A stretch of 40,448 bases of DNA from IMG/VR virus record IMGVR_UViG_3300047316_000051, positions 1 through 40,448 of that record; one strand, written 5' to 3'. A model generated the notes under the pieces. It did not search any database. It saw only the letters and a list, made by a program, of their open reading frames with translations, and had not been told where the DNA came from. This DNA comes from a virus. Below are positions 1-40,448 of this stretch, one piece after another (positions within the stretch are counted from its first letter, which is position 1; every line of letters begins with the position of its first letter). A program made the translations under genes and the position numbers.

Positions 1-78
1 GCTCCATGAGCCGAGGTGGTCACGGGCATACTGCTCCAGTTCGTCAAGTTCCTCCCTGCTCAATCGTTTCTCGGTCAT
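1..78 (-). CDS. Partial small gene leaving the left edge
   Basis: An ATG at 76-78 (minus) opens a frame that stays open to the edge (26 codons, beginning MTEKRLSREEL). A GAGGA ribosome site lies 5 nt upstream and the preceding gene stops at 86-88, so it continues the same operon. If the window closes into a circle, the frame ends 15 nt into the right edge, giving a 31-residue peptide. The visible part is charged and helix-like. I do not recognise it. Confidence 0.5.
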   Translation of the reverse strand, partial: MTEKRLSREELDELEQYARDHLGSWS

Positions 79-85
79 GTCGTCC

Positions 86-334
86 TCAGTCCTCAGCGAG
101 GGCGCGGCGGATGGTCAACTTGCCAATGACTTCATCGCCGTACCGTTCATCGTCCACCAGCGCACGCAGCCGATCAATCTTCCGCTCGGCGGCCTCGGTG
201 CGTCTGGCCATGACTAGAAGGGCGCTCCAGTTACGACGCGGCACGACAACAACGTGCCCATCGGGGAAGTGATATGTGTCAACCGCTTCCAGCGTGTCCA
301 ACTCCGCCGCCGAGAGCGTCGTGGGGTCAGTCAT
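86..334 (-). CDS. Small hypothetical early protein, 82 aa
   Basis: Not recognised. The start ATG overlaps the TGA of the upstream 26-codon gene (ATGA), and GAGGTGA sits at ribosome-site distance. The middle holds a short beta-like patch (FPDGHVVVVPRRNW), followed by a charged helix (EAAERKIDRLRALVDDE). No cysteine pairs or membrane segment are visible. It belongs to the leftward chain of overlapping early genes and is probably an accessory host-takeover or regulatory protein; that role is inferred from position only. Confidence 0.65.
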   Translation of the reverse strand: MTDPTTLSAAELDTLEAVDTYHFPDGHVVVVPRRNWSALLVMARRTEAAERKIDRLRALVDDERYGDEVIGKLTIRRALAED

Positions 335-411
335 GCGTCACCTCGGGCGGTGAACTTGTGCCACAAGCCTAGTATGGCCATCGCGACCTCGAACCACATC
401 TGCTTCGTCAT
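331..411 (-). CDS. 26-aa micro-gene, possible membrane-active peptide
   Basis: ATG at 409-411, TGA at 331-333, 26 codons. Both ends are ATGA overlaps with the neighbouring genes and the start has GAGGTGA at 5 nt, so it behaves like a translated link in the operon. The peptide is MTKQMWFEVAMAILGLWHKF plus RGDA-type residues at the end, giving a hydrophobic or amphipathic helix of about 15 residues. Its junctions with both neighbours carry the same 17-bp sequence (see the direct repeat). Function unknown; proteomics or codon statistics would be needed to prove translation. Confidence 0.45.
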   Translation of the reverse strand: MTKQMWFEVAMAILGLWHKFTARGDA

Positions 412-424
412 GCGTCACCTCGGG
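331..424 (-). repeat. 17-bp direct repeat carrying ribosome site plus stop/start
   Basis: The same 17 bases (tcatgcgtcacctcggg on the plus strand) occur at 331-347 and 408-424. On the minus strand each copy reads CCCGAGGTGACGCATGA: a ribosome-binding site, the end of the upstream gene (...GDA, TGA) and the overlapping ATG of the next. The 26-codon micro-gene lies exactly between the copies, which suggests insertion or duplication of a translational-coupling cassette. Confidence 0.75.
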
Positions 425-779
425 AGAGCCGGTCGAGTTCGTCGATGGCTTCAGTAAGACAATCCGCATAGCCTTCTTCGTAATCTGAAGCATCAATCGT
501 CGGTGACTGCGTTTCTAGCCACGCCCGAATCCCCGCCAGCGTCTCGGCGTCTCGGGCGCACGCTCGCAGCATGGCGATGACCGGGACGTTCTGGTCGCAT
601 GACGGGCATGGCGGCTTCGGCCCATCCTCGGCCACGGACCACGCCGCGTCTGGATTCTCAGCTTCGAAGTCGTCAATCTGCTGCTTGCAGGAGACGGCGT
701 CGGCGGCTAGTTCATCCGCCTTGGCCCGCAGTTCCTCCGCCGAGTAGCGCGTGTCCGTCATCGCGTCGGGCTTAGCCAC
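408..779 (-). CDS. Hypothetical early protein with one CPSC motif, 123 aa
   Basis: Starts at GTG 777-779, overlapping the end of the upstream gene, with AAGGAGG about 7 nt before it; an internal ATG at residue 7 (MTDTRYSAEELRAK) is the alternative start. It is a mostly helical, acidic protein (RAKADELAADAVSCKQQIDD) with a single CPSC pair near residue 60, and it ends with a helical Asp/Glu-rich tail. It has no recognised family. The lone cysteine pair could bind metal as a dimer, but this is speculative. Confidence 0.65.
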   Translation of the reverse strand: MAKPDAMTDTRYSAEELRAKADELAADAVSCKQQIDDFEAENPDAAWSVAEDGPKPPCPSCDQNVPVIAMLRACARDAETLAGIRAWLETQSPTIDASDYEEGYADCLTEAIDELDRLSRGDA

Positions 780-1455
780 GGTCGGCCTCCTTCGCGGGCG
801 TCAGGGCCTCTCGGATGCGTAGCCGCACGGCTCCAGATTCAGCCAAGCCTGCCGACGTCGGGCCGCACGGCAGATGCTCCCAATCGGGGAGTTCCACCAT
901 CTGCCGTCGTGCGAGTCGCATCCACTCGTGAATGTCGCGATCAGCGTCACCCAGCGCCTCCCGCTGCCGCGCGATCTCGGCGTCCTTCGCGGTGAGCGCA
1001 CGCCGTAACTGTTCGTCGTGCAGTAGTTCCTCTTTCACAAGCTCGTCCCGCAGCCGCGCGATCGTCGCGTCCCGATCGGCGAGGGCGGCTTCGGCCTTTA
1101 CCGCGCGTGCCAGCGCTGTCGAACCATCCCAACATTTGGCACACACGACGCTTCGGGCGCGGTCGGTCGAGACGGTCGCCCACTCGTTGTCCCACTCGTA
1201 TTCGCAGACGTGGCAGGATTCGCCAGCGGCCTCTTGGAGCGCGTCATTCTGCTCGGTCAGCCGCGCGTTCGCCTCCTGCTGCCGCGCGAGGGCGTCGAGG
1301 AGCGCGTCAAAATCTCTGGCGTAGACGAACTCGCGCTCATGCCGTTGGCGGAGTTGCGCGAGCGCCTCAGCCTTGAGCGAATTGATATCCCACACGCCGA
1401 TGATGCCGCTGTTGTCACGCGCAGTCTCAGTGATTAATCGCATCACGTCACTCAT
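772..1455 (-). CDS. Coiled-coil protein with zinc-ribbon insert, 227 aa
   Basis: The start ATG at 1453-1455 has GGAGG five bases upstream. Residues about 25-75 and 115-170 are heptad-like charged helices (LRQRHEREFVYARDFDALLD; ARLRDELVKEELLHDEQLRR). Between them, CHVC (about residues 81-84) and CAKC (about 104-107) form a likely four-cysteine zinc ribbon. No enzymatic motif is seen. It overlaps the next gene by 8 bases. A zinc ribbon flanked by coiled coils suggests a structural or nucleic-acid adaptor, but I cannot assign a function. Confidence 0.7.
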   Translation of the reverse strand: MSDVMRLITETARDNSGIIGVWDINSLKAEALAQLRQRHEREFVYARDFDALLDALARQQEANARLTEQNDALQEAAGESCHVCEYEWDNEWATVSTDRARSVVCAKCWDGSTALARAVKAEAALADRDATIARLRDELVKEELLHDEQLRRALTAKDAEIARQREALGDADRDIHEWMRLARRQMVELPDWEHLPCGPTSAGLAESGAVRLRIREALTPAKEADRG

Positions 1456-1491
1456 CGTCGCCTCCGTGGGCGTGGCGTCGGCTCGGGACCA

Positions 1492-1923
1492 TCAGCGCAC
1501 GCCCCAATCCACAAGCATCTGACCCACCCACTGAATCGCCAGCCCTTTACGAATCTGCGTCGGCGTCACCCGCATCACGCGCCAGCCGTCGATGACGGCA
1601 TAGGCCAGCTTTTCGCAATCCTTCTCGATACCCATACCGCGCCCGTGACGACCGCCCACGAATCCGCCGCCGTCCACTTCGACCGCCAGGTGGTAATCCG
1701 GCCACGCGAGATCGAAGCGCCACATCCGCACATGGTGAAAGCGATGCTCTCGGATCGGCTCACGCCAGCCCAGTTGCTTGATCTGTGTCACCAGCCCATC
1801 GGCCGCATTGGCGCGTGGCACCTTGACTTTGCGACCAAACACAGCCTTTTCAATCGCCTGTGCAAGGTGTGGCACGTGGTGCGCTGAAAGAACCTTCGAG
1901 CGGCGGGAGAGACGGAGCGGCAT
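1492..1923 (-). CDS. DUF559-like endonuclease (PD-(D/E)XK type), 143 aa
   Basis: The start is taken as the ATG at 1921-1923, which overlaps the TAA of the upstream gene (TAATG); a longer reading would run through that gene. The core RFDLAWPDYHLAVEVDGGGF matches the nuclease signature of DUF559/Vsr-like PD-(D/E)XK proteins: an Asp in a DLAWP strand, then E-x-D in AVEVDG. GRHGRGMGIEKDCEKLAYAV and GWRVMRVT follow, as in phage members often annotated as endonuclease or Holliday-junction-resolvase-like. It probably cuts or resolves branched or mismatched phage DNA, in step with the exonuclease/RecT fusion in the same operon. The exact substrate is unknown. Confidence 0.75.
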   Translation of the reverse strand: MPLRLSRRSKVLSAHHVPHLAQAIEKAVFGRKVKVPRANAADGLVTQIKQLGWREPIREHRFHHVRMWRFDLAWPDYHLAVEVDGGGFVGGRHGRGMGIEKDCEKLAYAVIDGWRVMRVTPTQIRKGLAIQWVGQMLVDWGVR

Positions 1924-2480
1924 TAGCGGGCACCCCACTGATCCGCCATTGCTGCGGCGATGCCTGGATATGTGCGGCTGCGGTTCTTCCACCTATCGGC
2001 CGATGGCGGTTCACGATGCACGCGGGCGTGCCGGCCATCAACGATGTCGGTCGGCACGAGCGGCGGCAGTCCCTTGAGCCACAGGCAGGTCGCTTTCACT
2101 TCCCCATGTCCGAACTGCCACGGCTGGATGATCTGAGTCGGCTTGCCGAGCTTCGAGCGCGTGGACAGCACGCCGATGGGATTCTCGATGGCGATCCGTG
2201 GAATAGGCGCGTCCCACAGGGCTTCAACAAACGCAATCGCGTCGGCCTGTTCATGCTCACGCCCCTTGAACCAGCGCGCGCCGGCCACGGTCAACCGCGT
2301 GCAGGGCGGGTGGAATATCGCCACGTCCCACAGCAACGTCAGAATGTTCCGCACGTCGCCTTCATAATGCGAACCTGGCACTTCGGTTGAGAGCAGATCG
2401 CAACTCATCGCATCATGCCCACGTGCCGCGAAGGCATCCCGAACGGTGCCTGAGAACTCGCACCCGACGAGCACCCTCAC
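1923..2480 (-). CDS. Cytosine-C5 methyltransferase-like protein, 185 aa
   Basis: Starts at GTG 2478-2480, overlapping the upstream TGA, with GGAGG 5 nt before. It opens with a Rossmann-like strand (RVLVGCEFSGTVRDAFAARG), then CDLLS and a GDV strand. HPPCTRL resembles methyltransferase motif IV (Pro-Cys, the catalytic cysteine) and IAIENPIG resembles motif VI (ENV, here ENP). At 185 residues it is much shorter than classical C5-methyltransferases and has no evident target-recognition domain, as in small phage members of this group. Plausible roles are DNA base methylation or another pyrimidine modification that protects phage DNA; activity is not proven by sequence. Confidence 0.65.
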   Translation of the reverse strand: MRVLVGCEFSGTVRDAFAARGHDAMSCDLLSTEVPGSHYEGDVRNILTLLWDVAIFHPPCTRLTVAGARWFKGREHEQADAIAFVEALWDAPIPRIAIENPIGVLSTRSKLGKPTQIIQPWQFGHGEVKATCLWLKGLPPLVPTDIVDGRHARVHREPPSADRWKNRSRTYPGIAAAMADQWGAR

Positions 2481-2665
2481 GATGCCTCCGTCACTTCCGC
2501 CACTCTTGGCGGCTCCAGCGTGCCGTAGAGACTGGGCGTCCCCTGACAGCGCGGGCACTCGACCTGCGAGGCCACGCGCTCGGGGGAGGTCTGCCACCAT
2601 GCACTTGGCTCGATCATCCCGGCTAGCCACGGGCCGCCGCAGCAGTGGACGAAGACGTAGATCAT
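2477..2665 (-). CDS. Small cysteine-rich protein, 62 aa
   Basis: The start ATG at 2663-2665 overlaps the TGA of the gene before (ATGA) with GAGGA 5 nt upstream, which decides against a longer N-terminus. It begins MIYVFVHCCGGPW and later has CPRCQG, so the HCC plus CPRC cysteines could form a small zinc knuckle. Function unknown. One of about ten short Cys-pair proteins in the early and pre-terminase regions. Confidence 0.65.
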   Translation of the reverse strand: MIYVFVHCCGGPWLAGMIEPSAWWQTSPERVASQVECPRCQGTPSLYGTLEPPRVAEVTEAS

Positions 2666-2988
2666 GATTCCTCGTTGCAGGATTCGCACACTATTTTGAG
2701 GTGCGACTGAAGCGTATCGATCTCGGCCTCGCTCATATCTCCGACGCGCGTCACGGCCATCGCCTTTTCTAAATCATCACGTAACAACAGTGTGAGCCGT
2801 GGCAATGCATAGGTCGCTTCAGCCTCGTCTGATCCGTCGCTTTCCGGCAGCGGCAGTAGGCTCACTTGGCCGCCGGGGTTGATGCCAGCCGAGTTGATAG
2901 CGTCAAGCGCCGCCGTGTCACTCGCCGCGTCCACTAGAATCACACCGCGAAACACGTCATCAGCGAACGAACACCAGAACGTCATCAT
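2662..2988 (-). CDS. Hypothetical early protein, 108 aa
   Basis: Two consecutive ATGs (2983-2988) follow GAGGG at 5 nt, and the first overlaps the stop of the upstream 29-codon gene (ATGA), so I start there. The N-terminal half is beta-rich (MTFWCSFADDVFRGVILVDA) and followed by DTAALDAINSAGINPGGQVS, an arrangement I associate with small phage proteins of unknown function that start with a FYCSFA-type strand. The C-terminus has a short helix with CESC. No catalytic motif. Confidence 0.65.
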   Translation of the reverse strand: MMTFWCSFADDVFRGVILVDAASDTAALDAINSAGINPGGQVSLLPLPESDGSDEAEATYALPRLTLLLRDDLEKAMAVTRVGDMSEAEIDTLQSHLKIVCESCNEES

Positions 2989-3074
2989 TGAGCCCTCAGC
3001 AGCCAGCACACGGCCAGCGCGATCCCGGAACAGAGCAGCACGAACTCCACGGCGGCCTGCTGGCGCGAGGTCAT
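2985..3074 (-). CDS. 29-aa single-membrane-segment micro-protein
   Basis: ATG at 3072-3074 and TGA at 2985-2987; both ends are ATGA overlaps with the adjacent genes. The peptide has a polar, basic start (MTSRQQAAVE), one hydrophobic helix (FVLLCSGIALAVCWLL) and ends RAQ. Size and shape fit phage membrane micro-proteins. Translation is supported by the continuous coupling chain; function is unknown. Confidence 0.5.
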   Translation of the reverse strand: MTSRQQAAVEFVLLCSGIALAVCWLLRAQ

Positions 3075-3289
3075 CGGCTTTCCTCTACGATGCGCCATGT
3101 GGGACTGTCCTCATCGTGAATCGCATTCATCCTAACCACCTCCGCCTCAGCCTCTTCGCGTGTCGCGAAATGAGACACGAAGTCTGCTTTGTAGCTCCAC
3201 CAGTGGTTGCCGCTCCGGGCTTGGCAGCCCCACCGCTTGCCATCAGTGACGAGGCAATAGCGATAATCGAATAGCCGAGGGAACGTCAT
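3071..3289 (-). CDS. Hypothetical protein, 72 aa
   Basis: The start ATG at 3287-3289 overlaps the stop of the upstream membrane micro-gene. It has aromatic-rich beta-like strands (FDYRYCLVTDGKRWGCQ, HWWSYKADFV), a short acidic helix (ATREEAEAEVVRMNAIHD) and a final strand. No recognised family; the fold could be a small alpha/beta unit. Confidence 0.6.
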   Translation of the reverse strand: MTFPRLFDYRYCLVTDGKRWGCQARSGNHWWSYKADFVSHFATREEAEAEVVRMNAIHDEDSPTWRIVEESR

Positions 3290-3414
3290 TTGCCCCCCAT
3301 CGCGCAGCCGGTGGTCAGGCTCGTCTCGATGCGGCTCACGGTCAGGCTGAGGCCGATGGCGGCGCCGGCGATCAAACACAGCAGCACGAGCGCGGTCAGT
3401 TCAAACGGCTTCAT
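3286..3414 (-). CDS. 42-aa single-membrane-segment protein
   Basis: ATG at 3412-3414 overlaps the TGA of the HNH gene, and its own stop overlaps the next start. After MKPFE there is one hydrophobic segment (LTALVLLCLIAGAAIGLSL) and a short polar tail (TVSRIETSLTTGCAMGGK). It is a second membrane micro-protein in the same operon, about 300 bases from the 29-residue one. Function unknown. Confidence 0.55.
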   Translation of the reverse strand: MKPFELTALVLLCLIAGAAIGLSLTVSRIETSLTTGCAMGGK

Positions 3415-3989
3415 CGACTCACCTTCTCCGTTTCGACGATATACGGCACGGTCGGCAACGTCGCGCGATTGCCGTTCAACCCAGCGAGGATGCCTGGTTC
3501 GTCCACCACATGCCGCCACGTCACGCCGTTGCAAGCGTAGTAGGTGGACATCATGCTCATGTTGAAACGCGCGGCTATGGCTTGATACGTCAGTCCTTCG
3601 CGTCTCAGCCTTCGCATCTCTCTCACGTCGTGCTCGGTCAGTTTCGAGGAGTGATTTTTCTCGCCTCGCGCTGTGCGGCCTTTGGCCCAACTGTCATCAA
3701 CGTTGTCTTGGAGCGTGCCAAGGCGCAGATGGCGCGGATTGCAGCAGGGCGGATTGTCGCACTCGTGCAGCACCCAAAGGCCAGCAGGAATGTCCGACTT
3801 GTTGAACAAACGCCACGCGATACGATGAGCGTATTCGCGATGGCCTCTCCCGTGTTCGTTGCACGCGAAACCGTAACCTTTGTTATTGATGCCGCGCATC
3901 CAAGGCCAGCAGTCATCGGGACGAGCGAGTCCTACTTTGAGCCAGAAGCGCTCATTGAACGGCTGCGTATAGTGGCGCTTACTTCCCAT
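3411..3989 (-). CDS. HNH endonuclease with C-terminal HTH, 192 aa
   Basis: Residues about 25-100 hold an HNH_3-type domain: CWPWMRGINNKGYG, the AHRIAW helix, then VLHECDNPPCCNPRHLRLGT with the metal-binding His/Cys residues and DNVDD. Downstream, residues about 115-145 (LTEHDVREMRRLRREGLTYQ, then AIAARFNMS) resemble a resolvase-like helix-turn-helix used by phage homing endonucleases for recognition. It is a free-standing gene inside the early operon, overlapping its upstream neighbour by 11 bases. Likely a mobile homing endonuclease. A second HNH relative lies at 38374-38847. Confidence 0.85.
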   Translation of the reverse strand: MGSKRHYTQPFNERFWLKVGLARPDDCWPWMRGINNKGYGFACNEHGRGHREYAHRIAWRLFNKSDIPAGLWVLHECDNPPCCNPRHLRLGTLQDNVDDSWAKGRTARGEKNHSSKLTEHDVREMRRLRREGLTYQAIAARFNMSMMSTYYACNGVTWRHVVDEPGILAGLNGNRATLPTVPYIVETEKVSR

Positions 3990-4161
3990 GCAAGTCGTCC
4001 TCGCCTAGTTGTGGAACCATAGCCCCGCAGTTGTCACATCGGAAGTAGGCTTTTCCGTCTTCAGCGCGAAATCGCAACATGTCTCGGTGCTGACAAAAAA
4101 GCCGCTTCCAGGCGATGCGCTGCGGCGCGGTCAGGAGCTTCTTCGGCCAGCGGCGCGTCAT
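3979..4161 (-). CDS. Small zinc-knuckle protein, 60 aa
   Basis: The start ATG at 4159-4161 overlaps the stop of the exonuclease/RecT gene (ATGA). A basic N-terminus (MTRRWPKKLLTAPQRIAWKR) is followed by CQHRDM and FRCDNCGAMVPQL, giving up to three cysteines plus a histidine as a metal-site candidate. The C-terminal CDNC...MVPQL resembles the tail of the 5573-5875 product (CDNCHEAMPIL). Function unknown; nucleic-acid binding is plausible from charge. Confidence 0.6.
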   Translation of the reverse strand: MTRRWPKKLLTAPQRIAWKRLFCQHRDMLRFRAEDGKAYFRCDNCGAMVPQLGEDDLHGK

Positions 4162-5576
4162 TCGTCACCGCCCATCTCCTCGAGGCTGTAGAGGCCGAAG
4201 GTCACGTCGGCATAGCTCAGTCGGCAGAGCTTGGAACTGCCCGTCTTGGCGATCATGTCCGGCTGCTGCTTCTCCCAGGCCGAGCCTGACGTGATGAGTC
4301 CGGCCTTCTGTGCTTCCTCGAGCGTGTAGGTCAGCGTCGTGGACGTCGGGTCGCCCTTGCGCTTCGTGACCCACGTGGCCTTCGTTAAGCTGCGCTCGGT
4401 GCAGGTGAAGTATTCACAGACCGGCGAGGCCAATACGAGCGCCCGCATGAGGTCGGCGGCCATGCAGACCTTCCCCTTCACGTTGTAAAAACCTCTGAGG
4501 CTGGCCATCATGCCCAAGTTCAACTCACGGCCGGCGAAGATGATCGCGGCGACGGCCTGCGGGTTGCCATAGCCGGCAAAGAACCGCGAGTCGAACAGCA
4601 CGCGGGCAATGGCCATCGTGTCGCGGGCGCTGCGCGGCTCGAGCGCGCGGGACCAGGCACCCGTGAACGGTTCAATATCCACGCGGGCAATCTGCGTGTC
4701 TGGCGAGGCCACAGGCGGCTTGTCAGTGCCGCTCGTCGGTTCGCTCACATCGGCTTCCTGATCCATCTGCTCCACCATCTCGGCCATGACGTCTCGCTCC
4801 TTCGGTTTCGGCGTGCGCGGCTTGAAGACTTCGGACACGTCAATCGGCGCGTCCGTCTTGAGGGTGACGAGCAGCCGGGCGCGTTCGAGCGCCAGGCCGT
4901 GCTCGGTCAATGTCTGCTTCGTGCGCGGCGTGACGTCCTCTAGGTGCGCCATGACGCTATCGAGCGACCCGAACGTCTTCAAGAGCTCGGCGGCCTTCAC
5001 CGGTCCGATGCCAGGAGCGCCCTTGATGTTGTCCGCACTGTCGCCCACGAGGGTCAGATAGTCGCGCATCTGGGCCGGCGTGATCTTGAACTTCTCGAGC
5101 ACGGCGGCTTCATCGATCAGTTGTCCGGTCTTGAGGCTCACGACCGAGATGCCGGCCGCATCGTTCACCAGTTGCAGCAGATCCTTATCGGCCGAGGCGA
5201 TACGGAGCGAGTTCTTGACCGGATGCTGCACGGTCAGACCCCACACGGCTCGCGCGATGATGTCGTCCGCTTCGTAGCCATCGGCCGCCCAGATGGGGAA
5301 CCCGTCATCGCTCAGGACGCGCTCGGTGCGGTTCAACTGCTCGAACAGCGCCGCGTCCTTCTCGGGCCGGTTCGCCTTGTAGGTCGAGTCAATCTCGCGC
5401 CGAAACGATCGGCCACGGTCGGCGCAGATGGCGACGTGCGGCGAGCCGTTCGCCAGCGCGTAGACCTTCGCCACGGCCTGATTCGACGTCCAGTTCACGT
5501 CAGGCTGGTCGCCGGACAAGTGGAATAGTGGGTGGACCAGCGACGACAGGTCGATGAGGAGAATCGGGTCGCTCAC
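4158..5576 (-). CDS. Fusion: FEN-type 5'-3' exonuclease + RecT-like annealing domain, 472 aa
   Basis: Start chosen at GTG 5574-5576, overlapping the upstream stop; a longer in-frame reading would only be out-of-frame translation of upstream genes. Residues 1-245 carry the PolA/T5-type exonuclease motifs: LLIDLSSL (Asp9), RREIDSTYKANR, GYEADDIIA (Glu102, Asp104, Asp105), SADKDLLQLV (Asp130, Asp132) and GDSADNIKGAPGIGPVKAAE (178-197, the helix-hairpin-helix clamp). After a Pro/Lys/acidic linker (about 250-312), residues 315-470 match RecT-family phage annealing proteins: ARVLFDSRFF, AIIFAGRELNLGMMASLRGF, YNVKGKVCMAADLM, TYTLEEAQKAGL, a W...Q..MI...S...LCR stretch and the final FGLYSLEEMG. Exonuclease and annealing partners of Red/RecET systems are normally separate proteins; here one chain would resect and anneal. 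Confidence 0.85.
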   Translation of the reverse strand: MSDPILLIDLSSLVHPLFHLSGDQPDVNWTSNQAVAKVYALANGSPHVAICADRGRSFRREIDSTYKANRPEKDAALFEQLNRTERVLSDDGFPIWAADGYEADDIIARAVWGLTVQHPVKNSLRIASADKDLLQLVNDAAGISVVSLKTGQLIDEAAVLEKFKITPAQMRDYLTLVGDSADNIKGAPGIGPVKAAELLKTFGSLDSVMAHLEDVTPRTKQTLTEHGLALERARLLVTLKTDAPIDVSEVFKPRTPKPKERDVMAEMVEQMDQEADVSEPTSGTDKPPVASPDTQIARVDIEPFTGAWSRALEPRSARDTMAIARVLFDSRFFAGYGNPQAVAAIIFAGRELNLGMMASLRGFYNVKGKVCMAADLMRALVLASPVCEYFTCTERSLTKATWVTKRKGDPTSTTLTYTLEEAQKAGLITSGSAWEKQQPDMIAKTGSSKLCRLSYADVTFGLYSLEEMGGDE

Positions 5577-5875
5577 TGGCCTTCCTCTAGAATAGGCATG
5601 GCCTCGTGGCAGTTGTCGCAGAGCGTCCACTGGCGCATCGGTTTTTCTGTCGCGTGGAGTCCCGTCACCGCGTAATCGGCCGCCCGGCGTGCATCCATCG
5701 CGGCGGCTTGCATCGCTCGCGTGTCGGCCATGCTCGAGGCCGCCAGTTCCGGTCCCTGGCCATACGGCAGCGTGCCGAACAGCCGATCGCGCTCGATGCT
5801 GCGCCAGCGCGTGTAGGCGCTGCCGAACTCGAGCGCGAAGGCCGCGGCCCAGACCAAGTCGGCGCGGTCGCTCAC
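5573..5875 (-). CDS. Hypothetical protein with C-terminal CDNC, 100 aa
   Basis: GTG start at 5873-5875 overlaps the preceding TGA, with GAGGAGG upstream. The helical N-terminus (LVWAAAFALEFGSAYTRWRS) is followed by an Ala/Arg-rich helix and ends with TLCDNCHEAMPILEEGQ. I recall similar small phage proteins only as unknowns. It is translationally coupled to the exonuclease/RecT gene immediately downstream, which hints at a role with it. Confidence 0.65.
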   Translation of the reverse strand: MSDRADLVWAAAFALEFGSAYTRWRSIERDRLFGTLPYGQGPELAASSMADTRAMQAAAMDARRAADYAVTGLHATEKPMRQWTLCDNCHEAMPILEEGQ

Positions 5876-6150
5876 TTGACCTCCTCGATCTGCGCGGACT
5901 GGCCGAGACGGCTGGCGGTGGACGCGGCGACGTAGGCATCGCGCTGCTCGAGGTAGGCGCGCAAGTCGGCCATCGTAATGGCGCGCTCCTGGAAATCGCC
6001 GTCCTCATAGCGCACGACGACGATCGTGGCGGTGCTGTCGATGGTGTCGCCCAAGTCAATCGTCATCGTGTCGCCCTCGGGCGCAGCGATGCGGTTCTCG
6101 AACGCGCGGCACTCGGCGCCGCAGAAACTCACCGTGACGTAGCGTTCCAT
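5872..6150 (-). CDS. Hypothetical protein, 92 aa
   Basis: ATG at 6148-6150 follows the upstream TAA directly (TAAATG). The N-terminal half is beta-rich (MERYVTVSFCGAECRAFENR, then a TIVVVRY strand); the C-terminal half is helical (AITMADLRAYLEQRDAYVAA). No motif recognised. Confidence 0.6.
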   Translation of the reverse strand: MERYVTVSFCGAECRAFENRIAAPEGDTMTIDLGDTIDSTATIVVVRYEDGDFQERAITMADLRAYLEQRDAYVAASTASRLGQSAQIEEVK

Positions 6151-6390
6151 TTACAGATCCTCCAACAAGCGGCGGTCCATTTCGTCGCGCGGGTCGGCAT
6201 ACGTCTGACCGTCGTCGGCATCGCGCTCGCGGTCGTCCGGGGTGGGGTCCCAATTGTCGACGCAGTCGACGCACCAGCCGTGCTCATCGACGGACGCCAC
6301 GAGTTCGTCGCACTTGCCGCAATAGGGCCGACGGTCTTCGTCGGCGCCGCTCGTGAAGTCGTGCAGCGTGGTCGGGTCGGTGAGTGCCAT
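6151..6390 (-). CDS. Acidic zinc-ribbon protein, 79 aa
   Basis: ATG at 6388-6390 overlaps the stop of the first early gene (TAATG). RPYCGKCDELVASVDEHGWC followed by VDC gives a four-cysteine ribbon (CGKC...CVDC, about residues 24-42). The tail is very acidic (WDPTPDDRERDADDGQTYAD), which could mimic DNA or bind a basic partner. Function unknown. Confidence 0.65.
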   Translation of the reverse strand: MALTDPTTLHDFTSGADEDRRPYCGKCDELVASVDEHGWCVDCVDNWDPTPDDRERDADDGQTYADPRDEMDRRLLEDL

Positions 6391-6593
6391 TAGCGGGCCA
6401 CCTTTCGGAGCGGGTCAACCAGGGCCATCACGGCGCGGTCGACGCCGGCTGCCTTCGCGTCGTCCCATGCGGCGCGGTTGCGGCGGCCCATTTCGTCGAA
6501 GCCAATCAGCCCGGAGACGTAGGCGTCGGCCGAGTGGAATAGGCGTTGGGCGATGAAGGTCGCTTTCACGTCTGGCGTGGATGCGTTCGTCAT
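6390..6593 (-). CDS. First gene of the leftward early operon, 67 aa
   Basis: Two in-frame ATGs exist, at 6600-6602 and 6591-6593. The leftward promoter described below would place the transcript start at about 6594, so the second ATG (MTNASTPDVKAT) would begin at the very 5' end of the RNA; neither ATG has a ribosome site, consistent with leaderless translation. The protein is helical, with KATFIAQRLFHSADAYVSGL and RAAWDDAKAAGVDRAVMALV. No family recognised. Being first in the operon, it may be an immediate-early host-directed factor (inference). Confidence 0.55.
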   Translation of the reverse strand: MTNASTPDVKATFIAQRLFHSADAYVSGLIGFDEMGRRNRAAWDDAKAAGVDRAVMALVDPLRKVAR

Positions 6594-6600
6594 GAAAGAC

Positions 6601-6630
6601 ATCGTAAGTTACGGCATATCCGTATGTCAA
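6601..6630 (-). promoter_or_regulatory. Leftward early promoter
   Basis: Read on the minus strand, TTGACA (6630-6625) is followed by 18 bases and TACGAT (6606-6601), a good sigma70-type pair and the best I found in the window. The predicted start is near 6594. It sits at the point where leftward and rightward genes diverge, as expected for the main early promoter. Confidence 0.6.
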
Positions 6631-6655
6631 GCGTTTATTTCAGTTGCGCTGAAAT
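6603..6655. promoter_or_regulatory. Cluster of operator-like palindromes in the divergent region
   Basis: Three short inverted repeats: CGTAA-G-TTACG (6603-6613, overlapping the -10), TACGG-CATAT-CCGTA (6610-6624, exactly inside the promoter spacer) and ATTTCAG-TTGCG-CTGAAAT (6637-6655). All lie in the AT-rich gap between the divergent genes, next to a ribbon-helix-helix-like gene whose product is a natural candidate to bind them. Rightward promoter elements here are weak or not recognisable. Confidence 0.5.
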
Positions 6656-6677
6656 TATTTTCGTGGCATCCTAGGGC

Positions 6678-6851
6678 ATGACCAAAGCCACATTGGGCCG
6701 TCCACGGCTCAAGAATCCCCGCACGAAGGGTATTTTGCTGAAATTGACGAAGGCGGAGCACGCCGAAGTGCTCCGATTGGCCGATGGGCGACCGCTCGCA
6801 GCCTTCCTACGTGTCAACGTCTTGACCCATCTGGCGACCTGTCCGCGATGA
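6678..6851 (+). CDS. Ribbon-helix-helix-like small regulator, 57 aa
   Basis: ATG at 6678, TGA at 6849-6851 overlapping the next ATG (ATGA). A basic N-terminus (MTKATLGRPRLKNPRTK) leads into GILLKLTKAEHAEVLRLADG and RPLAAFLRVNVLTHL: a strand followed by two helices, the pattern of Arc/CopG-type ribbon-helix-helix repressors. It is the first rightward gene and lies beside the palindromes of the divergent control region, so autoregulation or control of the leftward promoter is likely. The family call rests on pattern only. Confidence 0.6.
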   Translation: MTKATLGRPRLKNPRTKGILLKLTKAEHAEVLRLADGRPLAAFLRVNVLTHLATCPR

Positions 6852-7063
6852 TCCCCCGCCGCCAGTGTCTGGACTGCGCCGTGACGCTGTTCCGGCCCAA
6901 AGCCCACCGCTGCCATGCGTGCGGCGTGAAACACCGGAACGCGGCCGCCGCGCGGAGTCATCGGAAGGTGCGCGAATCGCCTATCGATCTGCCGGACCAT
7001 GTGATCGAGGCGACACTGGCGCGGCTTGAACTGACGCGACGGTTGCGCCGCGTGTCGTGGTAA
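6848..7063 (+). CDS. Zinc-ribbon protein, 71 aa
   Basis: Coupled to the preceding gene by ATGA. CLDCAVTLF and HRCHACGVKH give a CxxC...CxxC ribbon at about residues 7-25, followed by a basic stretch (RNAAAARSHRKVRES) and a helical end. This resembles the small His-Cys/ribbon proteins near phage replication genes. DNA or RNA binding is likely; the role is unknown. Confidence 0.65.
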   Translation: MIPRRQCLDCAVTLFRPKAHRCHACGVKHRNAAAARSHRKVRESPIDLPDHVIEATLARLELTRRLRRVSW

Positions 7064-7081
7064 AGTCCCGGTTGACACGGT

Positions 7082-7312
7082 ATGACACGGGCCACTTGGC
7101 ACATTCTTGACCGCGGCAACGTCCCGCTTTCAGGCGGCGGCGTGCATGACGTCGAGTTCGACTGCCCTGGCTGTGGCCGCTCCGCCCTTCTCCCCGTCGT
7201 CGGCCTCGAGCTCGCCCAGATCGGCGGCGGCGGGATCGTCTTCGATGTCGGTCCGCACGCCATGCCGGCGCATGTGCGCTGTCGCGCCTGTCGGCGCCAT
7301 TTCGAGTATTGA
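7082..7312 (+). CDS. Zinc-ribbon protein, 76 aa
   Basis: Starts ATG 7082 after a short gap that contains a 10-nt-spaced direct repeat of tgacacgg (7073-7080 and 7083-7090, the second copy inside the start). CPGCGRSALLPVV and VRCRACRRHFEY give a four-cysteine ribbon split by a long beta hairpin (GLELAQIGGGGIVFDVG). Function unknown. Confidence 0.65.
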   Translation: MTRATWHILDRGNVPLSGGGVHDVEFDCPGCGRSALLPVVGLELAQIGGGGIVFDVGPHAMPAHVRCRACRRHFEY

Positions 7313-7316
7313 CCCC

Positions 7317-8186
7317 ATGTATGGAAAATTCTTCGCGTCAACCTTCACGGGTTCCATGTTTGGCGCTGGCGCAGATGTGTTCGCGGTCTGGGGTTACGTT
7401 ATTGCCAATGCCGTCAACGGCTCGGTCGAGCTCAACCCGGCGCTCCTCGCGGCCGTGCTGGGCATGACGGCCGCCGAGGTTGTGGCCGCGATTGAGAAGC
7501 TCGCTAGTCCGGACATCAAAAGCCGCAGTCCCGCCGAAGATGGCCGGCGCATCATGGCGGAGTCAGGCTTTCAATACGCCGTGATCAACCACGGCACCTA
7601 CCGGGCCATCAAAAACGAGGACGACCGCCGGGCCTACAACCGAGAGGCGAAACGACGGGAACGCGCCAAGTCATCCGATGTCAAACGGGTTGTCATTGAC
7701 AAAGACGAGATGTCAAACATGTCAGCCCATACAGAAGCAGAAGCAGATACAGAAGCAGAGAAGATCAAAACCCTTCCTCAAACAGCATCTCGACCATCGC
7801 CCAAGGCGAGCCTTCGCAAAGAGCGCTCAGCGACGGTTGACCCTCCCGATTTCGTCATCTTCTGGAACGCCTACCCGAGACGCACCGGCAAAGGCGCAGC
7901 CCTCAAAGCATGGGCGAAGCACACGCCCACCCTCTCGGCCGTCCTGAAAGCCCTCGACTGGCAAGCCAGACAGCCCGCCTGGACGAAGGACAACGGCCAG
8001 TTCATACCCCACCCCGCCACCTGGCTCAACCGCCAAGGCTGGGATGACGAACCCTTTCACGCCCCACACCCCACCAGCCACACGCACGTCGACTGGAAGG
8101 CCGAGTGCGCTATCATCCACGGCGGCACCTGCAAGAGCCGTTACTTTCACGAACTCATGGCCAAACCAGAGCAGGACGTCAAATGA
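7317..8186 (+). CDS. Replication initiation / helicase-loader-like protein, 289 aa
   Basis: The ATG at 7317 is chosen because upstream in-frame sequence overlaps the zinc-ribbon gene. Residues 1-100 form a winged-helix-like N-terminus as in phage replication proteins (YGKFFASTFTGSMFGAGADV; AAVLGMTAAEVVAAIEKLAS; GFQYAVINHGTYRAIKNEDD). A basic and then Glu/Thr-rich linker follows. The C-terminus (FWNAYPRRTGKGAALKAWAK ... QFIPHPATWLNRQGWDDEP) is the module seen in many phage O-like replication proteins and helicase loaders. It would recruit the host helicase to phage DNA. No phage helicase or polymerase is present in the window. Confidence 0.75.
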   Translation: MYGKFFASTFTGSMFGAGADVFAVWGYVIANAVNGSVELNPALLAAVLGMTAAEVVAAIEKLASPDIKSRSPAEDGRRIMAESGFQYAVINHGTYRAIKNEDDRRAYNREAKRRERAKSSDVKRVVIDKDEMSNMSAHTEAEADTEAEKIKTLPQTASRPSPKASLRKERSATVDPPDFVIFWNAYPRRTGKGAALKAWAKHTPTLSAVLKALDWQARQPAWTKDNGQFIPHPATWLNRQGWDDEPFHAPHPTSHTHVDWKAECAIIHGGTCKSRYFHELMAKPEQDVK

Positions 8187-8443
8187 ACCAGCGCGACGAC
8201 ATCACGCCAGCCGAGACCGACATCAAGTGGCTCAGTGCCGCCGATGCCCTCGACGGATGGCTCGACCGTCACCCCGAACACGCCAAAGCCCTCGTTCTCG
8301 CCGGCCAAGAACTCATGGCGCGACGTCAGGCCGCGATGATTGTGCCGACCGCCGAAGAACAGAACCGTAAGCCGCAGCGTCCGGACGTGAACACGCCGCG
8401 CTATCGGCTCAGGCTCCCCATCAAGCCACGTCGGCTGCTGTAA
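8183..8443 (+). CDS. Hypothetical protein, 86 aa
   Basis: ATG overlaps the TGA of the replication gene. Mostly helical (KWLSAADALDGWLDRHPEHA, KALVLAGQELMARRQAAM) with a basic C-terminus (RYRLRLPIKPRRLL). It lies between the replication initiator and the terminase small subunit. No family recognised. Confidence 0.6.
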   Translation: MNQRDDITPAETDIKWLSAADALDGWLDRHPEHAKALVLAGQELMARRQAAMIVPTAEEQNRKPQRPDVNTPRYRLRLPIKPRRLL

Positions 8444-8459
8444 CTGATAAAACTGGTTT

Positions 8460-8894
8460 ATGGGCAAAAACGGCGGACCACGACCCGGCAGCGGCCGTCC
8501 CAAAGGCTCACTGAGCGCTCAGACGCTCGAACGGCGTGCGGCTGAGGCCAAGGTGCTCCAGAAGCACGCGCTCACGGCACAGCGCGTCTTGGAGGAAATC
8601 GCGCTCCACTCGTTCTCGAACGTTCAGGACCTATTCGACGAGGCCGGCAACCTCAAGCCCATCCACACGCTGACCCGAGCCCAGGCGGCCGCCATCTCAA
8701 GCTTCGAGGTCATCAAGAAGAACGCCGAGGCCGGCGACGGGGTGACGGACGTGGTTCACAAGGTCCGGGTGGTGGACAAGCTGAAGACGCTCGAACTGCT
8801 CGCGAAGCACTTCGCGCTCCTGACCGAGAAACTGGACGTCAAAGGCGAGTTCACGTTCGGATGGAAGGGCACACCGCCGGAGGGGAAGCCGTGA
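8460..8894 (+). CDS. terS: Terminase small subunit, 144 aa
   Basis: It begins MGKNGGPRPGSGRPKGSLSA, the Gly/Arg/Pro-rich AT-hook-like start common in phage small terminases. Next is a long helix region (TAQRVLEEIALHSFSNVQDL ... LTRAQAAAISSFEVIKKNAE) and the VHKVRVVDKLKTLELLAKHF segment typical of the Terminase_2-like family. Small terminases form a ring that recognises the pac/cos site and activates the large subunit. It lies four small genes upstream of the large terminase. GTGA overlap with the next gene. Confidence 0.8.
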   Translation: MGKNGGPRPGSGRPKGSLSAQTLERRAAEAKVLQKHALTAQRVLEEIALHSFSNVQDLFDEAGNLKPIHTLTRAQAAAISSFEVIKKNAEAGDGVTDVVHKVRVVDKLKTLELLAKHFALLTEKLDVKGEFTFGWKGTPPEGKP

Positions 8895-9091
8895 AGATCT
8901 TGGTCCGCGTGGAAATCCTAGACGACGAGAACCGGCTCATGAGTGGCGGCTCGCGTGTGATCCCTCTGCCGTTTAAATTGACGCGCTGCGACCTGTCCGA
9001 CGTGATGGGGCCACTCATGCTCTCTGAGAAGGAACGCGTGGCTGAATACCTGCGCCGTCGCGCGATTCTGTTGCATCAGGAGAAGGTATGA
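8891..9091 (+). CDS. Hypothetical protein, 66 aa
   Basis: GTG at 8891-8893 overlaps the terminase-small stop, with GGAGGGGA upstream. It starts with a beta strand (KILVRVEILDDENRLMSGGS), has a second strand (RVIPLPFKLTRCDL) and ends in a helix (EKERVAEYLRRRAILLHQEK). It looks like a small alpha/beta virion or packaging accessory. Not recognised. Confidence 0.55.
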   Translation: MKILVRVEILDDENRLMSGGSRVIPLPFKLTRCDLSDVMGPLMLSEKERVAEYLRRRAILLHQEKV

Positions 9092-9315
9092 GCGACCGAA
9101 CGGACATGAGCATCGTCGCGTGCTTCCTTGCTAGGGCGCTGGTGGAGGCTGAATCAGCCAAACCGCTCACCATCATCGACCCGGACGGCAGAGTGGCGCC
9201 GACTGTGTATGACCCCGCAGACGGCATTGTTGCCGCTCTCTACACGTTCGCCGCGGCTCAAGGCATTGTCATTGACCGTTCGTTGGCGGTTGGCGAATGG
9301 GCACCTCGGCCATGA
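9088..9315 (+). CDS. Hypothetical protein, 75 aa
   Basis: ATGA overlap with the previous gene. Helical N-terminus (MSIVACFLARALVEAESAKP), then a beta-like middle (LTIIDPDGRVAPTVYDPADG) and a second helix. Not recognised; no metal or catalytic motif. Confidence 0.55.
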   Translation: MSDRTDMSIVACFLARALVEAESAKPLTIIDPDGRVAPTVYDPADGIVAALYTFAAAQGIVIDRSLAVGEWAPRP

Positions 9316-9479
9316 CGCGCGCCGCGTATCGCGCGTGTCCAGAATGTCATCAAGTCGGCGGCTACCACCTCTTCGGCTGTCCGGTCCAGTTGGAGATCAT
9401 GGTGTCGCGCGTGTTTCCGCCCGCGCGAGAACGCGACTGGCTGCCGAAGCCAGACGTCGATCAGTCAGGATTCGAGTAA
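9312..9479 (+). CDS. Small Cys-pair protein, 55 aa
   Basis: ATG 9312 overlaps the stop of the preceding gene. It starts MTRAAYRACPECHQVGGYHL and then FGCPVQ, giving CPEC plus a third cysteine and histidines as a probable zinc knuckle. The start resembles that of the next gene (MRKAAYRAF), which suggests two diverged copies. Confidence 0.55.
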   Translation: MTRAAYRACPECHQVGGYHLFGCPVQLEIMVSRVFPPARERDWLPKPDVDQSGFE

Positions 9480-9481
9480 CC

Positions 9482-9652
9482 ATGAGGAAGGCTGCATACC
9501 GCGCGTTCAAGTGCCGACTGGGCGTGCATCGGATGATTCCGTGGCGCTTTGTCAAATCCCAAGGCGTGTCGATTGTCGTGTTCACCGCTGACCGCTGTCG
9601 CGATTGCGGCCATCACCACCAGCACGGACCACGTCACACCCCGATAGCCTAA
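9482..9652 (+). CDS. Small basic Cys/His-rich protein, 56 aa
   Basis: ATG at 9482, stop TAA overlapping the terminase start (TAATG). It begins MRKAAYRAFKCRLGVHRMIP and ends TADRCRDCGHHHQHGPRHT: four cysteines or more in CR..CRDC with a run of histidines, a likely metal-binding fold. It is basic overall. A role in DNA packaging or as a nucleic-acid adaptor is possible only from position. Confidence 0.55.
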   Translation: MRKAAYRAFKCRLGVHRMIPWRFVKSQGVSIVVFTADRCRDCGHHHQHGPRHTPIA

Positions 9653-10938
9653 TGCCGCACGTGGAGTTAGATTACGAACCCAGGCCCCTCCAGTGGGCCT
9701 TACACGCCGCGCTCGACACCAACCGCTTCGTTGTCGCCGTCTGCCATCGCCGCTTCGGCAAGACCGTGTGCGCCGTGAACCAACTCATCAAAGGCGCCCT
9801 CACGTCCAAACGCCCACGGCCGCGTTACCACTACATCGCCCCCACGTTCCGGCAAGGCAAGGCCGCGTGCTGGGACTACCTGAAGCATTTCGCGTCATCC
9901 GTCCCGAACTGGGAGAAGAACGAATCGGAACTCCGCGTCGACTTCCCGAACGGCGGCCAGGTGCAGATCCTCGGCGCGGATAACCCTGACTCCATGCGTG
10001 GCATCTACTCAGATGGCGCGGTCTTTGATGAATACGGCCTCCAGCCGCCGAACGTCTTCACCGAGGTCATGCGCCCGGCGCTGGCCGACCGGATCGGCTG
10101 GGCCATGTTCATTGGCACGCCGAACGGGAAGAACCAGTTCTACGACATCGTCCAGCAGGCGAAGGGCACCGCGGCGGGATGGTTCTTTGCCGAGTATCGG
10201 GCCTCAGACACCGGCATCGTGGACCCGAAGGAACTCGAAGCGGCGCAAGCCGTGATGACGAAGGACGAATACCAGCAGGAGTTCGAGTGCAGCTTTGAGG
10301 CGAGCGTCAAGGGCGCGATCTACGCCGATGAGCTTCAGGATGCGCGAGCGGCGCAGCGGATGACGCGCGTGCCGTGGGAGCCGCTGCTCCCGGTCAACAC
10401 GGCTTGGGACTTAGGCGTCGGCGACTCAACCGCCATCTGGTTCAGCCAGTCGCTCTCAACCGGCGAGGTGCGGCTGGTGGACTACTACGAGGCGACCGGG
10501 GAGGGACTGCCGCACTACGCGCAGATGCTCAAGGCGAAGGGCTACGCCTACGACCGGCACATCGCGCCGCATGACATCCGGGTGCGGGAGTTCTCGTCGG
10601 GCCGGTCGCGGATGGAGACAGCGGCCAGCCTTGGCATCCACTTCGAGATCGCGCCGCAGATGTCGGTGGAGGAAGGCATCCACGCGGCCCGCATGCTGCT
10701 GCCGCGGTGCTACTTCGACGCCGAGCGGTGCAAGGCGGGGCTTGAAGCGCTGCAGCACTATCGGCGGGATTACAACTCTCGCCTGAATGAGTTCAAGCCG
10801 ACGGCGGTGCATGACTGGGCCGAGCATGGCGCGTCGGCGTTCCGGTATCTGGCGTTGACCGAGCGGGCGAAGGTGGCGAATCGGCCGAAGCAGCCGATGG
10901 TGCCCAAGCTCCGCGGCGACACCGCCTGGATGGGGTGA
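9652..10938 (+). CDS. terL: Terminase large subunit, 428 aa
   Basis: Start at ATG 9652, overlapping the previous stop, rather than the longer reading through that gene. ATPase: Walker A CHRRFGKT (31-38), Walker B VFDEY (124-128) and IGTPNGKNQFYD as coupling motif. The nuclease half has the first metal Asp in NTAWDLGVGD (Asp253), later MSVEEGIHAARMLLP and the closing HDWAEHGASAFRYL aspartate. These match Terminase_6-type motors. It pumps DNA into the prohead through the portal and cuts the concatemer. Full length for the family, with no visible defect. Confidence 0.93.
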   Translation: MPHVELDYEPRPLQWALHAALDTNRFVVAVCHRRFGKTVCAVNQLIKGALTSKRPRPRYHYIAPTFRQGKAACWDYLKHFASSVPNWEKNESELRVDFPNGGQVQILGADNPDSMRGIYSDGAVFDEYGLQPPNVFTEVMRPALADRIGWAMFIGTPNGKNQFYDIVQQAKGTAAGWFFAEYRASDTGIVDPKELEAAQAVMTKDEYQQEFECSFEASVKGAIYADELQDARAAQRMTRVPWEPLLPVNTAWDLGVGDSTAIWFSQSLSTGEVRLVDYYEATGEGLPHYAQMLKAKGYAYDRHIAPHDIRVREFSSGRSRMETAASLGIHFEIAPQMSVEEGIHAARMLLPRCYFDAERCKAGLEALQHYRRDYNSRLNEFKPTAVHDWAEHGASAFRYLALTERAKVANRPKQPMVPKLRGDTAWMG

Positions 10939-10943
10939 GGGTG

Positions 10944-10949
10944 TATAAT
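10944..10949 (+). promoter_or_regulatory. Perfect -10 hexamer before the portal operon
   Basis: TATAAT lies 8 bases before the ATG at 10958, so a transcript starting at the usual distance would begin at, or one or two bases before, that ATG. No convincing -35 is present 16-18 bases upstream, so the call is tentative. Confidence 0.35.
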
Positions 10950-10957
10950 CCCGCGCC

Positions 10958-11029
10958 ATGACGCCTGAACTCCGCGAAGCCATTTACCGGGCCGCCGTCG
11001 AGCAGTTGAAGCGCGACCTCGGCCAGTAA
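10958..11029 (+). CDS. 23-aa micro-gene upstream of the portal
   Basis: ATG at 10958, TAA at 11027-11029, 23 codons: MTPELREAIYRAAVEQLKRD plus LGQ, a single amphipathic helix. It sits just after a TATAAT and has no ribosome site, so it would be read leaderless if that promoter is active. The next gene begins 4 bases after its stop. Real translation is unproven. Confidence 0.35.
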   Translation: MTPELREAIYRAAVEQLKRDLGQ

Positions 11030-11032
11030 GCG

Positions 11033-11212
11033 ATGCCCACTAAGCGCACGCAGCGTGAGATTCGACGCGCCTTCGGGCCTGAAGCGATGCAGGTCATCGC
11101 GGAGTTGGCGGTTCGCGTCGAACGAATCGAGCGCGTCCTGGGATTGCCGGCTATGAACGTCTCCCCACGGAAACTTGTGAAGGCCAGCGTGCCCCCTGAG
11201 TCGGCCGCCTGA
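11033..11212 (+). CDS. Small helical protein upstream of the portal, 59 aa
   Basis: ATG at 11033, TGA at 11210-11212 overlapping the portal ATG (TGATG). Basic start (MPTKRTQREIRRAFGPEAMQ), then an amphipathic helix (VIAELAVRVERIERVLGLPA). Not recognised. Short genes in this place are common between terminase and portal in P22-like clusters. Confidence 0.55.
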   Translation: MPTKRTQREIRRAFGPEAMQVIAELAVRVERIERVLGLPAMNVSPRKLVKASVPPESAA

Positions 11213-13659
11213 TGGCTGTCCGCCGCGCTAACCGTCCGAAACGTCCCGATCCGAACGCGCGATCCGTGGCGGCCCGCTACACCCCGACCGGAGACGCGGA
11301 CTTCATCGCCCTCGCCCGGAAGCGGTTCAAGCAGGCGGAGTCGGCCGACGAAGAACAGCGCGAGCGGGAACTCGAGGACTTAGAGTTCTACGCCGGCAAG
11401 CAGTGGCCGCAGGATGTCCTGAACGCGCGGGAAGGCCAGCCAGGAAACGCGCAGTCCGGGCTGCCTCCGGTGCCGGCTCGACCGTCGCTCACTATCAACA
11501 AGGTTCGCGCCCCTGTCCGGGCGGTGCTGAACCAGGAACGTCAGTCGGAGCTCGGCGTGCAAGTCATCGCGGCCGATGACTTTGGCGAAGGCGTCGGGCC
11601 GCAGGTGAGCGACGAGGAACTCGAACTCCGCGAAGGACTCGTCCGCCGGATTCAGCGCGACAGTCAGGCGCAGGATGCGCGGTCGTGGGCCTTTGCGCGG
11701 GCCGTCATTGCGGGCCGTGGCTACTGGCGCGTGATGACGAAGTTCGCGCCAGGCCGGAGCGCCGATCAGGACATCGTGATCGAGCGGCTCTACAACCAGG
11801 CGTCCGTCAGTCTCGACCCGGCGCACGAACAACCGGATGGGTCGGACGCGGCGTGGGGCTTCATCGGGTCCGACATCCCGTATGAGCAATACGTCCGCGA
11901 TTACGGCGAACTCGACGGCGCGAAGAATCCCGTCTCTGCCGCCTCCGCGAACGAATGGCGGGCGCTGGGCGACGAGCTGCCTGGCTGGTTCTCGACGGAG
12001 CGGGAGACGCGGTCGGCGCGGATTGTCGAGTATTGGTATACCGATTACGAATCGACCGAGCTCGTGCATCTAATGGACGGTCGCGCGGTGCCGAAGGCCG
12101 AGATGGTCGAAGGCGTGGACGTGCCGGACCTGGACGAAGACGGCGCGCTGCAGACGCATACCGAGACGACCAAGCGGATCAAGTGGGTCAAGATGGACGG
12201 CGTCCAGATCCTCGACGAGACGGACTGGCCCGGTCAGTATCTGCCGATCGTGAAGGTCGTCGGCGAAGAATTGCAGCCGTTCGATTCGCAGCGGCGAAGC
12301 GAAGGACTTGTCAGGCCATCACGGGACTCGCAGCGGTCCTATAACGTGATGGTGAGCAAGTGGGTCGAGCAGATCGGCCTCGCCCCGATTCCGCCGTGGA
12401 TGGGGCCGGCCGGGTTCGATGAAGGCTTCGAGCAGGAGTATGCGCTCGCCAACACCCGCGCGCTCTCCGCCTTGCATTACAACTTCGAAGTGAACGGCAA
12501 GCCGCTGCCGGCCCCGCCGACCCGCACGCCGATCACGACCGAGATTCAGGCGATTGCGGCCTCGGTCCAGTTGTTCGACCAGTCGATCCGAGACACGACG
12601 GCGGTGCCTGATGTCACACTCGGCAACATCGATCCCGCGCTGAAGCGGGCGGGCGCTGGGGGCATCAAGGCGGCCCTCGACCAGGCGCAGCAGGGCACGT
12701 CGCACTTCCTCGACAATTTGCAGCGGTCGATTCGGTATGAGGGACTGATCATCAACGACCTGCTGTATCCGATTTACGGTCGGAAGGGTCGCATCGCCCG
12801 CATGATGGCCCCGTCCGGCGAGACGCAGGCCGTGCCGCTCCACGTGCCATTCGTGCCGCACCCAGAGACGCAGCAGCCGATGACGGCGGTGCCGCATCCG
12901 ATGCCTGGGATGCCGCCGATGCCGGTGCCGGGGAACCATCCGCAGGCCAAGCTCTACACGCTCACGAAGGGCGCGGCGTTCAACGTGACGATCAACGTCA
13001 CGAAGAACAAAGACACGCGCCGCGAGCAGGTCGAATCGCTGCTGTCCACTATCGTGCAGGCCGATCCGGGGCAGTTGGCGATTGTCGGGGACTTGCTCTT
13101 CAAGTATTCCGACGCCGAGGGTCACGAAGAACTCGAGGACCGCTACAAGGCGATGTTGGCGCCCCCGATTCAGGCGATTGTCAACAAGGGCGCGGCGCCT
13201 GATCCGAAGCAACTACAGGCGCAGATTGCCCAGTTGCAGGGCCAGTTGAAGCAGATACAGCCGTTGGCCGATGCGAATCAGGCCAAGGTCGTCATCGCGC
13301 GTGAGAAGAACCAGACGGACCTCAAGGAAGCCGACATCAACGCGCAGGCCAAGGTCGTCGTCGCGGAGATTTCGGCCAAGTCTGAGCAGATGCTCGCGGA
13401 CGTGAAGGCGCAGATGCAGGTCTTGTCGGTGCTCATCAACACGGTCAAAGAGGAACGGCTGGCCGAGAAGCAGCACGCGCATGAAGCCTTGAAGGCACTG
13501 CACGGGGCGGCGCATGACGTGGGCCTCGCGTCGATGACGCACGCGCACGACACGCTCCAGGCCGCGCAGGATCATCAGAATATGCTCGAGCAGGGACAGC
13601 AGGCGGCCGATCTTGCGCCGCCGCCGATGGGAACTGACCAATCGGGAGTCGCACCGTGA
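11212..13659 (+). CDS. Portal protein, P22 gp1-like, 815 aa
   Basis: An acidic, helical N-terminus (FIALARKRFKQAESADEEQR, LEFYAGKQWP) and RPSLTINKVRAPVRAVLNQE match P22-type portals, as do the following ARSWAFARAVIAGRGYWRVM and the Asp-rich wing. PPWMGPAGFDEGFEQEYALA and TTEIQAIAASVQLFDQSIRD belong to the stem/clip region. Residues about 660-790 are a very long Gln/Ala/Glu-rich helix (QLQAQIAQLQGQLKQIQPLA onward), like the P22 helical barrel. The dodecamer is the DNA channel, bound by terminase during packaging and then by the gp4-like adaptor. P22 gp1 is about 725 residues, so this one is somewhat longer, mainly in the C-terminal barrel. Confidence 0.88.
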   Translation: MAVRRANRPKRPDPNARSVAARYTPTGDADFIALARKRFKQAESADEEQRERELEDLEFYAGKQWPQDVLNAREGQPGNAQSGLPPVPARPSLTINKVRAPVRAVLNQERQSELGVQVIAADDFGEGVGPQVSDEELELREGLVRRIQRDSQAQDARSWAFARAVIAGRGYWRVMTKFAPGRSADQDIVIERLYNQASVSLDPAHEQPDGSDAAWGFIGSDIPYEQYVRDYGELDGAKNPVSAASANEWRALGDELPGWFSTERETRSARIVEYWYTDYESTELVHLMDGRAVPKAEMVEGVDVPDLDEDGALQTHTETTKRIKWVKMDGVQILDETDWPGQYLPIVKVVGEELQPFDSQRRSEGLVRPSRDSQRSYNVMVSKWVEQIGLAPIPPWMGPAGFDEGFEQEYALANTRALSALHYNFEVNGKPLPAPPTRTPITTEIQAIAASVQLFDQSIRDTTAVPDVTLGNIDPALKRAGAGGIKAALDQAQQGTSHFLDNLQRSIRYEGLIINDLLYPIYGRKGRIARMMAPSGETQAVPLHVPFVPHPETQQPMTAVPHPMPGMPPMPVPGNHPQAKLYTLTKGAAFNVTINVTKNKDTRREQVESLLSTIVQADPGQLAIVGDLLFKYSDAEGHEELEDRYKAMLAPPIQAIVNKGAAPDPKQLQAQIAQLQGQLKQIQPLADANQAKVVIAREKNQTDLKEADINAQAKVVVAEISAKSEQMLADVKAQMQVLSVLINTVKEERLAEKQHAHEALKALHGAAHDVGLASMTHAHDTLQAAQDHQNMLEQGQQAADLAPPPMGTDQSGVAP

Positions 13660-13952
13660 TGTCACTAGTCGTCTCGTTCGCGGCTCTCTGCGTTTCAATC
13701 TATGCTGCGGTCCTTGTGAGGCGGTCTGAGCGATCGCTGCGGTCAACATCAAACGCCACATCCAGACATGCCAAGCTCGCTCTGCAACGACTGAATGCCT
13801 TAAACGCCACGGTTTCTCTCGTCGCCAAGGTGCAATCGTCCATCCTGCCCGTTGCTCCGCGTGCGGCCTCTCGTCCGCAGAAAGCGCATTGGAACGTGAT
13901 CGACCAAAGCAAACTGACGAAGGAAGAACTGGAGAAGATCGTCAATGGCTAA
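13659..13952 (+). CDS. Small membrane-anchored protein, 97 aa
   Basis: ATG 13659 overlaps the portal TGA; a GTG three bases earlier in the same frame is an alternative. It starts with a hydrophobic segment (SLVVSFAALCVSIYAAVLV) followed by a basic stretch (RRSERSLRSTSNATSRHAKL) and a charged C-terminus (KLTKEELEKIVNG). Topology is probably N-out with a cytoplasmic tail. Unknown function; it sits between the portal and the scaffold region. Confidence 0.6.
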   Translation: MSLVVSFAALCVSIYAAVLVRRSERSLRSTSNATSRHAKLALQRLNALNATVSLVAKVQSSILPVAPRAASRPQKAHWNVIDQSKLTKEELEKIVNG

Positions 13953-14220
13953 ACTGACACCAGCGCGCCGTAAGATGTTGCCCGCCTCGGTCTTTGCCGG
14001 TCCAGGACGCAGTTACCCGGTCGATACGCCGGGTCGTGCGCGAGCCGCGGCAGGTTTCGCCGCGATGCACCATGCGCCGGCCGCGGTGAAGGCCAAGATC
14101 AAGCAGAAGGCGAAGCGACTGGGCGAGCAGCACGACCCGATTGGCGAGATGCCGCGGGTGCATGAGCGGCACATGTCGCAGATGGGCCGGTTGCGCGCGC
14201 TCGGCGGGAAGATGTGCTAG
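13945..14220 (+). CDS. Hypothetical head-region protein, 91 aa
   Basis: Overlaps the previous gene by 8 bases. It begins with the KLTPARRKMLPASVFAGPGR pattern followed by SYPVDTPGRARAAAGFA, which I associate with small proteins encoded between portal and capsid in many phages (KLPASxFAGPGRSxPV type). The C-terminus is basic and helical and ends GRLRALGGKMC. The next gene ends with a similar LRALGG tail. Confidence 0.65.
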   Translation: MAKLTPARRKMLPASVFAGPGRSYPVDTPGRARAAAGFAAMHHAPAAVKAKIKQKAKRLGEQHDPIGEMPRVHERHMSQMGRLRALGGKMC

Positions 14221-14228
14221 GAGACGAT

Positions 14229-14441
14229 ATGCCGAAGTTCCTCGAGAAGAAGCTGCAGGCCGAGTATCCCGATAACCCACACGCCGTCTACGGCACTCTC
14301 AACGCCATCGGCGCGATGCATGGCAACAAGGAAACCGCGAAGGGCAAGGCGATGGAGGCGAAGCACGCGAAGAAGATGCGCGGCGCGCGTCACCACGCCC
14401 AGGCCGGCACGCTTCGCGCCTTGGGCGGGAGGCAGCGCTAA
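14229..14441 (+). CDS. Small basic head-region protein, 70 aa
   Basis: ATG 14229 follows AGGAGA at 6 nt. It starts MPKFLEKKLQAEYPDNPHAV, a motif found in small phage proteins read as 'YP.NP.AVYGTLN.IG.M.GN'. The rest is Lys/Arg-rich and ends GTLRALGGRQR, echoing the neighbour's GRLRALGGKMC. Unknown function; maybe a chaperone or assembly factor of the prohead. Confidence 0.65.
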   Translation: MPKFLEKKLQAEYPDNPHAVYGTLNAIGAMHGNKETAKGKAMEAKHAKKMRGARHHAQAGTLRALGGRQR

Positions 14442-15577
14442 TGTCACTCGCGGAACACGAAGCCGAGTTCGTCCCGAAGCGTGGCGGCGAGTTTCAGCCG
14501 CGGCCGACCGGGGCGGTGAAGGCCGAATCGAACACGGCGCCTGAGCCCGAGCCGGAACCCGTCGTCACGGGCGACGAGACGGCCGATGACACGGCGCGTG
14601 TGGACATGGAACGGCAGCGGGCGGAGGCCGCCAATCCCGCGCTGAAGTTTCAGGAACAGCCGAAGCCTCGGGAGCGGCACCGCGCCAAGTCGCAGGAAGC
14701 CAACGCGGGCGACTTCGAGACGATTCGCAACCTCTCGGCCACGCTGAAGGAAAAGACGGAAGCCTGGTCAAAGCTAAAGAAGGCCGAGGGCGAGTCGCCT
14801 CGCGTCTTGGCGCTCAAGCAGCGCATTCGTGGCATTGAGGCGGATCTGGCTGAAGCGGAAGGTTCAAAGCCGCCGCTGACCCGCGCGGAGCCAGTGCCTC
14901 AGCCGAGGGTGGCGCCCAGCGCGCCCTCGGCGTTTACCGAAGTCGAGCCGTCCTATAAGACGTTCGAAGCTGATCCGGGCAAGTATCCTGACCCGTATCT
15001 AGCCTACACGCGAGCGGTGAACGCCTACGACCGCAGAAAAGAGCGGTTCGACGAGCAGCAGGCGAAGGCCAAGCAGGATGCGGCCGAGTTCAGCACCCGC
15101 ACGCAGCGCGAACAGGCCGAGGCGATCCAGCGCGAAGGCGAGGCGTATCTGACGCGTGCCAAGACGTTCGCCGTGGGCCATCCCGACTACTTCCAGAAGA
15201 TCACCGACCTCCAACAGAAGGGCCACGACATTCCGCCCGTCGTCACCGCCGCGATTCGCCGCAGTGACAATGGACCCGAGTTGATGTATGCTCTCGCGCG
15301 TCGTCCGGATGTGCTCGATTCGCTGCTCCTCTCGAATCTCAGCACGCCCGTCACGGACGCCACAGTCGTCGCGATGCGACGGTATTTGACGGCACTCGTT
15401 GCGCCAGGTTCGGCCGGTCAGACCGGAGCGGCCACCTCGCCTTCTCCTGAACCGCGGGTTCCTCGTCCTCCCACTCCGGTGCGGACAGGCCCACTGAAGA
15501 CGGGAACTGAACCTCCCGGCGACGGGGCTTCGTTGTCCGACCACGAGTCGTTCTACAACACGCGCCGCCGTCGCTAA
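14441..15577 (+). CDS. Scaffolding-like protein, 378 aa
   Basis: TAATG overlap with the preceding gene. It is highly charged and low in hydrophobics, with a Pro/Glu-rich N-terminus (TAPEPEPEPVVTGDETADD), coiled-coil segments (NLSATLKEKTEAWSKLKKAE; YDRRKERFDEQQAKAKQDAA) and a Pro-rich basic end (PRVPRPPTPVRTG ... YNTRRRR). The place between portal and coat, and this composition, are those of P22 gp8-type scaffolds, whose basic C-terminus binds coat protein. A TFEADPGKYPDPYLAYTRAV segment resembles other podovirus scaffolds. Assigned by position and composition. Confidence 0.7.
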   Translation: MSLAEHEAEFVPKRGGEFQPRPTGAVKAESNTAPEPEPEPVVTGDETADDTARVDMERQRAEAANPALKFQEQPKPRERHRAKSQEANAGDFETIRNLSATLKEKTEAWSKLKKAEGESPRVLALKQRIRGIEADLAEAEGSKPPLTRAEPVPQPRVAPSAPSAFTEVEPSYKTFEADPGKYPDPYLAYTRAVNAYDRRKERFDEQQAKAKQDAAEFSTRTQREQAEAIQREGEAYLTRAKTFAVGHPDYFQKITDLQQKGHDIPPVVTAAIRRSDNGPELMYALARRPDVLDSLLLSNLSTPVTDATVVAMRRYLTALVAPGSAGQTGAATSPSPEPRVPRPPTPVRTGPLKTGTEPPGDGASLSDHESFYNTRRRR

Positions 15578-15607
15578 GGCTCACTCCCGTCGCTGGAGAC
15601 AGCGACT

Positions 15608-16837
15608 GTGAACACATTCATCACGCCGACCTGGGTGACCAAGGATACGGCGGTCAACTTCAAGAACTCGCTCAAGTTCCTCGGCCAGTTCGATCGCACC
15701 TGGGACAAGTCCTGGGAGAACAAGCCGCAGGGCGCCCAGATCGGCTACACCTCGCAGGTCCGCATTCAGCAGCGCTGGACGGTCACCGAGGGGCAGGCGC
15801 TCGTGCAGCAGCCCATCCTCAACCAGACGGTGCCGCTGACCATCAACCATCAGTTTCAGATCGGCATGGGCTGGTCGTCGGCGGACGATGCGTTACTGGT
15901 CGAAGAAGTGCAGGACCGCTACACCAAGCCCGCGGGCCGCGCGCAGGCGTCGAACTGGGACGCGGTTGCCGGCCGCGAAGTCTACCGGTCGGTCTACACG
16001 TCAATCGGCACACCGGGCACGACCATCACGGCCAACGAGACGTGGACCGACGGCGTCGCGGTGCTCGACAACCTCGCGATTCCAGACGAATCCTACTGTG
16101 GCGTCGTGAGTCCGCAGCAGCGCTCGAAGTTGCTCGCCGCGAACTTCGCGCTCTTCCAGCCGAAGAACGAGTATTTCCGCACGGGCCAGTTCGCGGATGA
16201 GGCGCTCGGCGTCGAAGAGTGGTATACCGACCCGCTCCTGCCGACGCACACGACCGGAACGTTCACGACCGCGACTCCCATCACGACCGCAGGCGGACAG
16301 ACGGGCTCGACGCTGACCGTCAGCGGCATGGGCACCTACGCATTGAAGGCCGGCGACGTGTTCACGTTCGCGAGCGGCACGGCGGTGAACGCCGTCAACC
16401 CGATCGCCTATACCGACACGGGCATCGCGCAGCAGTTCGTGCTCACGCAGGACGTGTCCGGCACGACGACCGCCACGCTGAACATCAGCCCGGCGATCAT
16501 CACGTCTGGTCCGCTGCAGACGGTCACGAACTCGCCCGACAACGGCGCGGCGCTCCTCTTCATGGGCGCGACCGGCTTCACGGCGGCGACGATGGCGGCC
16601 ACGCGCAGCAAGCAGAACTTCCTCTTCCACCGCGCCGCCTTCGCGTTCGTCATGGCGGATCTGCCGGAGCGGCTGGCCGGGGCGCTCGCCAAGCGTGTGA
16701 ACGACGACGAGGAACAGCTCAGCCTGCGGTGGGTGGAACAGTACAACATACAAACTGACCAAATGCCGTCAAGGGTCGACACCATTGGCGGTGTCGGCGT
16801 CATCCTGCCCTACTTCGCCCTCCGGGCCTGGAACTAG
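15608..16837 (+). CDS. Major coat protein, P22 gp5-like, 409 aa
   Basis: GTG start at 15608 (GGAGA about 12 nt upstream). The N-arm (NTFITPTWVTKDTAVNFKNS), the QIGYTSQVRIQQRWTVTEGQ strand and TINHQFQIGMGWSSADDALL fit the HK97-fold P22 coat family, as do the AGREVYRSVY helix and the TRSKQNFLFHRAAFAFVMAD segment near the C-terminus. Residues about 220-310 (TPITTAGGQTGSTLTVSGMG, then a VFTFASGTAVNAVNP stretch) form a beta-rich insert resembling the P22 I-domain (telokin-like). It builds the icosahedral shell. P22 gp5 is 430 residues, so the length is usual. Confidence 0.9.
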   Translation: MNTFITPTWVTKDTAVNFKNSLKFLGQFDRTWDKSWENKPQGAQIGYTSQVRIQQRWTVTEGQALVQQPILNQTVPLTINHQFQIGMGWSSADDALLVEEVQDRYTKPAGRAQASNWDAVAGREVYRSVYTSIGTPGTTITANETWTDGVAVLDNLAIPDESYCGVVSPQQRSKLLAANFALFQPKNEYFRTGQFADEALGVEEWYTDPLLPTHTTGTFTTATPITTAGGQTGSTLTVSGMGTYALKAGDVFTFASGTAVNAVNPIAYTDTGIAQQFVLTQDVSGTTTATLNISPAIITSGPLQTVTNSPDNGAALLFMGATGFTAATMAATRSKQNFLFHRAAFAFVMADLPERLAGALAKRVNDDEEQLSLRWVEQYNIQTDQMPSRVDTIGGVGVILPYFALRAWN

Positions 16838-16849
16838 GAGTCCGCTGAC

Positions 16850-17494
16850 ATGGCACTCACCACCACAACGCTTTCGGCCGCGTGCAATCCGACCGACGTG
16901 CAGATCAGCGTCACCGCGGCGACCAACTTCGCGGCCGGCAACCTCGTGCAGATCGACAACGAGTTCATGGCCATCGCGAACTCGTATGTGTCGGGCACGA
17001 AGGTGCCGGTGCGGCGCGGCATCAACGGCACCACGGTGTCGACGCTGGTGCATCCCTCCGGGGCCAACGCGACGACCGGCACCGGGTCGGACTTCGCGTC
17101 ACCGAATGCGTCGGTCATCGCGGCCTATGCCCTCTCGGCGCGTCGTCGGCGAGTGACGTCCTACTCGGCGGCAGGCGCGATTGACCTGCCCACGGCGGGT
17201 GAGGATGTGGTCGCGATCCTGAACGGCGCGACGGGCTTCGACTACACCGTGGCGGCTCCTGGCAAGGATCTGGACGGATCGCTCATCGTCATTCTGAGCA
17301 ACGTCGGAGCGACGTCGAACACGGTGACGTTCACGGGCGGTCTGTCGGGTGCCGGATCGAGCTACGACAAGATCACCTTCAACAGCACCGCGCCGGTCTG
17401 CGTGACCGCCTATGCGGCCAACGGGCTCTGGATTTCGCCCAGCGCCGTCGCGATTGCCGGCACGGTCACGAGCCTCATCGGGACGATTGGTTAA
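16850..17494 (+). CDS. Virion decoration or head-fibre-like protein, 214 aa
   Basis: It follows the coat gene directly, with TAGGAG before the ATG. The N-terminal half (LVQIDNEFMAIANSYVSGTK, VRRGINGTTVSTLVH) is a beta pattern often found in phage structural proteins next to the capsid. The C-terminal half is Gly/Ser/Thr-rich beta (GATGFDYTVAAPGKDLDGSL; NTVTFTGGLSGAGSSYDKIT). Likely decorates the capsid; no catalytic motif. Family assignment by position and composition. Confidence 0.6.
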   Translation: MALTTTTLSAACNPTDVQISVTAATNFAAGNLVQIDNEFMAIANSYVSGTKVPVRRGINGTTVSTLVHPSGANATTGTGSDFASPNASVIAAYALSARRRRVTSYSAAGAIDLPTAGEDVVAILNGATGFDYTVAAPGKDLDGSLIVILSNVGATSNTVTFTGGLSGAGSSYDKITFNSTAPVCVTAYAANGLWISPSAVAIAGTVTSLIGTIG

Positions 17495-17497
17495 GTC

Positions 17498-18022
17498 ATG
17501 GCTGACTTTATCGATCACTTCGAAGGGCCGGGGGGCGTCGTGTACTCCCCGGCCTCCGGCCATTCGAAAGAACTGGCCAAGTGGGAGACGCGGCCACGGG
17601 CCGATGGATCGGTCACGCAGCAGATGATCGACGCGGCGCGGCGTGCGGGCGTGCATCACGGCTCGTTCGACCATCAGGAGTATCCCAAGGTCGTCTACAA
17701 GTTCGACCAGACGCCGAACGGGATTCTCCTGACCGAGACGCATACGGTGCATTCGTCGGTTGAAGAGTCGAACCTGAAGTCTCGCGGCTTCCGTGCGGAC
17801 CAGCTCGAGGCGGTCAAAGTCGTCGAAGACGCCAATCAGGACGCGGCCGAAGCGGCAGCGAACCGGGCGTTCCATGACCGGCGCATGACGGCCAAGGCGC
17901 AGGCGGAGGCCGACGCGCTCGATTCGAAGGTCGCCCGTCATCTGGGCGAGATTCCGGCCGAACCGCTCCCCGCGAAGAAGCGTGGACGGCCGGCGAAGAT
18001 CAAGATCGAGGAGACAGCCTAA
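17498..18022 (+). CDS. Hypothetical virion-region protein with AT-hook-like tail, 174 aa
   Basis: N-terminal alpha/beta segment (DFIDHFEGPGGVVYSPASGH), then a helical, Ala/Glu-rich second half (EDANQDAAEAAANRAFHDRR). The C-terminus is KKRGRPAKIKIEE, an AT-hook-like GRP flanked by Lys, so it might touch DNA. I know similar proteins in capsid clusters as unknowns. It ends in the A of the next ATG. Confidence 0.55.
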   Translation: MADFIDHFEGPGGVVYSPASGHSKELAKWETRPRADGSVTQQMIDAARRAGVHHGSFDHQEYPKVVYKFDQTPNGILLTETHTVHSSVEESNLKSRGFRADQLEAVKVVEDANQDAAEAAANRAFHDRRMTAKAQAEADALDSKVARHLGEIPAEPLPAKKRGRPAKIKIEETA

Positions 18023-18417
18023 TGGCGCAGCGAACCATTACCCAAGAGGGTGGCGCGTTCCTCCACGAGACGATCGTGGACATCAACGACAACTTCACCG
18101 ACCTCTACGCCTCGGCTCCGGTTGGGGCGCTCACGTCCGGGCACATTCTCGTCGGCAATAGCGGGAACGTCGCGACTGACGTGGCGATGTCTGGGGACGT
18201 CACGCTCGCCAATACGGGCGCGGCGACCATCAAGACGTCGGTGACGCTCACGACGCCGGTGCTGGGCGTGGCGACGGGCACGTCCGTGAACCTGTCAGGC
18301 GATTGTCGCGCGGCGACCTACCATGTCGGCGCGACGGCCGGCGCGAGCGGCACGGGATCGACGATCGCGTCGATCACGGTCGTCAACGGCATCGTGACCG
18401 CCATTTCGGTGAGCTAA
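18022..18417 (+). CDS. Gly/Thr-rich fibre-like protein, 131 aa
   Basis: The N-terminus (THETIVDINDNFTDLYAS-like region) resembles a short attachment helix, and the rest is repetitive (LTSGHILVGNSGNVATDVAM, then TLANTGAATIKTSVTLTTPV), as in phage tail-fibre shafts. The end is a compact beta segment (STIASITVVNGIVTAISVS). Likely a short fibre or fibre-attachment subunit; TAATG junction with its upstream neighbour. Confidence 0.55.
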   Translation: MAQRTITQEGGAFLHETIVDINDNFTDLYASAPVGALTSGHILVGNSGNVATDVAMSGDVTLANTGAATIKTSVTLTTPVLGVATGTSVNLSGDCRAATYHVGATAGASGTGSTIASITVVNGIVTAISVS

Positions 18418-18424
18418 AGCACTT

Positions 18425-19189
18425 GTGCCGACGACTGCCCTGCAACTGGCGACCCTCGCCTATCGTGATATTGGCGTTCTGAGCCAAGGGCAGTCGATTT
18501 CGGCGTATCAGAGCCAAGAGGCCCTGACGCGGCTCAACACGTTCGTCGATAGCCTCGGGGCGCAACCACAGTCTATGGCGTTTGTGGCCCGGTTGACCTT
18601 TGCGCTCGTCTCAGGCCAGGGCACCGAAGCCAATCCCTACACGATCGGCCCTGGCGGCGACTTTGATACCCCACGGCCGCTGCGTCTGAACGGCGCCGGC
18701 CTCATTCTCAACGGCCTGCCCGAAGGCCCGAACACGGTCGAGATTCCTCGCGGCGTCTTTACCGATGACGGCTACGAAGCGACCCAGATCAAGGCGCTGC
18801 AGAACGCGTTTCCGACCTGCGTCTTGTATCGGCCAACGTTCTCGGCAGGACTCGGCACGATCATCTTGTGGCCGGTGCCGAACACGTCGCAGAACGCGCT
18901 GGCGCTGTACATCCAGCAGCCCATCGCCCAGTTTGCGGACCTCTCGACGGCCTACTACTTCCCGTATGGCTACGCGGAGATGTTCGAATACAACCTGGCG
19001 CTGCGGCTCGCGCGGTCGAACGGCGTGCCGCTCGCCACGTTGCCGGACATCGTGGATGCGGCGCGCCAGTCGCTCATGGAAATCAAGCGCGGCAACCTGA
19101 AACTCACGGACCTGCCGCAAGATCCCGCGCTGACGCATTCGCCGCGCGGGGGTTACAACATCAACACCGGCGGCTTTGGCACGAACTGA
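18425..19189 (+). CDS. Tail accessory factor / head completion protein, P22 gp4-like, 254 aa
   Basis: GTG start at 18425. It starts TTALQLATLAYRDIGVLSQG and SAYQSQEALTRLNTFVDSLG, the N-terminal helix pair of the gp4 adaptor family. YFPYGYAEMFEYNLALRLAR and DIVDAARQSLMEIKRGNLK follow, as in other members. A looped beta insert (DTPRPLRLNGAGLILNGLPE) lies between. gp4 binds below the portal after packaging and connects it to gp10. P22 gp4 is shorter (about 166 residues), and the extra length is the central beta insert, common in relatives outside P22. Confidence 0.78.
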   Translation: MPTTALQLATLAYRDIGVLSQGQSISAYQSQEALTRLNTFVDSLGAQPQSMAFVARLTFALVSGQGTEANPYTIGPGGDFDTPRPLRLNGAGLILNGLPEGPNTVEIPRGVFTDDGYEATQIKALQNAFPTCVLYRPTFSAGLGTIILWPVPNTSQNALALYIQQPIAQFADLSTAYYFPYGYAEMFEYNLALRLARSNGVPLATLPDIVDAARQSLMEIKRGNLKLTDLPQDPALTHSPRGGYNINTGGFGTN

Positions 19190-19201
19190 GGACTCGATCA
19201 C

Positions 19202-19468
19202 ATGGCGCAGCCTTCGAATCCGATTTACAACTACCTGGTCGCCATCACCAAGTCTGACACGGTGAACGTGCAGGCCCCGATTCCCGATCGGGTCTTGTTC
19301 AATGCGATCTATGTCGGCGGATCAGGGGACATTGCCGTCGTGGGCGAGGACGGCCGTGCGGTGACGCTGATCGGCGCAATTGCCGGCACCATCATTCCCG
19401 TGTCTGGCAAGCGCGTGAACTCCGCGAACACCAGCGCCACTGATCTGGTTGCGCTCTACAGCGTCTAA
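19202..19468 (+). CDS. Small beta virion protein, 88 aa
   Basis: It is all beta by pattern: NYLVAITKSDTVNVQAPIPD, RVLFNAIYVGGSGDIAVVGE, GAIAGTIIPVSGKRVNSANT, then TSATDLVALYSV. The final 'GT.IPV..KRVN...T.A...VALY' signature recurs in small phage structural proteins placed near tail-hub genes. Function unknown, probably a virion component. Confidence 0.65.
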   Translation: MAQPSNPIYNYLVAITKSDTVNVQAPIPDRVLFNAIYVGGSGDIAVVGEDGRAVTLIGAIAGTIIPVSGKRVNSANTSATDLVALYSV

Positions 19469-19477
19469 GGGGCCTGC

Positions 19478-19912
19478 ATGTCCTCCGCTTACGTCAAGTA
19501 TCAGGTCTTCCCGGGCAACCTCGCGGCCAAGATCCTCGACCTGCTCGGCACGGCCGGGTCCACGGCCGATACGCTCAAGGTCGCGCTCACGAACACCGCC
19601 CCGAACGTGGCGACCAACGCCGTCCTCGCCGACATCACCGAGATTACGGCGCACAACGGGTACTCGGCGGGCGGGGCATCGGCCACGAACGTCGGCACGG
19701 CGTCGGGCGGCACGCTGACGGTTGTCGGCACGGACATCGTGTTCACGGCATCCGGAGGCACGATTGGGCCGCTGCAGTATGCGGTGCTCTACGACTCGAC
19801 CGTTTCCGGTGGACCGCTCATCGCCTACTGGGATTACGGGTCGTCCATCACGCTGCAGGATGGGGATACGTTCACGGTCGATTTTGGCGCAAGCCTCTTT
19901 ACGGTGGCCTAA
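19478..19912 (+). CDS. Hypothetical structural protein, 144 aa
   Basis: A beta-sandwich-like protein: MSSAYVKYQVFPGNLAAKIL, LKVALTNTAPNVATNAVLAD, then GPLQYAVLYDSTVSGGPLIA and FTVDFGASLFTVA. The 'L.VAL.N.AP......D..EI.A.NGY..GG' pattern is common in phage capsid/tail proteins of unknown role. The next gene follows its TAA directly and in the same frame. Confidence 0.65.
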   Translation: MSSAYVKYQVFPGNLAAKILDLLGTAGSTADTLKVALTNTAPNVATNAVLADITEITAHNGYSAGGASATNVGTASGGTLTVVGTDIVFTASGGTIGPLQYAVLYDSTVSGGPLIAYWDYGSSITLQDGDTFTVDFGASLFTVA

Positions 19913-20221
19913 ATGGCGATTGCCTCTGATGCTCAGGTGCAGCAGTTTGTGAATGTGCGCGTCCGGCCTCGGTGTGAACAGATTCGCGCGCTGCTCGCCG
20001 CCATGCAGGACGACAAGAGCGCGCTCGATGACGTGTTTGCGGCGCTCACGCAGCAGAATCCGACCTGGACCGATACGCGCACGGACGGGGTGCCGCATCT
20101 GTTGACGCCCAGCGACGTCTTGGCATGGAACACCTTCATCACGAATGCGATCGCGTCGTTTCAGGCCGATCCGCAGTTGCCGATTGTCCCCAAATGCTGC
20201 GTGCGTGCGTTGTTGGGCTAG
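19913..20221 (+). CDS. Hypothetical protein, 102 aa
   Basis: Starts immediately after the preceding TAA and in frame with it. It is helical: QVQQFVNVRVRPRCEQIRAL (the 'V.QFVN.RVRPR.E.IR.L' motif occurs in phage tail-region proteins), then DDKSALDDVFAALTQQNPTW. It has two adjacent cysteines near the C-terminus (PKCCVRALLG). Unknown role between tail adaptor and fibre genes. Confidence 0.65.
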   Translation: MAIASDAQVQQFVNVRVRPRCEQIRALLAAMQDDKSALDDVFAALTQQNPTWTDTRTDGVPHLLTPSDVLAWNTFITNAIASFQADPQLPIVPKCCVRALLG

Positions 20222-20224
20222 TCC

Positions 20225-21535
20225 GTGGCCCTGCCGGTTATCCTCATCGACTCGGCGACCGGGTCTGATTCAGCGGCAAGTGGCGCGGGGCCGTCCACAG
20301 CGCTGACGGGCACCGCCGCGCTCACCAACGCAGGCGGGACGGTCGTGACGCTCGACGCAGGCACGGTCCTGACGGGCGTGGTAACGACGGGCGCCGCGGT
20401 CATTTACGTCATCGACACGACGGCTGGGCATCGTCGGTTTGCGTCCATCAATGCGACCTCCGGCAGTGGTGGGGCCACCCCAACGGTGACGGTGAACGAA
20501 GCGCTCACGGGGAATCTCATCGGCGTGTCATGGGCGATCGGCGGCAAGCGGGCCTCACTCGGCAGCACGACCTCGCGCCTGCTGGTGAACAACAACGGCA
20601 GCAGCGGCGATGCGATGCCTGGCTGGACGATGCAATTTCAGTCCGGGCACGCGGAAACGACGACGCGCTTCGATCTGCAACGCGCCGGAGATACGACGAC
20701 CGGCCCGATCACCATCGAAGGCATCGCGGGGGCGGGCGTGAAGCCTCTGTTGACGTTCACCGACGATGATCGGTCGTTTGTGAACAACGCCGCGTCGTGG
20801 CAGCTTCGGAACTTTTCAGCCAAGAACAGCCACGGTAGCCCAAGCAGTGCGTGTTCCTTTATCTTTGTGGCCTCGTCGCCATGCATCCTCGACGGCCTCA
20901 CGATTGGGACCGCTTCCAACACCTATTACTCGGGGATCGTCACCAATACGCTGTGCCTGATCCGAAATTGTGACGTGGGATGGGCGACGACGGGAGACGG
21001 GATCACCGACACGGCGGATTCTGATCCCCAGATCGAAAACTGCTACTGCCACGACAACGCCGGGCACGGCATCAACGTGAGTGGGGGCATCATCGCGCTG
21101 AACCTGGTCAACAACATCTGTGCGCGCAACGGCGGCGACGGCATCCTCATCACCGGCGGCACGGACTTCAGCCGACGCACGTATCGAGTGACGGCGAACA
21201 CCTGCGACAACAACACGAGCCACGGCATCGAGTTCGACGGCCTGATGACGTCCTTCAACGCGATGGACTACATGAACAACATCCTGTCGAATAACGGCGG
21301 CTGGGGGCTGAAGTTCCACGCGAGTCAGACGTTGCCGGAGTTGCAGGCCAACGGCGCACGTGGCAACAACAACGACACGTATCTCAATACGTCAGGGCCG
21401 TGCAGTGTCTCCGGATTCCTGACGGCCGATCCAGGCCTGAATCCTCAGTTCACTAATGCCTCGGCGGGCGATTTCACCATCGGGACCAATCTGGAGGCGA
21501 AGGGCTATCCCAGTCTCGTCGGAGGCTCGCAGTAA
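20225..21535 (+). CDS. Right-handed beta-helix virion protein, 436 aa
   Basis: GTG start after TAG and one codon. A beta-rich N-terminal domain (about 1-150) precedes repeated coils (CILDGLTIGTASNTYYSGIV, LCLIRNCDVGWATTGDGITD, IENCYCHDNAGHGINVSGGI, NLVNNICARNGGDGILITGG, TCDNNTSHGIEFDGL). These are typical of pectate-lyase-like beta helices used as tailspikes or glycan-binding fibres. The end (PGLNPQFTNASAGDFTIGTN) is the usual exit of such domains. Proteins of this type often close with a DIGA-E motif; here that motif stands at the start of the next gene. It may bind or cleave a surface polysaccharide; catalytic residues are not evident. Confidence 0.75.
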   Translation: MALPVILIDSATGSDSAASGAGPSTALTGTAALTNAGGTVVTLDAGTVLTGVVTTGAAVIYVIDTTAGHRRFASINATSGSGGATPTVTVNEALTGNLIGVSWAIGGKRASLGSTTSRLLVNNNGSSGDAMPGWTMQFQSGHAETTTRFDLQRAGDTTTGPITIEGIAGAGVKPLLTFTDDDRSFVNNAASWQLRNFSAKNSHGSPSSACSFIFVASSPCILDGLTIGTASNTYYSGIVTNTLCLIRNCDVGWATTGDGITDTADSDPQIENCYCHDNAGHGINVSGGIIALNLVNNICARNGGDGILITGGTDFSRRTYRVTANTCDNNTSHGIEFDGLMTSFNAMDYMNNILSNNGGWGLKFHASQTLPELQANGARGNNNDTYLNTSGPCSVSGFLTADPGLNPQFTNASAGDFTIGTNLEAKGYPSLVGGSQ

Positions 21536-21931
21536 ATGTCCACGCTCTCGTATGTGGACATCGGGGCCATCCAACGCAAGGAAGGCGGGTCACCGGCTCC
21601 GAACACGTCTTACGTCGATATTGGGGCCGCGCAACGTCAAGAGACAACCGTCACCGCCTACACGCTGACGGCGGATGCGGGGTCTTACGCGGTCACTGGC
21701 ACGTCGGTCACGTTTCCCATCACACGGAAAGTGATCGCCGCGAGCGGCGCCTATCTCATCACTGGCACCGCAGCCACGCTCACGGCGACGATGCATACGC
21801 ACTACACCCTCTCGGTGCTGTCCGGGTCGTATCTCATCACCGGCACGCGAGCGACGTTGCGCTGGAGCGGCGCTCCGCCCGTGACCGGAAACTTCCCCCA
21901 GTGCTTGAACATCGCTGTGATGGGCCTGTAA
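21536..21931 (+). CDS. Short repeat-containing fibre-end protein, 131 aa
   Basis: It follows the beta-helix TAA directly and in frame. It begins with a 12-residue unit twice, 20 residues apart (SYVDIGAIQRKE and SYVDIGAAQRQE). Three beta units of the type G-x-Y-x-I/V-T-G-T follow (AGSYAVTGT, SGAYLITGT, SGSYLITGT), and the protein ends WSGAPPVTGNFPQCLNIAVM plus GL. The final unit is almost identical to the end of the next protein. It looks like a C-terminal accessory or chaperone-like module of the fibre; function unknown. Confidence 0.65.
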   Translation: MSTLSYVDIGAIQRKEGGSPAPNTSYVDIGAAQRQETTVTAYTLTADAGSYAVTGTSVTFPITRKVIAASGAYLITGTAATLTATMHTHYTLSVLSGSYLITGTRATLRWSGAPPVTGNFPQCLNIAVMGL

Positions 21932-23071
21932 ATGCCTTACGTCTACAAGCGGACCTGCACCGTCGACCATACCCAGTGCGGCACGGGTAACTCCACAGAC
22001 TTTCCGGTCCTCGTGCGCGTGACGAATGCCAGCCTGGCGCTCGTCGCCAGTGGCGGTCACGTCAACAACACGACGACCTCTAATGGCCAGACGGTTCCTG
22101 CGGATCTGGCCTTCTTCGGCAATGCGGTGCTCTCCACGGCGCTCAGTTGGGAAGTAGAGTCCTACGACGGCACGACGGGGGCGCTCGTCGCATGGGTGAA
22201 GATTCCCACGCTGTCGCACACGGTCGATACGGTGTTCTATCTCGCCTACGGCGATGCCTCGGTCACGACGTTCCAAGGCGACGTGAATGGCACGTGGAAC
22301 AGCGCATTCAAAGGCGTGTGGCATATGCCGAACGGGACCACTCTCGCGGCGAAGGATTCCACGTCGAACCTGCATGATGGATCGATCAGCGCCACGGTGG
22401 CGGCCACTGGGGTCGTGGACGGCTCGGCCAGTTTCAGCGGCGGCAAGATCAGTTTCGGCGCGAGTGCGGATTGGAACTTCGCTAGTTCGTTTACGGTGTC
22501 CGTCTGGTTCAACACGTCCACCAATCAGGACGCGGTCCTGCTCGGCATCAACAACGGCGTCGGGACGTTCGCGTGGCAGTTCGATCTGATTAGCTCCCCA
22601 GGGGCGGCTTTCTCGGTCAACGGCATCGGCAGCGGGTTCTCGTTCACGGGCTTCAACGACGGCCAGTGGCATCAAGCGGTCGGGCAGTTCAACGCAGGCA
22701 CGGCACAAGTCCTCCTCTACGTCGATGCCTCGCTCCTTGCCACGTCGGGCAGCGGCACGTTTACGGGCTCGTCCTCGATTGCGCTGACGGCGGGAGCGAA
22801 TGCCGCTGGCACCTCCGCGTATACCGGCCTGCTCGATGAACTTCAGGTCGCTGCCGCGTTGCGCTCGGTGGACTGGGTGATCGCGTCCTACAAGAATCAG
22901 AAACCGGCTTCGACGTTCCTCACGCTCGGGGCCGAGGACGTCACGGCCTACACGCTCACGGCCGATTCAGGCGCGTATACTGTCACCGGCACTCGGACGC
23001 GGCTCATATGGAGCGGAGCGTCAACGGGCAACTTTCCGCAGTGCTTGAACATTGCGATCATGGGACTGTAA
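21932..23071 (+). CDS. Adhesin-like fibre protein: DUF2341 + LamG + shared tail module, 379 aa
   Basis: Residues about 3-115 read as DUF2341 (FPVLVRVTNASLALVASGGH, DLAFFG, LSWEVESYDGTTGALVAWVK, VFYLAYGDASV). About 120-325 is a laminin-G/concanavalin-like fold (GVWHMPNGTTL, DGSASFSGGKISFGASADWN, FTVSVWFNTSTNQ, NDGQWHQAVGQFNAGTAQVL, GLLDELQVAAALRS). The last 45 residues repeat the preceding gene's end (YTLTADSGAYTVTGTRTRLI, then WSGASTGNFPQCLNIAIMGL). LamG domains bind glycans, so this is a good receptor-binding candidate in the tail region. Starts directly after TAA in the same frame. Confidence 0.75.
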   Translation: MPYVYKRTCTVDHTQCGTGNSTDFPVLVRVTNASLALVASGGHVNNTTTSNGQTVPADLAFFGNAVLSTALSWEVESYDGTTGALVAWVKIPTLSHTVDTVFYLAYGDASVTTFQGDVNGTWNSAFKGVWHMPNGTTLAAKDSTSNLHDGSISATVAATGVVDGSASFSGGKISFGASADWNFASSFTVSVWFNTSTNQDAVLLGINNGVGTFAWQFDLISSPGAAFSVNGIGSGFSFTGFNDGQWHQAVGQFNAGTAQVLLYVDASLLATSGSGTFTGSSSIALTAGANAAGTSAYTGLLDELQVAAALRSVDWVIASYKNQKPASTFLTLGAEDVTAYTLTADSGAYTVTGTRTRLIWSGASTGNFPQCLNIAIMGL

Positions 23072-24196
23072 ATGGGCGCGTTCCCCGGCTTCATCGGTCC
23101 ATCCAATCGCACGACCTCGCGCTCGGTGAGTGTCGAGCGGACGATTGATTGGTATGCCGAACAAATCACCGACGGGACGCCGAAGGCCCCCTGGCACTTC
23201 AACCCGACGCCGTGCCTGACACCGTTCACGGGCCTCTATGCCGGCCCCGTGCGCGCGCTCTTCGGGCAGAACAATCGCGTCTTTGCCGTGGGCGGCGGCG
23301 TGTTTCACGAAGTCATGGCCTCGCAGGTGAGTGTCCTGAAGGGGCTCGTGGCGATTGACGGCAGCCCGGCGACCATCGCCAGTAACGGCCTCGCCGGTAA
23401 TCAGGTGATGGTCGTGTCGGGCGGATTGGGCTACATCTATGACCTCGCGGCCAACACGTTCGCGCAAATCACGTCGCCAGACTTCCCAGCGAATGTGCGA
23501 TCCGTCGTGTTCTTTGACGGCTACTTCATTGTCCTTACGGCCCTTGGTGAGTTCTTCCTGTCCGACCTCGAGGACGGCACGACGTGGAACGCCTTGGACT
23601 TCGCCGCCGAGTCTCAGTTTTCCGATACCGTCGTCGCGATGACGGCGACCAATGACAACCTGTGGCTCTACGGCACGCAGCACATCGGGCCGTGGTATGA
23701 CTCGGGCGACCCGCTGTTTCCGTTCACACCGGTTCCGGGCTCGGTCATGCAGGTCGGCACCGCGGCGCCGTTCTCCGCCTGCAACCTCTTCACGACGCCC
23801 ATCTGGCTCGGCCAGAACGCGGACGGCAACGGCATCGTCTACGCGGGAAACGGCTATCAGCCGACGCCCGTGTCGTCCTTCGCGCTGAATCAGGCGCTCT
23901 CGACCGTGACGGCCTCACAGCTCTTTCAGTCTGTCGCCTGGACGCATCAGGACTTGGGCCATTCGTTCTATGCGCTTCAAGTGCCCGGCCTGCAGACGAC
24001 GTGGTTCTGGGATCTGACGACGCGGGAATGGCACGAGCGCGCCGTGTGGAACGCGACGAAAGAAACGTATGAACGGCACTTCGGCCAGAACCACACCTAT
24101 GCGTTCGGGAAGCATCTGGTGGGGGATCGGCAGAGCGGCGTGATCTACTCGATGGACAGCACGCTCAACGAAAACCTGCTGTATGTGGTCGCCTAA
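23072..24196 (+). CDS. Tail hub protein, P22 gp10-like N-terminal part, 374 aa
   Basis: GFIGPSNRTTSRSVSVERTI, DWYAEQITDGTPKAPWHFNP, FTGLYAGPVRALFG and GGGVFHEV start a beta-propeller-like chain. It continues with FFDGYFIVLTALGEFFLSDL, WNALDFAAESQFSDTVVAMT, DNLWLYGTQHIGPWYDSGDP and TREWHERAVWNA ... FGKHLVGDRQSGVIYSMDST. This is the packaged-DNA-stabilisation (gp10) family that closes the portal channel below gp4. The family normally continues into a R-R-x-R-x-A-P-H-L plus WSDDGGHTW module (P22 gp10 is about 472 residues). Here the frame stops, and that module is found at the end of the next gene. Confidence 0.8.
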   Translation: MGAFPGFIGPSNRTTSRSVSVERTIDWYAEQITDGTPKAPWHFNPTPCLTPFTGLYAGPVRALFGQNNRVFAVGGGVFHEVMASQVSVLKGLVAIDGSPATIASNGLAGNQVMVVSGGLGYIYDLAANTFAQITSPDFPANVRSVVFFDGYFIVLTALGEFFLSDLEDGTTWNALDFAAESQFSDTVVAMTATNDNLWLYGTQHIGPWYDSGDPLFPFTPVPGSVMQVGTAAPFSACNLFTTPIWLGQNADGNGIVYAGNGYQPTPVSSFALNQALSTVTASQLFQSVAWTHQDLGHSFYALQVPGLQTTWFWDLTTREWHERAVWNATKETYERHFGQNHTYAFGKHLVGDRQSGVIYSMDSTLNENLLYVVA

Positions 24197-25935
24197 TGTC
24201 GGCCCCCACGAACATCTCCGCGCTCACGGCGACGGCGATGAGCACGAACCAAACCATCACGCAGCGCGTCGATGATGCCGGCACGACCTACACCGTCTGG
24301 TTCAAGATGCTGGCTGACGTTGATGGCGTGGTGGGCGTATGGCCGTTTGGCGACCTGACGACGTACAAGCCAACCTCGCAGGTCTTCTACAACGACGGCA
24401 CGACGCAGTTCATGGATTACAAGTCCCCGAACAGTTTCGGGTCCACGAACACGAATCTGCCGTTTCTGATCCCGGTCACGGCCGGCATCACGTATTACTT
24501 CAAGATTCCTCCGAACGCCGGCAATCCGTCTCCGGCCAACCTGACGATCTCGACCGTCTCGTTCACGTCATCCTCATTGCAAGCGGGCGACTTCATTAAC
24601 AACCGCGAGGAAGACGACAGTTTCGAGCACCCGCTGACGGTGATGGCGCAGACGGCCTACACGTCTCGCGCCTTCGTGCAACTGGCGCCACCAATACCAA
24701 GTGCGCGCGATGGCAGCGGCTTACCGCACGGCGATCAGGGAGCGATTCTAAACGACGGTCATTTCTTGTATTTGGACAACGGGTTCCTGACAGGCAAGAT
24801 TTACGACCAGTTTTTCAACGTCGTCGCGACGGTCAACTACGCCGGCACGCATAAGTTCCTTGTTGGGTCCAATCGGACGAGTGCTCATTTCTACGTCGCG
24901 CATCAGGCGTCACCTGGCGGCATCTTCACGATTGACGAACTGAGTACGGCTGGCGTGCTGACGAATCAGTGGGCTACCACGATCACGTCCATCGACGCGA
25001 TTGCGGTCAACAACGACGCGACGATCCTGTATTACGCGACGTCGTCTCTGAGTGCCACGATCAAGAGTTGGAACCTGCCAGGCGCTTCGGCGCTGCCGGA
25101 CATCGAAACCCTGACGAGTTTTTCGGTGTTCGACATCCTCTACTTGCAGGACAACACGATCCTCATCGACGCCTTGGGCACATCTGGCGGCGCTCCGCAT
25201 CAGGTCATCGCGAAGCAATACGCGACCAATGGGACGATCCTGCACACCTACGACTTCGGCACGCTCTGGCGGAACGACCTGAACCCGCCACGCATCGGCT
25301 ACGCGCTGGATTCTCCGGCTTCGTTCTGGATTCGTCTCGCCCCTAATGCGGACCAAGGCAGCGACACGTTCAAGCACGTCAAGATTAGCGATGGGTCGAT
25401 TCTTGACACCTTCAATCAGGCGAATTACCTCTTCGGCCAATACATCGGCACGGCCACGGCCACACCTCCGTCTCGGTTCGGTCAAGAAAAGGCCGGGGCG
25501 CTCTTGGTGGCTCCGCTTGGTGGTGTGTCACCATCTGCGCTGCGTCCACCGTGGCCGCTCGTGCCCCCGTTTGTGTCGGGCGTGGGCGGACTTGAAACTG
25601 TGCCGCAGCGACGGCTCCGCGTGGCGCCGCACCTCTCGGCCGAGCAGTTCAACATCTTTTACGACCAGTTCACGCTGGACTTGCAAGTCGGCAACGGCCT
25701 CCTCGTCGGCCAAGGCGTGACGCCGCAGATCATGCTGCGGATGTCGGACGATGGCGGTTATACATGGACTGACGAGATTCTGCTCGACTCCGGCGCGCAG
25801 GGCCAATATCTGACGCGCGTCACGGCGAACGGCCTCGGCCAAGCGCGCGACCGCGTGTTCGAGATCTCGACGTCTGATCCAGTGTCGTGGTCGATCATCG
25901 GCGCGTATCTGAACACGCGGAAAGGCCGCTGGTAA
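24196..25935 (+). CDS. Two-part protein: new beta domains + gp10-type C-terminal module, 579 aa
   Basis: TAATG overlap with the gp10-like gene. Residues 1-about 150 look like a beta-sandwich (QRVDDAGTTYTVWFKMLADV; TAGITYYFKIPPNAGNPSPA). About 170-455 look like propeller repeats (DGHFLYLDNGFLTGKIYDQF, AIAVNNDATILYYATSSLSA). The last ~110 residues (RRLRVAPHLSAEQFNIFYDQ, VTPQIMLRMSDDGGYTWTDE, RDRVFEISTSDPVSWSIIGA) are clearly the C-terminal module of gp10-type hub proteins, missing from the gene before. The simplest reading is a 1.35-kb insertion into an ancestral gp10 gene that supplied its own stop and start. Both products would have to assemble for a complete hub. Confidence 0.75.
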   Translation: MSAPTNISALTATAMSTNQTITQRVDDAGTTYTVWFKMLADVDGVVGVWPFGDLTTYKPTSQVFYNDGTTQFMDYKSPNSFGSTNTNLPFLIPVTAGITYYFKIPPNAGNPSPANLTISTVSFTSSSLQAGDFINNREEDDSFEHPLTVMAQTAYTSRAFVQLAPPIPSARDGSGLPHGDQGAILNDGHFLYLDNGFLTGKIYDQFFNVVATVNYAGTHKFLVGSNRTSAHFYVAHQASPGGIFTIDELSTAGVLTNQWATTITSIDAIAVNNDATILYYATSSLSATIKSWNLPGASALPDIETLTSFSVFDILYLQDNTILIDALGTSGGAPHQVIAKQYATNGTILHTYDFGTLWRNDLNPPRIGYALDSPASFWIRLAPNADQGSDTFKHVKISDGSILDTFNQANYLFGQYIGTATATPPSRFGQEKAGALLVAPLGGVSPSALRPPWPLVPPFVSGVGGLETVPQRRLRVAPHLSAEQFNIFYDQFTLDLQVGNGLLVGQGVTPQIMLRMSDDGGYTWTDEILLDSGAQGQYLTRVTANGLGQARDRVFEISTSDPVSWSIIGAYLNTRKGRW

Positions 25936-27206
25936 TGGCGCGCGGTCAAGGCGTCAACCCATTCGGGATACCGACCAACGCCCAGCCGATGGACGAGAAG
26001 GGCGGCTCGGTCACGATTCCGTGGCGGCTGTTCTTCACGCGGCTGGCGCAGTCGGTCGCGAATCTCATTCTCTCGGCGGTGCCTGGGGCGCCGAATACCT
26101 CCGTTCAATACAACAAGCTCGGATCGTTCGCCGGCAGCAGCGAATTTACGTTCAATGACACGACACAGCAGGTCGCCATCACGGCCGATACGGCTTCGTC
26201 GCAACTGGTCGTGCAGAACGCGACGGCCTCCACGGGCGTGGTCGCGGTCAATCCGAGACTGGCCAACTACGAAGACATCACGCTAGGGTCCAAGCTCAAC
26301 ACGTCCGGTGATTACATCCCGAACGACACCGACAACGGCATCGTGTTTCGTCAGGATGGCAAGGTCGGGGTCGAGCTTGAGCAAGGACTGACGCCAGGCA
26401 CGCCGATTTCCTTTGCCGCTGGGTTAGGCGTCTCGGTAAATGGGTCCTCAGATTCCGTGCCTTTGGCGGTTGAAGCCTACGAATACGGCGGCCTCGGCAC
26501 GGGCGCGGTGCCAGGCATGTCGCTCTATGCCGACCGCAACAGCAGCGGAGCTGGCGCGGCGTCTACACTCGGCCTTGAAGAACTGAACGGCACGCCGAAA
26601 TACGTCTGGTTTGACGCCACTGGAGCGCCACGCTACGGGCCAGCTCGTCCGACCGAAAGCGGCTCGGTCAGCGACACGAGTGGCAACCTGTTCGCGTCTG
26701 GCGTGAACCTCGTTCAGCGATCGACGCTCACACTCACCGACACGCAGATCAAGGCGTTGCCGACTACGCCAGTGCAGCTCGTGGCCACGCCAGGCGCGGG
26801 GTTATGGATCAAGCCGATGGCGGTGACGTATCAGACGCACATCGTAGGCGCCTACACGAATCTCAACGCCACGTATGTGGACTTTCACCAGACGCTCGAC
26901 ACGTATTACGTCAGCTACGGACCCGTGGACGATTCCACGACGACGCCAACGCTCACGAACGTGACGGCGCTCCTGACGACCGTCGCGGATCTGGTGCAGG
27001 AGATCGGACAACCCAATCTGGCCGCCGTGGGCGCGTCCGCGACGACGCAGGGTTATGTGCAGCAGGTGAGTCAAGCCGGAACCGGCCAACTCGGCAACAA
27101 GCCGCTGATGATGAACATCGACAACAATGGCTCGGGGAATCTCACAGGAGGAAATGCGTCGAACACGCTCAAGGTGAAGATTTACTACGTCGTCGAGGCG
27201 ATATGA
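25935..27206 (+). CDS. Tail fibre protein, 423 aa
   Basis: TAATG start at 25935. N-terminal anchor-like segment (VNPFGIPTNAQPMDEKGGSV, TIPWRLFFTRLAQSVANLIL), then a fibre shaft (NTSVQYNKLGSFAGSSEFTF, DTTQQVAITADTASSQLVVQ) and a beta-rich head (SLYADRNSSGAGAASTLGLE; STLTLTDTQIKALPTTPVQL; GLWIKPMAVTYQTHIVGAYT). The sequence 'N..LGSFAGSS.FTFN...Q.V.I' is usual for phage fibres. It lies directly after the hub genes, so it probably hangs from the hub. Receptor unknown. Confidence 0.7.
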   Translation: MARGQGVNPFGIPTNAQPMDEKGGSVTIPWRLFFTRLAQSVANLILSAVPGAPNTSVQYNKLGSFAGSSEFTFNDTTQQVAITADTASSQLVVQNATASTGVVAVNPRLANYEDITLGSKLNTSGDYIPNDTDNGIVFRQDGKVGVELEQGLTPGTPISFAAGLGVSVNGSSDSVPLAVEAYEYGGLGTGAVPGMSLYADRNSSGAGAASTLGLEELNGTPKYVWFDATGAPRYGPARPTESGSVSDTSGNLFASGVNLVQRSTLTLTDTQIKALPTTPVQLVATPGAGLWIKPMAVTYQTHIVGAYTNLNATYVDFHQTLDTYYVSYGPVDDSTTTPTLTNVTALLTTVADLVQEIGQPNLAAVGASATTQGYVQQVSQAGTGQLGNKPLMMNIDNNGSGNLTGGNASNTLKVKIYYVVEAI

Positions 27207-27316
27207 CGCCGCAGGAATATTGGGCGAAATGGGCGCTGGCGTTGACGGTGTTCCTCGTCGCGGAATACTGGGTGATTCGCTTCGCGGTGATTGCCGCGCT
27301 GAAGTCCGTCAAGTGA
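27203..27316 (+). CDS. 37-aa membrane micro-protein
   Basis: ATG 27203 overlaps the fibre TGA (ATGA); TGA at 27314-27316. MTPQEYWAKWALALTVFLVA and EYWVIRFAVIAALKSVK give a single long hydrophobic helix with a Lys end. Could act in lysis or ejection, by size and place only. Confidence 0.5.
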   Translation: MTPQEYWAKWALALTVFLVAEYWVIRFAVIAALKSVK

Positions 27317-27329
27317 GCGACGAAAGGCG

Positions 27330-27335
27330 TAGAAT
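27330..27335 (+). promoter_or_regulatory. Possible -10 before the ejection-protein genes
   Basis: TAGAAT lies 13 bases before the ATG at 27349, in one of the few real gaps of the late region, and there is only a weak GGTGA before that ATG. No -35 stands at the right distance. Low confidence. Confidence 0.2.
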
Positions 27336-27348
27336 ACGGTGACTTTTC

Positions 27349-28242
27349 ATGGCTAACCTCCCGGAAGCGGATTACGCCAATCTCGATAAGCTGAACGCGG
27401 CCATTGCGTCCGACCCGACGTTCCATTACCTAGCGCTTCACGCCAACAACGGCGACCAGCAGTCGATTCAGGCGCTCAAGGACCTGGCGGCGTCCAAGGG
27501 CTTCCCCGTGCCGGATAACGTCGCGTGGGACGCGGGGTCGTTTCAGAACACGGGCGGGTCCATTCCGACGTGGATGAAGGTGGCTGGCATCGGTTTGGCC
27601 GGTTTAGGGGTCGCTGGACTGGCCGCCCCGGCGTTCTTTGGTGTCGAAGGCGGCGCGGAAGCGGCCGGGGCTGGTGGGGCCGGGGCCACCGCAGCAGGAG
27701 CCGGGACCGGGGCCATCAACGCGACTATGGCCACAGGCGTTCCTGCAGCTCTGACGGGCGGCGGCGCGACGAGCCTCGGCACGGCGGGCGCAGTTGGAGC
27801 GGGCGGGGCCGCTGGTGCGGCTGGTGGGTCTGCCGGAGGCGCTGCAGGGGCAGGGAGTGGCTTCCTCAGCACGGTCGGAAAACTCGCGCCCATCATCAGC
27901 GGCGGGTTCGGCCTCGCTGGTGCGGCGCTCCAGGCCCATGCGACCTCAGATGCCGCCAAAGCGAACGCGCAGATTCAGCAGGAAGCGCTGGACTTCGAGA
28001 AGGCGCAACTGGCGCAGAAACAGGCGGCGCTGCAACCTTACGTCGACACCGGCAATCAGTCGCGCGGCCAACTGGCGTATCTACTTGGCATCGGGCCAAA
28101 CAACGGCCCGAATCCGATCAACACGAACACGCCGATGCCGGCGCAAGTCCAGATGCGTGACCCGAACGGACAGATTGAGTCGGTGCCCGCCAGTCAGGTG
28201 GCGCATTATCAGTCGCTCGGAGCGACCTTGGTGAACGCATGA
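27349..28242 (+). CDS. Internal virion (ejection) protein candidate, 297 aa
   Basis: The N-terminal helical part (YANLDKLNAAIASDPTFHYL) is followed by hydrophobic Gly/Ala-rich segments that could insert in membranes (VAGIGLAGLGVAGLAAPAFF; a 90-residue Ala/Gly/Thr run). A Gln/Ala coiled coil follows (QIQQEALDFEKAQLAQKQAA) and a polar tail ends it. This composition, and a place after the tail genes, match podovirus internal proteins ejected to build a channel (P22 gp7/gp20/gp16 type). Assigned by place and composition, not by a recognised domain. Confidence 0.6.
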   Translation: MANLPEADYANLDKLNAAIASDPTFHYLALHANNGDQQSIQALKDLAASKGFPVPDNVAWDAGSFQNTGGSIPTWMKVAGIGLAGLGVAGLAAPAFFGVEGGAEAAGAGGAGATAAGAGTGAINATMATGVPAALTGGGATSLGTAGAVGAGGAAGAAGGSAGGAAGAGSGFLSTVGKLAPIISGGFGLAGAALQAHATSDAAKANAQIQQEALDFEKAQLAQKQAALQPYVDTGNQSRGQLAYLLGIGPNNGPNPINTNTPMPAQVQMRDPNGQIESVPASQVAHYQSLGATLVNA

Positions 28243-29069
28243 GCTGGTTTGACGAGAACGCTCCAGACGACGGCTCCGGCCGCGGCGGCAATCCTCCACT
28301 TGGATTCGATTCCGGCAACGGCGGCACGCCACCGGCTCCGACGGGCGGCACCATGTCGCCACAGGGCGCCCCGAACGGCCTCGGCGGCCTTGGCTCGCCC
28401 AATGCGCCCGGCTATCAGGCCCCGCAGCAGATTGGCCCACAGCCGCCCGCTGCGGCCCCTGGCGGTGCCCCTGGTGGCGCTCCTGGTGGCGGTGCAACAG
28501 ATTGGTCGCACTACACCGGCAACCCCAACGATCCGTCGCAGATTGCCGCTTATGTGCAGTATCTCTCGACGCTGCCGGGCGCGGACCCGACACTCGCCTC
28601 AGACCCGAGTTACTGGATCGGCAAGATCACTGAAACGGGCGGTCTGACGCAGGGCAACATAGGCTACTGGAACGGCCGCAGTAAGGCCGGCGCGGGCGGC
28701 TCTGGCGGCGGCGGTGGTCAGGGCGGCTTTGGGTCGCTTGCGGCCGGTTACGGGCAGACCTTCGGCGCCCCGTCGCTCGCGGACTTCCAGAACACGCCCG
28801 GCTATCAAGCGATGATTCAGCAGGGCGAACAGGGCATCCAGCGCAGCGCCGCATCGAAAGGCTCGCTCCTCACGGGCGGCACGCTGAAGGCACTGGGCAA
28901 CTACGACGTGAACGCGGCCAACATGAACTACGGCGATGCGTTCAACCGCGCGCTGCAGACGTTCAACACGAATTACGGCGTGTATTCGAACGACCAGAAC
29001 CGCGCGCTTGGCCAATACGACACGCTCTACAACGGCGGCCTGAACGCGATTAACGCGGGCTACCAGTAA
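28239..29069 (+). CDS. Internal virion (ejection) protein candidate, 276 aa
   Basis: ATGA start overlap. The first 90 residues are Gly/Pro-rich and disordered. About residues 95-140 form a short helical unit (NDPSQIAAYVQYLSTLPGAD). The C-terminus (PSLADFQNTPGYQAMIQQGE, QGIQRSAASKGSLLTGGTLK, ALGNYDVNAANMNYGDAFNR) matches a conserved phage module of the form 'TPGY...QG...I.R.AA..G.L.SGGTLKAL..Y', usually found among DNA-ejection proteins of podoviruses and some siphoviruses. Confidence 0.7.
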   Translation: MSWFDENAPDDGSGRGGNPPLGFDSGNGGTPPAPTGGTMSPQGAPNGLGGLGSPNAPGYQAPQQIGPQPPAAAPGGAPGGAPGGGATDWSHYTGNPNDPSQIAAYVQYLSTLPGADPTLASDPSYWIGKITETGGLTQGNIGYWNGRSKAGAGGSGGGGGQGGFGSLAAGYGQTFGAPSLADFQNTPGYQAMIQQGEQGIQRSAASKGSLLTGGTLKALGNYDVNAANMNYGDAFNRALQTFNTNYGVYSNDQNRALGQYDTLYNGGLNAINAGYQ

Positions 29070-29090
29070 AGTGGGTGCCTTATAGGACTT

Positions 29091-30689
29091 TTGGACTTGA
29101 TCGCTGGCACGTATCACGACATCGGCCAGCAGAAGCTGGACGCCGGGCTGCGCTCTGGCCAGATTTGGGGCAACGCGCTCGCCTCGCTCGGCCAGATTCC
29201 GGGCCAGATTCAAGAGCAGAAGGTGCGGGATCAGCAGATCCAGACCTCGCAGCTTCAGAATCAGATCACACAGGCGCAGTTGACGGGGCTGCAGCAGGCG
29301 CAGGCGGGACAGGCGAAGGCCGAAGCCATCATGTCCGATCCGGCCGTGCTGAATCCCGACCACACGTTCAACGTCCCCGTGCTCGCACAGCGGCTCAGTG
29401 CGGCGGGCATTTCTCCCACAGTTCAGGCGAATTACCTCAAGGCCGTCGATGACATCAACACGTCATCGTCGAAAGCCTACGAAGCGAAACTGAATCACGC
29501 AGGCGACATCGCCAATGCCGCGCTGCAAGGGCACGATGCGTCGAACCCGATGAGTGCGGAAGAAGCGCAACTGGTGCTGGCGACGGCGGTGGCATCAGGG
29601 GCCGCGACGAAGGACGAGATTGCGCCGTTCACGCAGCAGTTGGCGAACGGCGCCGACCCGATGAAGCTCTTTCAGTCGGTGAAGAGTTTTGCGCCGAAGT
29701 ATGGCGGCCCCGCGAAGTTCACGGCCATCGGCCCGAACGGCGTCCTGAACGAATCGACGATGCAGGTCGTGGGCGGCGAACCGAAGTCCGCGACGGCCGC
29801 CGAGCAGGAAGTGGACGCACAGAAACTCGGCACGAAGGATGAGACGCCGACGTCGCGCTATTCTGCGGCGGCGGTGGCCGCTCGAGCGGCGGCGAAGAAG
29901 AAGGAACAAGACCCCACGGAGTTTGGAACGTTCAAGGACGCCTCGGCCAAGAAACTCACCGGCAATCCTGATGCGACGTGGTCGGATCTCACGCCCGATC
30001 AGCAGTTGGGCGCGATTACGCGGTTCAAGACGCTCTCCACCGATGCGTCAGCCGTCGCTGCGGCGAATCGGCAGGCATTGACGATTGAACAACAGAACAA
30101 GATCCAGCAGCACGCGCAGGACTTTACGGAAGCGCAAGCGGGCCGCAAAGAACTGGGCGATAAGGTCGAAACGCCCTACCGCGATGCCCAAGAGAAGGCC
30201 GACATCCTGCGGACGGTCGTGCAAGCGGCCAAGAACGGCAACATGGAAGCCGCTGGCGTCCAGAAGCTCCTCGGCACGCTCGGGGTCGTCACGACCGAAG
30301 GCGTGAAGCGCATCAACGGCACCGAACTCGAGCAGGTCGGCGGCGCCGGCTCGCTGTGGGACAACATCAAGAGCCGAGTCGGCAAGGTCACGGCTGGTCA
30401 GCCACTCGATCCAAAGCTGCAGGACGACCTGGTGAAGTTGGCCGGCCTCTTGGAGCAGTCGGCTTACAAGAAGTATTCGAGCGGCTTCGATGCGACGACG
30501 AAGCGTTACAAGCTGACGGACGAGCAGAAGATCGCACCGCCGGCTGCAGATGCATCCTCGGTTCAGACTCGCACGGCGACCGTCAATGGCCAGAAGGTCA
30601 CATTTACGAAGGGTCCGACTGGCTGGACCGCTCCTGGGATCAATGGCGTCTACGATGATGCGGGCAAGTTGATCAAGGGCGGCGGCTAA
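29091..30689 (+). CDS. Coiled-coil internal virion protein candidate, 532 aa
   Basis: No ATG is available before the coding signature; TTG at 29091 or 29097 follows AGGA (29084-29087), so a TTG start is likely. It contains a long Gln-rich coiled coil (IPGQIQEQKVRDQQIQTSQL, QNQITQAQLTGLQQAQAGQA), Ala/Lys-rich helices (RAAAKKKEQDPTEFGTF), QALTIEQQNKIQQHAQDFTE and a small beta C-terminus. Fits a large internal head protein or ejection-tunnel component. No peptidase or transglycosylase motif was seen. Confidence 0.6.
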   Translation: MDLIAGTYHDIGQQKLDAGLRSGQIWGNALASLGQIPGQIQEQKVRDQQIQTSQLQNQITQAQLTGLQQAQAGQAKAEAIMSDPAVLNPDHTFNVPVLAQRLSAAGISPTVQANYLKAVDDINTSSSKAYEAKLNHAGDIANAALQGHDASNPMSAEEAQLVLATAVASGAATKDEIAPFTQQLANGADPMKLFQSVKSFAPKYGGPAKFTAIGPNGVLNESTMQVVGGEPKSATAAEQEVDAQKLGTKDETPTSRYSAAAVAARAAAKKKEQDPTEFGTFKDASAKKLTGNPDATWSDLTPDQQLGAITRFKTLSTDASAVAAANRQALTIEQQNKIQQHAQDFTEAQAGRKELGDKVETPYRDAQEKADILRTVVQAAKNGNMEAAGVQKLLGTLGVVTTEGVKRINGTELEQVGGAGSLWDNIKSRVGKVTAGQPLDPKLQDDLVKLAGLLEQSAYKKYSSGFDATTKRYKLTDEQKIAPPAADASSVQTRTATVNGQKVTFTKGPTGWTAPGINGVYDDAGKLIKGGG

Positions 30690-32278
30690 TGCCCGATCCG
30701 CAGCAGGTCGCCGCGCCTCAGAGCATCACGTTCGATACACCGGCCAGTGTGTCGTTCGATAATGCCGCCACGAAACCGCCAGAACGCTCGTGGCTGGATT
30801 CGGTGAAGGACTACTTCGACGAAGCCACGCAGGGCGTGCGTTCGATCATCCCCGGCACGCCCCAGGCGACCGCGCTCGGCACATCGATGCTGCATCCGAT
30901 TGACACGGCGAAGGCTTACAGCCATTCCGTGACCGACATCGCGGATAAGGCCAAGGAAGCCTTCGACCGTGGCGATTACGGGCAGGGCGTTCGCCATGCG
31001 CTCAATTACCTGTTGACGGGCGCCGTCGGACCTGTCGCGGTGCGCTCAGATCAGGCTGGGGACTTGGCCGATCAGGGCCAGTATGCGCGGTCGCTCGGCG
31101 CGACGACCGATGTTGGCATACAGACCGCTGCGCCGGTCGTGGCGCACGAGGCGATACGTCCGCCTACGCCTGTGGTTCGTTCGGTGCCGTCATTGGCGAC
31201 CGGCGAAGTCATCAAGCCGCCAGTTCCGACGCCTTCAGGTGTGCCTCCGGCCGTCAAAGCGCTGCCCGATCTGATGAAGGCCGCGCCGCCGTCTCGGTCC
31301 ACGCCCTACACGCCTGATGACGTGATTCGTGCGGCGCCTGAGATTGCCGCGCAACTCGCAAAGAAGCCGGTCGAGGACATGGCCGGCGCGGTCGAAGCGA
31401 CGGACTTGGCCGCGAAGAACATTCAGTCCAAGGTCAAGGATCTGGCGGCGGCGCATCCGAACTATACGAGTGTCCCGTCGGTCCTGCCGTCCGTGCGCGC
31501 CCAGTTCTCGAAGGGTGGGGCGATGGGCACGGCCGAAACGGATCTTCCCAATGCGCTCAAAACGCTCGCTCCGTTCAACCTTGACCAACCGATGACGCTG
31601 GCCGAGAAGATGAGCGTGCTGACGCGCATGAACGCGCTGAACGATGGCGTGTTGAGCGATCGAGGATGGGACACGACGACGGCCCTGAACTCCGACCCGA
31701 AGTTTGCCGCACGCTATGTCGCCGCCAACGCGCTCAGAGACGACATTTACAACGGCTTGGACTCGCTTGGCGTGCCAGGCGTGCGCCAACTCCAGCAGCG
31801 GCAGGCGTCGGTCATTAAGCTCCGCGATGCGATGGCGGCGCAGCAATACAAGGGCGACAAGACGGTCAGTGGGACCGGCGCGAACGGACCAGCTGCGAAT
31901 GCGACTCGTGCTGCGGTTCCTGTCGCCGCCTATGCCGTTGGGAGTCATTACGGCGGTCCTATCGTTGGCGCTGGAACGGCGGCAGTCGGTCATATGGTCG
32001 CGCAGAGTCTTACGCCGCAGAACCTCACGCGCGATGCGCTGGTCACACGCGCCCTCAAGACGCTCGGGCTGTCGATGCCGCCCACGTATCCCGAAGTGCC
32101 AGCCACGGTGCAGCCACGCGGGCTCCTGACGGCTCCAGCCACACCTCTGACAGAAGGCGCTGACGTGAGCGGCACTGGCGGACTCTATCCAGCCAAGTCC
32201 ATTGTCGTCAGAGATCCGGCGACTGGGCGCATGAAACGGGTCTACACGTCCGAAGTCGCTGGCGGAGGCTCCAAGTAG
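30689..32278 (+). CDS. Internal virion protein candidate, 529 aa
   Basis: TAATG start. After a polar lead it has RSIIPGTPQATALGTSMLHP and HALNYLLTGAVGPVAVRSDQ, a pattern seen in internal virion proteins near the ejection genes of podoviruses. A helical middle follows (QLAKKPVEDMAGAVEATDLA; KMSVLTRMNALNDGVLSDRG), with hydrophobic Gly/Ala segments near residues 410-440 (AVPVAAYAVGSHYGGPIVGA) that could cross a membrane. Function inferred from place. Confidence 0.6.
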   Translation: MPDPQQVAAPQSITFDTPASVSFDNAATKPPERSWLDSVKDYFDEATQGVRSIIPGTPQATALGTSMLHPIDTAKAYSHSVTDIADKAKEAFDRGDYGQGVRHALNYLLTGAVGPVAVRSDQAGDLADQGQYARSLGATTDVGIQTAAPVVAHEAIRPPTPVVRSVPSLATGEVIKPPVPTPSGVPPAVKALPDLMKAAPPSRSTPYTPDDVIRAAPEIAAQLAKKPVEDMAGAVEATDLAAKNIQSKVKDLAAAHPNYTSVPSVLPSVRAQFSKGGAMGTAETDLPNALKTLAPFNLDQPMTLAEKMSVLTRMNALNDGVLSDRGWDTTTALNSDPKFAARYVAANALRDDIYNGLDSLGVPGVRQLQQRQASVIKLRDAMAAQQYKGDKTVSGTGANGPAANATRAAVPVAAYAVGSHYGGPIVGAGTAAVGHMVAQSLTPQNLTRDALVTRALKTLGLSMPPTYPEVPATVQPRGLLTAPATPLTEGADVSGTGGLYPAKSIVVRDPATGRMKRVYTSEVAGGGSK

Positions 32279-32926
32279 ATGTCCCTTCCCCTCTCGCTCC
32301 TGTTCGGCAAGTGGCAGCAGTTCACCGACGACCTCGGGGCGCCGCTCGCCAATGGCAGCCTCAAGTTCTTCATCGCCGGCACGACAACGCCGCAAGCGGT
32401 CTACGCCGACAGCGACGGCATGACCTCGCTCGGCACGACGGTGGACTTGAACGGCGCGGGCCGGCCATCGTCAGGGTCGAATCTGGTCGGCGTCTACCTG
32501 CTCCCGACCGGCTACAAGGTGAACGTCTACAACCAAGCCGCGGTGCTGCAGAGCTCGACCGATGACGTGGAAGACGTCGGCTCGGCGTTCCTCGCAGACT
32601 TGGCCAACATCTGGGCGACGGGATCGAAGTCGGTCACGACCGGCTACACCGTGGCTGACAGCGATAACTGGGTGTCCGTCTCGGAGCCGACGACCAACCC
32701 GGCCATTCTCAACTTGCCAGCGGCGGCCTCTCGAGGCGGCGTGCTGTTCGTGCAGAACATCGGCCCGACGCCCGTGTCGGTCACGCCGAACGGGAGCGAA
32801 ACCATCAACAGCATCGCGGGCGCCTATGCGTTGCCGATTGCGGCGTCCCCCGTGTTCCCGGCGCTGCTCCTGCTGTCCGATGGCGTGAGTAACTGGCTGG
32901 CATTCCAGAGCCTTGGCGCGCACTAA
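32279..32926 (+). CDS. Receptor-binding fibre with head-binding-like N-terminus, 215 aa
   Basis: Follows TAG directly and in frame. Residues about 10-85 (LFGKWQQFTDDLGAPLANGS, LKFFIAGTTTPQAVYADSDG, LNGAGRPSSGSN, YKVNVYNQ) match the N-terminal attachment domain of many podovirus fibres ('G.PLA.G...FY.AGTTTPQ..Y.D...DA.GR'). The C-terminal beta part (GYTVADSDNWVSVSEPTTNP; GGVLFVQNIGPTPVSVTPNG) is a small knob. Probably a tail fibre or decoration that binds the virion through the first domain. Confidence 0.72.
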   Translation: MSLPLSLLFGKWQQFTDDLGAPLANGSLKFFIAGTTTPQAVYADSDGMTSLGTTVDLNGAGRPSSGSNLVGVYLLPTGYKVNVYNQAAVLQSSTDDVEDVGSAFLADLANIWATGSKSVTTGYTVADSDNWVSVSEPTTNPAILNLPAAASRGGVLFVQNIGPTPVSVTPNGSETINSIAGAYALPIAASPVFPALLLLSDGVSNWLAFQSLGAH

Positions 32927-32945
32927 CCACTCAGGAGACAGAACC

Positions 32946-33185
32946 ATGAAGCATCAGACTGAGCACGACGCCCACGTTGCTGCCGTCACCGCCAGGATCG
33001 CCGCGATTCCGTCGACCGACCACCGTGGCCGGTTCCTCGCCGCTGCCGCGCCGATCATCGACAAGGGGCTGGAGATTCTGGACGACCCGACGTTGGACCC
33101 GTCCGACAAGGTCGAGCTGGTCCGGGAGGCGTTGAACGAACTGCGGCACAAGGGCTTGCACCAGATTGCGGATCAGATTTTCTGA
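32946..33185 (+). CDS. Helical hypothetical protein, 79 aa
   Basis: ATG follows AGGAGA at 7 nt. Starts MKHQTEHDAHVAAVTARIAA and continues RFLAAAAPIIDKGLEILDDP and KVELVREALNELRHKGLHQI. Charged amphipathic helices with no cysteine or membrane segment. Not recognised. Confidence 0.6.
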   Translation: MKHQTEHDAHVAAVTARIAAIPSTDHRGRFLAAAAPIIDKGLEILDDPTLDPSDKVELVREALNELRHKGLHQIADQIF

Positions 33186-33188
33186 GGC

Positions 33189-33389
33189 ATGGCTCGGGAC
33201 GACCGGACCTCCGTGCGGTTGTTTATCTGGCTCCGCACGGGCGAAGTGATTGAGCAGGCCTGTTTCAAGCATCAGGTGGCGAAGACGACGCGCCGGCTGA
33301 TGGCCCGTGGCTGTTACGCGCGGGTGTGGTCGACGGATCACACGCGCGAATCCTTGAGCCGCGTGGACCGAATTGAATGGACGACCTAG
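33189..33389 (+). CDS. Small basic protein, 66 aa
   Basis: It reads MARDDRTSVRLFIWLRTGEV, a helical middle (QVAKTTRRLMARGCY) and ARVWSTDHTRESLSRVDRIE. Looks like a small beta-alpha-beta fold. Not recognised. Confidence 0.55.
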   Translation: MARDDRTSVRLFIWLRTGEVIEQACFKHQVAKTTRRLMARGCYARVWSTDHTRESLSRVDRIEWTT

Positions 33390-33396
33390 AGGACTT

Positions 33397-33705
33397 ATGA
33401 CGCTCCCCAACGTCACGCTCTACCTCGCGAAGATCACCCATCTCACGCCAGAGGAACGCCACACGTTCGATCAGCACTTGCAGCACTTGCCGAAGGTGCT
33501 CGAGCGGTCGCTGGAGCTGGTCCAGCAGCGTGAGACGCTTCGCGCTGAAGACGACGTGATCGTCGATTGCAACTTCTGCTGTGGGCCGGACGCGGATGCG
33601 TTTTTTCAGTCCAACTATGGGCCGTTCTGGCAGGCCGCAAAATACTTCACCTGCGGGATCTTCGGCCTTGATTGCGGCTGCGGCGGCGGTAGCGGTGGCG
33701 AGTAA
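33397..33705 (+). CDS. Cys-rich C-terminus protein, 102 aa
   Basis: ATG 33397 after GAGGA. Helical N-terminus (LYLAKITHLTPEERHTFDQH, LPKVLERSLELVQQRETLRA). The C-terminal 40 residues hold seven cysteines (VDCNFCCG ... YFTCGIFGLDCGCGGGSGGE), which suggests a metal cluster or disulphides. Function unknown; next to small membrane-protein genes. Confidence 0.6.
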   Translation: MTLPNVTLYLAKITHLTPEERHTFDQHLQHLPKVLERSLELVQQRETLRAEDDVIVDCNFCCGPDADAFFQSNYGPFWQAAKYFTCGIFGLDCGCGGGSGGE

Positions 33706-33899
33706 TGGTGGATCTCAGCGCCCTGCTCACCATGCTCAAGACCTTCGGCGCCTTGTTCGTGTTGGCGGTGCTGATGATCATGGGCTACCTCGTGCCGCGC
33801 AGCGTGTATATGCGGGAAGTGGCTCGGGCCGACAGTTACGAATCGCTGGCCAAGCAAGCGTTGGAAGCGATGGCGAAACTTGTGCAGACGAAGCCCTGA
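33705..33899 (+). CDS. Small membrane protein, 64 aa
   Basis: TAATG start. One hydrophobic segment (FGALFVLAVLMIMGYLVP) followed by a charged helical tail (REVARADSYESLAKQALEAM). This resembles spanin- or holin-associated phage membrane proteins, but no lipobox or endolysin is adjacent. A lysis role is possible but not shown. Confidence 0.55.
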   Translation: MVDLSALLTMLKTFGALFVLAVLMIMGYLVPRSVYMREVARADSYESLAKQALEAMAKLVQTKP

Positions 33900-34069
33900 T
33901 GATGCCCATTCCAGCCGCTATCTCGTTTCGCTTCCGGTCGCTCGCAGAGTTCTGGGACGCATGGGCGCACTGGCTCAACCCGCACTACCGGCAAAGCATG
34001 GACGCGGTGCCGGGACTCAAGGCCAGGTTGGATGAGTGCCGCACCTTCGTCGACGAGCTGTTGCGCTAG
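33899..34069 (+). CDS. Small hypothetical protein, 56 aa
   Basis: ATGATG start overlapping the preceding TGA. Reads MMPIPAAISFRFRSLAEFWD, AWAHWLNPHYRQSMDAVPGL, then a short helix. Its last 34 bases overlap the start of the protease gene. Not recognised. Confidence 0.5.
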   Translation: MMPIPAAISFRFRSLAEFWDAWAHWLNPHYRQSMDAVPGLKARLDECRTFVDELLR

Positions 34070-34866
34070 CCGCGATCACCTTCTGCACGATCACGCTCGC
34101 GGGCTTCACGCACGCGGCATTGTTTTCCTATGTTCTGACTGGAGGCAGACTTCCGCTCTGGTCCCTCACCAACCTTAGCCGAGCTCTCTGGTTCACGCTG
34201 GGACTGGCCGGGCCGATGGCCGCGCACGAACTTGGCCATGTGCTGGTCTATCGCCATTACGCCATGAGATACCGTGGGCCGTTCGCGCTACCGGCCCCGT
34301 TCCTGCTGACTGGCACCGTGGGCGCGTTCATTCGCTTGGAGAGTCGCTACCCGTCTAGACACGCCATGATTGTAAACGGCGCCGCTGGGCCGGTCCTGGG
34401 GCTCGTGGCGGCCCTTCCTGCGGCCATCCTCGGGATGCGGTGGTCGATTCCCGTCTCGGCCTTGGTGAACGGCACGAATTTGAAGCGCCTCGGCATGCCG
34501 TGGGTGCTGTCGTGGCTTGGGGGAGGAAAGTCTTACGTTTTGCACCCTTTGTCAGCCGGTGCCTATGTGGCGCTCGTGTTGACATGGGCCAATCTCTTAC
34601 CGGCCGCGCATTTTGACGGCGGCACAATCGTCAACGCCCTGCATCGTCCTACTGCTCGGATTGTCTCCGTGGCTATGCTTGGCGTGGCCTTCTGGATGTC
34701 GGCGTTTTCGGTGACCTGGGCCGCGATTCTTGGAGCACAGATTCTTGTGCTCATGGTCGCTGGATGGCAAGACGATCCTCAAATCCGAGAACCGCTCCGA
34801 CCGTCGGCATGGCTATGGGTCGGAGCGGCGTTGCTAGCCTTTATTCTTGGCTGGACGAGGCTTTGA
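34036..34866 (+). CDS. Site-2-protease-like M50 metalloprotease, 276 aa
   Basis: GTG start at 34036 (overlapping the previous gene); there are about six hydrophobic segments. HELGH at residues 64-68 is the zinc-binding HExxH, and NLLPAAHFDGG at 186-196 is the NxxPxxxxDG signature of site-2 proteases that supplies the third ligand. GPFALPAPFLLTGTVGAFIR and NGAAGPVLGLVAALPAAILG resemble the EGY/S2P subgroup. Such enzymes cut substrates within membranes, for example anti-sigma factors. It is the last rightward gene and converges with the leftward unit. It has no usual phage partner; it may have been acquired from a bacterium and could disturb host envelope-stress signalling (inference). Confidence 0.85.
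   Translation: MPHLRRRAVALAAITFCTITLAGFTHAALFSYVLTGGRLPLWSLTNLSRALWFTLGLAGPMAAHELGHVLVYRHYAMRYRGPFALPAPFLLTGTVGAFIRLESRYPSRHAMIVNGAAGPVLGLVAALPAAILGMRWSIPVSALVNGTNLKRLGMPWVLSWLGGGKSYVLHPLSAGAYVALVLTWANLLPAAHFDGGTIVNALHRPTARIVSVAMLGVAFWMSAFSVTWAAILGAQILVLMVAGWQDDPQIREPLRPSAWLWVGAALLAFILGWTRL
34792..34828. terminator. Strong inverted repeat at the convergent junction
   Basis: CCGCTCCGACC (34792-34802) pairs with GGTCGGAGCGG (34818-34828) around a 15-base loop: an 11-bp perfect stem inside the 3' end of the protease gene, 12 bases beyond the stop of the leftward gene at 34841. No clear U-tract follows in either direction. It may end leftward transcripts or block antisense readthrough. Confidence 0.45.
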
Positions 34867-35008
34867 GTTTCGCCCAGCGTGCGGTATTCATCGTCTGAGC
34901 GTGGGCGCGGCGTTCATCAGCAGTGCGTGATGCCCAACGAGCCTTGCCGCCCTTCTTAGCTCCGAGCTTCGACAGCGCCGATAGTTCCGCCTTGGTCGGT
35001 CGTTTCAT
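34841..35008 (-). CDS. Small basic protein, 55 aa
   Basis: ATG at 35006-35008 lies inside the 3' end of the upstream gene (53-base overlap). MKRPTKAELSALSKLGAKKG, GKARWASRTADERRAHAQTM and NTARWAKLKASSSQE give a Lys/Arg/Ala-rich helical protein of the KGGKAR/ARW type, likely DNA-binding. It is the last leftward gene and overlaps the protease stop by 26 bases. Confidence 0.55.
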   Translation of the reverse strand: MKRPTKAELSALSKLGAKKGGKARWASRTADERRAHAQTMNTARWAKLKASSSQE

Positions 35009-35480
35009 GGAAAGCCACCTGCTCGGCCTCAATACGCATCCGCTCCACCAGTTTCCGAAGCCCCAAGAACTGCCGATAGCGAGTCTCGAAGGCGTGCATG
35101 TCCTTGAGAAACTGAATACGGGCACGCTCGAACAATTCGGCGTCATCAGCGATCCGCGTCACCGCGACGTAGCTCTGCGCTTCTTCCTCGGTGGCATCGA
35201 CGTTCACGAAGCAGCGAACGAGATCCTTCTGGCCTTCGTCGTTCTCACTCACTATGCGAATGGAGCGGATGACCATCCGCGCTTGGTTTTCACGATACCG
35301 CTCGGCCGCGAGATCATCGTTCCACTCGAAGCAACGATGAAGGGGATTGCTTTCATCGCGTGCCGTCTGCACGACCATCTTGGTTTCCAGACGGCCGTTA
35401 TTCTCTGCCTGCAACCGTTCTAATTCTTCGCCGCAGGCTTGGGCATTGCCCCGGAGCCGTGCGGCCCATCGATAGACCAT
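34956..35480 (-). CDS. Conserved phage protein of unknown function, 174 aa
   Basis: Start ATG 35478-35480 after AGGAGG at 6 nt. MVYRWAARLRGNAQACGEEL, SNPLHRCFEWNDDLAAERYR, ENQARMVIRSIRIVSENDEG, then long helices (FLKDMHAFETRYRQFLGLRK). I associate the pattern 'SPLHR.FEWDD..AA...R..QAR.LIRSI' with a widespread family of uncharacterised phage proteins. The gene lies directly downstream, in the direction of transcription, of the 5-nt-period array and of the 35804-36385 gene, so the three probably form one unit. Confidence 0.75.
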   Translation of the reverse strand: MVYRWAARLRGNAQACGEELERLQAENNGRLETKMVVQTARDESNPLHRCFEWNDDLAAERYRENQARMVIRSIRIVSENDEGQKDLVRCFVNVDATEEEAQSYVAVTRIADDAELFERARIQFLKDMHAFETRYRQFLGLRKLVERMRIEAEQVAFHETTDQGGTIGAVEARS

Positions 35481-35524
35481 GTGAATCCTCCTGAAAGAAA
35501 AACACCAAACCACGCCGTAATCCG

Positions 35525-35787
35525 CCCCACCTCGCCAAGCCTGGACTCACCAAACCGGGCCAAGCCTGCCGCGCCAGACCACAATGCGCCTTGCCTCGTC
35601 CCGACTCGCCACGCCTGCCATGCCTAACCAGACCGCCACCGACCGAAACCCACCGAGCCCGTCCACGCCTAGCCTGCCTCACCAGACCCGACCGTAACTT
35701 GACCCAACGCGCCAGACCTTGCCTGCCACGCCATTCCCCGCAGAGACTCACCCCGACTGGACCCGCCTTGCCTGCCTAACCGTTTCC
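35525..35787 (-). repeat. Non-coding array with a CC (plus) / GG (minus) step about every 5 nt
   Basis: Between the stop at 35804 and the start at 35480 is a 323-base gap without a credible gene. Within it, CC dinucleotides on the plus strand start at 35530, 35535, 35540, 35550, 35555, 35560, 35565, then 35569, 35574, 35579, later 35653, 35658, 35663, 35668, 35673, 35677, 35682, 35687, 35692, and on to 35780. As transcribed leftward this is NNNGG repeated about fifty times with variable N and rare slips of one base. It is not a CRISPR: no long repeat or spacers. The strong C (plus) / G (minus) skew is unlike the neighbouring genes. Confidence 0.8.
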
Positions 35788-35803
35788 ACGTCCGATACCC
35801 GCC

Positions 35804-36385
35804 TCAGCCAACGTGAAAACGGCCGTAACTGCCATCGCGTTCCGGTCGCCATTCGCCCACACCGACGCCGAAACCGGCCAAATTGAACAGATTGCAAATC
35901 TGCTCCGGCGAGAACGCACTCGCGTTGTATGAAATCGTGAGCACCGTCGCCCACGGATCGAACTGACCACGGTAGCGAATGTCCGCCGTGCCCATCGCGA
36001 TCTTCACCATGTCTTCACGCATCGTTGGTTCACCTTCGATCTTGGCGAGTTCACCGACGACATGGAACGCGCCACGCGCCTCGGTCATCTTGATGCCGTC
36101 TGAGAATCGGCACGCGCCGACCGCCGCCGCCTTGAAGCCGACGCAAGGGAACCCGTAACCGCCATCTGGATGTTTGTAGAGCGACTCCTCGTAATCCTTC
36201 TGGGGATCTTTCGCTTCTTTGGCCGTCTTGGCCTTCTTCATCTGCTTGTCGAGCATCTGTTTCTTGGCCTTTTCCGACCAGGCATGACAGATGAGCGGCG
36301 AATCGCCAATCAGGCGAATCTCTAAGGTGCGAACATCGATTTTGGGGACTTGAACGAGCAGGGGCGAACTTGTAGAATCAGCCAC
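35804..36385 (-). CDS. Conserved phage protein, weakly Cas7/RAMP-like, 193 aa
   Basis: Start taken at GTG 36383-36385, 8 bases after GAGAGG; GTG at 36392-36394 is the alternative. It begins with a beta strand and LIGDSPLICHAWSEKAKKQM, LDKQMKKAKTAKEAKDPQKD, then GGYGFPCVGFKAAAVGACRF and KMTEARGAFHVVGELAKIEG. It ends GVGVGEWRPERDGSYGRFHV. Similar proteins are frequent in phages, with unknown function. The early 'SPL' strand plus the final Gly-rich loop (GxGxGEWRPxxDGSYGRF) recall the fold markers of Cas7/RAMP RNA-binding subunits; this is my inference, not an identification. The 5-nt-period array lies immediately downstream. Confidence 0.7.
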   Translation of the reverse strand: MADSTSSPLLVQVPKIDVRTLEIRLIGDSPLICHAWSEKAKKQMLDKQMKKAKTAKEAKDPQKDYEESLYKHPDGGYGFPCVGFKAAAVGACRFSDGIKMTEARGAFHVVGELAKIEGEPTMREDMVKIAMGTADIRYRGQFDPWATVLTISYNASAFSPEQICNLFNLAGFGVGVGEWRPERDGSYGRFHVG

Positions 36386-36405
36386 AGCACTCACCTCTCA
36401 GAAAG

Positions 36406-36437
36406 CGGGCCGCCCTGTTTCCAGCAGGAGCGGCCCG
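36406..36437 (-). promoter_or_regulatory. Leader hairpin before the 36385 gene
   Basis: CGGGCCGC-CCTG (36406-36417) pairs with CAGG-A-GCGGCCCG (36425-36437), one bulged A, 7-base loop. It begins about 6 bases after the predicted start of the leftward promoter at 36450-36478 and ends about 20 bases before the GTG, so it would form in the 5' leader of the message. No U-tract, so it is more likely a stability or control element than a terminator, though it could also end the upstream transcript. Confidence 0.5.
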
Positions 36438-36449
36438 ATGTGTTTAGAG

Positions 36450-36478
36450 AATGTATCCTAGCTAGGGCTAGGAGTCAA
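36450..36478 (-). promoter_or_regulatory. Leftward promoter with palindromic spacer
   Basis: On the minus strand TTGACT (36478-36473), 17 bases, TACATT (36455-36450). The spacer is itself a palindrome, CCTAGC-nnnn-GCTAGG (36457-36472), a probable operator. It fills the gap between the stop at 36479 and the next start, and would drive the 36385 gene, the array and the genes after it. Confidence 0.55.
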
Positions 36479-36691
36479 TCAGCCCTTCAGCGCTTCCCGC
36501 GCCACATCTCGCATCGCCTGCACATCCGCGAGCTTCACTTTCGGCCCGAACGTGTCGCCGGGCGGCGCGGGGAAGGTCGGGATGGGCCGCTGGGCAATCT
36601 CGGTCAGGGCTTCGCGGTAACGAGCCAGGGTCTCGTCTTTGGCCATCATTGAGGCGAAGAAGTGGCGGTCGTCGTCGGAGTCAGGCTTCAT
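36479..36691 (-). CDS. Hypothetical protein, 70 aa
   Basis: MKPDSDDDRHFFASMMAKDE, TLARYREALTEIAQRPIPTF, then a Pro-rich link and KLADVQAMRDVAREALKG. The 'L..YREAL..IA' helix resembles small phage proteins of unknown role. Starts 2 bases after the preceding stop. Confidence 0.6.
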   Translation of the reverse strand: MKPDSDDDRHFFASMMAKDETLARYREALTEIAQRPIPTFPAPPGDTFGPKVKLADVQAMRDVAREALKG

Positions 36692-36693
36692 GG

Positions 36694-36903
36694 TTACTCA
36701 CAGCCGCCTCCGCGAAAGGCGCTGTTGAAGTCCGCCAGCGTGTAGAGGTTCATGCAGTAGACAAGCTGTCTCGCGCCGGTTGCGTTCAGCGTGGTGTAAC
36801 CGACTGGACCGCCGATGCTTCCGTGGCCGAGGATGGGATCAACCGCATAGTTCGGCCATGCTTGACGATGCAACCGATGACGAATCCAGCGCCATATGTT
36901 CAC
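36694..36903 (-). CDS. Hypothetical protein, 69 aa
   Basis: GTG at 36901-36903 after GGGAG, chosen because the longer reading overlaps the next gene. Starts with a basic, Trp-rich segment (NIWRWIRHRLHRQAWPNYAV) and ends FNSAFRGGGCE with a terminal cysteine pair separated in sequence (YCMN, GGCE). Not recognised. Confidence 0.5.
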   Translation of the reverse strand: MNIWRWIRHRLHRQAWPNYAVDPILGHGSIGGPVGYTTLNATGARQLVYCMNLYTLADFNSAFRGGGCE

Positions 36904-36905
36904 GG

Positions 36906-37085
36906 TTACGCTCCCGTGTTCGGCGGGAAGAACCCGTGGTCTTTCAGCCATTTCTGGTTGCCGGTGATTTGCGCTTCGATCTCACCGGCCACTTCCGCCG
37001 CCGTCTTGCCGCCGTTCAACAGCGACAGCACCTTCTCGGCCAAAGCGATGGCGAGTTCGATTTCCTGCGGGGTGATTGTGGCCAT
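36906..37085 (-). CDS. Small helical protein, 59 aa
   Basis: ATG 37083-37085 overlaps the upstream TAA (TAATG). MATITPQEIELAIALAEKVL, SLLNGGKTAAEVAGEIEAQI, then GNQKWLKDHGFFPPNTGA. Amphipathic helices; it could be a small virion or lysis accessory. Not recognised. Confidence 0.55.
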   Translation of the reverse strand: MATITPQEIELAIALAEKVLSLLNGGKTAAEVAGEIEAQITGNQKWLKDHGFFPPNTGA

Positions 37086-37333
37086 TAGATTTTCCATCCG
37101 AGATAGCGGTCAGCCAAATAGCGAATGGCGGCCACACGCTCGTTTCTATCGGCATCATCCATGCGGCGGCAGAAGTGTTTCAACGCCTTCACTTCCGGCG
37201 GCATGGCGCGGCTGCGGCGCACGCGCGGTGGTATAGATGGCGGCACGGACGGCGGCTGGTCGTCGGTGAAGAACTCCTTCGCCAGCAGCAATAACTTTTT
37301 GTCGGCCTCAGTGCCGACGTAATCGTCTCCCAT
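37085..37333 (-). CDS. Hypothetical protein, 82 aa
   Basis: Reads MGDDYVGTEADKKLLLLAKE, a Pro-rich basic middle (QPPSVPPSIPPRVRRSRAMP) and a helical end (DRNERVAAIRYLADRYLGWK). TAATG with the next gene and overlap with the upstream stop. Not recognised; the 'ER.AA.RYLADRYLG' ending resembles a small helical adaptor. Confidence 0.55.
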   Translation of the reverse strand: MGDDYVGTEADKKLLLLAKEFFTDDQPPSVPPSIPPRVRRSRAMPPEVKALKHFCRRMDDADRNERVAAIRYLADRYLGWKI

Positions 37334-37689
37334 TACAGTGCTCCTATCGCGGCCGTGACCGCCGCCAGCGCCACGCGCAAGGTCGTCCCGGCGTTGGGAT
37401 GCTTCGCCTGAATGTCATCGACGGCCGCGGACCAGCCGGTCTTGAGCGCCACTTTCCACCCGCTGGCCGATGCTTGAATCACGACCAAGCCTTGGTTGGC
37501 GTATTGCAGTATCGCGCCGGTATCGGCCGTCGAAAGTAGCGGCTTGCCGTTGGCGTCGAGCGTCGAGTTGGCGAGGATGGCCGCCTGCGACAGCGCGATG
37601 AGCGATTCGGCTACGGCTTGTTTTTGGTTACACGCCGGGGTAATCAGCAGCGCGAGGATGACGACGGGGGCGATACGCTTACGTAGCAT
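37333..37689 (-). CDS. Lipoprotein-like secreted protein, 118 aa
   Basis: ATG 37687-37689 has AGGAG at 8 nt; the GTG three codons before lacks it. MLRKRIAPVVILALLITPAC is a typical signal peptide with a cysteine at the cleavage point, although the lipobox (ITPAC) is not canonical. The mature part is a small helical domain (AVAESLIALSQAAILANSTL ... ALAAVTAAIGAL). May anchor in the outer membrane leaflet, as spanin-type or superinfection-exclusion lipoproteins do. Confidence 0.6.
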   Translation of the reverse strand: MLRKRIAPVVILALLITPACNQKQAVAESLIALSQAAILANSTLDANGKPLLSTADTGAILQYANQGLVVIQASASGWKVALKTGWSAAVDDIQAKHPNAGTTLRVALAAVTAAIGAL

Positions 37690-37706
37690 GGGGAGCACTC
37701 CTGCGG

Positions 37707-37973
37707 TTAGAGGATGGCGGCGATCTTCTCAACCAGCGCGATGAACTTCGTGACGGATGTCACCTTCAGCCCGTCCGCTTCGAGCGCCTTCAGCACGTCG
37801 ATGGCCTTCTTCGTCTTGTCGGTGCAGACGTAGACGGGCCACGAGTTGTAGTAGGAATATGGCATCGTCTGGATGCCGTAGGACGCGAGGATCGTTTCGG
37901 AATGTCCAGTCCCACCAGGTAGCACCGTGTTCACGCCTGTTTCGGTAACTGCGCCGCCGTTCAATTTCAGCAT
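37707..37973 (-). CDS. Hypothetical protein, 88 aa
   Basis: ATG 37971-37973 after AAGGAG at 5 nt. MLKLNGGAVTETGVNTVLPG, GTGHSETILASYGIQTMPYS, YYNSWPVYVCTDKTKKAIDV, LKALEADGLKVTSVTKFIAL: alpha/beta with a helix-strand end. Not recognised. Its leader contains the structured element at 37996-38086. Confidence 0.6.
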   Translation of the reverse strand: MLKLNGGAVTETGVNTVLPGGTGHSETILASYGIQTMPYSYYNSWPVYVCTDKTKKAIDVLKALEADGLKVTSVTKFIALVEKIAAIL

Positions 37974-37995
37974 GTGCACTCCTTGAAAACGAATT

Positions 37996-38086
37996 GGCGT
38001 GGCGAAAGATGCTGCCAGCGGACTTGCACCGCCTGCACCGTGGGTCATGGCCTAGCCCAGCATCTACGCTCGTCAGCGGCCACGCC
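37996..38086 (-). ncRNA. Candidate structured RNA in a 5' leader
   Basis: Nested perfect stems in the gap upstream of 37973: P1 37996-38002 with 38080-38086 (7 bp), P2 38007-38014 with 38058-38065 (8 bp), a small hairpin 38067-38070/38075-38078 inside P1, and inside P2 the hairpins 38018-38021/38029-38032 (4 bp, 7-base loop) and 38041-38044/38056-38059 (TGGG/CCCA, alternative to part of P2). On the minus strand the element ends about 17 bases before AAGGAG and the start codon. No long open frame fits it. It could be a riboswitch-like leader, a tRNA-like decoy or a packaging signal; none is proven. Confidence 0.4.
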
Positions 38087-38144
38087 AAACTGAAACACGC
38101 AACGCCGAATCGGGAAAACTCGCTGCATATAGGGGGAACCACAG

Positions 38145-38173
38145 CGCCCAGTGTCTCCCCGTTCGGCTGGGCG
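38145..38173 (-). terminator. Hairpin after the holin-like gene
   Basis: CGCCCAG (38145-38151) pairs with CTGGGCG (38167-38173), a 15-base loop, 3 bases beyond the TAG at 38177-38179. No U-tract, so a weak or factor-dependent terminator at best. The rest of 38087-38176 shows no gene. Confidence 0.35.
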
Positions 38174-38176
38174 ATT

Positions 38177-38377
38177 CTACCGCGAAAACAGCGGTTCGAT
38201 GTGGACGTTGCCGGTGATGAACCCGATGAGCCACAGCAGGATCAGGATCGCCACCACCGCATTGATGACGAGCTTGAACGGCTCGGCCATGGGGATGAAT
38301 CGATTGACGATGTAGACGATGAGGCCGATGATGGCCAAGACGAGAATCACGACGAGGATGCCAGTCAGCGAAATCAT
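38177..38377 (-). CDS. Holin-like two-segment membrane protein, 66 aa
   Basis: ATGA overlap with the HNH stop. Segment 1 ILVVILVLAIIGLIVYIVNR, then a short loop (FIPMAEPFK), segment 2 LVINAVVAILILLWLIGFIT and a polar end. It resembles a family of small two-helix membrane proteins, some of them phage-borne. As the only two-helix small protein near the end region it is the best holin candidate, but no endolysin stands beside it. Confidence 0.65.
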   Translation of the reverse strand: MISLTGILVVILVLAIIGLIVYIVNRFIPMAEPFKLVINAVVAILILLWLIGFITGNVHIEPLFSR

Positions 38378-38847
38378 GCAGATGCCTCCATGCGTTTCAA
38401 TTTGCGCGCCGCGTCAAATCTCCGTTTCCGTTCGTCTCGGCACGTAACGCAGTAAGCGTATCCCTTGTTTCGGCCATTCGGCACAACCCATCGATTCGGC
38501 CCAATCACCGCATGGCCTTTACGACAGTGACCTTCAGCGCCCCACCACGAATTACGTCCCTTGAGGCGCATGTCACGCAGATTGTCTTTGGCGGTCCCTA
38601 GAAACAGATGTTCAGGATTCACACACGCTGGCACGTCGCATTTGTGGCAGACATGGAGGCCGCGCGGAATAGGACCGTTCGCCAGTTCCCATGAAACACG
38701 ATGAGTGAGGAGGGTAACACCTCTGCCGTGTGTGAATTGGCCATAACCAAACGGCTGCGTTGAGGCCGTCCAGAGCCAGCACGAATCAGCGATATTCACT
38801 TTGGGCCAGAACCGACATTCCAGTGCGATAAACTCGTCAACAGTCAC
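38374..38847 (-). CDS. HNH endonuclease, 157 aa
   Basis: GTG start (38845-38847) after GGAGAG. SCWLWTASTQPFGYGQF, the LTHRVSWELANG helix, then LHVCHKCDVPACVNPEHLFL and GTAKDNLRDM form the HNH_3 domain, as in the 3411-3989 product. A second metal site is possible from GHCRKGH ... YCVTCRDERKRR at the basic C-terminus. Likely a mobile HNH endonuclease in the leftward operon. Confidence 0.82.
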   Translation of the reverse strand: MTVDEFIALECRFWPKVNIADSCWLWTASTQPFGYGQFTHGRGVTLLTHRVSWELANGPIPRGLHVCHKCDVPACVNPEHLFLGTAKDNLRDMRLKGRNSWWGAEGHCRKGHAVIGPNRWVVPNGRNKGYAYCVTCRDERKRRFDAARKLKRMEASA

Positions 38848-38876
38848 GTTAGCTCTCCGACAAGAGCGCGCGATGA

Positions 38877-38912
38877 GGGGACGACATCACGAGTCATTCG
38901 TGGGCCGTCCCC
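38877..38912. terminator. Bipartite hairpin between leftward genes
   Basis: GGGGACG (38877-38883) pairs with CGTCCCC (38906-38912); inside, CACGA (38888-38892) pairs with TCGTG (38898-38902). It stands 6 bases after the TAA at 38919. On the plus strand it is followed by TTATTTT, so it is a better terminator for rightward RNA than for the leftward genes; it may also insulate the HNH gene. Confidence 0.45.
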
Positions 38913-38918
38913 GTTATT

Positions 38919-39902
38919 TTAGCCCGTTACCATGCCCGGCGAAAGTGCTTGGAGATAGCCGCGATTCTGGTCATTGGCGGCTGTTCCGTCTGGTACTTCC
39001 CATCGCACTTCGTAATAAATCAGCCACTCCAGCGCCCGATAGCGATATGGCAACCCGCGTGAGTTCACGCCGCCGAGATAGAACGGCGGGTTGGGGTCGT
39101 CATGCGCCGGCTGGTCTGCCGGACGAATGTAAGGTCGCGACATCCGTGCCACGATCTGCCACACGTTGTCGTCGTGGATAAGGCCGGTATTCGGTTCGGC
39201 TTCGAACTCGCCCTCAAAGGCATCGTAGGCGCTCAGGCAGCCCCCAGGTGCGTAATCGGCCTCGCCGCCGCCCATGTGGCTGTAGCCGATGGCGAACTCG
39301 CCCACGAGCACCACGGACGGTGTGGTGGCAATCACCATCTCGCCAAACGCTTGCGCTTGCGAGGCGTCCCACGCGGGGCACCAGCCGTCATACGCCGGGT
39401 TGATCTTGCAGTAGGCGAGACGGGGACCAAGTGAGGCCGCCAGCCGCGCATAGTTGTCCATGCCGAACTGCCAGCCCCACGTCAGGCCCACTGGGTCAGG
39501 GCCGGTGCCGTCGAACCCGCAGCGCAGGTCAATCCACCAACCGCGTTCGATGAGGTAGTCCAGCAGCGTGTTCAGGCCGGCGAGGTCGTTCCAGTAGTTC
39601 ACGCCGGGGATGTGCTGATATGCCTGATTCGCTTCGGCATACTGGCCGCTGACGGCGACCTGCACGATCTGGTCGTCGGCGTCGGCCTTCACCTTGAGCA
39701 CGGCGTCAACATCAGCCCATCGCGTCGGCCCAGTGAACCATCCGATACACGGCTCGAACCACGGCAGTGTGCCGAACTGCTGCGTCTGGACCGTCAGCCC
39801 TTGGAAGGTGAATTGGCCCATGAGTAGATCCTCACGGGTCGGCGCGGTCGGACGGGGTCGTGCGGTCTTCGCACTCCCGGCGGCGAGAATCAGGACGCTC
39901 AT
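38919..39902 (-). CDS. TIM-barrel-like protein of unknown activity, 327 aa
   Basis: Starts at ATG 39900-39902 directly after the preceding TAG; a second ATG at 39819-39821 (MGQFTFQGLT) has a GAGGA ribosome site and may be the real start. GLTVQTQQFGTLPWFEPCIG, TLLDYLIERGWWIDLRCGFD, YARLAASLGPRLAYCKINPA, SVVLVGEFAIGYSHMGGGEA and RALEWLIYYEVRWEVPDG alternate strands and helices like a glycoside-hydrolase barrel, with acidic residues at strand ends. It might be a carbohydrate-active virion or lysis enzyme, but I cannot name a family or a catalytic pair. Confidence 0.6.
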   Translation of the reverse strand: MSVLILAAGSAKTARPRPTAPTREDLLMGQFTFQGLTVQTQQFGTLPWFEPCIGWFTGPTRWADVDAVLKVKADADDQIVQVAVSGQYAEANQAYQHIPGVNYWNDLAGLNTLLDYLIERGWWIDLRCGFDGTGPDPVGLTWGWQFGMDNYARLAASLGPRLAYCKINPAYDGWCPAWDASQAQAFGEMVIATTPSVVLVGEFAIGYSHMGGGEADYAPGGCLSAYDAFEGEFEAEPNTGLIHDDNVWQIVARMSRPYIRPADQPAHDDPNPPFYLGGVNSRGLPYRYRALEWLIYYEVRWEVPDGTAANDQNRGYLQALSPGMVTG

Positions 39903-40244
39903 CTAGGCGCCGTAGGGGTAGGCCAGATAGAGGAACGCCGGGCCGTCTTTGCCGTCCGGAGCTTCCCAGTTGAAGGCAGGCTGCATGAGGATGCGGCCGT
40001 CGCCGGGGCTGTAGAGGATGTAGTTCAGCCGGCTGATGGGCGGCGGCGGATTCGGGAAGCTCAACGCGCCGGTCAAGGGATCGGCCGTCGCCAGTCCGCC
40101 CGAGAAAATGCCCTTGTAGAGCGTGCGGCCGTTGAAGGCCACGCCAATCGGTTCAAGGCCGCCCCGGACAAGGGTCTGGTCGGTCGTGACCAAGCCAGCG
40201 CGGGTCGTGAACGGGGTCACGGCGATCAGGATGTCGATGCTCAT
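39903..40244 (-). CDS. Hypothetical protein, 113 aa
   Basis: It starts MSIDILIAVTPFTTRAGLVT and has beta-like stretches (GLEPIGVAFNGRTLYKGIFS; LNYILYSPGDGRILMQPAFN) and ends FLYLAYPYGA. Looks like a small beta domain. It is directly followed by the TIM-barrel-like gene. Not recognised. Confidence 0.6.
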   Translation of the reverse strand: MSIDILIAVTPFTTRAGLVTTDQTLVRGGLEPIGVAFNGRTLYKGIFSGGLATADPLTGALSFPNPPPPISRLNYILYSPGDGRILMQPAFNWEAPDGKDGPAFLYLAYPYGA

Positions 40245-40255
40245 AGGCGCGGATC

Positions 40256-40448
40256 TTAACCCTTCTCTGTGTCGGTTGGCGAAAACTGCGTGATGCGGTC
40301 AAACAGGGCGTTGGCGGCCTCGCTAAACATGAAGGTTTCGCCGCAGGGGTCGGAATCTTCGCGTAAGGCTACAAACCCTGCATGTAATTCCCTGATGTGG
40401 TCCCGCAGCCCCGCGTTCTTGGCTTCGAGTTCAATCGTCTGCTTGGCC
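40256..40448 (-). CDS. Partial gene entering from the right edge
   Basis: Open on the minus strand from 40447 to the TAA at 40256-40258: AKQTIELEAKNAGLRDHIRE, LHAGFVALREDSDPCGETFM, then a helical end (NALFDRITQFSPTDTEKG). A short coiled-coil-like protein of the phage 'LEAKNAGLR' type. No start inside the window. If the ends are joined, an ATG at minus-strand 29-27 would begin it (MPVTTSAHGAAKQ). Confidence 0.55.
   Translation of the reverse strand, partial: AKQTIELEAKNAGLRDHIRELHAGFVALREDSDPCGETFMFSEAANALFDRITQFSPTDTEKG

Follow-up and report, generated by a model that had tools for sequence, protein, structure and literature searches.

The window analysed here is a stretch of viral DNA of 40,448 nt (positions 1 to 40,448 of IMG/VR record IMGVR_UViG_3300047316_000051). 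Between two conserved phage genes it contains a tract in which GG recurs every 5 nt, which raises the question of what such a tract encodes and what sets its register. The sequence-only reading that drew attention to it knew of no described function. However, the combination of a GGY/NN array and a RAMP protein became known in 2026 under the name VIPR (Viral Interference Programmable Repeat; preprint of April 2026, PMC13142463), and the locus is a further case of this very recently described system. With high confidence, we regard it as the VIPR system of a P22-like phage, in which the minus strand carries vipr, a multi-guide vrRNA array and a candidate accessory gene (Table 1).

According to the preprint, Vipr is a RAMP protein of roughly 20 kD, and a vrRNA comprises 9–16 YNNGG repeats in which NN is hypervariable. 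These pairs recognise double-stranded DNA, one base, usually the wobble base, being skipped per unit, and phages deploy VIPR against rival phages, prophages and satellites. For the systems of SUSP1 and P. fulva, the preprint demonstrates RNA binding, the 1-nt-skip code and silencing (PMC13142463). VIPR represents a new way of recognising DNA with an RNA guide and has been proposed as a forerunner of CRISPR; this one preprint is its only description to date.

Table 1 Features of the VIPR locus in the window
Feature	Position	Strand	Remarks
vipr (RAMP/Cas7-like, ~193 aa)	35804..36385	-	GTG start 36385, alternative GTG 36394; phrog_4652, E=1.6e-33
vrRNA array	35502..35803	-	~51 GGYNN units, tail-less, GGCA punctuation; like array adjoins vipr in relatives
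First segment	35777..35803	-	degenerate, two 6-nt units, possibly decayed
Guide segment 1	35728..35772	-	AA GG CA GG GA TC GG AT GT
Guide segment 2	35679..35723	-	AA CT GC GG AA AC CG CT GA
Guide segment 3	35620..35674	-	TA GT CG TC GG TC CG GC CT TA AT
Guide segment 4	35571..35615	-	GT GA GG GA AA GC GT CT GC
Guide segment 5, without closing GGCA	35502..35566	-	TT CC TT GA CA TT GA GG GG AC GT TT GT; direct sequence reading
GGCA punctuation, five copies	35773-35776, 35724-35727, 35675-35678, 35616-35619, 35567-35570	-	
vipr partner, candidate Vap (174 aa)	34956..35480	-	phrog_15946, E=3.6e-15; ATG 35480, AGGAGG 35492-35487
Strong G + C hairpin, vipr leader	36406..36437	-	CGGGCCGC...GCGGCCCG; from the sequence
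Candidate VIPR operon promoter, sigma70-like	36450..36478	-	TTGACT-17-TACATT; consensus match

Register and extent of the array

The 5-nt periodicity of GG is real. On the minus strand of 35500–35812, GG pairs at lag 5 numbered 29, which exceeds all of 2000 dinucleotide shuffles (14.2 ± 3.3, maximum 26), and the autocorrelation was also higher at lags 10, 15, 20 and 25. Elsewhere in the window, no second 260-bp stretch with a comparable register was found; the runner-up, near 27601 on the plus strand, scored 16 and is located within a Gly/Ala-rich open frame.

The array unit, read on the minus strand, is G-[G/T]-[C/T]-N-N. Among 38 parsed in-register units, position 1 is G in 36, position 2 is G or T in 37 and position 3 is C or T in 35, while positions 4 and 5 are nearly free (0.18 and 0.01 bits); a further 13 units form the last segment of the array. 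Therefore GGYNN, tolerating G[G/T][C/T]NN, is a better notation than the NNNGG proposed earlier, which captured the fixed GG phase but not the pyrimidine. The earlier limits of 35525–35787 also lie within the array but are slightly too narrow: it begins directly 3′ of the upstream stop codon and extends to about 35502. It is intergenic and does not overlap the downstream gene, since the latter begins with the ATG at 35480.

As the sequence-only reading had stated, the tract is non-coding, strand-specific and G-rich, and reading frames scanned through it gave no family match. It also lies in the predicted direction of transcription of its neighbours, as vipr, array and partner gene are all on the minus strand. 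An Rfam scan of the region yielded zero matches, and a search of the literature on pentanucleotide repeats returned nothing relevant to the array. A CRISPR array had been rejected from the start, and rightly so: GGY phase and GGCA recur, identical repeats do not, and no cas genes were detected among the neighbouring and larger ORFs scanned in the window.

With GG every 5 nt, weak two-tetrad quadruplexes are conceivable, and the tract lies between genes with its G-rich strand as the transcribed one. It might be a plain G-rich RNA or DNA, such as a two-layer quadruplex, an R-loop, a recombination tract or a translational spacer, with no guide function. Folding of the array RNA, however, was no better than that of shuffles (z = -1.0). 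A plain G-rich tract also leaves unexplained why a pyrimidine is conserved at position 3, why GGCA marks recur at distances of 5n+4, why the array is linked to a RAMP protein and why the NN pairs resemble codon positions 1–2 (all below). We consider this explanation extremely improbable, and the quadruplex and R-loop ideas raised earlier are not needed.

The protein encoded upstream of the array

The product of 35804–36385 belongs to a family listed in PHROGs with unknown function. Profile searches and structure prediction identify it as a Vipr, a single-RRM RAMP homologous to that of SUSP1. A profile built from 51 relatives matched PDB entry 36pp ('SUSP1 Vipr protein') over nearly the whole length with E=1.3e-13; with a single sequence, this match was weak (E=0.002). 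In the reverse direction, the family HMM searched against the SUSP1 genome retrieved vipr (E=1.6e-16), which adjoins runs of GGTNN there, each followed by a tail. The AlphaFold2 model has a pLDDT of 92.6, and the best 50 PDB matches in Foldseek were all of the CRISPR Cas7 type (Csm, Cmr, type III-D, type VII and Cas7-11), with a best E value of 3.3e-6 and moderate TM-scores of about 0.4–0.55. A glycine-rich loop is found near the C terminus (AGFGVGVGEWRPERDGSYGRF), with G174, G178, R183 and G191 invariant in 51 sequences.

This identity bears on the register. The sequence-only reading had suggested a protein or RNA filament with a 5-nt footprint, naming the 35804–36385 product first, and the register probably is the footprint of an RNA-coating protein of this kind. 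According to the mechanism published in the preprint, subunits of Vipr handle GGY and leave NN to read the target, which explains a step of 5 nt. The other candidate named earlier, a RecT domain, fared less well. Some annealing proteins have a footprint close to 5 nt, and the phage encodes a RecT-like domain at 4158–6059, so that a filament array for such a recombinase is conceivable; but this gene, the only one found with such a domain, is located 30 kb away, and in other loci the array is linked to the RAMP gene. A RecT filament is thus highly improbable as the source of the register, and coating by Vipr is the preferred reading.

A scan of genomes with Vipr yielded only two loci, both distant and both in metagenome-assembled genomes. 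One is from Candidatus Tariuqbacter arcticus (L168, 6001–6636, 50% identity) and one from an uncultured Faecalibacterium (L169, 6001–6663, 40% identity); both are probably proviral.

Linkage of array and Vipr in other phages

Array and protein were searched for separately in IMG/VR. With the Vipr of the window, 38 viral loci were found, and a GGYNN array could be parsed near vipr in 31 of these. The AT-rich phage L037 carries a GTTNN-rich array in exactly the corresponding gap between vipr and its partner, which brings the count to 32/38. The array is mostly placed behind the partner gene, in some loci between both genes and in others in front of them. Conversely, a scan for (GGYNN)x8 alone gave at least 120 loci, and Vipr was detected by HMM in 84 of the 120 listed, though many loci are truncated. 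Where both were present, 179 of 191 arrays among the matches listed lie on the vipr strand and within 1.5 kb. This mutual co-occurrence indicates that array and Vipr form one unit, and it bears out the expectation that the array would be found beside homologous genes in other phages.

Named phages with the unit are the Saal/Quico-group mycobacteriophages, the Gordonia phages ODay and UmaThurman and Cyanophage Cy-LDV1. Multi-guide arrays are common in phages of unrelated hosts, as the locus and its relatives reveal, beside genes annotated only as hypothetical.

Some of these loci show individual features. L009 carries one more GGYNN array behind the partner gene, from about position 2900 onwards, so that arrays flank the accessory gene on both sides. 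In several records of Mycobacterium phages (L043 and L170–L182), genes for a 'hypothetical protein' upstream of vipr overlap the GGYNN array; such calls, for example LastJedi gene 43 and Donkeykong gene 48, are probably spurious predictions within non-coding guide arrays. Pseudomonas phage LESphi2 (L044, 2580–2960) has three short GGYNN blocks with tail-like repeated stretches between them, upstream of a distant Vipr relative, and its array is of the tailed type, unlike that of the window.

GGCA punctuation and guide segments

Single-base slips of the register had been noted earlier and are indeed present, but most are not random. Five of them consist of one 4-nt unit, GGCA, ahead of GGC, with spacings of 49, 49, 59 and 49 nt. 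The segments after successive marks hold 9, 9, 11, 9 and 13 NN pairs, which is within the 9–16 repeats given for VIPR.

The same spacing is a rule common to the arrays of many phages. In the arrays of the fetched loci, 266 of 342 distances below 130 nt from one GGCAGGY to the next equal 5n+4, the commonest being 54, 49, 59, 44 and 64 nt. Alignment of 405 distinct GGCA marks revealed that the adjoining NN pairs on both sides are purine-first (A or G in 76–81%), while pairs farther away are nearly free; the boundary motif at these sites is GGY-RH-GGC-A-GGC-RW-GGY. Guides of closely related mycobacteriophages differ in their NN letters and in entire 5-nt units that were inserted or lost.

From these patterns we infer that GGCA delimits guides of about 8–14 units, in which case the window array would contain five readable guides after one degenerate leader segment. 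Such punctuation would be a simple means of splitting arrays into guides. It is possible, though doubtful, that polycistronic vrRNA arrays of this kind, lacking tails, punctuated by GGCA and partnered by phrog_15946, form a distinct and unreported VIPR architecture, the boundary motif acting as a processing or end signal that yields guides of 8–14 units from one long GGYNN transcript.

Composition of the NN pairs

If the VIPR code holds, the skipped target base falls on the wobble base, and NN pairs are therefore expected to resemble codon positions 1–2. A mixture model at the level of guides was applied to 296 guides, some of them from related loci, with coding sequence of the same contigs as reference and frames taken from long ORFs. 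Sense codon positions 1–2 received a weight of 0.40, the other five phase and strand models at most 0.04 each and the uniform model 0.54. The gain over uniform was 73.5 nats, compared to 6.6 nats with swapped letters, 4.7 nats with junction pairs and at most 41.8 nats in 20 trials with second letters shuffled within guides. The last value indicates that position-specific base composition accounts for roughly half of the signal, the remainder being due to pairing of the two letters.

For codon positions 1–2, the posteriors of window guides 1, 2 and 4 are 0.73–0.90 and that of guide 3 is 0.17; guide 5 was excluded from the test by its parsed length. At the level of the family, the signature supports the reading of NN with a 1-nt skip at the wobble base. 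The wobble-skip rule thus gains support from sequence alone, for which known targets are not needed. This signature and the GGCA guide punctuation are additions of the present analysis.

Based on these observations and the published code, the following mode of action can be proposed. Transcription of the array would give a G-rich RNA, which GGCA would divide into guides of about 9–13 units. Each guide would become covered by Vipr, a Cas7-like RAMP, with every GGY bound by the protein and every NN left exposed. The complex would then read double-stranded DNA as NN-x-NN-x..., skipping one target base per unit, usually the wobble base of a codon, and would prevent genes of rival phages, prophages or satellites from being transcribed. 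Expression of the copy in the window, GGCA as the guide ends and the nature of the targets are thus predicted features.

Search for targets

Exact skip-1 patterns (NN-x-NN) of guides 1–5 matched 0, 0, 0, 2 and 1 times in IMG/VR, which is about chance by a rough estimate. The 18-base matches of guides 4 and 5 (L165, L166 and L167) were judged to be chance, because their number is near expectation and the guide 5 match fails at the neighbouring NN pairs; the match in L165 reads NPFDQFDGG in frame, which is suggestive but insufficient. A search of 85,000 prokaryote genomes gave no match for guide 3, and three of the guides were unmatched at up to three mismatches in 48 related virus records. When skip lengths were compared for all guides against 1.45 Mb of fetched loci, a skip of 1 was without clear excess, at chance level. 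Two single matches, of a guide of L021 in L022 and, with one mismatch, of a guide of L038 in the vipr gene of L011, were not significant once trials were counted. Guides shared between the window array and other arrays did not exceed shuffles. The targets of this metagenomic phage are probably unsampled.

The searches with window guides that returned no matching target could also fit a VIPR locus in decay, with an intact protein gene and an array that no longer yields working guides. Only 24 of the 38 units carry an exact GGY, most arrays being less degenerate, and the first segment contains two 6-nt units. Against decay, the 5-nt register persists throughout segments bounded by GGCA marks, neither the vipr frame nor the spacing of GGCA is disrupted, and departures stay mostly within G[G/T][C/T] (32/38), a form also used by the AT-rich relative L037. 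Decay is very improbable, and a VIPR locus with a presumably working array remains the preferred assignment.

Comparison with described systems

The locus resembles the VIPR systems of Escherichia phage SUSP1 and of a Pseudomonas fulva prophage, as given in the preprint, in its RAMP protein of about 200 aa, its compact phage-encoded organisation, its candidate accessory gene and its non-coding GGY/NN pentamer array beside the gene, with guides of 9–16 units. In SUSP1 the vrRNAs are separate, each with a conserved tail, whereas the guides of the window follow head to tail with only GGCA between them. No repeated 3′ tail is visible in the window array. Because the preprint assigns the invariant structured 3′ tail after each vrRNA to the SUSP1-type clade and describes other array architectures (PMC13142463), the window locus is not of the SUSP1 type but still fits VIPR as a whole. 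The 'staggered arrays' of that text may correspond to the architecture observed here.

Cheoctovirus mycobacteriophages, ODay, UmaThurman and Cy-LDV1 share with the window a Vipr homologue, GGCAGG marks and a GGYNN array encoded on the vipr strand; their VIPR-like genes are annotated in the records only as hypothetical proteins. The mycobacteriophage array is located upstream of vipr and ends in a conserved hairpin-like stretch, whereas that of the window lies between vipr and the partner gene. Class 1 CRISPR-Cas systems (Cas7/Csm3) have the RAMP fold in common with VIPR, and in both the protein is thought to polymerise on the guide RNA, with pairing skipped at regular intervals. VIPR differs in the absence of CRISPR repeats, spacers and cas genes and in its non-contiguous NN code with a 5-nt period, compared to a contiguous spacer and a 6-nt period in CRISPR.

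Partner gene, promoter region and further genes

The product of the downstream gene belongs to phrog_15946, which PHROGs also lists with unknown function. Members of this family adjoin vipr in about 43 non-redundant loci and share an invariant core of H59/F62/W64/A69/A78. The model of the window protein is confident (pLDDT 87) and of mixed helix-strand type; no PDB match had an E value below 0.1, and no Pfam family was found. The family had no detectable match among the SUSP1 proteins, so that the accessory candidate of the window differs from that system in this respect. It is nevertheless the obvious candidate for an accessory protein of this VIPR type.

Upstream of vipr, the spacer of the promoter-like site contains the palindrome-like CTAGCCCTAGCTAG, and the strong G + C hairpin comes after this site. 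The region 36406–36478 on the minus strand is possibly a regulated start of the VIPR operon.

Two other genes of the phage are unusual. On the minus strand, 4158–6059 encodes a protein of 633 aa with a 5′-3′ exonuclease (PF02739, PF01367) and a C-terminal RecT-like annealing domain, an uncommon fusion of exonuclease and annealase in one chain. A predicted membrane metalloprotease of the M50 family (34036–34866, plus strand; PF02163, E=4e-13) is convergent with the VIPR operon and represents unusual cargo for a podovirus.
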